Source: Rickettsiales bacterium (lineage in GTDB: Bacteria > Pseudomonadota > Alphaproteobacteria > Rickettsiales > JALZUV01). Taken from it: a stretch of DNA of 35,174 nucleotides. This document shows positions 1 through 35,174 of the stretch, in pieces. The notes beneath the pieces are model-generated. The model ran no database searches. It had not been told where the DNA came from and worked only from the letters and a program-made list of their open reading frames with translations. Position numbers and translations under genes: made by a program. Each line of letters starts with the position of its first letter. Within the stretch, counting starts at the first letter, position 1. The stretch lies in the NCBI GenBank assembly GCA_029252805.1, contig JAQXAR010000027.1:1-35174 (forward strand), in the 5' to 3' direction.

Positions 1-114
1 GCATTTTAATCTGTTCTTGAAAGAATGTGAGTGGAGGTTTAATATGGGCACACCAAGTGACTTACTGGCAGACCTGAAAAAGTTGCTCAAAGAATATTAT
101 TAGGTGTCAGCCCC
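1..114 (+). mobile_element. Right end of an IS1595-family insertion sequence
   Basis: The window opens inside the 3' end of a transposase gene. One or two bases after its stop codon comes GGTGTCAGCCCC (103-114), whose reverse complement begins GGGGCTGACACC. A GGGGCTG-type terminus fits my recollection of IS1595-group inverted repeats, so I place the element boundary near 114. The left end lies outside the window, so neither the matching inverted repeat nor a target duplication can be checked. The family call is good; the exact boundary is inferred. Confidence 0.6.
2..103 (+). CDS. IS1595-family transposase, C-terminal fragment
   Basis: An open frame runs in from the window edge and ends at TAG 101-103. 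The 33 visible residues include FLKECEWRFN followed by a short Leu/Lys-rich tail. A Phe-rich H-F-x-F-x-E-x-x-x-R-F-N ending is typical of the C terminus of ISXO2/IS1595-type DDE transposases. The catalytic residues lie upstream, outside the window, so it is unknown whether the enzyme is intact. The candidate terminal inverted repeat follows directly, as expected for a one-gene insertion sequence. Confidence 0.65.
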   Translation, partial: HFNLFLKECEWRFNMGTPSDLLADLKKLLKEYY

Positions 115-245
115 AAAAAAATTGGTTACAAATCAGGTGGGCTATAAAAGCCAGAATCATTCACTCGTCACAAAATTTAAAAAGTAAAAACAATAAAAAT
201 ACCCTCTTAGTATAGCCCAGCAATATGACAATTTTATGAACTCCG

Positions 246-276
246 CAAAAAAGGCACCCCAACAAGGAGAGCCTTT
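246..276 (-). terminator. Rho-independent terminator of the 112-residue gene
   Basis: Read on the minus strand, AAAGGC and GCCTTT enclose CTCC/GGGG pairs and a TTGTT loop (hairpin 250-276), followed by a run of T (plus-strand A at 247-252). It lies 30 bases past the stop of the minus-strand gene at 306-644, the correct place for its terminator. Confidence 0.75.
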
Positions 277-305
277 AATTATTTATTATATTTCAGCAAG
301 TTATA

Positions 306-644
306 CTAATGAAGCAAACTCTCATCAGCGGCTCGCACGGCGCGGTTATATTCGCGAGCAAGTTCAAATTCGGAGTGGCTAATACCGGTTTCTAAACAGA
401 TATCGAGTGCGAGTTGCAATGACTCCTCTTCATTCAAGTGCGCTTGTTTTGCCGCATGCTCTGCTAAATGGTAACGGCGCATAAGCTCATCATGCATCTC
501 GCCTTCTTCAACACTCTGGCAGTAGTTTTTCCATGAATTTCGGCCATAAATGCAGCTATCATCGGTCGCTGTCAACGTATGGATGCGAACGGCAGCTTTC
601 AATGCCTCAAGGTGACGATTTTTCAAATGTTTGATAATTTGCAT
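306..644 (-). CDS. Conserved-looking small protein of unknown function
   Basis: This is a 112-residue, mostly helical, charged protein that I do not recognise. It has no signal peptide, membrane segment or cysteine cluster (two isolated Cys in the first half, one in the second). The ATG at 644 is preceded by GGGGAG seven bases upstream, a good Shine-Dalgarno. The gene has its own terminator (246-276) and a leader hairpin that buries the Shine-Dalgarno (654-680), so it looks like a single-gene transcript with controlled translation. It sits about 190 bases from the end of an IS1595 element, so it may belong to accessory DNA, although it lies outside the element's apparent end. A coding call is well supported by the start signals and terminator; function is unknown. 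Confidence 0.75.
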   Translation of the reverse strand: MQIIKHLKNRHLEALKAAVRIHTLTATDDSCIYGRNSWKNYCQSVEEGEMHDELMRRYHLAEHAAKQAHLNEEESLQLALDICLETGISHSEFELAREYNRAVRAADESLLH

Positions 645-653
645 TGTTATTCT

Positions 654-680
654 CCCCGTATTTACACTTAGGATACGGGG
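654..680 (-). promoter_or_regulatory. Leader hairpin covering the ribosome binding site of the 112-residue gene
   Basis: CCCCGTAT (654-661) and ATACGGGG (673-680) form a perfect 8-bp inverted repeat with an 11-base loop. On the minus-strand transcript the second arm contains the GGGG of the Shine-Dalgarno that lies just before the ATG at 644. When folded, the ribosome site would be closed. This could be a thermosensor-like or protein-controlled switch, or a DNA operator with dyad symmetry. Confidence 0.5.
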
Positions 681-783
681 ACGAGGTTAATCTTTCATTA
701 AAAAACACAAAAGATAAAACTCACACGTGTTCTAAATTAGGACTTATTTACATCTCTAAGAATCAACGCTACAAGTGGTTCCG

Positions 784-1215
784 ATGCCAACCTTAAAACA
801 TTCTGAGATCACACGCTACTCGGCCCAGCAAATCTTCGATTTAGTGGCCGATGTTGCAAGTTACCCTCAGTTTTTACCGTGGTGCAAAGGCGCGCGAATT
901 CTTAAAAAAGAATCAGATACCGTCTTTTTAGTTGAACTTATTATCGGCTTTAAGGGGCTCACTGAACGTTATAGCTCGCGCGTTACTCTCGCCCCTAACG
1001 ATACTATCAAAGCCGAAATGGTCGATGGCCCGTTTCATCATCTGATTAATGACTGGCGCTTTATCGAAAAAGCTGAGGGCTGTCAGATTGAGTTGGAGTT
1101 AGATTTTCAATTTAAAAGTAAATTACTCGAGGGCATGATTGGTGGGTTATTCAGCAAAGCATCAGAGAAGATGGTTTCTGCCTTTCGAGCGCGCGCAAGA
1201 GAGCTTTACGCTTAG
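784..1215 (+). CDS. COQ10/RatA-like START-domain ubiquinone-binding protein
   Basis: This is a small single-domain SRPBCC/START fold protein of about 143 residues. The family pattern is clear: an N-terminal strand, then Q-I-F-D-L-V-A-D-V-x-x-Y-P-x-F-L-P-W-C near the start, an F-K-G-L-x-E-x-Y-x-S-R-V strand, G-P-F-x-x-L-x-x-x-W-R-F in the middle and a long C-terminal helix ending in F-x-x-R-A-R. In alphaproteobacteria and mitochondria this family (COQ10) binds ubiquinone and supports its use in respiration; in E. coli the homologue is called RatA. I prefer ATG 784 (MPTLKHSE) over the in-frame GTG 775 because family members usually begin with M-P-x; neither has a strong Shine-Dalgarno. The 3' end overlaps the convergent ATPase gene by four bases, so no terminator fits between them. 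Confidence 0.85.
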   Translation: MPTLKHSEITRYSAQQIFDLVADVASYPQFLPWCKGARILKKESDTVFLVELIIGFKGLTERYSSRVTLAPNDTIKAEMVDGPFHHLINDWRFIEKAEGCQIELELDFQFKSKLLEGMIGGLFSKASEKMVSAFRARARELYA

Positions 1216-1826
1216 GCCGTTAGGTATTCATCCATTTGAATCAAGCCATGTGGGTTAAGCAAGCTATCGCCTTCATGCGTATAAATTACGATGCCATTTT
1301 GCTGGCAACGCCCTGCAATCAGCGTATCCACTGCCTTACGTGCCGTCATATCCAGCCCCATCATCGGGCGATCTAGCAGCCAAATCAGCGATGGCTGCGT
1401 GATAAGCGGCGTTAGATACACCCGCTGCTGCTGACCGTATGTGAGCGCAGCAACTTTCTCATTCGCCAAAGCATTGAGGCCAAAATAATTCAACGCCGCA
1501 TCAATCAGCTCATTTGAACCTTTATGTGCGAGGCGCTCTACCTGCTTACGCACGGTCAATTTTGGCTTCAGCGAAGCATCACTACGCTGTGGTAGGTAAA
1601 TGACTTCATTAAAAAACTCACTATCGCCACGTGTTTCCTCTTGGGCAAAAAGGATACAATCTGTTTCAACGGGAACCTTGCCGGCGATCATCTCTAGCAG
1701 CCACGTCTTACCACTGCCATTCGCGCCTTCGATGCGCAATAAGCTGCCCGGTAGGAGCGTGATTCCAAATTCACTAAATAAATACACGCCACCCGATTGA
1801 CGCTCGATGTTCTGGATTGTAAGCAT
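1212..1826 (-). CDS. ccmA: CcmA-like heme-exporter ABC ATPase with altered Walker B
   Basis: About 204 residues, the size of the cytochrome c maturation ATPase CcmA, which works with CcmB and CcmC in heme delivery. Visible motifs: Walker A GANGSGKT (34-41), Q-loop Gln near 80, a CcmA-like S-L-K-P-K-L-T-V segment (85-91), signature LTYGQQQRV (128-136), Walker B ending WLLD at 152, and a switch His near 184. Oddly, the residue after the Walker B Asp, normally the catalytic Glu, is Arg (LLDRP), which predicts weak ATP hydrolysis. No ccmB or ccmC is adjacent. ATG 1826 is chosen over 1865 because it gives the standard MLTIQNI start and avoids running into the divergent gene at 1832. CcmA is the best family match; a different small orphan ABC ATPase is possible. 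Confidence 0.65.
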   Translation of the reverse strand: MLTIQNIERQSGGVYLFSEFGITLLPGSLLRIEGANGSGKTWLLEMIAGKVPVETDCILFAQEETRGDSEFFNEVIYLPQRSDASLKPKLTVRKQVERLAHKGSNELIDAALNYFGLNALANEKVAALTYGQQQRVYLTPLITQPSLIWLLDRPMMGLDMTARKAVDTLIAGRCQQNGIVIYTHEGDSLLNPHGLIQMDEYLTA

Positions 1827-1831
1827 AATGA

Positions 1832-2632
1832 ATGCTTCGTTACATGTTCCCACTTCTAATTGCAACGCTACCGTTTACCGGAACGGCGCAATTAACCGAT
1901 ATTGAACTGACAAATATCACTGTTTTGGCTGATAGAGCCCTTGCCGTTCCCCTGTCAAAGTTGGCGAGTCAATATAGCCGCGAACATAATATCACCATTA
2001 CGGTCGGCTACGCGCCGAGTTTTGAACAAACGGTAGAGATTCAGGAGGGGGAAGCCGCTGATTTATTCATTTCAGCCCATCCAAAATCGCTTGAACACTT
2101 AAAACAGCGCGGGTTATTCGATGTTAGCTCGCTAAAACCTTTAGTGAGAGCTAACCTATCGCTCATTTACACGGGCGATAAAGATAAACTCAATCATCGT
2201 GATGATGTCGAGTTACTCCTAAAAGAGCCTGCTGCATTCATCGCTATTGCCAGCCCTGCCGCCACTGCGGAAGGTTTTTATGCAAAACAGGCCATTAGCT
2301 ATTCACAAAAAGCCAATCGCTCCATTGCAGAAATGCCCGATACAGAATCGATGTTGAATTTGCTCAGCAAAACAGAAAACGCGGCTTTCGCCGTCATGTT
2401 TGAGCCTGACGCCTTACTCAATAGCGCAGATCACATTGTTCATACGATCCCTGCTAAATGGCACGATGAAGCGATCTTCACCTCAGCCGTCATTCCTGGG
2501 GAAAGCATGGAACCTGCACGTGAGTTTCAAAGCTTCTTACAAAGCGAAGCAGCCCAACGAGAATTTATAAAATACAGATTTTATCCCGCAGTCACTGCGA
2601 GTATAGAAAAGCCTAAGCAAGAGAACGGATAG
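1832..2632 (+). CDS. ModA-like periplasmic substrate-binding protein
   Basis: A 266-residue protein with an N-terminal signal sequence (hydrophobic MFPLLIATLPFTG, cleavage likely near residues 18-20). It has the layout of molybdate/tungstate-binding proteins: a first strand ITVLADRAL leading into a helix, a G-E-A-A-D-L-F-I-S-A motif near residue 75 (family consensus A-D-V-F-I-S-A), an R-x-x-L-S-L-I-Y strand, and an I-A-I-A-x-P-x-x-x-x-x-G-x-Y-A-K segment near 135-150. ModA proteins deliver oxyanions to ModBC permeases. No modB or modC is nearby, so the anion specificity is a family-level guess. It starts 5 bases from the divergent CcmA-like gene, and its last 20 bases overlap the next gene on the other strand. 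Confidence 0.7.
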   Translation: MLRYMFPLLIATLPFTGTAQLTDIELTNITVLADRALAVPLSKLASQYSREHNITITVGYAPSFEQTVEIQEGEAADLFISAHPKSLEHLKQRGLFDVSSLKPLVRANLSLIYTGDKDKLNHRDDVELLLKEPAAFIAIASPAATAEGFYAKQAISYSQKANRSIAEMPDTESMLNLLSKTENAAFAVMFEPDALLNSADHIVHTIPAKWHDEAIFTSAVIPGESMEPAREFQSFLQSEAAQREFIKYRFYPAVTASIEKPKQENG

Positions 2633-2981
2633 AATCCATAAACTCTTTGAATTCTTGCTCTGGACTATCAAAACCCATCGCTTTAGGCTCAGGACGGAAA
2701 AATGCTAGAGGCTCACCAAATTCGGTGTAAACACCGCGAATTCTTCCTTGAAAATCAATCGCTTTCTTGCTTTTCGGCAGATCAACGACCGTAAAGCCTT
2801 CAGGGTTTTTCATTGCTTCACGGTAAATACGTGACGCATAAGCCTGGTAATCTTGCATATCGTGAAAGCCCATGGCCGCACCATGGATACGGAAATTAGC
2901 CATCATCACATCGTCCGTGCGCAAACCTAGTTTTGAAAGGATACCACCGGTTTCTTTTTTTACTGCTGATACTAATGTCAT
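2613..2981 (-). CDS. Unknown 122-residue protein
   Basis: A soluble 122-residue protein of no family I recognise, with no signal peptide or membrane segment. It has a basic N-terminal part, a central aromatic-rich helix with F-H-D-M-Q-D-Y-Q-A-Y, and a C-terminal E-F-K-E-F-M-D-S helix. The ATG at 2981 is preceded by GGGAGAG, a strong Shine-Dalgarno, and by a good sigma-70-type promoter (3017-3045), so the gene is very likely real and transcribed alone. Its 3' end overlaps the ModA-like gene by 20 bases in a convergent arrangement. Confidence 0.7.
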   Translation of the reverse strand: MTLVSAVKKETGGILSKLGLRTDDVMMANFRIHGAAMGFHDMQDYQAYASRIYREAMKNPEGFTVVDLPKSKKAIDFQGRIRGVYTEFGEPLAFFRPEPKAMGFDSPEQEFKEFMDSIRSLA

Positions 2982-3016
2982 AATTACTCTCCCGCTTATC
3001 TACTATTCGTTAATGT

Positions 3017-3045
3017 AGTATAACATGACAATCGTGTTACAACAA
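3017..3045 (-). promoter_or_regulatory. Sigma-70-type promoter for the 122-residue gene
   Basis: On the minus strand TTGTTG (3045-3040) and TATACT (3022-3017) are 17 bases apart, and the -10 is extended (TGTTATACT). Transcription would start near 3010, about 30 bases before the ATG at 2981. Confidence 0.5.
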
Positions 3046-3130
3046 CAAAAATAAACAATTTATATCAAATGCTTGATAATTCTGTTTCACTGAAATTAGA
3101 TTAAAGAGATACCGCGCTGTTAGGAATTTG

Positions 3131-4141
3131 TTAAGCTTTATCAACTAAAGGCCATCGCGCGCGCGGCTCAAAACCCAACGCTGTGGCACCATGAACACAA
3201 TAATGCTCATATCCGGCCCATGCGATCATCGCCGCGTTATCCGTACAAAGATGTATCGGCGGCACATGCAGGCTATAACCATGCTCTGCAGCCACCGCTT
3301 CAATGCTCGCACGAAGCGCCTTATTCGCCGCCACCCCCCCCGCAACCACTAGACGCGGCGCATCATCATACAGCTTAATCGCGCGCTTGAGTCTATCGGC
3401 AATACATTCACTTACCACTCGCTGGAACGAGGCACAGAGGTCAGCTTTATCTTGTTCTGAGAAAGGCGGCGCCTTGAGGATAACTTCGCGCACCGCCGTC
3501 TTAAGACCCGAGAAGGAGAAATTACAGTTAGGCTTCCCCTTCAGCGGCACAGGCAGATCGAAACGATAAGCATCGCCTTTCTCAGCTAGAATCTCCACCG
3601 CTGGCCCACCTGGATAACCAAGACCAAGCATCTTCGCCGTTTTATCAAATGCTTCGCCCAGCGCATCATCTAAGGTCGCGCCTAGCAGGCGGAACCTATC
3701 AACACCCTCCACCGCGAGCCACTGACAATGCCCGCCAGAGATTAAAAGCAATAGATACGGATATTCAACTTCTTCTGTAAGGCGCACCGTCAACGCATGC
3801 CCTGTCAGATGGTTCACCGCCACCAACGGCTTACCTGAAGCAAGCGCGAGAGCTTTCGCCGTCATCGCGCCGACCATCACACCGCCAATAAGCCCAGGCC
3901 CCCCAGTCACGGAGATAAGATCAATTTCGTCTAACGTGGTATCCGCCTCTTTAAGCGCCACCTCTATCACTTCATCCATCACAGCCACATGGCTGCGTGC
4001 AGCAATCTCTGGCACGACGCCCCCAAAAGCGGCATGCTCCTTTAACTGCGACCAAACAGCGCTGGAGAGAATCTCTTTATCACTTGTAATCACTGCCGCT
4101 GCGGTATCGTCGCAGCTACTTTCTATGCCTAGAATCTTCAT
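3131..4141 (-). CDS. tsaD: tRNA N6-adenosine threonylcarbamoyltransferase TsaD
   Basis: TsaD transfers the threonylcarbamoyl group from threonylcarbamoyl-AMP to A37 of tRNAs that read ANN codons, working with TsaB and TsaE. The 336-residue length is standard. It starts MKILGIESSCDDT and shows the metal-binding pair His111/His115 in NHLTGHA, the ISGGH motif near 135-138, the G-x-A-F-D-K-x-A-x-x-L-G-L-x-Y-P-G-G-P signature, and a C-terminal T-D-N-A-A-M-I-A-W-A-G motif whose Asp is a metal ligand. It diverges from hemC with only 40 bases between start codons. About 150 bases without a gene or clear terminator follow its stop. Confidence 0.97.
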   Translation of the reverse strand: MKILGIESSCDDTAAAVITSDKEILSSAVWSQLKEHAAFGGVVPEIAARSHVAVMDEVIEVALKEADTTLDEIDLISVTGGPGLIGGVMVGAMTAKALALASGKPLVAVNHLTGHALTVRLTEEVEYPYLLLLISGGHCQWLAVEGVDRFRLLGATLDDALGEAFDKTAKMLGLGYPGGPAVEILAEKGDAYRFDLPVPLKGKPNCNFSFSGLKTAVREVILKAPPFSEQDKADLCASFQRVVSECIADRLKRAIKLYDDAPRLVVAGGVAANKALRASIEAVAAEHGYSLHVPPIHLCTDNAAMIAWAGYEHYCVHGATALGFEPRARWPLVDKA

Positions 4142-4181
4142 GGCTCTTGCTTATCCTATTCGTAACGCCTAGACAATCATC

Positions 4182-5081
4182 ATGCTAACTATCGCTACTC
4201 GTAAAAGTAAACTCGCGCTGATTCAGTCCGAAATGATTAAAGCCGCCCTTATGCAAGTGGGCGCTACGGATGTCGATTTACTCCCCCTTATGACAACAGG
4301 CGATGCAGACAAAGAACGCGAACTACTCGCCATTGGCGGCAAAGGCCTCTTTACTAAAGAGATTGAGCAAGCCCTCCTCAATGGCAACGCACAGATCGCC
4401 ATGCATTCACTCAAAGATATGCCCGTAACCATGCCGGAGGGCTTGATGATCGCCGGAGTCCTGCCGCGCGCCAATCCAACCGATCTCCTCATAAGCCATC
4501 AACCGCTCACCTCCTTAGATGACCTCCCACAAGGTGCAACCATCGGCACCAGCTCTCCACGACGGGCAGCACAACTATTAGTGCTTCGCCCTGACCTCAC
4601 TATTGTGAACTTCCGTGGCAATGTCCCCAGCCGGCTCGTAAAAGTAGAGCGTGGCGAAGTCGATGCGACAATTCTCGCCGCTGCAGGATTGGAGCGCTTG
4701 AGCATAACCCCGCAGCATTCACTCGCGCTAGATGTCCTGCCCGCTATTGGCCAAGGCATTATCGCATTACAATGCCGCAGCGACGATACTGAAACACGCC
4801 AATGGATCAAGAAGATCAACCACCTCCCCAGCTGGCAACAAACATTGGCCGAGCGCGCCGTATTAAAGGCTGTAGAAGGCGATTGCCACACTCCCCTTGC
4901 CGCTCATGCGACGTTATCGGGAGATTCTCTATCTATCACCGCACAGATTCTCTCAGCCGACGGAAAAACGCATTATAAGGCAGCTCAGACGGGCGCAATA
5001 GCACAAGCAGCTCAACTGGGCGAAGCCTGCGGCAGCGTGCTCCTCCCGAAAGCAGAGGAACTATGGCAACGCTGCTCTTAA
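4182..5081 (+). CDS. hemC: Porphobilinogen deaminase (hydroxymethylbilane synthase)
   Basis: HemC joins four porphobilinogen units into hydroxymethylbilane in tetrapyrrole synthesis. The 299-residue protein has the N-terminal ATRKSKLALIQ segment, the H-S-L-K-D-M-P motif (75-81) with catalytic Asp79, the IGTSSPRR phosphate-side motif (121-128), RGN near 145, and Cys235 in VEGDCHTPLA, which carries the dipyrromethane cofactor. The sequence around that Cys departs slightly from the usual G-G-C-x-x-P. It overlaps hemD by 19 bases, so translation of the two is probably coupled, and it opens the four-gene block hemC-hemD-mitofilin-like-HemY-like. Confidence 0.97.
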   Translation: MLTIATRKSKLALIQSEMIKAALMQVGATDVDLLPLMTTGDADKERELLAIGGKGLFTKEIEQALLNGNAQIAMHSLKDMPVTMPEGLMIAGVLPRANPTDLLISHQPLTSLDDLPQGATIGTSSPRRAAQLLVLRPDLTIVNFRGNVPSRLVKVERGEVDATILAAAGLERLSITPQHSLALDVLPAIGQGIIALQCRSDDTETRQWIKKINHLPSWQQTLAERAVLKAVEGDCHTPLAAHATLSGDSLSITAQILSADGKTHYKAAQTGAIAQAAQLGEACGSVLLPKAEELWQRCS

Positions 5082-5668
5082 CCTCAACGCGTGATGTTTC
5101 ACAAACGCTCGCACCGAAGATAGAAGCAGTTGGGCATAAGGCTCTGCTGATGCCTCTACTTAAGATAACCTACTTTGATGACACCGCTGGGATAGAGCCT
5201 CCAACCGCCATCCTTATCTCAAGCCGTTATGCATTACGTGCTGCAGAACATCACATTGGCACTCCTCTCTATATTGTGGGACAACAAACCGCTAATCTCG
5301 CGATGGAAAAAGGCCATCACATTGAGCAAATCGCCACTAATATTAGTTACTTAAAAGATAAGCTACCAACTGGCACCTTGTATCTGAGAGGGCGCGACGT
5401 TTCGCAAGAGCTAGATATCCCATCATATATTTGTTATACGGCTGATCATGTCGCACCGCCTCCGCCCCTCGCCGAGCATGATGGGCTGATCGTACTTTCA
5501 GCGCGCATCGCAGCTAAGCTTCCTCTTAGCACAAAGCCACTTTTTTGCCTGAGTCAACGTATCGCCCAAGCATTACCTAACGAGATGCAGGCACAGGCAC
5601 GCATTCCTGAGGAGCCAACCGAAAACGCACTCTTAGAGATGATAAAACACTGGTCACCCGAACAATAA
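5063..5668 (+). CDS. hemD: Uroporphyrinogen-III synthase (divergent, short)
   Basis: HemD closes and inverts ring D of hydroxymethylbilane to give uroporphyrinogen III. The family is poorly conserved, and the call rests on the N-terminal L-L-T-S-T-R-D strand, the P-L-L-K-I segment, the A-I-L-I-S-S-R-Y-A-L-R-A motif (consensus hxhTSxNAhxx), the Y-I-V-G-Q-Q-T-A strand, LYLRGRD, and the position overlapping hemC by 19 bases. At 201 residues it is shorter than the usual 230-260, mainly in the second domain. The next gene starts 18 bases later. Confidence 0.85.
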   Translation: MATLLLTSTRDVSQTLAPKIEAVGHKALLMPLLKITYFDDTAGIEPPTAILISSRYALRAAEHHIGTPLYIVGQQTANLAMEKGHHIEQIATNISYLKDKLPTGTLYLRGRDVSQELDIPSYICYTADHVAPPPPLAEHDGLIVLSARIAAKLPLSTKPLFCLSQRIAQALPNEMQAQARIPEEPTENALLEMIKHWSPEQ

Positions 5669-5686
5669 CGCTTATAACAATAGGCT

Positions 5687-6721
5687 ATGAGCGATACAAA
5701 AAAAATCTCCCCCGCCGAAGAAAAAAACACAGAGGACGAAACGCCTCAAACAGTACGCACAAGCGTCTCACCTTTCGGTGCTGTGTTCCTAAGCCTTCTC
5801 ACTCTTGCAGCAGTACTCAGCGGAGCCTTTGCCTTTCGCGATACGTTGCTTCCGTACCTGCATCACTATCTTGCACTACCGGAAATAAAAACCACATCTC
5901 TTACGCCTCCGCACGGCTTTGTGCCAATCCCCGCGATGGCGGAAATGCCATCTTTAGACACAGCCAATTCCAAAAAATTCGCATCACTCAAAGCCGCGCA
6001 AACTCAACTTGCTGCACAAATGAACGAATTGATGACAAATGCCCCACAAACCGTGGTTAGCGATAATGCAGAAATGACCGAGGTTCTCCGCTCAACGCAA
6101 ACGAAACTTGCCGAATCAATGGCACGTATCTCCACGCTTGAGGCAAAGTTACAAGAGACGCATTCTCTGACAACCGCGCTCACTAATAAGCCTAACACTC
6201 CCGCCGTACCGCTAGATATTCGCGGCCTAGTCGCTTTCCAGAACCTGCAAGCAAAAGCGTTGGGCGGCCAGCCATTCCAAGACTCGCTACAGCGCGTGAT
6301 CGCCTTGTTAGATGATAGCGCTCCTATCGAAGATACGATCGGCAAGTTAGAACAAGTCGCACCGACAGGTCGTCCCACTTTAAGCCAGTTACAGGATAGC
6401 TTTGAAATAGCCGTAAGTAACTACATGCAATCAGGCAAGGCTGAAGATGCCTCCTTCATGGGCCAACTGAAACAGAACTTAAGCTCTTTCGTCCGTGTGC
6501 GCCGCACCGATGGCTCAGGCAGTCTCGATGATGCACTCATCACAACAGCCGAAACCGCCCTTACCAAAGGCAATATCAAAACCGCTTACACTGAGCTGCT
6601 CAAACTTGAAAGCGATGCATTCAAAACATGGCTGCCACAAGCGCGTAAATATTACCAACTCCCTGAGTGGCTGGATGTAGTTCAGCTTCAACTCGCAAAC
6701 TCTCTTGAAGCGAGCCAGTAA
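5687..6721 (+). CDS. Mitofilin (Mic60)-like inner membrane protein
   Basis: A 344-residue protein with a polar, acidic 30-residue cytoplasmic N terminus, one membrane helix (about 31-50, F-L-S-L-L-T-L-A-A-V), a Pro-rich stretch, a coiled-coil region (about 95-165, with many Ala/Gln/Leu heptads) and a helical C-terminal domain (about 185-340). This is the layout of the alphaproteobacterial mitofilin-family proteins encoded next to hemD and hemY homologues, which are the bacterial relatives of mitochondrial Mic60 and shape intracytoplasmic membrane. The position directly between hemD and the HemY-like gene supports the assignment more than any single motif does. Confidence 0.75.
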   Translation: MSDTKKISPAEEKNTEDETPQTVRTSVSPFGAVFLSLLTLAAVLSGAFAFRDTLLPYLHHYLALPEIKTTSLTPPHGFVPIPAMAEMPSLDTANSKKFASLKAAQTQLAAQMNELMTNAPQTVVSDNAEMTEVLRSTQTKLAESMARISTLEAKLQETHSLTTALTNKPNTPAVPLDIRGLVAFQNLQAKALGGQPFQDSLQRVIALLDDSAPIEDTIGKLEQVAPTGRPTLSQLQDSFEIAVSNYMQSGKAEDASFMGQLKQNLSSFVRVRRTDGSGSLDDALITTAETALTKGNIKTAYTELLKLESDAFKTWLPQARKYYQLPEWLDVVQLQLANSLEASQ

Positions 6722-6726
6722 GACCA

Positions 6727-8022
6727 ATGCGTAAGATTATCCTCCTCCTAATCGTGGTTGCTGTCGCCTTTAGCGCTAGCTGGATGGCCGATAATGCTGG
6801 TGTGTTCAACCTTAACTGGATGGGATGGCAAATTGAAGGCTCTGTCGCATTCTTATTAATCGCCCTTCTTTTCATAGCAGCGATCATGTGGCTGATAATG
6901 CATTGGCTTAATACGCTGTTGCATCTACCGAGCGAATTACGCAAAGAACGCGAACGCCTACTGAGCGGCAAAGGCCTCGATCATATCACCCAAGCCATGA
7001 TTGCCGCCAGTGAGAATGATACGGATAAATCTCAGAAACACCTAAACAAAGCGCGTAGGTTTTTACCCGGTTCGCCACTACCACGCCTCTTGCAACTGCA
7101 ACTCGCAGGCCATCAAAAAGATAGCACCCTCGCCCATCAGCAATTCGTGCAGTTACAGCATTTTACGCCTACCAAACCTCTCGCCCTACGTGGCCTAGCC
7201 GAACAAGCGCGCGCCCAAGGCGATATGGATCTCGCCCTGACTTATACGGATGACTTGCTCAAAGAAGCACCCAACCAAGCCAGCACGCAGAAGCTCGCGA
7301 TTGATATATTCTCCTATCACCGTCGCTGGCAGGAGGCGATGAAGATTGTTAAACAAGCTTACACGCAGAGCCACTTGAACGACGATGAGTATAAACGCGC
7401 CTCCGCAACTATCGCCATGCAACAAGCCACCACCATGCTGGAAGAGAAAAACCGTCAAGGCGCGATGGAAATGCTCAAAAAAGCGACTTCAATGGATGCT
7501 TCCTTGCAACCAGCCGCGATCCAATATGCTGAACTATTACGTCAAATCGGCAAACCATCGCACGCCGCAAAGATTCTACGCAGCAGCTGGAAACACACGC
7601 CGCACCAAAGCGTCGCACAGGCTCACGCAGAACTCTACACTGAACTTCCAGTCGAGAAGCAGGCGAAGAAAGCTAGAGAGCTGGCCAAGCAAAACCCTGA
7701 TGCTCTGGAATCACAAATACTCCTTGCAGAAGCCGCAATGCAGGCTGAACAATGGGATAGTGCGAAAAATTATCTAAAGATTGGCCTCAGCAAGCAGCAA
7801 ACCGTTGCCCTATGTCGCCTAATGGCCAAGCTTTACAAGAAAGGCTATGGCGATGAGGTGGAAGAGCGCCGCTGGCTCGATAAGGCGATTACCGCCTCAC
7901 CAGACGCTAACTGGCAATGCACCCATTGCGGCGCCAAGCCCAAAGAATGGCACGCGCATTGTAAAGAGTGCCATAATTTCGCCAGCATTCAGTGGCTACC
8001 CGAAACCTTTATGGCTGGCTAA
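6727..8022 (+). CDS. HemY-like TPR membrane protein with C-terminal zinc ribbon
   Basis: A 431-residue protein with two N-terminal membrane helices (about 4-20 and 39-62), followed by tetratricopeptide-like helices through about residue 380. The HemY_N layout includes the conserved A-G-V-F-N-L-N-W-M-G-W region between the helices. The C terminus carries CTHC and CKEC pairs spaced to form a zinc ribbon. HemY family proteins are encoded beside hemC/hemD and the mitofilin gene; their exact role in heme metabolism is unsettled, and this is not the protoporphyrinogen oxidase also called HemY. It starts 5 bases after the mitofilin-like gene, and its stop overlaps the convergent Mth938-like gene by four bases. 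Confidence 0.85.
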   Translation: MRKIILLLIVVAVAFSASWMADNAGVFNLNWMGWQIEGSVAFLLIALLFIAAIMWLIMHWLNTLLHLPSELRKERERLLSGKGLDHITQAMIAASENDTDKSQKHLNKARRFLPGSPLPRLLQLQLAGHQKDSTLAHQQFVQLQHFTPTKPLALRGLAEQARAQGDMDLALTYTDDLLKEAPNQASTQKLAIDIFSYHRRWQEAMKIVKQAYTQSHLNDDEYKRASATIAMQQATTMLEEKNRQGAMEMLKKATSMDASLQPAAIQYAELLRQIGKPSHAAKILRSSWKHTPHQSVAQAHAELYTELPVEKQAKKARELAKQNPDALESQILLAEAAMQAEQWDSAKNYLKIGLSKQQTVALCRLMAKLYKKGYGDEVEERRWLDKAITASPDANWQCTHCGAKPKEWHAHCKECHNFASIQWLPETFMAG

Positions 8023-8390
8023 ACTGGCATCACCGCTGCCGCTACAAGGCGACCTTCAGCCAATAACACATTGTACGTACGACACGCCGCACCGGTATCC
8101 ATCACCTCTACGCCGGCGCCTGTCGCCTCGCGTATTTTCATGCGTAAGGCAGGAGGCAAAAACTCACTCTGCTCGCCGGCGCCGATAAGCAAAATCTCTA
8201 AACTACCCAACTGCTGCCCTAGTAAGGCGTCAATACCCGCTTCATCAATAGCCGGGTTATCCCATACGACCACACGATCAGGGTGAATAATAAGGGGGGT
8301 GTCGAAACTCTCTTGATTGACCTTTATCACACCCGCACCATAAGCAGTAATACGCTGCGCACCTTCGGCAAGCTGTGGCGTAATATCCAT
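8019..8390 (-). CDS. Mth938/NDUFAF3-like domain protein
   Basis: A compact 123-residue protein of the Mth938-like (DUF498) fold. It shows a Y-G-x-G-x-I-K-V-N strand, a P-L-I-I-H-P-D-R-V-V-V-W segment, an E-I-L-L-I-G-A-G-E-Q motif near the middle, and G-A-G-V-E-V-M-D-T-G-A-A-C-R-T-Y-N-V-L toward the end, all typical. Mitochondrial NDUFAF3, a complex I assembly factor, belongs to the same superfamily; the bacterial role is not established. Its ATG overlaps the secD stop by one base (TAATG), so it is translated with secD. Alphaproteobacteria commonly carry this gene after secD-secF; here secF is skipped. Confidence 0.85.
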   Translation of the reverse strand: MDITPQLAEGAQRITAYGAGVIKVNQESFDTPLIIHPDRVVVWDNPAIDEAGIDALLGQQLGSLEILLIGAGEQSEFLPPALRMKIREATGAGVEVMDTGAACRTYNVLLAEGRLVAAAVMPV

Positions 8391-9952
8391 TAAATGCGAA
8401 TGGTTTTAGGGCGCGCCTTGTTCATCCATAGATAAACCATCATGCGTGTCAACAAAATCGCTGAGAACATCGAAGAGATAATCCCGATAGAAAGCGTAAC
8501 CGCAAAGCCTTTGACCGTTCCACTACCAAAATAGAAGAGTAAAACTGCGGCAATGAGCGTCGTGATATTCGCATCCACAATCGTGCCAAATGCACTTTGA
8601 AAACCATGTTCAACCGCTGCACGCGTGGTTTTACCAATGGCTAGCTCTTCACGGATTCGTTCAAAGATAAGCACATTCGCATCAACCGCCATACCAAAGG
8701 TAAGTACAATACCTGCAATACCTGGCAGCGTCAGTGTTGCTTGTAAGAGCGACAAACCACCCAGAATCAGAATCATATTCATCAAGAGCGAGACCGAAGC
8801 GAATAAACCAAAACGGCCATACATGATCGGCATCACCACAAGAATAAGGAGCATCGCAAGCAAGGCAGCTTTTTTACCGGCTGCAATCGAATCTGCACCG
8901 AGACTTGGGCCGACGCTACGCTCTTCAATCACTTCCAAGGGAGCTGGCAATGCACCGGCGCGCAATAGTAGAGCAAGTTCATTCGCGGACTCGACCGTGA
9001 AGTTCCCTGTAATAATTCCGCTACCAGCCAAAATTGGGCTATTGATACGCGGCGCAGTAATAACCTTACCGTCCAAAACAATCGCAAATAATTTGCCCAC
9101 ATTTTCTTGCGTAATTTTACCAAACTTGCGAGCGCCTTTATTATTGAACTTAAACGACACAACCGGTTGCCCTTGATCGTAAGTCGCACTAGCACCTGTC
9201 AGTAAATCACCGCTGAGCATCACTCGTGTTTTAATCGCATAACGGAGCGGACTTCCATCACTGTACACTTCGCTAGAATCATCCGATGGCATCAAGCGTG
9301 TTCCCGGAGGCACATTGCCTGAAAGCGCGTCGGTATCCATATCCACCATGTGGAAGGTCATTTTCGCGGTTTTACCCAAAATACGTTTTAACTCCTCAGG
9401 GTTATCTAACCCCGGGACTTGCAAAAGAATACGGTCATCACCTTGGCGTTGAATCACCGGCTCACGCGTGCCGGTCTCATCAACACGACGTGTCACGATT
9501 TGAATCGATTGCTCAAGCAACTCTTGCTTAATCGCACTCAGCGCCGCATCACTAAACTCAACTGTATAGCTATTATCTTCGTCGCCTGAATCAATCTCCA
9601 AACGTGGATCAATGGCACCTACGGCAGAGCGAACGGTGCTTGAATCAGCCGAGCTCGTAAAATTAACCGAACCACTCTTTAGACGCAAGCCACTGTAAGT
9701 GAGTTTTTCTTTCCGCAACGCACGGCGAATATCATCGGACAAGTTTTCACGCTGCTCGCGCATGTAATGATCCGTATCAATCTGCAATAGGAGGTGTGAA
9801 CCACCCCGTAAATCCAAACCTAGATTCACGGTGCGCGATGGCAAAAAGCTTTCTGCATCACCGCCGCCCGTAAAATTAGGGAGCGCTAAAAATAGAGAAT
9901 AAAGGCAAATCACTAAGACCAACCCTATTTTCCATCCTGGAAATTCCAGCAT
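8390..9952 (-). CDS. secD: Protein translocase subunit SecD
   Basis: SecD works with SecF as an RND-type proton-driven motor that pulls exported proteins out of the SecYEG channel. The 520-residue protein has a first membrane helix (about 7-26), LGLDLRGGSHLLL (46-58), a large periplasmic P1 domain with VTRRVDETGTREP, and a C-terminal set of five membrane helices with F-G-M-A-V-D-A-N-V-L-I-F-E-R-I-R-E-E, the conserved SecD TM4 motif. It overlaps yajC by one base upstream and the Mth938-like gene by one base downstream (both TAATG). It is not a SecDF fusion, and no secF is present at this locus. Confidence 0.97.
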   Translation of the reverse strand: MLEFPGWKIGLVLVICLYSLFLALPNFTGGGDAESFLPSRTVNLGLDLRGGSHLLLQIDTDHYMREQRENLSDDIRRALRKEKLTYSGLRLKSGSVNFTSSADSSTVRSAVGAIDPRLEIDSGDEDNSYTVEFSDAALSAIKQELLEQSIQIVTRRVDETGTREPVIQRQGDDRILLQVPGLDNPEELKRILGKTAKMTFHMVDMDTDALSGNVPPGTRLMPSDDSSEVYSDGSPLRYAIKTRVMLSGDLLTGASATYDQGQPVVSFKFNNKGARKFGKITQENVGKLFAIVLDGKVITAPRINSPILAGSGIITGNFTVESANELALLLRAGALPAPLEVIEERSVGPSLGADSIAAGKKAALLAMLLILVVMPIMYGRFGLFASVSLLMNMILILGGLSLLQATLTLPGIAGIVLTFGMAVDANVLIFERIREELAIGKTTRAAVEHGFQSAFGTIVDANITTLIAAVLLFYFGSGTVKGFAVTLSIGIISSMFSAILLTRMMVYLWMNKARPKTIRI

Positions 9953-10299
9953 TATTTCTTCTTAGAGTCAGCAGGTTCGGAGCGCGTAAGCACCACGGAT
10001 ACACTGTTTTTATCGAGTTTGATTTTCGTATCTTTCGCAATTTCGACTTGGGCGGATTCTTCATCCACTTTGACAATCGTGCCAAAAATACCACCCGACG
10101 TCACAACTTTATCGCCTTTGCGCAGGGCAGCTACCGTCTTTTTATGCTCACTAAGCTTCTTTTGTTGCGGACGAATCAACAGAAAATAGACCACTGCAAG
10201 CATCAAAACGAGCGGTAAAATACCACTGATAAGCGAAGGTTCCGCCGCGGCAGCACTAGCAGCTTCTTGGGCCTGCGCTGATGAGATAAAATCAAGCAT
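9952..10299 (-). CDS. yajC: Preprotein translocase accessory protein YajC
   Basis: YajC is a small membrane partner of the SecDF holotranslocon. The 115-residue protein has an Ala-rich N terminus, one membrane helix (about 25-45, P-L-V-L-M-L-A-V-V-Y-F-L), the invariant F-L-L-I-R-P-Q-Q-K-K that follows it, and the cytoplasmic L-R-K-G-D-K-V-V-T-S-G-G-I-F-G-x-I strand. It starts six bases after the rpmG stop and overlaps secD by one base, so it is most likely transcribed from the rpmG promoter. Confidence 0.95.
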   Translation of the reverse strand: MLDFISSAQAQEAASAAAAEPSLISGILPLVLMLAVVYFLLIRPQQKKLSEHKKTVAALRKGDKVVTSGGIFGTIVKVDEESAQVEIAKDTKIKLDKNSVSVVLTRSEPADSKKK

Positions 10300-10305
10300 C
10301 TGGTG

Positions 10306-10476
10306 CTATGATTTCAGCTTAGTTTCTTTGAAAATCACATGCTTACGTACGACTGGATCGTATTTACGGAAGCTGAACTTCTCAGTGTGATTCTTAGGGT
10401 TTTTCTTCTTCACGTAGAAATAACCCGTGTTTGCGGTGCTTTCTAGTTTGATCAGAACGATATTCTTTTTAGCCAT
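10306..10476 (-). CDS. rpmG: 50S ribosomal protein L33
   Basis: A 56-residue basic protein beginning [14 protein letters not shown], with the [15 protein letters not shown] segment, the [12 protein letters not shown] core and the F-K-E-T-K-L-K C terminus: standard L33 of the large ribosomal subunit. It has no cysteines, so it is the zinc-independent form. AGGAC lies upstream of the ATG, and a promoter (10511-10538) sits before that. It is followed after six bases by yajC, so ribosomal protein and Sec-motor genes seem to share a transcript. Confidence 0.97.
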
Positions 10477-10510
10477 GGTACAGTCCTATAAAGGGTAAAT
10501 TTAGAGGCGA

Positions 10511-10538
10511 AATCTACGCATGAGCGGCATCAAGTCAA
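10511..10538 (-). promoter_or_regulatory. Sigma-70-type promoter for rpmG-yajC-secD
   Basis: On the minus strand TTGACT (10538-10533) and TAGATT (10516-10511) are 16 bases apart. Transcription would start near 10504, giving a leader of about 28 bases before the rpmG ATG at 10476. Confidence 0.55.
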
Positions 10539-10544
10539 GCGAAT

Positions 10545-10573
10545 TTGCATCAAAATCGTATTATCACTAGCAT
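10545..10573 (+). promoter_or_regulatory. Sigma-70-type promoter for galU-ugd
   Basis: TTGCAT (10545-10550) and TAGCAT (10568-10573) are 17 bases apart on the plus strand. A start near 10580 falls inside the upstream TTG-initiated reading frame and so supports ATG 10606 as the galU start. The site is back to back with the rpmG promoter. Confidence 0.4.
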
Positions 10574-10605
10574 TGGCTATTGCGCAAAGCTATAGTTCTT
10601 GCGTT

Positions 10606-11487
10606 ATGACACAAAAAGTACGCACCGCAGTCTTCCCCGTCGGGGGCATGGGAACACGCTTCCTACCCGCCACCAAATCAATGCCTAAAGAGATGCTTCC
10701 GGTGGTTGATAAGCCCATCGTACACTACGCTTATGAAGAAGCAAAAGCCGCTGGGATTGAGCAATTTATTTTCGTCACAGGCCGCAATAAAAACGCGATC
10801 GACAATCATTTCGATCACTCTTACGAGCTGGAAACATTACTGCATTCTAAAGGGAAAGCCGCGGAGCTTGGCCTAACACGCGATTGGCTGCCTAATCCGG
10901 GCAATATCTTCTTCACTCGCCAGCAAGAGCCGCTCGGCCTCGGCCACGCCGTATGGTGTGCACGCCACTTAATTAAAGACGAGCCTTTCGCCGTGATCCT
11001 CGCCGATGATATGGTGCAGGCGGACACTCCTTGTCTCAAACAAATGCTAGATGCGTATGAAGGCGGCAACATGACAGCCGTGATGGATGTGCCGAGAGAG
11101 AAAACCGCAAGTTACGGTATCCTCGATATTGCTGAAGAAAATGGCCGTTTAGTCAAAGCGCGCGGTTTGGTTGAGAAGCCAAAACCGGAAGATGCGCCTT
11201 CCACCCTCTCTATTATAGGGCGTTATATTTTGGATCCAAAGATCTTTGATAAACTCGGCAATCACGAAATTGGTTCTGGTGGAGAAATCCAACTGACAGA
11301 TGCGATGGCGTCTATGATTCCAGACACTCCTTTCAACGGCTATCGCTTTGAAGGCACTCGTTACGACTGCGGCAGCAAGGTTGGCTTCCTAGAAGCAAAC
11401 ATCGCCTTCGCACTTGAGCGCGACGACATGCGCGACAGTTTGCAGGAAGTCCTCAATCGTTACAGCTCCAAAACACAGGCGGCATAA
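10606..11487 (+). CDS. galU: UTP-glucose-1-phosphate uridylyltransferase
   Basis: GalU makes UDP-glucose from UTP and glucose-1-phosphate, a precursor of lipopolysaccharide core, capsule and other glycans. The protein (293 residues from ATG 10606) has the nucleotide-binding GGMGTRFLPATKSMPKEM loop near the N terminus, V-V-D-K-P-I-V-H-Y-A-x-E-E-A, the V-T-G-R-N-K strand, L-G-L-G-H-A-V, the metal-binding L-A-D-D-M motif, and the G-S-G-G-E-I-Q-L-T-D-A segment. ATG 10606 is preferred to the in-frame TTG 10573 because it gives the usual length and lies downstream of the probable transcription start. ugd follows after three bases. Confidence 0.96.
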   Translation: MTQKVRTAVFPVGGMGTRFLPATKSMPKEMLPVVDKPIVHYAYEEAKAAGIEQFIFVTGRNKNAIDNHFDHSYELETLLHSKGKAAELGLTRDWLPNPGNIFFTRQQEPLGLGHAVWCARHLIKDEPFAVILADDMVQADTPCLKQMLDAYEGGNMTAVMDVPREKTASYGILDIAEENGRLVKARGLVEKPKPEDAPSTLSIIGRYILDPKIFDKLGNHEIGSGGEIQLTDAMASMIPDTPFNGYRFEGTRYDCGSKVGFLEANIAFALERDDMRDSLQEVLNRYSSKTQAA

Positions 11488-11490
11488 TAG

Positions 11491-12777
11491 ATGAAAGTTG
11501 CAGTTATCGGAACCGGCTATGTCGGTCTTGTCACAGGAGTTTGTCTTTCAGAATACGGACATCACGTGACCTGTATTGATATGGATGAAAGTAAGGTGGA
11601 ACGCCTAAAATCTGGCGACCCTATAATTTTCGAACCAGGACTAAGCCGCCTCATGCAGCAAAATAGCGACGCTGGTCGCCTTACTTTCACCTCTGATAGC
11701 CCTGCCGGTGTCGCCGATGCAGAAATCGTATTCTTAGCGGTAGGAACCCCCCCTCACCCCGAGACAGGCGAAGCTGATATGCAGTATATTTTCGCCGCGG
11801 CAGAACAGATTGCGCCGCATTTGACCAAAGAGGCTGTCGTGGTCACAAAATCAACCGTCCCAGTTGGCATCAACCGCAAAATCAAAACGTTCATTGGCGA
11901 TAACGCCATCGCATCCAACCCTGAATTCTTACGTGAAGGGTCAGCAGTAACTGACTTCATGCACCCAGAGCGCGTCGTAGTCGGTGTTGAAGATGATGCG
12001 GCAACGGCCAAGTTACGCCGCCTCTACCATCCTCTCACCTTGGATAAAATCACACTGATCATTTGCGATCTCGAAACCGCGGAGATGAGCAAATATGCCG
12101 CAAACGCATTTCTCGCCACCAAAGTCGCCTTCATTAATGAAATGGCTGATCTTTGCGAACATACCGGCGCAGATATCCGCCAAGTTGCTCACATCATGGG
12201 GCTAGATGAACGTATCGGAAGCAAATTCCTCAACCCCGGCCCCGGTATTGGCGGCTCATGCTTCCCTAAAGATACTCGTGCATTGCAGCATATCGCCAAT
12301 GACTTAGGTGTCCCGTTCCGCATTCTAGAGAGTACGATTGAGGCAAATGACTTGCGCAAAGAGAGTATGGCCAAACGTATTCTCGCCGCAGCTCCTGAAA
12401 ATGCGACGATCGGCGTCCTCGGCATCACCTTCAAACAAAATACCGATGATATTCGCGAGAGCCCTTCCCTTACCATTATGCAACTATTGCTCGATGCAGG
12501 CGCAAAACTCCGCGTTTACGATCCTAAAGGAATGGAAGAAGGTAAAAAGCATTTTGCTGGTGCCAATATTGAATGGTGTGAAAATAGCTATGATGCAGCA
12601 ACCGGTGCCGACGCACTCACCATTCTTACCGAATGGAATATCTTCCGCTCGCTCGATTTAGAAAAACTAAAAACAGCCCTGACAAAACCTGTCATTCTCG
12701 ACTTACGAAATATTTGTGATCCCAAAGAGATGCAGCAAGCGGGCTTTGAATATCAATGTGTCGGTAAACGCGCTTAA
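11491..12777 (+). CDS. ugd: UDP-glucose 6-dehydrogenase
   Basis: Ugd oxidises UDP-glucose to UDP-glucuronate in two NAD-dependent steps and directly follows the gene that makes its substrate. The 428-residue protein has the N-terminal dinucleotide fold GTGYVG (7-12), T-V-P-V-G (122-126), N-P-E-F-L-R-E-G (143-150), the helix with K-Y-A-A-N-A-F-L-A-T-K, the catalytic Cys257 in GGSCFPKD, and a C-terminal UDP-binding domain with G-I-T-F-K and D-I-R-E-S-P-S. The product could feed acidic exopolysaccharide or lipopolysaccharide decoration. The gene ends seven bases from the stop of the unknown gene on the other strand. Confidence 0.96.
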   Translation: MKVAVIGTGYVGLVTGVCLSEYGHHVTCIDMDESKVERLKSGDPIIFEPGLSRLMQQNSDAGRLTFTSDSPAGVADAEIVFLAVGTPPHPETGEADMQYIFAAAEQIAPHLTKEAVVVTKSTVPVGINRKIKTFIGDNAIASNPEFLREGSAVTDFMHPERVVVGVEDDAATAKLRRLYHPLTLDKITLIICDLETAEMSKYAANAFLATKVAFINEMADLCEHTGADIRQVAHIMGLDERIGSKFLNPGPGIGGSCFPKDTRALQHIANDLGVPFRILESTIEANDLRKESMAKRILAAAPENATIGVLGITFKQNTDDIRESPSLTIMQLLLDAGAKLRVYDPKGMEEGKKHFAGANIEWCENSYDAATGADALTILTEWNIFRSLDLEKLKTALTKPVILDLRNICDPKEMQQAGFEYQCVGKRA

Positions 12778-12784
12778 GCTCAAC

Positions 12785-13639
12785 CTAGTTTGCTTGCACT
12801 TCTTCTTCCAATAACGCCGCACGACGAGCTTGCTCTTCAATATGATCCACCCAATTATCAACATCAATCGGGTTCGTTCCTTGCGTTTCTTGCTGCGTCG
12901 ACTTAGCCTCCGCACGCTCCGCTTCGACTCTCTTAACCCAAAAACCTGGTTCTTTATCCAGCGCGGATGTTTCCTGAACTAGGTCGATAGCCTGCATAGA
13001 ACCACCAAAGCCCGCCATAATGCCAGCTAGGCTATCCTTTAGCTCACCTGTTACTAAGCGCTCATGATGACTTTGCTCAATTAAATGCATCCGCCCAAGA
13101 TGATATTGCGCATTAGGCAATTGCCCTTGCGGCGTCATCTCCATAAAATGTATCAACGCATTATCTTGCACGATTTGCGAAGCGCCATTCAGACGCAAAT
13201 CGTCACTCTCGAAAAAATAGCCTGTAATATTCTTACTCCGCGTATTCCAATCATGTTGAACAAAGTCCCGCTGCTCTTTCGGGCGCGTCTTCCATGACTC
13301 TCGCAACTCTTTCAGCGCTTTCTCTGCCTCTTTGAGATGCTCATCAACCGCACCCACTTTATGAGCGTGTTCATCATGCTCCGAATACATCGCATCGAGC
13401 ATTCCATAACTTTGGCGAAACATTGAGATCATCGCACCGGCTTCTTCGAACAGATCATTATCTGACCATAAAGCCGCTGAAACACGCGCGCGATCCATCG
13501 GCGAAAGCATGTGGATATCAAGCCCAGCAGCCATTAGCTCTTGGTTTATACGAAAATACTCTGCGCTAAACTCTTCGAAATCAGCATCGTCGAAACTATG
13601 CCAATCCATCATGGTGGCGCCTATACCAAATCCATCCAT
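12785..13639 (-). CDS. Unknown 284-residue acidic helical protein
   Basis: I do not recognise a family. The protein is soluble, strongly helical and acidic, rich in Met, Glu, Asp and His, with one apparent coiled-coil segment (about 95-120, E-H-L-K-E-A-E-K-A-L-K-E-L-R-E) and a Glu/Ala-rich C-terminal tail. No signal peptide, membrane segment or catalytic motif is evident. An extended -10 box lies directly before ATG 13639, so the mRNA may be leaderless if this start is correct; in-frame ATGs at residues 10-11 are alternative starts. It follows the LytM-like gene on the same strand after 42 bases and ends seven bases from ugd. Confidence 0.7.
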   Translation of the reverse strand: MDGFGIGATMMDWHSFDDADFEEFSAEYFRINQELMAAGLDIHMLSPMDRARVSAALWSDNDLFEEAGAMISMFRQSYGMLDAMYSEHDEHAHKVGAVDEHLKEAEKALKELRESWKTRPKEQRDFVQHDWNTRSKNITGYFFESDDLRLNGASQIVQDNALIHFMEMTPQGQLPNAQYHLGRMHLIEQSHHERLVTGELKDSLAGIMAGFGGSMQAIDLVQETSALDKEPGFWVKRVEAERAEAKSTQQETQGTNPIDVDNWVDHIEEQARRAALLEEEVQAN

Positions 13640-13645
13640 AATGTT

Positions 13646-13654
13646 AGTATAGCA
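13646..13654 (-). promoter_or_regulatory. Extended -10 box of the 284-residue gene
   Basis: TGCTATACT on the minus strand is an almost ideal extended -10. A TTAACA about 15 bases further upstream is a weak -35. The expected transcription start falls at or within a base or two of ATG 13639. Confidence 0.4.
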
Positions 13655-13681
13655 AACTTCTATTACTGTTAAATGACAAGT

Positions 13682-14524
13682 TTAGTAATTTGCCGCAATG
13701 GCATCCGTTAAAAAGTCCATCGGATTAACAGCTTTCTTATCTTTACGAAGCCCAAAATGTAATTGAGAAACAGATACATCGCCTGTTTTACCGACTTCAG
13801 CAATCGCTTGCCCTTGCGAAACAAGGCTTCCCAACCCGACATTCATTTTTTGCGTATGCGCGTAAGCACTTATCCAACCATTATTATGGCGAACAATTAG
13901 CATATTGCCATATCCGGCCAATTCGTTGCCTGCATAGACCACTTCGCCATCAGCAGAGGCATGAATAGGCTTGCCTTCAGGGGCCGCAATATTGATGCCG
14001 TCATTAAAGGTGCCGCTATTTTTCTCACCAAAGGTCGAAAGTATTTTACCTCGAATAGGCCAAACAAAGCCTTTCGTCACATTCGCACTGTCGTCAGCAC
14101 GCTGCGCAAACCATTGCGGCGCCTGCGGTTTAGCCATCGGTTTCACCCCATGCAAACCACGCGCTCCATATTCCGCAATCTCTTGTGTTTCAACGACTGG
14201 CTTTTCAACCGGAATCGCAACAATCGTAATCGGTGTTTCGGCTTTTGCGCTTTCTACTTTCAAACTCTCAACAACACGTTGAAACTCTTCTTCAGTTTTG
14301 ACCGGCGTTGCACTCATGTTATCGGTCATGAAGATGCGGTCTGGCGACTGGCGCTTTGTGAGTACCATCGCGGGGGTTTCATCTGGAACCGTTGGTGCCG
14401 GCGATTGCGCTTGCTGAATATCATAATGCTGACTTCCTTTATAAACAATCTCCGCTGGATGCTCCTGCGTACAAGCAGTTAGCATGGCAATAGAGCTTAC
14501 AAAGAGAATATAATTATGCATCAT
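13682..14524 (-). CDS. LytM (M23) lipoprotein lacking the first zinc ligands, NlpD/EnvC-like
   Basis: About 280 residues with a short hydrophobic signal and lipobox (M-L-T-A-C, Cys at residue 18), a Pro/Glu-rich linker, and a C-terminal M23/LytM domain (about 155-270). The usual H-x-G-x-D zinc motif is N-D-G-I-N (174-178), so two metal ligands are missing, while the later Y-A-H-T and Q-L-H-F motifs remain. This pattern marks non-catalytic LytM factors such as NlpD and EnvC, which activate periplasmic amidases at division; no LysM repeat is visible. Placement after surE-pcm matches the common proteobacterial order surE-pcm-nlpD. ATG 14524 is chosen over TTG 14530; neither has a clear Shine-Dalgarno. 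Confidence 0.85.
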   Translation of the reverse strand: MMHNYILFVSSIAMLTACTQEHPAEIVYKGSQHYDIQQAQSPAPTVPDETPAMVLTKRQSPDRIFMTDNMSATPVKTEEEFQRVVESLKVESAKAETPITIVAIPVEKPVVETQEIAEYGARGLHGVKPMAKPQAPQWFAQRADDSANVTKGFVWPIRGKILSTFGEKNSGTFNDGINIAAPEGKPIHASADGEVVYAGNELAGYGNMLIVRHNNGWISAYAHTQKMNVGLGSLVSQGQAIAEVGKTGDVSVSQLHFGLRKDKKAVNPMDFLTDAIAANY

Positions 14525-14568
14525 ATACAAATGATATACACAAGGTTACCCACAGGCAATATTATTGC

Positions 14569-15243
14569 CTAGCTATCGCTCACCATCGGCACGAATCTAA
14601 CCGATGCGAGGACTTCTTGCGTCACTCCCTGCGGTGTTTTCGTGATTTTAAGTAGATCCTGAACTTGCGCCTCACGACCGAACGGCAGCACCATCACGCC
14701 ATTATTATCGCTAAGTTGAGCCAATAACATTTGCGGAAATTCATCTGGGGCTGCCGTGAGCATAATACGTTCAAAGGGCGCAGCCTCTGCCCAGCCCTCA
14801 TAACCATCACCACATTGCTGCATAATGTTACGTAGCTTCAATGACTCAAAGCGCTGATGTGCGAGGTCATACAAGTCTTTATGGCGCTCAATCGTATAAA
14901 CCATACGACAGACCTTGCTTAAGATAGCCGCTTGATAACCGCTCCCCGTTCCAATTTCCAATACACGCTGGCGATCTGTTACCGCAAGCGCCTGAGTCAT
15001 CAATGCAACGATGCTTGGCTGACTAATCGTTTGCCCACAAGGGATCGGCAGCGCTGTATCTTCATAAGCGCGCTCTAAGAATGTATTCTCAACAAACTGC
15101 TCACGCGGGACCTTCTCGAAGGCTGAAAGTACAGCTGTGTCGGTAATACCTTGCGTGCGTAATTGCATAATCAGGCGCAGAGTATCCTCCGCCCCCTCAG
15201 CCATCAGCGGTGAATTCATCAACATATCTTGCATATACATCAT
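14569..15243 (-). CDS. pcm: Protein-L-isoaspartate O-methyltransferase
   Basis: Pcm methylates L-isoaspartyl residues in damaged proteins, starting their repair, with S-adenosylmethionine as donor. The 224-residue protein shows V-P-R-E-x-F-V near 45-51, the GQTISQP substrate motif (70-76), the SAM-binding L-E-I-G-T-G-S-G-Y-Q (95-104), and a V-Y-T-I-E-R acidic-loop motif after it. Its ATG overlaps the surE stop by four bases (ATGA), a classic coupling for this gene pair. Confidence 0.95.
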   Translation of the reverse strand: MMYMQDMLMNSPLMAEGAEDTLRLIMQLRTQGITDTAVLSAFEKVPREQFVENTFLERAYEDTALPIPCGQTISQPSIVALMTQALAVTDRQRVLEIGTGSGYQAAILSKVCRMVYTIERHKDLYDLAHQRFESLKLRNIMQQCGDGYEGWAEAAPFERIMLTAAPDEFPQMLLAQLSDNNGVMVLPFGREAQVQDLLKITKTPQGVTQEVLASVRFVPMVSDS

Positions 15244-16037
15244 ACCTCCATCACTCCGCGCATTTGTTCGAGCGTTTTATAATCCGTCAAATCCATATTG
15301 ATCGGCGAAACGCTAATATACTTATTGGCAATCGCTAAAAGATCCGAGCCGGGTTCATCCATTTTTTGCTCATCTCCCCAATGGATCCAATAATAAGGAT
15401 GCCCTTTAATATCGTGACGCACATCAAGATTTTTTACTACCCCGCGACGCCCCGTATGCGTCATGCGAGTACCTTGCACTTGATCTGGCTCACAATCGGG
15501 GAAGTTCACATTCATCAGCATGCCTTCCGGAATGCCAGCGGTACATATTTTACGCACCACTTCTGCACCATGCTTTTTAGGAGTCTCCCATCGCACCGCA
15601 GGGGCGGTATCATCCATCTCGAAGCTAAGTGACATCGCAATAGATGGCACACCACAGAACGTCCCCTCCATTGCTGCTGCAACCGTGCCGCTATGGGTAA
15701 TATCCTCAGCCAAATTGTGACCACGATTTACGCCTGAGAGCACTAAATCAATTTTACGCTCCAACAAAACTTCATGTGCAAAAATAACGCAATCAGTCGG
15801 CGTTCCTGTAACAGAGTATTTACGCTCTCCATGCTGTTGATGGCGCAATGGAGCATGAATAGACAACGAATGCCCCGATGCGCTTTGCTCTGTTTTTGGC
15901 GCAACAACCCAAACATCATCTGATAGTTCGCTCGCAATACTATGCAGCACCTCTAAACCCGGCGCATAAATGCCGTCATCATTCGTCACCAGAATGCGTT
16001 TACCTTTTAGGTCATTTATCTGGCGAAGTTCACTCAT
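15240..16037 (-). CDS. surE: 5'/3'-nucleotidase SurE
   Basis: SurE is a metal-dependent nucleoside monophosphate phosphatase linked to stationary-phase survival. The 265-residue protein has the metal-binding ILVTNDDGIYAPG motif (15-27, N-D-D-G at 19-22), V-V-A-P-x-x-E-Q-S-A-S-G-H, T-G-T-P-T-D-C-V and the L-S-G-V-N-R-G-H-N motif. It overlaps serS and pcm by four bases each, so serS-surE-pcm form a tightly coupled unit. Confidence 0.96.
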   Translation of the reverse strand: MSELRQINDLKGKRILVTNDDGIYAPGLEVLHSIASELSDDVWVVAPKTEQSASGHSLSIHAPLRHQQHGERKYSVTGTPTDCVIFAHEVLLERKIDLVLSGVNRGHNLAEDITHSGTVAAAMEGTFCGVPSIAMSLSFEMDDTAPAVRWETPKKHGAEVVRKICTAGIPEGMLMNVNFPDCEPDQVQGTRMTHTGRRGVVKNLDVRHDIKGHPYYWIHWGDEQKMDEPGSDLLAIANKYISVSPINMDLTDYKTLEQMRGVMEV

Positions 16038-17299
16038 GCCGTTATCTTCTCCAACCCGCCCATATAAGACTGCAATGCTTTTGGCACTAATATCGAACCA
16101 TCCGGTTGCTGATAATTTTCTAAGATTGCGACAATCGTACGACCTACCGCTAAACCAGAACCATTTAAGGTATGTAGAAACTCTGTATTCTTTTCACCTT
16201 CACGACGGAAACGTGCCTTCATACGACGCGCTTGGAATTCACCGCAATTAGAGACTGATGAAATCTCGCGATATTGATTTTGCCCCGGAAGCCATACCTC
16301 TAAATCATACGTCTTTTGCGCACAGAAACCTGTATCACCACTGCAAAGCAACATGACACGGTAGGGCAATTCTAAACGCTGCAGAACTCTCTCAGCAGCG
16401 GCAAGCTTATGCTCAAACTCCGCTTCGGAATCTTCTGGCTTCACGATACTGATAAGCTCAACTTTACTAAACTGATGCTGACGAATCATGCCACGCGTGT
16501 CTTTACCTGCTGACCCCGCTTCAGAACGGAAACATTGAGAATACGCCGTATAACGCAGCGGCAATATTGTTTCGCTAACGATACTATCCGCCATCTGTCC
16601 TACCAGAGCTACTTCAGACGTCGGGATAAGGCGATAATCATTGGTCGTTTTGAATGAATCTTCTTCAAACTTCGGCAACTGCCCGACGCTATACATGGTA
16701 TGATCACGCACAAGCACCGGAATAGTTGTTTCCTCATAACCAGCCTCTTGCGTGTGCAGATCCAACATGAAGTTAGCGAGTGCGCGCTCCAAACGAGCAA
16801 GGTCTTTTCGCAAAATGACAAAGCGCGAACCTGATAATTTAGCCGCAGTTTCAAAATCCATCTTCCCTAGCGCTTCACCAATATCAAAATGCTGCTTCGC
16901 ATTTTCGATTTCTTTTGGCTCACCCCAACGAGAAATTTCGACGTTACTGTCTTCATCATCACCTTGCGGCACACCCTCGTTCAATATATTTGGAATCACT
17001 TCTAAGGCTGCGGTCAGTGCATCGCCGGTCTCTAAAGAAATTTCGATCTCTGCTATTTCAGCTTTAAGCGAAGCGGCGCGCGCCATCACTTCGCTTGCAT
17101 CTTCGCCGGCGCGCTTCTTTTCGCCAATTTGCTTGGCAACGGCATTACGCTCCGCCTGCATCGATTCTAATTTAGTGATTGCGCTGCGGCGCTCTTCATC
17201 TAATGCAATTAGCTTGTTCGCTTGCGGCGCTAGGCCACGAACTTTCATCGCTGCGTCAAACGCAGTCGGGCTCTCGCGAATCCAACGTATATCGTGCAT
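16034..17299 (-). CDS. serS: Seryl-tRNA synthetase
   Basis: SerS charges tRNA-Ser and also tRNA-Sec. From ATG 17299 the protein is 421 residues, the usual size, beginning MHDIRWIRESPTAFD as in alphaproteobacterial SerS. It has the long N-terminal antiparallel coiled coil (about 25-100) that grips the tRNA long arm, then the class II core: motif 2 with F-R-S-E-A-G and R-G-M-I-R-x-H-Q-F-x-K-V-E, and motif 3 with G-L-A-V-G-R-T-I-V-A-I-L-E-N. The start at 17299 has AAGAGA upstream and lies eight bases past the tatC stop; the longer frame to 17347 would overlap tatC and lacks family support. Confidence 0.97.
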   Translation of the reverse strand: MHDIRWIRESPTAFDAAMKVRGLAPQANKLIALDEERRSAITKLESMQAERNAVAKQIGEKKRAGEDASEVMARAASLKAEIAEIEISLETGDALTAALEVIPNILNEGVPQGDDEDSNVEISRWGEPKEIENAKQHFDIGEALGKMDFETAAKLSGSRFVILRKDLARLERALANFMLDLHTQEAGYEETTIPVLVRDHTMYSVGQLPKFEEDSFKTTNDYRLIPTSEVALVGQMADSIVSETILPLRYTAYSQCFRSEAGSAGKDTRGMIRQHQFSKVELISIVKPEDSEAEFEHKLAAAERVLQRLELPYRVMLLCSGDTGFCAQKTYDLEVWLPGQNQYREISSVSNCGEFQARRMKARFRREGEKNTEFLHTLNGSGLAVGRTIVAILENYQQPDGSILVPKALQSYMGGLEKITA

Positions 17300-17307
17300 A
17301 AGTTCTC

Positions 17308-18075
17308 TTATTCCGACGTATCTTGTTTCTTTTCGATGAGCCTGCAACTCACTATGGATAATTCATACAGTATCATCAGAGGTACTGCCAGCGCGACCTG
17401 ACTTATGACGTCTGGAGGCGTGAAAATGGCGGCCACTGTGACAATTCCGACAAGTGCAAACCTACGAGTGCGGGCCAATGTAGCGGCTTTCACCATACCT
17501 ACACGCGCCATCAAGGTGAGTACGACAGGCAGTTGAAAGGCCAAGCCAAAGGCAATCAGCATCTGCATAACAAGCGCAAGGTAGTCACTTACTTTTGCTT
17601 CTAATACGACTGCCATCGGCAAATCACCCTCCGTGCCGAGCTGCTCGAATCCGATAAAGAACTTCCATGCGAGCGGGAAGACGTAATAGTAAGCCAAACC
17701 CATCCCTGCAAAGAAAAGCAGCGGCGACAGAACAAGATATGGCAAAATCACCCGCTTCTCTTTTTTATATAAACCAGGTGCAACGAAGCCATAGAACTGC
17801 TGCGCGATGATTGGAAAAGCCATCACAAATCCGACAAAAATTGAGAGCTTTACATAGGTAAAGAACGTTTCCGGCAAGCTTGTATAAATGAGCCTGCGGC
17901 CTTGCGCGCCGCTATCGCCATAAGCCTCGACAAGCGGCTGCATAAGAAAACCGTAAGTTTGCGTTTTAAACAGATAGGCGATCGCGAAACCAAGAATCCA
18001 CGCGACAAACACCACCATCAGACGCTTACGGAATTCGAGCAAGTGCTCCATTAAAGGCGCGCGATATTCTTCCAT
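17308..18075 (-). CDS. tatC: Twin-arginine translocase subunit TatC
   Basis: TatC is the receptor for twin-arginine signal peptides of folded exported proteins. The 255-residue protein has the N-terminal L-M-E-H-L-L-E-F-R-K-R-L motif and six membrane helices. The periplasmic and cytoplasmic loops include V-K-L-S-I-F-V-G-F-V-M-A-F-P-I and F-G-L-A-F-Q-L-P-V-V, and the end carries F-T-P-P-D-V-I-S-Q. Its ATG overlaps the tatB stop by one base (TAATG). Confidence 0.96.
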   Translation of the reverse strand: MEEYRAPLMEHLLEFRKRLMVVFVAWILGFAIAYLFKTQTYGFLMQPLVEAYGDSGAQGRRLIYTSLPETFFTYVKLSIFVGFVMAFPIIAQQFYGFVAPGLYKKEKRVILPYLVLSPLLFFAGMGLAYYYVFPLAWKFFIGFEQLGTEGDLPMAVVLEAKVSDYLALVMQMLIAFGLAFQLPVVLTLMARVGMVKAATLARTRRFALVGIVTVAAIFTPPDVISQVALAVPLMILYELSIVSCRLIEKKQDTSE

Positions 18076-18347
18076 TATTCGCCCTTAGATTTAGGCTTAC
18101 GGCTTTTATCTTGAACCTCGGATAAGTCGTAAGACTCGAACATTTCGCCCGCATCATTTTGGATGGTTTTGACATCCGCTTGCAAGTCATTGAGCTCTAA
18201 CTGATCCATCACCCCATGAACAAGACGCTTTGCACGACCAACCCAGCGACCAACCGTACGCAATAGAATAGGGAGTTCTTTTGGCCCAATAACGAGCAAC
18301 GCAACGACAGCAATAAACGCCATCTCAGCGATTGATAAATCAAACAT
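18075..18347 (-). CDS. tatB: Twin-arginine translocase subunit TatB
   Basis: A 90-residue protein with one N-terminal membrane helix (about 3-21), the conserved hinge V-I-G-P-K-E-L-P and an amphipathic helix after it (R-T-V-G-R-W-V-G-R), then a charged C-terminal tail. This is the TatB form, with Glu in the P-K-E-L-P hinge, which together with TatC binds the signal peptide. It overlaps tatA by one base at its start and tatC by one base at its end. At 90 residues it is on the short side for TatB. Confidence 0.93.
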   Translation of the reverse strand: MFDLSIAEMAFIAVVALLVIGPKELPILLRTVGRWVGRAKRLVHGVMDQLELNDLQADVKTIQNDAGEMFESYDLSEVQDKSRKPKSKGE

Positions 18348-18523
18348 TAGGCTTTTGCGTCGTCTTCCGGCTTATCGCCTTCTTCCTTGCCCTCGTTAAT
18401 GCCTTCTTTCAAAGACTTGATGCCTTTGCCCAAATCCCCCATCACGCGCGGTAATTTACCTGCGCCAAACACTAGCAACACAATGATTAGAATAAGAATT
18501 AACTGCCAGAAACCGATACTCAT
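18347..18523 (-). CDS. tatA: Twin-arginine translocase subunit TatA
   Basis: A 58-residue protein beginning MSIGFWQLILILIIVLLVFG, with the F-G-A-G-K-L-P hinge, a G-D-L-G-K-G-I-K-S-L-K amphipathic helix and an acidic tail: a minimal TatA, the pore-forming Tat component. GGAG lies seven bases before the ATG. It begins 37 bases after the end of the large zeta/Fic-like gene on the same strand, and its stop overlaps the tatB ATG. Confidence 0.95.
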   Translation of the reverse strand: MSIGFWQLILILIIVLLVFGAGKLPRVMGDLGKGIKSLKEGINEGKEEGDKPEDDAKA

Positions 18524-18560
18524 AGAATTCTCCGTATTTTAAGAGCCTATAGCTAGCAGC

Positions 18561-20807
18561 TTAACTGCCCGCGTTCAATCCCAGATAATTCGGACGCGGT
18601 GTGTCAGGGTTCTTCGCCAGCACTTCTCTATAAGCTTCCATCATTTCTGGTGGCGTCATATCCTCGGCATCTGGCTTATCGATTCGGTCAATCACGAAGG
18701 ATGCCAGGAACTTCACAAGCGTGAGGTTCGAGGGGCCATGCGCGTTCAAATTCATCTGCGCTTTCTCCATCACATCCACCATACGCTCCGTATCGACCAT
18801 CACAAATACGTGATTCACCCCCCCTACCCGCGCCGCAAGATAGCCGGTATTTTCAGCCGCCACCTCTTGCGACAATACGCCGTAAGGCATAAGCTTTTCA
18901 CGCATAAGATATGGTACTAAACCATCGGATTGCTCTGCCGCTTCAAGGGCAAACAACTCGCGATCATCGAGAATAAAGGATTCGGCAATCACCCGATCCT
19001 CGCCTTCAACGCCCGCATTATCAACCAGTATGACTTTACCTAAATGCTTATCCGTCCATGCGGCCAAGAGTGAAGCAGGGAAGCCAATATGTTTATTGAT
19101 GGCAATACGCCAAGGAAGCGTGCGATAATGTCCGTCTTCTTTTGGCGGTAGCGGCGCTCCATCTGGATTATAACCCGCGCGATACATGATACGATCAAGC
19201 GCAGGCACGGGATATTTATCACGGCGGGAATCTGGCGTAAGTAGCAAACAATCTGCAGCCACAACTTCGGTGCGATAACCGGCATTCGAAAATGCCTCGA
19301 CGATTTTATCGTAGCGCCCTTTGTAATCCACACCGGAGCCATCGAATACGACATTATAATTTCCGTCACGCGCCATTTCGCACAGCCAGTTACGGCGTGT
19401 ATCTGCCCATAAATGCACCGCCTCATAATCATCTGCATGATGCCCAGCGGCGATCAACACATGATAAATATCGCTATACGGACGCCCCTCATCGAGCGAG
19501 GCATAGATATAGTCATCACGAATTTTACCGTTCTCATCTTTATAATGCTCGTTGAAATAATGGTTAGAACCTTTGCCCGAACCACTACCGCCCATGGTCA
19601 TCACCAAGTGCGGTGTTTCCACTGCTTTAGCATTGGGGTATTTTGAAATTTCATGCTCGATTCCTGCACGCAGGCTTTCAACCACGAGCTGAATCTGCTG
19701 AGCCGCGAGCGCCACTATCTTTTCGCCACGCTCAAAACCACGCAAACTAACCGTCACCTCTTCAGCAAAACTAGAAGATCGCAATTCTAGAATCGTAGAG
19801 TTGAATTCGCTGGCCAGATAATGCTCCAAACGCGAATGTTGCGAATGCGATAACAAGGTCAGCGGATGCAAATTCATACAAATTGGCAAAGAACCTTCCG
19901 TCACATCAATACAATCCACATCCGTTTTATCAAAGATAGGACGACCGAAAATATCAGCTCCCAAATCGGTTAAACGCCCCACCCAATGCTCTGGTGGAAT
20001 CCGTAATGTTCCAAGCAATTCGCCTGACTCCATATGTTCGCGCACATGAGCAACACATTGATTATGTGTAATTAAAGCCCCATTAACCAGCACAATTAAC
20101 GCCTCATCATCCGGCACGGGGGTGGTTAATTCAATCCCCACCTCATTACGGTCCGCTTGAATGAACCGCTTACCATAAAGCGTCACACTGCGATCTTCCC
20201 AATAAAAATGCGGCGGCGTGTTCTCCCGATATTCTTGGATACGCCCCTTCTCCATCGTCGTTAGGAGTACTTCCCGCATTTGCTCTGGCGTTTTATGTTC
20301 ATCGGCCACAATAATGGCCTGACGAGTCGACAAACGCCTAAAATCAATTCCCCCAAGCTTCTCCTGAAAACCACGCATGCGGCCTAACGCCGTAAAGAAG
20401 ACGCGCAACACAAGGCTCGTCGCATCCGCAAATGGATAGAAACGCTCTAACGTTACATAGAGCTCAGCCATCAATTCGGCATTACGCTTCCTATCCGTCG
20501 TACTGAAGAAACCATTATGATCGTAAAATTTACGTGCAAAATCATGAAAGATCACACTCAACTCCATCGCGCGCTGCGATGTTTCGAGCAACCCTTGTAA
20601 TTTTTGCTGCGGCGAGATAGGCGTCGTATCAATAAAGAGTTCCAGATAAACTTGACGGAACAAGTCATCTAAGTAACTACCCCACTGGGTTTGAGTCACA
20701 TTAGATTTCGATTTAAAACTACGTAAGAACTCAATCCCACGATTAATCGCCAGAGCCATACGCAGCTTATTGCTACGCTCATATTTCAACGCTTTGTTCA
20801 CGAGCAA
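18561..20807 (-). CDS. Zeta-toxin-like P-loop protein with a degenerate Fic-like motif
   Basis: A 748-residue soluble protein. Residues about 400-525 resemble zeta-toxin-type small-molecule kinases: a P-loop GGSGSGKGS (406-414, with Gly where Ser/Thr normally follows Lys), Y-I-Y-A-S-L-D-E (433-440) in the position of the zeta substrate loop, N-V-V-F-D-G-S-G and a G-Y-R-T-E-V-V strand. Residues about 112-165 look like a Fic core with a ruined active site: YPFADATSLVLR (124-135) lines up with H-P-F-x-[DE]-G-N-G-R-x-x-R but keeps only P, F, D and the last R. The start is uncertain: TTG 20807, GTG 20801 or ATG 20759, all without a clear Shine-Dalgarno. It lies 12 bases after motE on the same strand, so it is probably cotranscribed with fliM-pflI-motE. 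No antitoxin-like partner is adjacent. Function unknown. Confidence 0.6.
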   Translation of the reverse strand: MLVNKALKYERSNKLRMALAINRGIEFLRSFKSKSNVTQTQWGSYLDDLFRQVYLELFIDTTPISPQQKLQGLLETSQRAMELSVIFHDFARKFYDHNGFFSTTDRKRNAELMAELYVTLERFYPFADATSLVLRVFFTALGRMRGFQEKLGGIDFRRLSTRQAIIVADEHKTPEQMREVLLTTMEKGRIQEYRENTPPHFYWEDRSVTLYGKRFIQADRNEVGIELTTPVPDDEALIVLVNGALITHNQCVAHVREHMESGELLGTLRIPPEHWVGRLTDLGADIFGRPIFDKTDVDCIDVTEGSLPICMNLHPLTLLSHSQHSRLEHYLASEFNSTILELRSSSFAEEVTVSLRGFERGEKIVALAAQQIQLVVESLRAGIEHEISKYPNAKAVETPHLVMTMGGSGSGKGSNHYFNEHYKDENGKIRDDYIYASLDEGRPYSDIYHVLIAAGHHADDYEAVHLWADTRRNWLCEMARDGNYNVVFDGSGVDYKGRYDKIVEAFSNAGYRTEVVAADCLLLTPDSRRDKYPVPALDRIMYRAGYNPDGAPLPPKEDGHYRTLPWRIAINKHIGFPASLLAAWTDKHLGKVILVDNAGVEGEDRVIAESFILDDRELFALEAAEQSDGLVPYLMREKLMPYGVLSQEVAAENTGYLAARVGGVNHVFVMVDTERMVDVMEKAQMNLNAHGPSNLTLVKFLASFVIDRIDKPDAEDMTPPEMMEAYREVLAKNPDTPRPNYLGLNAGS

Positions 20808-20819
20808 GTGATAGCTAGA

Positions 20820-21569
20820 TTAATTGCCTTCCGCAAGCGCGCCCTCAGCCAAATCTTTCGTCGCCTGCTGACGCAATTGACGGAGTTCCGCTAATTTCAC
20901 GGTTACTTCCGTTGCACGCTTAGGGGTCATATTCGCGAGAATAGGCGCAGCCTTACGCTCCGACATACGATCAATCACTTCAAGTAAAATGCTCATCTTC
21001 AACTCTTCAAAGATACGTGCGGCCTCTTTCGGCTTCATGCTTTCGTAAATTTTCACGAGACTTTTAAGTTCCGTATCTTCTTGCACTTTGTTACGTTCAA
21101 GCAACTCTTGCAACTCCACCCGCATGACATCCATTTGCTTGATTTTATTGTCGATGCGCATTTCTGTCGCCTCCAACAAATTCTCACGCAAGCCGACTTC
21201 CTGCTCATATTGATCAATCTCTTCACGGCGCTGCGAGAGACTCTGCAATAGATCTAGTTCGATTTGGTTGAAACGTTTATCAACATCGACCACCTTTTCT
21301 GGCGGTGTAAGGGAAACATTTTCATTCTTTGGAGCCTCTTCTTCACCTTCAGTCTTCTCAGTGTCGTCTTCGGATTCGGCTTTCTTTGCCTTCGCCACTT
21401 CCTTTTTATCGTCTTTTTTATCAGCCTTTGCCGCATATGCAGGCGGTATGATCCCTCTGGCTAGATATTTCTGATCCATCGCCATCTCATCGACCTTGAG
21501 CAAAATGAATAAAGCGCACGCAATCAGCGTGATCGGCAATAGTCTAAATCGAAAACGTCGAGCGCTCAT
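20820..21569 (-). CDS. motE: MotE-like flagellar chaperone with MgtE N-like domain
   Basis: A 249-residue protein with one N-terminal membrane/signal helix (about 9-24), a low-complexity Lys/Glu linker (about 48-85), a long coiled coil (about 95-165) and a C-terminal MgtE_N-like domain with M-K-P-K-E-A-A-R-I-F-E-E-L, the pattern of MotE. In rhizobia MotE is a periplasmic chaperone for MotC; more generally these proteins accompany flagellar motor genes in alphaproteobacteria. Its ATG overlaps the stop of the preceding DUF6468 gene by one base, and it precedes the zeta/Fic-like gene by 12 bases. Confidence 0.8.
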   Translation of the reverse strand: MSARRFRFRLLPITLIACALFILLKVDEMAMDQKYLARGIIPPAYAAKADKKDDKKEVAKAKKAESEDDTEKTEGEEEAPKNENVSLTPPEKVVDVDKRFNQIELDLLQSLSQRREEIDQYEQEVGLRENLLEATEMRIDNKIKQMDVMRVELQELLERNKVQEDTELKSLVKIYESMKPKEAARIFEELKMSILLEVIDRMSERKAAPILANMTPKRATEVTVKLAELRQLRQQATKDLAEGALAEGN

Positions 21570-22156
21570 TATTCATTCCCTGACTTTAATGCATCTTGCA
21601 AATCTTGTTCCGCCTTCGAACGCAAACGCGCCGACGCACGTGAGCGTCGCGGCTGCGCAGCGGCCTGCTTATCGCCTAAACGCTCTAATACAGAATCAAC
21701 TTTATCTTGCTTTTTACCCCTACCTGCCGCTCTCATTAGCGACTCTTTCGCAGCATTATCTTTCTTTTTATTGCGGCCAATCATTGGCTCGCGCTTTGGT
21801 GCAATGACGCTATTTCCGTCCGTTCTATCGGCTCTAGGTAGCGTATTATCCACTTTATCAGCAACCTTGTTGCCCTTCTCAATCATAAAGGCGAGATCAT
21901 CCGCCAAGAAATTCGCTTTATCGAGACGCTCATTGAGTGATTCATTGACTTTCTTGCCCACTTTTTGCAGGTCATCGATCGATTCTTGCGCTCTCTTCGT
22001 CGTCTCATCGAACTTCGTAATCAGTTGCGCAAATTCCTCGCGGCTATCTTGAAGCACGCGAATACGACGACTCACCATCACACAATAAAAAATGGTCGCA
22101 ACCAGCAACACAACCATCAAACTATCAATTAGCAGCTTTGCAATAAGTACCGTCAT
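21569..22156 (-). CDS. DUF6468 (PflI-like) flagellar-locus membrane protein
   Basis: A 195-residue protein with an N-terminal membrane helix (about 6-26), then V-S-R-R-I-R-V-L-Q-D-S-R-E-E-F near the membrane exit, the conserved start of the DUF6468 domain. A coiled coil follows (about 40-95), and then a Lys/Arg-rich tail with low-complexity stretches. In Caulobacter the DUF6468 protein PflI helps place the flagellum at the pole. It sits exactly between fliM and motE and overlaps fliM by four bases, as is usual for this family. Confidence 0.78.
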   Translation of the reverse strand: MTVLIAKLLIDSLMVVLLVATIFYCVMVSRRIRVLQDSREEFAQLITKFDETTKRAQESIDDLQKVGKKVNESLNERLDKANFLADDLAFMIEKGNKVADKVDNTLPRADRTDGNSVIAPKREPMIGRNKKKDNAAKESLMRAAGRGKKQDKVDSVLERLGDKQAAAQPRRSRASARLRSKAEQDLQDALKSGNE

Positions 22157-23265
22157 ACGTTCAATTCCTCTAATTTCTTACGGATAGATTGGCTTAAAGA
22201 GACGGCAACCGTATCACCCACCCGACCGATTTTACCTGTTGAAAGCTCGACTCCACCACACTTCACGCGCGCTTCCTCACCGGGCTTTGTCTCTAGCATC
22301 ATCGTGTTACCGACTTTGAGATTCACCACATCGCCCAACGGGAGTTTCATTTCATCCAGCACAACTTCGACATCCATATCCGTTTGGCGCATCTCTGTAC
22401 CGAAGTGACGTTCCCACGCCGTATCTTGACCGAATTTCTCGCCCATAAACATTTGCAAGAGCATGTCACGAATCGGCTCTAGCGTAGTATGTGGGAGCAA
22501 TAATTCGATAATGCCGCCACGGTCTTCCATCTCGACACGTAAACGCACGAGTAAGACCGCATTATTCGGACGAGTAATCGTCGCGAAGCGCGGGTTATTT
22601 TCCAAACGGTCATACTGGAATGTCACGGGCGATATCGGGTCAAACGCCTGACTCATATCGCTCAAGATAATTTCCACCATCTTACGCACGATATCCTGTT
22701 CAATCGTCGTATAAGGCCGGCCTTCAATACGCACAGGTTTTTGCGAACGGCGACCGCCAAATAATACATCAACCGTCGAATAGATCTGAGAACTATCAAC
22801 CGTGATAATCCCAAAATTTTCCCACTCCACAGCGCGGAATACAACCAAAAGCGCCGGTAACGGAATCGAATTCAGGTAGTCATCAAAACGCAAACTCGTC
22901 ATCGAATCAAGACTGACATCCACGTTATCGGACGTAAAATTACGCAAGGAAGAGGAAAGCATACGCACGAGACGGTCAAACACGACCTCCAGCATCGGCA
23001 TTTTCTCGTACGCCATAAGCGCACGATCAAGAATCGCATGGATACCGGTATTATTATCGCCATCATCCTCCGCTTCAAAGCCGAGGAGCATATCAATTTC
23101 ACTTTGATCTAAAACGCGATCATCACCACCAGCACCACCGGCACCGGTATCACCCCAACCTTCGGCAGCAGCAGCTTCTGCATCATCACCGCCCGTAGCC
23201 ATATCACCCCAAGCGGCGGCAGCCTCTTCTTCATTTGCGGGTAAATTGCTCTCTTCGTCTGCCAT
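22153..23265 (-). CDS. fliM: Flagellar motor switch protein FliM
   Basis: FliM is the middle ring protein of the flagellar C-ring and binds phosphorylated CheY. The 370-residue protein has the CheY-binding motif L-D-Q-S-E-I-D-M-L-L (52-61), a CheC-like middle domain with L-R-N-F-T-S-D-N-V-D-V and G-I-I-T-V-D-S near 150, and the C-terminal SpoA/FliN-like domain with L-G-D-V-V-N-L-K-V-G-N. The motif is normally at the very N terminus, but here about 50 acidic residues precede it, including two copies of an A-A-A-x-W-G-D-x-x-x-G-G pattern. It is the first gene after a candidate sigma-54 promoter (23348-23363). Confidence 0.95.
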   Translation of the reverse strand: MADEESNLPANEEEAAAAWGDMATGGDDAEAAAAEGWGDTGAGGAGGDDRVLDQSEIDMLLGFEAEDDGDNNTGIHAILDRALMAYEKMPMLEVVFDRLVRMLSSSLRNFTSDNVDVSLDSMTSLRFDDYLNSIPLPALLVVFRAVEWENFGIITVDSSQIYSTVDVLFGGRRSQKPVRIEGRPYTTIEQDIVRKMVEIILSDMSQAFDPISPVTFQYDRLENNPRFATITRPNNAVLLVRLRVEMEDRGGIIELLLPHTTLEPIRDMLLQMFMGEKFGQDTAWERHFGTEMRQTDMDVEVVLDEMKLPLGDVVNLKVGNTMMLETKPGEEARVKCGGVELSTGKIGRVGDTVAVSLSQSIRKKLEELNV

Positions 23266-23347
23266 AGCTCCTATATCCTAGCATATTTTATGCATTATTA
23301 GAAATCCTACCAAAAGTAGCTTTCGATATCGTTTCGTCCTATCGTTC

Positions 23348-23363
23348 TGCACCATTTATGCCA
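23348..23363 (-). promoter_or_regulatory. Sigma-54 promoter for fliM-pflI-motE
   Basis: On the minus strand TGGCATAAATGGTGCA matches the sigma-54 consensus TGGCACGNNNNTTGCA, with the essential GG and GC exactly 12 bases apart. Transcription would start near 23338, about 70 bases before the fliM ATG. Class II/III flagellar genes in alphaproteobacteria are often under sigma-54 and an FlbD/FleQ-type activator. Confidence 0.6.
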
Positions 23364-23369
23364 AACTCT

Positions 23370-23933
23370 CTATTGGACAATAATCTCTTTAAACAGAATG
23401 TTATTCACTTTTGCAGGAGCAATTGCTTGGTTAATACGCAACATCAACTCCTCACGCAGGCGATAAAGCCCAGCAGAGCCTGATAAATCACTCGCACGCA
23501 ATTCACGTAAATAAGTGATGAAATTGTCGCGCACACGCGGCATATAAGCCTCCAGAGTCTTCACATCGGCCTGACTCGCCAATTCAATCGACACTTTCAT
23601 CTTCAGGAAACTCGACTTACGACGATCTGACGTATTAAGATCCACCAAAAACTCTGGCACATCATAAAAGACAGGCACTTGCGGCCCTTTAGCAGCCTCA
23701 GCCAAACCTTCGGCTGAATCAGCAAGCGTTCCATCTTCTGCAAGAGCAACTTCTTCTTTCGTGGGTTCTTCTTCACCGCCCATCATAAAGAAAGCGGCAC
23801 CGCCGGCAGCCAACAACAGAACCACAACACCAATGATTATAAAGAGTAATTTCTTCTTACCCTGCTCACCACCTTCTTCGTCTTCGTCATCCAGTTCGAC
23901 TTCGTCGTTACCTGTACCTTCATCGTCAGCCAT
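23370..23933 (-). CDS. fliL: Flagellar basal body-associated protein FliL
   Basis: FliL is a single-pass membrane protein that surrounds the stator and supports torque. From ATG 23933 it is 187 residues: an acidic cytoplasmic N terminus (Asp/Glu runs), one membrane helix (about 29-50, L-L-F-I-I-I-G-V-V-V-L-L-L), an acidic linker, and the periplasmic FliL domain with V-F-Y-D-V-P-E-F-L-V-D-L-N and K-M-K-V-S-I-E-L. ATG 23933 is preferred to 23972 because GGGAGAG lies just upstream and the shorter form fits the family. It is separated from fliM by about 100 bases that hold the fliM promoter, and it diverges from flgF. Confidence 0.93.
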   Translation of the reverse strand: MADDEGTGNDEVELDDEDEEGGEQGKKKLLFIIIGVVVLLLAAGGAAFFMMGGEEEPTKEEVALAEDGTLADSAEGLAEAAKGPQVPVFYDVPEFLVDLNTSDRRKSSFLKMKVSIELASQADVKTLEAYMPRVRDNFITYLRELRASDLSGSAGLYRLREELMLRINQAIAPAKVNNILFKEIIVQ

Positions 23934-24044
23934 GAAGCTCTCCCTATTTCTTTTTCTAATTATTAGCGACAAGCACGCGCAGGAGCAATGGCTATCCGCA
24001 AGAAGTCTTTATCTGAGACCCGAAAGCACCACACCATCGCATTT

Positions 24045-24061
24045 TGGCACGCCTCCTGCAT
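24045..24061 (+). promoter_or_regulatory. Sigma-54 promoter for flgFGAH
   Basis: TGGCACG, four bases, then CTGCAT (24045-24061) matches the sigma-54 consensus almost perfectly, with GG at 24046-24047 and GC at 24058-24059, 12 apart. Transcription would start near 24071, about 33 bases before the flgF ATG at 24104. Confidence 0.8.
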
Positions 24062-24103
24062 AGTAATTTTGTGAAACGAAAACCAACTGAAGAAACAGGT
24101 CCC

Positions 24104-24823
24104 ATGGATAATAGTGTATATGTTGCTCTCTCTCGCCAAATGACGCTCTTTCGCGACATGGATGTTACGGCAAATAACATCGCTAACGCAGATACAACCG
24201 GTTATCAAACCGAAAAAACCATGTTCACGGATTATTTAGTGGATGACGGGAATCGCGAAGACATCGCTTTCTCGCAAGATATCGCAACCTATCACGACTT
24301 ACGCCAAGGCAGTATGAATGTCACCGGCAACGATCTAGATGTCGCGGTGATGGGCGAAGGGTACTTCGTGGTGGAAACCGCTGCAGGCGAGCGCTACACA
24401 CGCGCTGGTAACTTCCAAATGGATGCGGAAGGCACGCTTGTGACTGCTGATGGCTTCCCCGTAGTCGATGATGCAGGACAACGTATTCAATTTGAAGCTG
24501 AAGATCGCGATATTCGTATTGGTGAAAATGGTGCGCTCTTTGTAGATGGACAAGAACGTGCCACATTAGGCCTCGTAGAATTCCCCAACCGCCAAGACCT
24601 TAAACGTATGAATAGTACGTTATTCGAAAGTGACGTGCCGCCCGCTTTAGCGCAGAAATCACGCGTTCTGCATGGCACATTAGAGAAATCTAACGTTCAA
24701 CCCGTAACCGAACTCGTGCGATTGACTGAACTCTCGCGCAGCACTGGCAGTACCGCCAAATTTATCGAGGTCATGTACGACCTCCAACGTAAATCGTCCC
24801 AGACTTGGACAGCACAAAGCTAA
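24104..24823 (+). CDS. flgF: Flagellar proximal rod protein FlgF
   Basis: FlgF is a proximal rod component. From ATG 24104 it is 239 residues and begins MDNSVYVALSRQ, with the rod N-terminal signature V-T-A-N-N-I-A-N-A-D-T-T-G-Y-Q, a hook-like middle (L-D-V-A-V-M-G-E-G-Y-F-V-V), and the C-terminal helix S-N-V-Q-P-V-T-E-L-V. The frame is open back to 24044, but the sigma-54 promoter occupies 24045-24061, so 24104 is the correct start; ACAGG lies upstream as ribosome site. First gene of flgFGAH; flgG starts 14 bases after its stop. Confidence 0.95.
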   Translation: MDNSVYVALSRQMTLFRDMDVTANNIANADTTGYQTEKTMFTDYLVDDGNREDIAFSQDIATYHDLRQGSMNVTGNDLDVAVMGEGYFVVETAAGERYTRAGNFQMDAEGTLVTADGFPVVDDAGQRIQFEAEDRDIRIGENGALFVDGQERATLGLVEFPNRQDLKRMNSTLFESDVPPALAQKSRVLHGTLEKSNVQPVTELVRLTELSRSTGSTAKFIEVMYDLQRKSSQTWTAQS

Positions 24824-24837
24824 TCAGGAGTTAAATC

Positions 24838-25623
24838 ATGCGTTCACTTAATATTGCCGCCACCGGAATTCAGGCTCAACAAACTCATGTTGACGTTATT
24901 TCTCACAACCTCGCGAACATGACGACGACTGGCTACAAGCGCCAACGTGCGGAGTTCCAAGATCTCATCTACGAGAACCAGCGCCGTGTAGGCACGAACT
25001 CTTCCGACGTGGGAACAATTGTCCCGACTGGCACTCAATTTGGTCTGGGTGTTAAAACCGCCGGGGTTTACCGTAACCATAATCAAGGTACGGTTGCACA
25101 AACGGAAAATGCATTGGATGTAGCGATGCAGGGACGTGGATTCTTCCAAGTAGAACTTCCAACTGGCGAATTCGCTTACACTCGCAGTGGCGCGATGCAA
25201 CGTAACCAAGACGGTGAGATCGTCACAATTGATGGCTACCTGATCTCCCCTGCCATTACGATCCCTGATGATGCTACCAGCATCTCAATCAACGCGACCG
25301 GTGAAGTAGAAGTCACGATTGACGGACAGATCGAACCCACCAACCTCGGTCAATTTGATATGGCCACCTTCATCAACCCAGCAGGTTTAGAAGCGATTGG
25401 TGGCAATCTCTATAAAGAAACAGAAGCCTCTGGCGCGCCGGTTGTCGGCCTCGCAGGCGATGAAGGTTTTGGTTCAATTCTTCAAGGCTTTCTAGAGCAA
25501 TCCAATGTGAATCCCGTCACCGAAATTACTCAACTCATTGTCGCACAACGTGCCTATGAGATGAACACGAAGGTGATCACAGCATCAGATGAGATGCTGC
25601 AACAACTCAACCAATCGGCATAA
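24838..25623 (+). CDS. flgG: Flagellar distal rod protein FlgG
   Basis: FlgG forms the distal rod through the periplasm. The 261-residue length is standard and so are the motifs: MRSLNIAATGI start, I-S-H-N-L-A-N-M-T-T-T-G-Y-K-R, E-N-A-L-D-V-A-M-Q-G-R-G-F-F-Q-V in the middle, and the C-terminal E-Q-S-N-V-N-P-V-T-E-I-T-Q-L-I-x-A-Q-R-A-Y-E helix. CAGGAG lies ten bases before the ATG. flgA follows after about 50 bases. Confidence 0.97.
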   Translation: MRSLNIAATGIQAQQTHVDVISHNLANMTTTGYKRQRAEFQDLIYENQRRVGTNSSDVGTIVPTGTQFGLGVKTAGVYRNHNQGTVAQTENALDVAMQGRGFFQVELPTGEFAYTRSGAMQRNQDGEIVTIDGYLISPAITIPDDATSISINATGEVEVTIDGQIEPTNLGQFDMATFINPAGLEAIGGNLYKETEASGAPVVGLAGDEGFGSILQGFLEQSNVNPVTEITQLIVAQRAYEMNTKVITASDEMLQQLNQSA

Positions 25624-25672
25624 AGATCGAATATCAGGCTTTAAAATAAAGCTTCAATCAGGAGATAAAACG

Positions 25673-26521
25673 ATGAAACAGTTAATGATTATAATGCTTG
25701 GCCTCGCCATAGGGTTTATCATTCCAGCGATTGCTTTTGCCAGCAACCCTTGGGCGGAACATTATGCCAAGAAAGCAGAACCGCTTCCGGTAGCTCTGCC
25801 TGCGGTAGCTGACGCCATTTCAACGGCTCGCCAACAAACAGGCATTGAAAGCAGTATCACCTTCAAAGAAGCCGAAAAAGCGATCGCGAAAGCACTAAAG
25901 AAAGAAGGTGCAGGCGAAACGCTGAAAGTTAAAATCATTGACCATAGCCGCCAAAAAGCACTACTCACGCACCGCGCGCCGATCACGTTTGAAATTTCAG
26001 ATGTGGATTACAATGCACGCGAACTCGTCTGGAGCGCAACCCTCTACCCTTACGAATCAGAACGCCCACTCTCGCCAATCAAGCTAGAAGGCCAATATGA
26101 TGAAGTGGTCGAAGTCCCCGTACTCACGCGCCGCGTACGCCGTGATGAGATCATTACGCTCGCTGATATTAAATGGCATACGGTCGAAGCCAGCCGTTTA
26201 CGTGCAGATACTGCCCTGCAAGCGGAACAAATTGTCGGGCAAGCGCCTTTGCGCACCATCTCGCCAAACCGTTCGGTACGGTTGGCAGAATTAGCGCGCC
26301 CCTCTGTAGTGAAAAAGAGCGATCAGGTGACGTTACAGTTCAAGAATGCAGCGATGGAAATTAAAACACTCGGCGAAGCGATGGAGGATGGCGCTGCAGG
26401 CGATATCATCCGCATCCGCAACAAGGATAGCCATCAACCGGTACATGCTCGCATCATTGCCGCAGGCTTGGCCGAAGCGATGCCACTGGGCGTACTCGCA
26501 CAAGCAGGAGGTAACTACTAA
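25673..26521 (+). CDS. flgA: Flagellar P-ring chaperone FlgA
   Basis: FlgA is a periplasmic chaperone for P-ring assembly by FlgI. From ATG 25673 it is 282 residues with a signal peptide (hydrophobic I-I-M-L-G-L-A-I-G-F-I-I, cleavage near A-F-A-S) and a C-terminal SAF-type domain with V-L-T-R-R-V-R-R-D-E-I-I, G-Q-A-P-L-R-T-I-S-P-N-R and G-A-A-G-D-I-I-R-I-R-N. CAGGAG precedes the ATG, and the longer open frame into flgG is not the start. Its TAA overlaps the flgH ATG by one base. flgI is not in this window. Confidence 0.92.
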   Translation: MKQLMIIMLGLAIGFIIPAIAFASNPWAEHYAKKAEPLPVALPAVADAISTARQQTGIESSITFKEAEKAIAKALKKEGAGETLKVKIIDHSRQKALLTHRAPITFEISDVDYNARELVWSATLYPYESERPLSPIKLEGQYDEVVEVPVLTRRVRRDEIITLADIKWHTVEASRLRADTALQAEQIVGQAPLRTISPNRSVRLAELARPSVVKKSDQVTLQFKNAAMEIKTLGEAMEDGAAGDIIRIRNKDSHQPVHARIIAAGLAEAMPLGVLAQAGGNY

Positions 26522-27273
26522 TGGCACTTATTAAAAAAGCAATTATCATACTCGCAAGCACCACCCTGCTTAGCGCCTGTAGCAACGCACTGGATCGTAT
26601 TGAAGATATCGGCAAACCGCCGGCGTTAAACACGGTCAGCAATCCAGTCGAGAAATCCGATTACAAACCCGTCACATGGCCTTTACCCGAAGCACAAGCA
26701 CCGAGCCGTGAATATGCAGGATCACTTTGGCAGCAAGGTTCACGTCACTTCTTCCGTGATCAACGGGCAGCGCGTGTCGGCGATATCATCCGTGTTAAAA
26801 TTGAAATTAAAGATAAAGCGGAGCTCGAGAACGAAACTTCACGTGAACGTAAAAGCACTGAGTCACTCAATGCTCCCAAACTCTTCGGGCTTGAAGACGT
26901 CATTTACGGTGCCATTCCCGGCGGACAAGACCCTGCCAGCTTACTCAGCATAAGCGGTAGTAATAAAGGCGAAGGCAAAGGCACGGTCGAACGTGAAGAA
27001 ATCATCGAAACGCAAGTTGCAGCGATCGTCACGCAAATGCTACCTAATGGCAATATGGTCATTAAAGGCAGCCAAGAGATTCGTGTGAATTTTGAAGTGC
27101 GTGAAGTTTCTGTCGCCGGCGTCATTCGCCCCGAAGATATCGATTCCGATAACACGATTGATTCAACGCAAATCGCACAAGCAAGAATTTCCTATGGAGG
27201 GCGCGGTCAGATCACCGATGTCCAGCAACCACGCTGGGGTAATCAAGTGATTGATATTCTCTCTCCATTTTAA
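26521..27273 (+). CDS. flgH: Flagellar L-ring lipoprotein FlgH
   Basis: FlgH forms the outer-membrane L-ring. The 250-residue protein has a lipoprotein signal with lipobox L-L-S-A-C (Cys20), the conserved S-L-W segment near 70, V-G-D-I-I-R-V-K-I, and the C-terminal G-N-M-V-I-K-G-S-Q-E-I-R-V-N-x-E and G-V-I-R-P-E-D-I motifs followed by Q-I-A-Q-A-R-I-S-Y-G-G-R-G. It overlaps flgA by one base, is the last gene of the flgFGAH operon, and is followed by three hairpins that end in a strong terminator. Confidence 0.96.
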   Translation: MALIKKAIIILASTTLLSACSNALDRIEDIGKPPALNTVSNPVEKSDYKPVTWPLPEAQAPSREYAGSLWQQGSRHFFRDQRAARVGDIIRVKIEIKDKAELENETSRERKSTESLNAPKLFGLEDVIYGAIPGGQDPASLLSISGSNKGEGKGTVEREEIIETQVAAIVTQMLPNGNMVIKGSQEIRVNFEVREVSVAGVIRPEDIDSDNTIDSTQIAQARISYGGRGQITDVQQPRWGNQVIDILSPF

Positions 27274-27278
27274 GATAC

Positions 27279-27316
27279 GATTTAGGCACAAGCCCATACC
27301 GCGCTCGTGCTAAATC
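27279..27316 (+). repeat. First inverted repeat in the flgH 3' untranslated region
   Basis: GATTTA-GGCAC (27279-27289) can pair with GTGC-TAAATC (27307-27316) around a short loop that also allows AGC/GCT pairs. It is the first of three successive stem-loops after flgH and has no T run of its own. Confidence 0.5.
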
Positions 27317-27323
27317 ACCGAGA

Positions 27324-27378
27324 TCATCACTCCTGATGACTTTTCCCCTCGAGACTTCGGTTTCGGGGGGCTTTTTTT
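27324..27378 (+). terminator. Double hairpin and terminator of flgFGAH
   Basis: A small stem TCATCA/TGATGA (27324-27339) is followed by an 11-bp stem that starts CCCCTCGAGAC at 27345 and closes on a UUCG tetraloop (27345-27370, with two or three G-T pairs). Seven T (27372-27378) come next. This is a classic rho-independent terminator. Confidence 0.9.
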
Positions 27379-27398
27379 GTAAATAGAAGGGGATTTAA

Positions 27399-27842
27399 TT
27401 AACTAAAAAGTGACTGACCAACACCTTGACCAACCGAAACATCGGGGGCATCGTGTGCATTAGCGGCGACGCCGCCATAACCGATTGCGGCTTGTGATCC
27501 TAAATCTGCAGCTTGCACATCGAAACTAGCTTGCGGCATATCACCAAGCATCTCCCCAAAACCTTGAGATTGCGAGGGTGCGGCTTGTCCTAAGCCTTGA
27601 CTAACTCCCATTGTAGGAGATGGGCTTGATTTAGTGTCACCTAAACTTGGAGCGGGGGTTACTAAGTTAACTAGACCAGTGCCTGAACCTTTTACACCGG
27701 CAGAAAGCTTACCACCAGCACCAGCAGCCATACTCATGACTCCCGACTGTACGGCCTTACCAATATTGTCGACAATATCCAACAGCATGTCGGCTGACGC
27801 TTCAATACCTTCTTTTACACTGGACCATAGTTCATTACTCAT
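27399..27842 (-). CDS. Unknown low-complexity Gly/Ser/Gln-rich protein
   Basis: A 147-residue protein with an acidic, helical first 35 residues (S-V-K-E-G-I-E-A-S-A-D-M-L), a Gly/Ala-rich hydrophobic patch near 35-50, and then a low-complexity tail rich in Gly, Ser, Gln, Ala and Pro with recurring G-x-G-Q/S-Q-G-F-G elements. There is no typical signal peptide or membrane helix, and no family is recognised. ATG 27842 has only a weak AGTAGG ribosome site. It lies between the flg terminator and the carboxypeptidase gene, on the same strand as the latter but 69 bases from its stop. A real protein is likely but not certain. Confidence 0.5.
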   Translation of the reverse strand: MSNELWSSVKEGIEASADMLLDIVDNIGKAVQSGVMSMAAGAGGKLSAGVKGSGTGLVNLVTPAPSLGDTKSSPSPTMGVSQGLGQAAPSQSQGFGEMLGDMPQASFDVQAADLGSQAAIGYGGVAANAHDAPDVSVGQGVGQSLFS

Positions 27843-27911
27843 AACCTACTAAGTATACCAGTTAGGAGGACATAAAACATGACATTTCTATGACAATCGG
27901 AGGGTTTACGC

Positions 27912-29393
27912 TTAAATACTACTATTTTTTTCCTGATAAACAAAGCATGGCATTTTCTGCGTTACTAACTTCGCACAGGCCTTCCTAGCCTGTGTTTCCG
28001 TCATATCAGCCAAACGGGCACGATAGAGCGTTTTACCCTTTACCTTCTGCTTATCGCCGACATGGATGCGCGCCACACGTAATAGCTTCGGCACCATACT
28101 TGCGGCATTAGAGGCCGCGACCATCGCCTCTCGAGATTCTTCATAGGCTCCGACCTGAACGCCCCACTCAGCACTCGCCTTAACCTGATACTTTAGATTG
28201 CTGTCAGGCGATTGATACGAAACCGGCATAAATTGACCGCGCGCACGCTGATAGTCTTTCATTTCAATATCATAGGCCGTTTTCGGCGCGGCTGGAACAG
28301 GAGGCGTAAACGACTTTGTTTTAAGCACCCTGCTAGTAAAATCAGCCGTCACATACTGCTTCGCCTGCGCGGCAGGAGCAGCTTGAAATGCAGCATATTG
28401 CTGCGGTGCTTGGGCAACTGGCTGAGACACAGCCGTTTTAACGACTTTTGGCGCCACTTGAGCAAATTGCTGTGATTGATTCCGCTGTTGAGGCACTCCC
28501 ACCAGTTCCTGAGGTTTTGCTCGCGGCAATGGATCATTATTCAACACAAATTGGCGACGATTCGTCTGCAACGTCATACGCGCGAAAGTACGTTCCACTA
28601 GTTTAACCATCTTATCATCACGTTTTTTGGAAGTTTCACCGCCAAGCACCACGCCAATGATCGACTTACCACGGCGCGTTGCCGAAGTAATAAGGTTAAA
28701 ACCAGAAGCACGGATATAGCCTGTTTTTAAGCCATCTGCACCGGTGATACGGCGCATCGCGTTATTGTGACTCTTATATTGTTTTTTCTTATATTTAAAC
28801 TTATCGGTACGGAAAAAGTGATAATATTCAGGATAATGGCGGCGTAACGCCAGCGCTAGCACGGCCATATCACGCGCCGTTGTGACTTGCTGACGATTGG
28901 GCAAACCTGATGCATTCTTAAAAGTGGTATTTTGCATCCCTAAACGACGCGCCACCGCCGTCATGCGTTTCGCGAATTTATATTCCGATCCACCCAGTTT
29001 CTCGGCCATAATCACCGCAACATCATTCGCAGAGCGTACGACGAGAGCCTTAATGGCATCTCGAACAGTAATACGATCACCCTTTTTCATTCTTAAGTTA
29101 GTACTCGGCATGCTCGCTGCCTTTTTCGACGCTTTGAGCACCGTTCCCATACCTACTTTTCCTGTGCGCAAGGCATCAAAGGTCATGTAGAGGGTCATTA
29201 ATTTCGTAAGGGAGGCGGGATAGCGCTGCTTACTCGCATTTTCAGCATGGAGCACCTTACCGGAATTTGCATCAATCATAAGAGAGGCGTTTTTGCTGCC
29301 CGCAGAGACAGAAGAAAGGGGCGAAACAGCCAATATCAACGCTGCAATCGCAATCAAAAGTAGATTATCAGGGTATACGGCCCTGTTATTCAT
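27912..29393 (-). CDS. D-alanyl-D-alanine carboxypeptidase with C-terminal SPOR domain
   Basis: A serine peptidase of family S11 (PBP5/6 type) that trims the terminal D-Ala of peptidoglycan stem peptides. The 493-residue protein has a signal helix (about 10-31, cleavage near S-A-G) and the three active-site motifs: S61-L-T-K64, S121-A-N123, and K223-T-G. It then has a long Gln/Ala/Pro-rich linker (about 285-400) and a SPOR domain (about 410-490, starting W-G-V-Q-V-G-A-Y), which binds denuded septal glycan. The fusion points to a division-site function. AGGGGA lies before ATG 29393. No operon partner is evident. Confidence 0.93.
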   Translation of the reverse strand: MNNRAVYPDNLLLIAIAALILAVSPLSSVSAGSKNASLMIDANSGKVLHAENASKQRYPASLTKLMTLYMTFDALRTGKVGMGTVLKASKKAASMPSTNLRMKKGDRITVRDAIKALVVRSANDVAVIMAEKLGGSEYKFAKRMTAVARRLGMQNTTFKNASGLPNRQQVTTARDMAVLALALRRHYPEYYHFFRTDKFKYKKKQYKSHNNAMRRITGADGLKTGYIRASGFNLITSATRRGKSIIGVVLGGETSKKRDDKMVKLVERTFARMTLQTNRRQFVLNNDPLPRAKPQELVGVPQQRNQSQQFAQVAPKVVKTAVSQPVAQAPQQYAAFQAAPAAQAKQYVTADFTSRVLKTKSFTPPVPAAPKTAYDIEMKDYQRARGQFMPVSYQSPDSNLKYQVKASAEWGVQVGAYEESREAMVAASNAASMVPKLLRVARIHVGDKQKVKGKTLYRARLADMTETQARKACAKLVTQKMPCFVYQEKNSSI

Positions 29394-29420
29394 ACAAATT
29401 CCCCTGTTTAACGTCTTATT

Positions 29421-29438
29421 GTAACACTTATGCGTTAC
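29421..29438. repeat. Short palindrome upstream of the carboxypeptidase gene
   Basis: GTAAC (29421-29425) and GTTAC (29434-29438) flank eight bases about 30 bases before the carboxypeptidase start codon (29393). Read on the plus strand the second arm is followed by six T, but no plus-strand gene ends here, so an operator in the promoter region is the more likely use. Confidence 0.3.
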
Positions 29439-29526
29439 TTTTTTATTAAGGTAGCCTGATAATCGCTGGTTTCTCTACTATTGCAAGCCTTAGGCGCCCT
29501 AAAGTTTAACCTTTTTTCATTTATGG

Positions 29527-30741
29527 TTACTTATGCAACACGGCTTTGGCCAATTTCGGCAAATCCCCTTCCGTTCCCATCGCATGACGCATGAAAGAAT
29601 CACGCAGACTTGGCCACTGATTCACTAGAGCAAAACCTGTATTACGCGCTAATGAAAGAATCGTACTGCTATTAGAGAATAGGCTATTCAATCCATCGGT
29701 TGCCGCCAGCATCGCCGTCGCATCAAAACGACGCCATTTTTGGTAACGCGCTAATACTCCTGCAGAACCGATATCTTCACCTGCGGCCAATGCTTGCACA
29801 ATCACTTCCTCTAACACTGCAACATCGCGGAAACCAAGATTAACGCCCTGCCCGGCAATCGGATGCATCCCATGCGCAGCATCGCCTAAAAGAGCAAAAC
29901 GATCTGCTGTATATTCCTTAGCCAGCACCGCCGTTAGCGGATAGCTCCAAAGCCGTGTTTCTAACTTCACTTCTCCCAGATAACTCTGCAGCTTATCTTT
30001 AAGGTAAACTAGAACTTCTTGCGCCGGAAGTGCACAAATCGCTTTTGCTGTCGCGGTCGGCTCCACCCATACGAGAGACGCCCTATTGCCCTGCATCGGC
30101 AACACAGCAAATGGCCCATTCGCAAAGAAACGCTCGAGCGCCACTCCCTTATGCGGTTTTTCATGCGAGATCGTCGCCACAATTGCAGTTTGCTTATAAT
30201 CACGCTCAATTACGTCAATCTCCGCCCACTGGCGCAAGCGAGAGAATTTACCATCAGCCGCCACAAGTAAGCTCGCCTGAACAGAGTCTCCACTCTCTAA
30301 TGTTAGAGTCACTCCGCCTTCCACACGCGCAGTCTCTTGCAGTAGGTCAGGCGCCATCACCGTAACGGATTGATGTTTTTTCACCTCGGCGAGGAGTGCC
30401 GTGCGCGTATGACGATTTTCGATAATATGCCCCATCGGCTCGTTACCGGCGTTACGGTGGTCATAATGCACCTGGCCAAAGCCGCCCGCCTCATGCACAC
30501 AGATATCCTTGATCGGCTCAGCATGGGCAAACATCGCATCCCACACGCCAATATTTTGCAAAATACGCTGCGAGCCAAGCGAGATAGCACTAACACGCCC
30601 ATCAAATTCCGGTAATTGCTGCTGGGTTAAATCAGCCTTATCGATAATAACCGTCGAGATATCCTGTCGCCCCAAAGCGACCGCAAGCGCTAAGCCTGTC
30701 ATCCCCGCACCAACAATCGCAACATCAAAACGTTTCACCAT
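29527..30741 (-). CDS. UbiH/UbiF/Coq6-family FAD monooxygenase
   Basis: An aromatic-ring hydroxylase of ubiquinone biosynthesis. The 404-residue protein has the N-terminal FAD-binding D-V-A-I-V-G-A-G-M-T-G-L-A-L-A (6-20), a D-G-R-V-S-A-I-S-L family motif near 45-55, a middle G-A-D/A-D-G-K-F-S segment (V-A-A-D-G-K-F-S), and the second FAD motif G-D-A-A-H-G-M-H-P-I-A-G-Q-G-V-N-L-G (about 285-302). Which ring carbon it hydroxylates cannot be told from the sequence; alphaproteobacteria often use one or two such enzymes (UbiL, UbiM) with broadened specificity. Start codons of this gene and the divergent xthA are about 96 bases apart. Confidence 0.9.
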   Translation of the reverse strand: MVKRFDVAIVGAGMTGLALAVALGRQDISTVIIDKADLTQQQLPEFDGRVSAISLGSQRILQNIGVWDAMFAHAEPIKDICVHEAGGFGQVHYDHRNAGNEPMGHIIENRHTRTALLAEVKKHQSVTVMAPDLLQETARVEGGVTLTLESGDSVQASLLVAADGKFSRLRQWAEIDVIERDYKQTAIVATISHEKPHKGVALERFFANGPFAVLPMQGNRASLVWVEPTATAKAICALPAQEVLVYLKDKLQSYLGEVKLETRLWSYPLTAVLAKEYTADRFALLGDAAHGMHPIAGQGVNLGFRDVAVLEEVIVQALAAGEDIGSAGVLARYQKWRRFDATAMLAATDGLNSLFSNSSTILSLARNTGFALVNQWPSLRDSFMRHAMGTEGDLPKLAKAVLHK

Positions 30742-30837
30742 AGGATAAGTAATGTGGTGAAAAGCGCTTCAATACTCAAGCAATATTCACGAAAAACTTT
30801 GATTGATTGGAGACTCGCAACTGCTATCACTGCGCTC

Positions 30838-31623
30838 ATGAAAATCATCAGTTGGAATATCAATTCCGTCCGCCTTCGCTTACCCATCGTTTTGCAACTT
30901 TTAAAGGATCAGAATCCAGATATTCTGTGCTTGCAGGAAACCAAAACGCCGGATGAGCACTTCCCGCTTGAAGCACTCAAAGCCGCGGGCTACCCGCATA
31001 TCGAGATTCGGGGTGAGAAAAGCTATAATGGTGTCGCGATAATCTCGAAACATCCCATCAGCAAAGTCGAGCGCATCGAATTTGGCGGCAATGCGCATAC
31101 TCGCCACATCGGCGTCACGCTTGAAAGCGGGTTTGAGGTGCATAACTTCTATATCCCCGCCGGCGGGGATATCGCCGATCCTGTCAGCAACCCTAAATTC
31201 GCGCATAAACTGCAATTCTTAGCTGACATGACAGAATGGTCCACCAAGCAAAGCGATGCGCGCAAGCAAGTGATCGTCGGTGATTTTAATATCGCGCCAC
31301 TAGAACATGATGTCTGGTCGAGCAAGCAACTGCGCAAAGTCGTCAGCCACACGGACCTTGAACGTGAAAAGCTTGAACTCCTCAAACAAGCGGGCGGATG
31401 GATTGATAGCCATCGCGAATTCACGCCGCATGACGAAAAACTCTATAGCTGGTGGAGCTATCGCGCCAAAGATTGGGAAGCGGCTAATAAAGGCCGTCGC
31501 CTTGATCATATTTGGGTATCCCCCGCATTAAAGGACGATTTAGTGTCTACAGAAACTCTCAAATCAGCACGCGGTGGAGACAAGCCTTCTGACCACGCCC
31601 CCATCATCACTGAATTAACCTAA
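30838..31623 (+). CDS. xthA: Exodeoxyribonuclease III (AP endonuclease)
   Basis: XthA cleaves DNA at abasic sites and degrades 3' ends in base excision repair. From ATG 30838 it is 261 residues, the usual length, beginning MKIISWNINSVRLRL (Asn7), with the metal ligand Glu in C-L-Q-E-T-K near 34, Y-N-G-V-A-I-I-S-K near 61-70, V-G-D-F-N-I-A-P (about 145-152), R-L-D-H-I-W and the terminal S-D-H-A-P-I catalytic His. The frame is open back to GTG 30754, but family length and start favour 30838. The stop is shared with the A run of the convergent terminator. Confidence 0.95.
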   Translation: MKIISWNINSVRLRLPIVLQLLKDQNPDILCLQETKTPDEHFPLEALKAAGYPHIEIRGEKSYNGVAIISKHPISKVERIEFGGNAHTRHIGVTLESGFEVHNFYIPAGGDIADPVSNPKFAHKLQFLADMTEWSTKQSDARKQVIVGDFNIAPLEHDVWSSKQLRKVVSHTDLEREKLELLKQAGGWIDSHREFTPHDEKLYSWWSYRAKDWEAANKGRRLDHIWVSPALKDDLVSTETLKSARGGDKPSDHAPIITELT

Positions 31624-31652
31624 AAAAAGGGCCGCCTCAAATTGAGACGGCC
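31622..31652 (-). terminator. Terminator of the DUF1150-like gene
   Basis: GGCCG (31630-31634) and CGGCC (31648-31652) flank CTCA/TGAG pairs around a short loop. On the minus strand the stem is followed by seven T (plus-strand A at 31622-31628). It lies about 105 bases past the stop at 31756; the stem may also slow plus-strand transcripts from xthA, but no T run follows on that side. Confidence 0.75.
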
Positions 31653-31755
31653 TAGGTAGTAACATTCAGGGAGTTAAATAGAATGTCACGACATATAGCT
31701 GTGCATAAGGGCTAGCTACATCCCGAAAAATTCTGTTTTTAAGTGTGGTGCGCTT

Positions 31756-31986
31756 CTAATGTACGAGAAGCGGTTCCAAACGGAACTGACGTGCGGTGTA
31801 AAATGCTGCGTCATAATTATTAAAACTTGCAAGTACTTCGCCATTCTCTGAACACACGGCATACCCTTTATTCTCACCATTGCGCGAGGCGCGAATATAA
31901 GTAAGAGGTTTCTTCTTCGGCTGATTAAGCGAAGATTCTAAAAGCTTGGTGTTATCACCTGTGGTATCTAAATTTGTCGTTTGCAT
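31756..31986 (-). CDS. DUF1150-like small protein
   Basis: A 76-residue protein whose second half matches the DUF1150 pattern: Y-I-R near 30, Y-A-V-C-S-E-N-G-E-V-L-A in the middle, D-A-A-F-Y-T-A-R-Q near 60, and a C terminus L-E-P-L-L-V-H (family ending L-x-P-V-S-V-H). DUF1150 proteins are small, of unknown function and largely confined to alphaproteobacteria, often near small heat-shock protein genes; none is adjacent here. AAGGA lies before the ATG. It has its own terminator (31622-31652), so it is probably a single-gene transcript. Confidence 0.65.
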   Translation of the reverse strand: MQTTNLDTTGDNTKLLESSLNQPKKKPLTYIRASRNGENKGYAVCSENGEVLASFNNYDAAFYTARQFRLEPLLVH

Positions 31987-32156
31987 TGTTTTAATGTCCT
32001 TCCATTACCGTCAATATAACGGAAATATCCGCGAGTAGTGTTACAGTTATGTTACATTCCTTAACGAAATGTTAATCTTTGGACTCGCGTAGGAATTGCT
32101 TTTAGCACAAAAACCACCTAAACTCACCCTTAAATTACAAAAAAAGATATTCATAT

Positions 32157-34505
32157 ATGAATACACAGACATTGGGGATAGGTGGAGCGTTGCTCCAGTT
32201 TACACAGAGACGGATACGCGAATTTGCGGGCATCTTCTGGTTTTTATTAGCTTTTTTCCTTACACTTTCACTTATCAGCTACGATTCATCTGACCCTTCT
32301 TATAACGTTGTCAGCGAACAATCCTTCCATAATTGGCTCGGTTTTACCGGCGCCATTACAGCAGACTTCTTGCTTCAATCCATCGGCCTCGCGAGTATTT
32401 TCATCGTTTTAACCTTCCTGGGATGGGGATGGCGCCAATTTATTCGTCATGGTGAGCTTTTTATACTACTACGCACCGCAACGCTGCTTTTAGCCCTACT
32501 TGCCGCCTCTTTCTTATTCAGCCTCATACCTTTTCCTTCCGGCTGGCCGATTTCTGCTGGATTAGGCGGGGCGATCGGAAGCCTACTCGAAGCGCAGCTC
32601 CCTGCTGGACCGATCAAACTCATCGGCGCGGCCTTTATGATCGTCGCTTTCCTTGCTCTCTGGGGCATTAGCTCTGGCATCAATCCACGTGAATGGAAAG
32701 GTATTAACCTACTGCTTGGTTACGTAGTTTTCACTATCATCCGCAAAATCACAAGCCTCTTCCGCTATAGCAGCCGCGTTACGTTTGATGGTTACGAATT
32801 ACCGAAGATAAGCACCTTGATTCGATTCCTGCCATTTATTGGCAATAAAGAAGAGGGCGAAATTCAGAACCCACGCCCCAAGAAACGTCGCGCACGACAC
32901 AAAACTGCAAAACCAGAAATACAAGAGCACCCCCGACCGGAGCCTAAAGTCAGTAAACGCGTACAGAAAACGTCTAAAAAAGAAGAACAGGCAAGCCTGC
33001 AACTCACCCGCCGCGAAGGTGGATATGAGTTGCCGGATATAAGCTTGATGAAACCCCCGCCCAAATCTTCACGCAAACACACATTGAGTGATACGGCGTT
33101 AGAACAGAATGCCCGACTTCTGGAATCTGTTTTGCATGATTTCGGTGTAAAGGGAGATATTGTCGGCATCCGCCCTGGCCCTGTCGTCACCCTCTATGAA
33201 CTAGAACCTGCCGCCGGTACAAAATCTTCACGCGTGATTGGCCTAGCAGACGATATTGCGCGCTCTATGAGTGCTATCTCTGCGCGTATTTCGGTCATCC
33301 CAGGCCGTAACGCCATGGGGATAGAACTACCAAATAGCAAACGCGAAACGGTCTATTTCCGCGAGATGCTAGAAGATGGCGAGTTCACGCAAACCGATAG
33401 TGACCTGCCCCTTGCACTCGGCAAGGATATTGGCGGGCAACCAGTAGTGGTTGATCTCGCAAAAATGCCTCACTTGCTCGTCGCAGGTACGACCGGTTCG
33501 GGTAAATCCGTCGCGATTAATACGATGATCGCCTCGCTGCTTTACCATCACACGCCGGAAGAATGTAAGTTCATCATGATTGATCCGAAGATGCTTGAAC
33601 TCTCGGTTTATGAAGGTATCCCTCACCTACTCTGTCCGGTTGTGACGGAACCACCGAAAGCCGTTGTCGCCCTCAAATGGACGACCAAAGAGATGGAAAA
33701 TCGTTACCGCTTAATGGCCAATCTCGGCGTGCGTAACGTGGCCGGCTATAATAAACGCATCCGCGCCGCTAAGACGAAAGGCGAAGAATTAAAACGCACC
33801 GTCCAAATCGGATTTGATCCTGAAACCGGCAAGCCAATCTACGAAGACCAGCCGATGGATATGAACCCGCTACCCTTTATTGTGGTCGTGGTCGATGAAA
33901 TGGCAGACCTTATGTTAGTCGCCGGTAAAGACATCGAAACCAGTATCCAACGGCTTGCTCAAATGGCACGTGCCGCTGGTATCCATATTATCATGGCCAC
34001 ACAGCGCCCATCGGTCGATGTGATTACCGGTGTCGTTAAAGCCAACTTCCCAACCCGTATCAGTTTCCAAGTCACCTCACGTATTGATAGTCGCACGATC
34101 TTGGGCGACCAAGGGGCGGAACAACTGCTCGGCATGGGTGATATGCTCTATATGGCGGGTGGCGGTAAAGTCACGCGTGTGCATGGCCCGTTCGTGTCTG
34201 ATAAAGAAATCGAACATTTAGTATCCTTCATTAAAACCCAAGGCGAGCCTAATTATGTCGAAGATGTAACCATTGACCCAGATGAAGCAGGTGATCTGTT
34301 CGATGGCGGCGGCGAGATGGATGAAGAAACCATGCTCTATAATCAAGCCGTCAACATCGTACGCACCGACAATAAAGCCAGTACGTCATACATCCAACGC
34401 AAGTTAAAGATCGGCTATAACCGCGCCGCACGCCTGATTGATAGAATGGAAGAAGAAGGCGTCGTCAGCCAAGCCAACCACGTAGGCAAGCGCGAACTTC
34501 TTTAA
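32157..34505 (+). CDS. ftsK: DNA translocase FtsK
   Basis: FtsK anchors at the division septum and pumps DNA to finish chromosome segregation and activate XerCD at dif. The 782-residue protein has four N-terminal membrane helices (about 25-45, 70-92, 98-122, 155-175), a short Lys/Arg/Glu-rich linker (about 235-300), and the RecA-like motor with Walker A G-T-T-G-S-G-K-S near 443-450 and Walker B V-V-V-V-D-E-M-A-D-L near 577-586. The C-terminal gamma winged helix (about 725-782, Y-I-Q-R-K-L-K-I-G-Y-N-R-A) reads KOPS-type polarity sequences. The ribosome site before ATG 32157 is weak. About 400 noncoding bases separate it from the convergent argB. Confidence 0.96.
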   Translation: MNTQTLGIGGALLQFTQRRIREFAGIFWFLLAFFLTLSLISYDSSDPSYNVVSEQSFHNWLGFTGAITADFLLQSIGLASIFIVLTFLGWGWRQFIRHGELFILLRTATLLLALLAASFLFSLIPFPSGWPISAGLGGAIGSLLEAQLPAGPIKLIGAAFMIVAFLALWGISSGINPREWKGINLLLGYVVFTIIRKITSLFRYSSRVTFDGYELPKISTLIRFLPFIGNKEEGEIQNPRPKKRRARHKTAKPEIQEHPRPEPKVSKRVQKTSKKEEQASLQLTRREGGYELPDISLMKPPPKSSRKHTLSDTALEQNARLLESVLHDFGVKGDIVGIRPGPVVTLYELEPAAGTKSSRVIGLADDIARSMSAISARISVIPGRNAMGIELPNSKRETVYFREMLEDGEFTQTDSDLPLALGKDIGGQPVVVDLAKMPHLLVAGTTGSGKSVAINTMIASLLYHHTPEECKFIMIDPKMLELSVYEGIPHLLCPVVTEPPKAVVALKWTTKEMENRYRLMANLGVRNVAGYNKRIRAAKTKGEELKRTVQIGFDPETGKPIYEDQPMDMNPLPFIVVVVDEMADLMLVAGKDIETSIQRLAQMARAAGIHIIMATQRPSVDVITGVVKANFPTRISFQVTSRIDSRTILGDQGAEQLLGMGDMLYMAGGGKVTRVHGPFVSDKEIEHLVSFIKTQGEPNYVEDVTIDPDEAGDLFDGGGEMDEETMLYNQAVNIVRTDNKASTSYIQRKLKIGYNRAARLIDRMEEEGVVSQANHVGKRELL

Positions 34506-34519
34506 GCTAATTTTCTGGC

Positions 34520-34548
34520 TTGACTTACCCGCCCAGATTGTATTTATT
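34520..34548 (+). promoter_or_regulatory. Candidate promoter of the structured RNA region
   Basis: TTGACT (34520-34525) and TTTATT (34543-34548) are 17 bases apart. Transcription would start near 34555, two bases before the first hairpin of the structured region. The -35 is good; the -10 is only moderate. Confidence 0.4.
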
Positions 34549-34554
34549 GGCACA

Positions 34555-34898
34555 ATAGTATCTAGGTTAGATACTTCGGGGCTTTCAAAAACCTCTCCAC
34601 AAGCGGTTGTGTGACAGCAATCGTTAACTACACTGTCTCCTCGTTCCTAGGGTCGGGGTGGTGACGTTATGTAACAGGCTCACGCTGAAAGCGTCGCAGC
34701 TATCTTGTGGTAGTTTTTGAACACCCCGGCCACCAGTGGGGCTTCCCCGCTGGTGGTCACTCACTCATTATGAGTCGGGAGGATCGGGGAATAAAAGACC
34801 ATAGCTTAACACTAGGGAAATACCCGGTTGAATGTTGTAAATAAGAACAAGCCTCCCGGCGGTTGTGGGGGATGCCCGAACCTGTTGGGCGATAGCCC
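34555..34898 (+). ncRNA. Candidate structured noncoding RNA between ftsK and argB
   Basis: The only gene-free stretch over 300 bases (34506-34909). It holds much base-pairing potential: AGTATCTA/TAGATACT (34557-34564, 34568-34575); TTCAAAAAC with GTTTTTGAA (34584-34592, 34713-34721) extended by GGGG/CCCC outside and CCACAAG/CTTGTGG (34597-34603, 34704-34710) inside; ACGCT/AGCGT (34682-34694); a 12-bp stem starting CCACCAG (34730-34756); ACTCA/TGAGT (34763-34775); CGGGAGG with CCTCCCG (34776-34782, 34852-34858); GGTT/AACC (34861-34882); and GGGC-GATA-GCCC (34887-34898). A possible promoter sits just upstream on the plus strand. I find none of the hallmarks of tmRNA, RNase P RNA, SRP RNA or a tRNA on either strand, and the strand itself is inferred. 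It could be a divergent known RNA such as 6S RNA, or a new one. Confidence 0.4.
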
Positions 34899-34909
34899 TG
34901 AAAACAAAC

Positions 34910-35174
34910 TTAGTCTTTTTTCTTAATCATGGTGCCAGCACCGGCTTCAGTGAAGATTTCCACCAGCATCACATGCGGGATACGCCCATCGAGGATGTGC
35001 GCTTTGCTTACGCCTGCATTCAGCGAGCTGACGCAGGTTTCAAGTTTTGGAATCATACCGCCACTGATCGTGCCGTCCTGCATGAGTTGATCCACTTCGC
35101 CTAAGCTTAATTCGCTGAATAGCTCACCATCTTTGGCCAACACGCCGGGGATATCGGAGAGCATGATGAGCTTC
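34910..35174 (-). CDS. argB: Acetylglutamate kinase, C-terminal part
   Basis: ArgB phosphorylates N-acetylglutamate in arginine synthesis. The frame is open from the right window edge, so only the last 87 or so residues are present. They carry the family's C-terminal motifs: L-S-D-I-P-G-V-L, the G-T-I-S-G-G-M-I-P-K-L-E substrate and ATP-binding segment, H-I-L-D-G-R-I-P-H and the final E-A-G-A-G-T-M-I. It converges on ftsK across the structured noncoding region; the run of Lys codons at its end supplies a T run on the plus strand that might assist termination of a plus-strand RNA. Confidence 0.9.
   Translation of the reverse strand, partial: KLIMLSDIPGVLAKDGELFSELSLGEVDQLMQDGTISGGMIPKLETCVSSLNAGVSKAHILDGRIPHVMLVEIFTEAGAGTMIKKKD

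Follow-up and report, generated by a model that had tools for sequence, protein, structure and literature searches.

A probable stand-alone, double-core C4-type antisense RNA gene of the sRNA-Xcc1 group between ftsK and argB in a Rickettsiales bacterium

Introduction

The small RNA sRNA-Xcc1 is annotated across the Proteobacteria, at times with a link to virulence. Its 88-nt size and 5′-end have been mapped (PMC2996969), and it is found in Xanthomonas and in integron cassettes, where it has to date been described as an sRNA with no mechanism given (PMC2996969; PMC12444791). The most widespread integron cassette of Xanthomonas carries sRNA-Xcc1 upstream of symE (PMC12444791). A literature search, mainly of open-access texts, returned no paper that links sRNA-Xcc1 to the C4 antisense RNA of phages or explains how it works.

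The annotation of phage P1 (AF234172) places a promoter, the sites a1 and b1, and the 77-nt C4 RNA ahead of a second pair of sites, a2-b2, at the start of icd. In the P1 sequence, the partner of the a sites is the strand that follows stem P3, and that of the b sites is the P3 loop. As summarised in PMC5320573, RNase P cleavage at the 5′-end of the closing stem of P1/P7 C4 yields the active RNA.

The window considered here is the whole stretch of DNA analysed, 35,174 nucleotides from a Rickettsiales bacterium (GCA_029252805.1, contig JAQXAR010000027.1). Between its ftsK and argB genes lies an element that, judged by homology, is a diverged member of the sRNA-Xcc1 group and that has the anatomy of C4.

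Results

The stretch at 34506-34909 is flanked by an FtsK-like ORF (32157-34505, + strand) and an ArgB-like ORF (− strand) ending at 34910; the two genes converge on the element, so that no gene lies downstream of the window copy. No long ORF fills the stretch, in agreement with a preceding sequence-only reading that had called it gene-free. Positions 34519-34860 hold a + strand gene for a structured RNA, and the conserved unit runs from its left edge, CTTGACTT at 34519, to the end of a second core at 34860. Its parts are as follows.

34519..34548, + strand: promoter-like block CTTGACTTACCCGCCCAGATTGTATTTATT, the left edge of the repeated unit, where the sibling alignment begins
34557..34576, + strand: 5′ hairpin P0, AGTATCTA GGT TAGATACTT, read from the sequence, with the same fold in sibling copies
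34578..34603, + strand: leader target a1-b1, the covarying complement of core a′ and b′
34584-34592, + strand: a1 TTCAAAAAC, pairing with a′ at 34713-34721
34597-34603, + strand: b1 CCACAAG, pairing with b′ at 34704-34710
34604..34623, + strand: leader hairpin CGGTTG...CAATCG, in which changes on both sides preserve the pairs in relatives
34651..34735, + strand: first antisense core, with closing stem GGTCGGGGT/ACCCCGGCC followed by ACCA; an RNase P cut is predicted at its 5′-end
34704..34710, + strand: b′ CTTGTGG, which forms the loop of stem P3 and is the complement of b1, with all four Watson-Crick types at several pairs
34713..34721, + strand: a′ strand GTTTTTGAA, from P3 to the closing stem, the complement of a1
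34728..34757, + strand: strong hairpin GGCCACCAGTGGGG...CCCCGCTGGTGGTC, at the terminator position of single-gene copies, without a T run
34774..34860, + strand: second core, diverged, GTCGGGAGG ... CCTCCCGGC, without ACCA here; present in seven of seven double copies

Allowing 0-3 mismatches, the genome contains the promoter-like block at six places, each of them 5′ of a double-core copy, and its reversed control does not occur (0 hits). A −35/−10 pair had been proposed here: the −35 box is conserved in the six copies, but no standard −10 match was found at the block and the exact −10 box could not be fixed. The helices named beforehand are all present (34578-34603 with 34704-34727, the hairpin at 34730-34756, and 34776-34782 with 34852-34858). 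The mutually exclusive pairings at 34874-34898, which had been likened to a switch, fall outside the conserved unit, in a part where sibling copies do not align. What had been taken for a single housekeeping-like RNA of about 400 nt is actually a leader and two copies of an 85-nt core. A housekeeping RNA (RNase P, tmRNA or tRNA) was rejected, there being no Rfam or ARAGORN match to one and the genome having its RNase P RNA gene (rnpB) elsewhere, at 333 bits.

RNA folding against shuffled sequences gives z = −3.83 for the + strand and z = −3.96 for the − strand; since the minus strand folds equally well, fold energy alone is little proof of strand or function. The comparative evidence is decisive for a structured RNA. 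In an alignment (A6) of 28 copies from relatives, the long-range leader-core helix is 95.3% paired, 11 of its 13 pairs show double changes, and its covariation score is 0.761 versus 0.044-0.124 in slid controls, a value not attained by any of 500 shuffles. For the helix that closes the core, the relatives' alignment gives 97.2% pairing and a covariation of 0.423 versus at most 0.056 when slid. The long-range helix of the sequence-only reading is thereby borne out as a real and conserved one, an antisense-target pairing of leader with core. The RNAalifold consensus of the relatives is a three-stem core with 29 pairs, 19 of them with double changes, and the partners of the leader within it are the P3 loop and the stretch that links P3 to the closing stem. 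This complementarity is locus-specific, as 0 of 5000 permutations reach the real value in either set. The closing stem has 9 of 9 bp in 43 of 48 copies and 8 of 9 in the other five, and ACCA comes next in 29 of the 48.

The Rfam scan of the window found nothing at gathering score. With a permissive threshold, 34652-34738 matches RF02221 (sRNA-Xcc1) at 47.7 bits against a cut-off of 53 (E 2.1e-7, 601 bases); the first core spans positions 1-87 of the 87 in the model, i.e., a full-length match with its three-stem consensus, and the second core matches weakly (34774-34868, 24.4 bits). An undescribed RNA had been suspected: the element is indeed an RNA, but its core is a sub-threshold relative of RF02221 and its plan is that of a C4 antisense RNA. 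The first cores of the other double copies score 35.4-51.5 bits, also below the cut-off, and of 55 genomes from the same order, 13 have matches to RF02221, above the cut-off in only two.

A model (R1) was built from 45 cores of the window's order, with the classical sRNA-Xcc1 loci absent from its training. It scores the first core of the window copy at 79.5 bits and its second core at E 0.022; the second core of the sibling on contig C47 reaches E 8e-7. R1 finds 19 places in the genome itself; across the order, 54 of 135 genomes have at least one hit, with a maximum of 28 per genome. In three compact, near-complete genomes of another family of the order (f12; G107, G123 and G134), R1 matches are weak (E about 1e-8) and the cores are longer. 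In other Proteobacteria, R1 retrieves the classical sRNA-Xcc1 loci L101, L091, L076, L072 and L066 at E 5e-11 to 3e-10; because it does so without sRNA-Xcc1 training, the cores of the window's order and sRNA-Xcc1 are homologous. The element is not formally filed under RF02221 or RF01695 (C4), since it lies below the cut-off of the former and has no match to the latter.

The order of parts in the window element matches that of phage P1, i.e., a1 and b1 followed by a core with b′ and then a′, and the leader target agrees in order and place with the annotated a1-b1 of P1. Its upstream a1-b1 has its complement in the a′ and b′ of the core, and its closing stem with 3′ RCC(A) has the sequence signature of an RNase P-type substrate. 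An a-b target over the ribosome-binding site (RBS) of a downstream gene is present in gene-bearing relatives and lacking in the window copy. A search of the entire genome with the RF01695 model returned nothing at E ≤ 10, and R1 does not retrieve the C4 sequence of P1. A hairpin of the type GCGG..CCGC....GCGGTTTTTTTGTG is common to the P1 c4 leader (L183 4250-4340) and sRNA-Xcc1 leaders (L067, L104, L112), which suggests that the C4 and sRNA-Xcc1 families are of common descent.

A DNA search of the genome with the element found eleven places, seven of them long. At least seven double-core copies, 73-83% identical, occupy intergenic sites with no target gene attached, namely the window copy and six siblings on contigs C29, C60, C37, C33, C47 and C18. 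They share a plan of promoter and leader followed by two cores in tandem; the C18 copy is truncated by its contig end before the promoter block, which leaves that block in six copies. No terminal inverted repeats or target duplications were seen at the edges of the unit. Leader and core are matched in five of the six leader-bearing double copies, the b1-b′ match having been lost in the C33 copy; their retained match despite loops that differ among copies points to selection after duplication. At the same site in a congener (G001), ftsK and argB are present and the element is absent. Second cores below the Rfam cut-off also occur in another genome (G047, L029) and in Histophilus (L093).

Four of the seven double copies lie between convergent genes. 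A general rule to that effect was rejected, as the C33 copy precedes a co-directional gene and the C18 copy precedes dnaK; the C47 site is unassigned. The double-core copy upstream of dnaK (L063) is co-directional with dnaK-dnaJ, and read-through from it could influence the chaperone operon. The end of contig C46 (L062 1-99; G000:C46:1-99, minus strand) has 99 bases identical to window positions 34608-34706, and is probably a further, very recent copy at an assembly break, the window copy being interior to another contig. Other interspersed palindromic repeats, e.g., GTCATTGCGAGCGAAGCGTGGCAATGACG, are found beside some copies (L008 downstream of 1851, L011 downstream of 1845, and the upstream part of L014).

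Most copies in the order are of a single form, in which promoter, leader and core are followed by a terminator-like hairpin and by the Shine-Dalgarno (SD) sequence and start codon of a gene, in most cases 16-67 nt past the core. A pattern scan of named genomes shows the element to be widespread in Proteobacteria. The proteins encoded downstream at 41 loci include Bro-N (9), Rha (4), KilA-N (4), AntA (3), P22 antirepressor (P22_AR; 3), ORF6N (2) and SymE (2) types, and downstream proteins also match PHROG anti-repressors. In isolated phages, the element is found directly 5′ of ant and also 5′ of a small ORF with a DNA-binding protein gene. Temperate phages carry this RNA ahead of antirepressor genes, on which it would act as an antisense brake of their own making. 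In the window's order, about 8 of 36 downstream genes encode helix-turn-helix regulators, and others encode small proteins, among them lipoprotein-like ones. Small helix-turn-helix proteins with an ‘IGxNI’ motif, which look like phage-type regulators, recur behind single-core copies (L060 1675-1926, L026, L028, L033, L034, L037 and L040). Cores show greater complementarity to the SD/start region of their own genes than to those of other loci. Over a tight SD-to-start interval, 0 of 10000 permutations reached the real value in the wide set and 5 of 10000 did so for the window's order; the latter result hinges on the interval, as wider ones gave 494 of 5000, which is not significant.

Discussion

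We regard it as probable that the ftsK-argB copy belongs to the sRNA-Xcc1 group and is a stand-alone, double-core C4-type antisense RNA gene that came from phages and has multiplied in the chromosome, with its own promoter, a core freed by RNase P, and mRNA blocking as its action. The directly established basis comprises structure, covariation, complementarity, copy number and the gene context of relatives. For the window element itself we infer transcription, RNase P cutting, repression and action in trans. Its own promoter would give a precursor RNA, within which leader a1-b1, the same sites as in a target, would pair with the core. RNase P would cut near 34651, at the tRNA-like stem that closes the first core, and may also cut at the second core; this would free a core some 85 nt long. 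A cut of this kind agrees with the size (88 nt) and mapped 5′-end that RF02221 models for sRNA-Xcc1. The b′ loop and a′ strand would pair with an mRNA bearing a-b sites around its RBS and thereby block translation. A stringent genome search found no second a-b site for the window loops, and a hit with three mismatches falls within an ORF. Because no gene lies downstream and the leader-core match has been kept after duplication, a stand-alone, probably trans-acting C4-type RNA is favoured. The window copy is apparently a gene-free, chromosomally adopted phage-type RNA, and most likely a domesticated one that would act in trans.

The main rival is that the copies are a non-autonomous repeat scattered through the genome, in which remnants of phage-type C4 leaders were multiplied as DNA and are decaying without function. 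The seven or more diverged double copies, the empty site in the congener, the degraded second core, the leader mismatch of C33 and the negative target search all favour this account, but the promoter-like block has been kept in six copies, leader and core change together among copies, and neither terminal inverted repeats nor target duplications were seen at the unit edges; we consider it unlikely. A DNA transposon (MITE) was rejected on the same edges, and since the inverted-repeat look is leader-core complementarity that covaries in the RNA fold. An integron cassette or attC origin seems unlikely too, the copies being spread over many contigs with no array seen. Somewhat more room is left for solitary cores as chromosomal immunity or decoy RNAs, which would not act on host genes but would shut down antirepressor-like genes of phages entering the cell, or titrate other cores. 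C4 of P1 is an immunity RNA, the authors of the Acinetobacter study raise such a role for C4-derived sRNAs (PMC5320573), and relatives of the element occur in phages; yet the window element has no match among phage or plasmid records and no matching phage target was found, which makes this role rather doubtful.

That the element is a cis-acting riboswitch or attenuator, with leader-core and closing-stem pairings competing to control a terminator, seems very improbable. The leader GGGG and the core GGGG could share one CCCC, and the single-gene copies of the order have terminator-like hairpins 5′ of the start codon, but the window copy has no downstream gene between the convergent ftsK and argB, no T run follows its hairpin, and the variable a′ and b′ track their own leader and SD partners instead of forming a fixed ligand pocket. 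A fixed-ligand riboswitch was set aside for the same reason, the loops tracking their own targets. An account in which GC-rich DNA folds by chance, for example as a terminator that serves both of two convergent genes, could draw on the folding of both strands and the convergent setting of four of the seven double copies; it is refuted by strong covariation in the correct register only, and the conserved promoter block and the different sites of C33 and C18 also speak against it, so that we give it practically no credence.

For sRNA-Xcc1, the evidence offers a concrete, testable mechanism, that of an RNase P-released antisense to the RBS of the gene behind it, as in P1 immunity. On a broader and more speculative reading, double-core C4-type RNAs, each copy with two antisense cores, might make up a domesticated network on the chromosome in this lineage; they and the single-gene copies would supply the cell with adaptable RNase P-made silencers of host or invading-phage genes, the whole sRNA-Xcc1 family being a C4-type system for antirepressors and SymE-type toxins; we offer this tentatively, as something less than an even prospect. 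No prior description of the two-core form was found in the literature searched.

The C4 RNA of P1/P7 (RF01695) shares with the window element a promoter, an upstream a1-b1, a three-stem core with a′ strand and b′ loop, a closing stem ending in ACC, the target order a then b and, in relatives, the RBS target. The window element differs in having two cores, no RF01695 match and no adjacent icd-ant operon. The Group 1 C4-like sRNAs of Acinetobacter baumannii (PMC5320573) are likewise phage-derived, stand-alone and present in many chromosomal copies, with 5′-end processing of the core, but they belong to another lineage, resemble the P1/P7 C4 family and have a single core; the window's lineage would be a second one, besides Acinetobacter, in which phage RNAs have been multiplied as stand-alone chromosomal genes. 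With sRNA-Xcc1 the element has in common the core length, the three stems, the closing stem, the A-rich internal loop and the multi-copy habit, whereas the window copy is double-core, scores below the cut-off, and has neither a visible integron array nor a downstream gene. Genomes of Xylella fastidiosa (PMC12189769) likewise hold several copies of sRNA-Xcc1 each, and five copies lie near one another as the sXF1-5 cluster; those are clustered in one genomic island, whereas the double cores of the window genome are dispersed.
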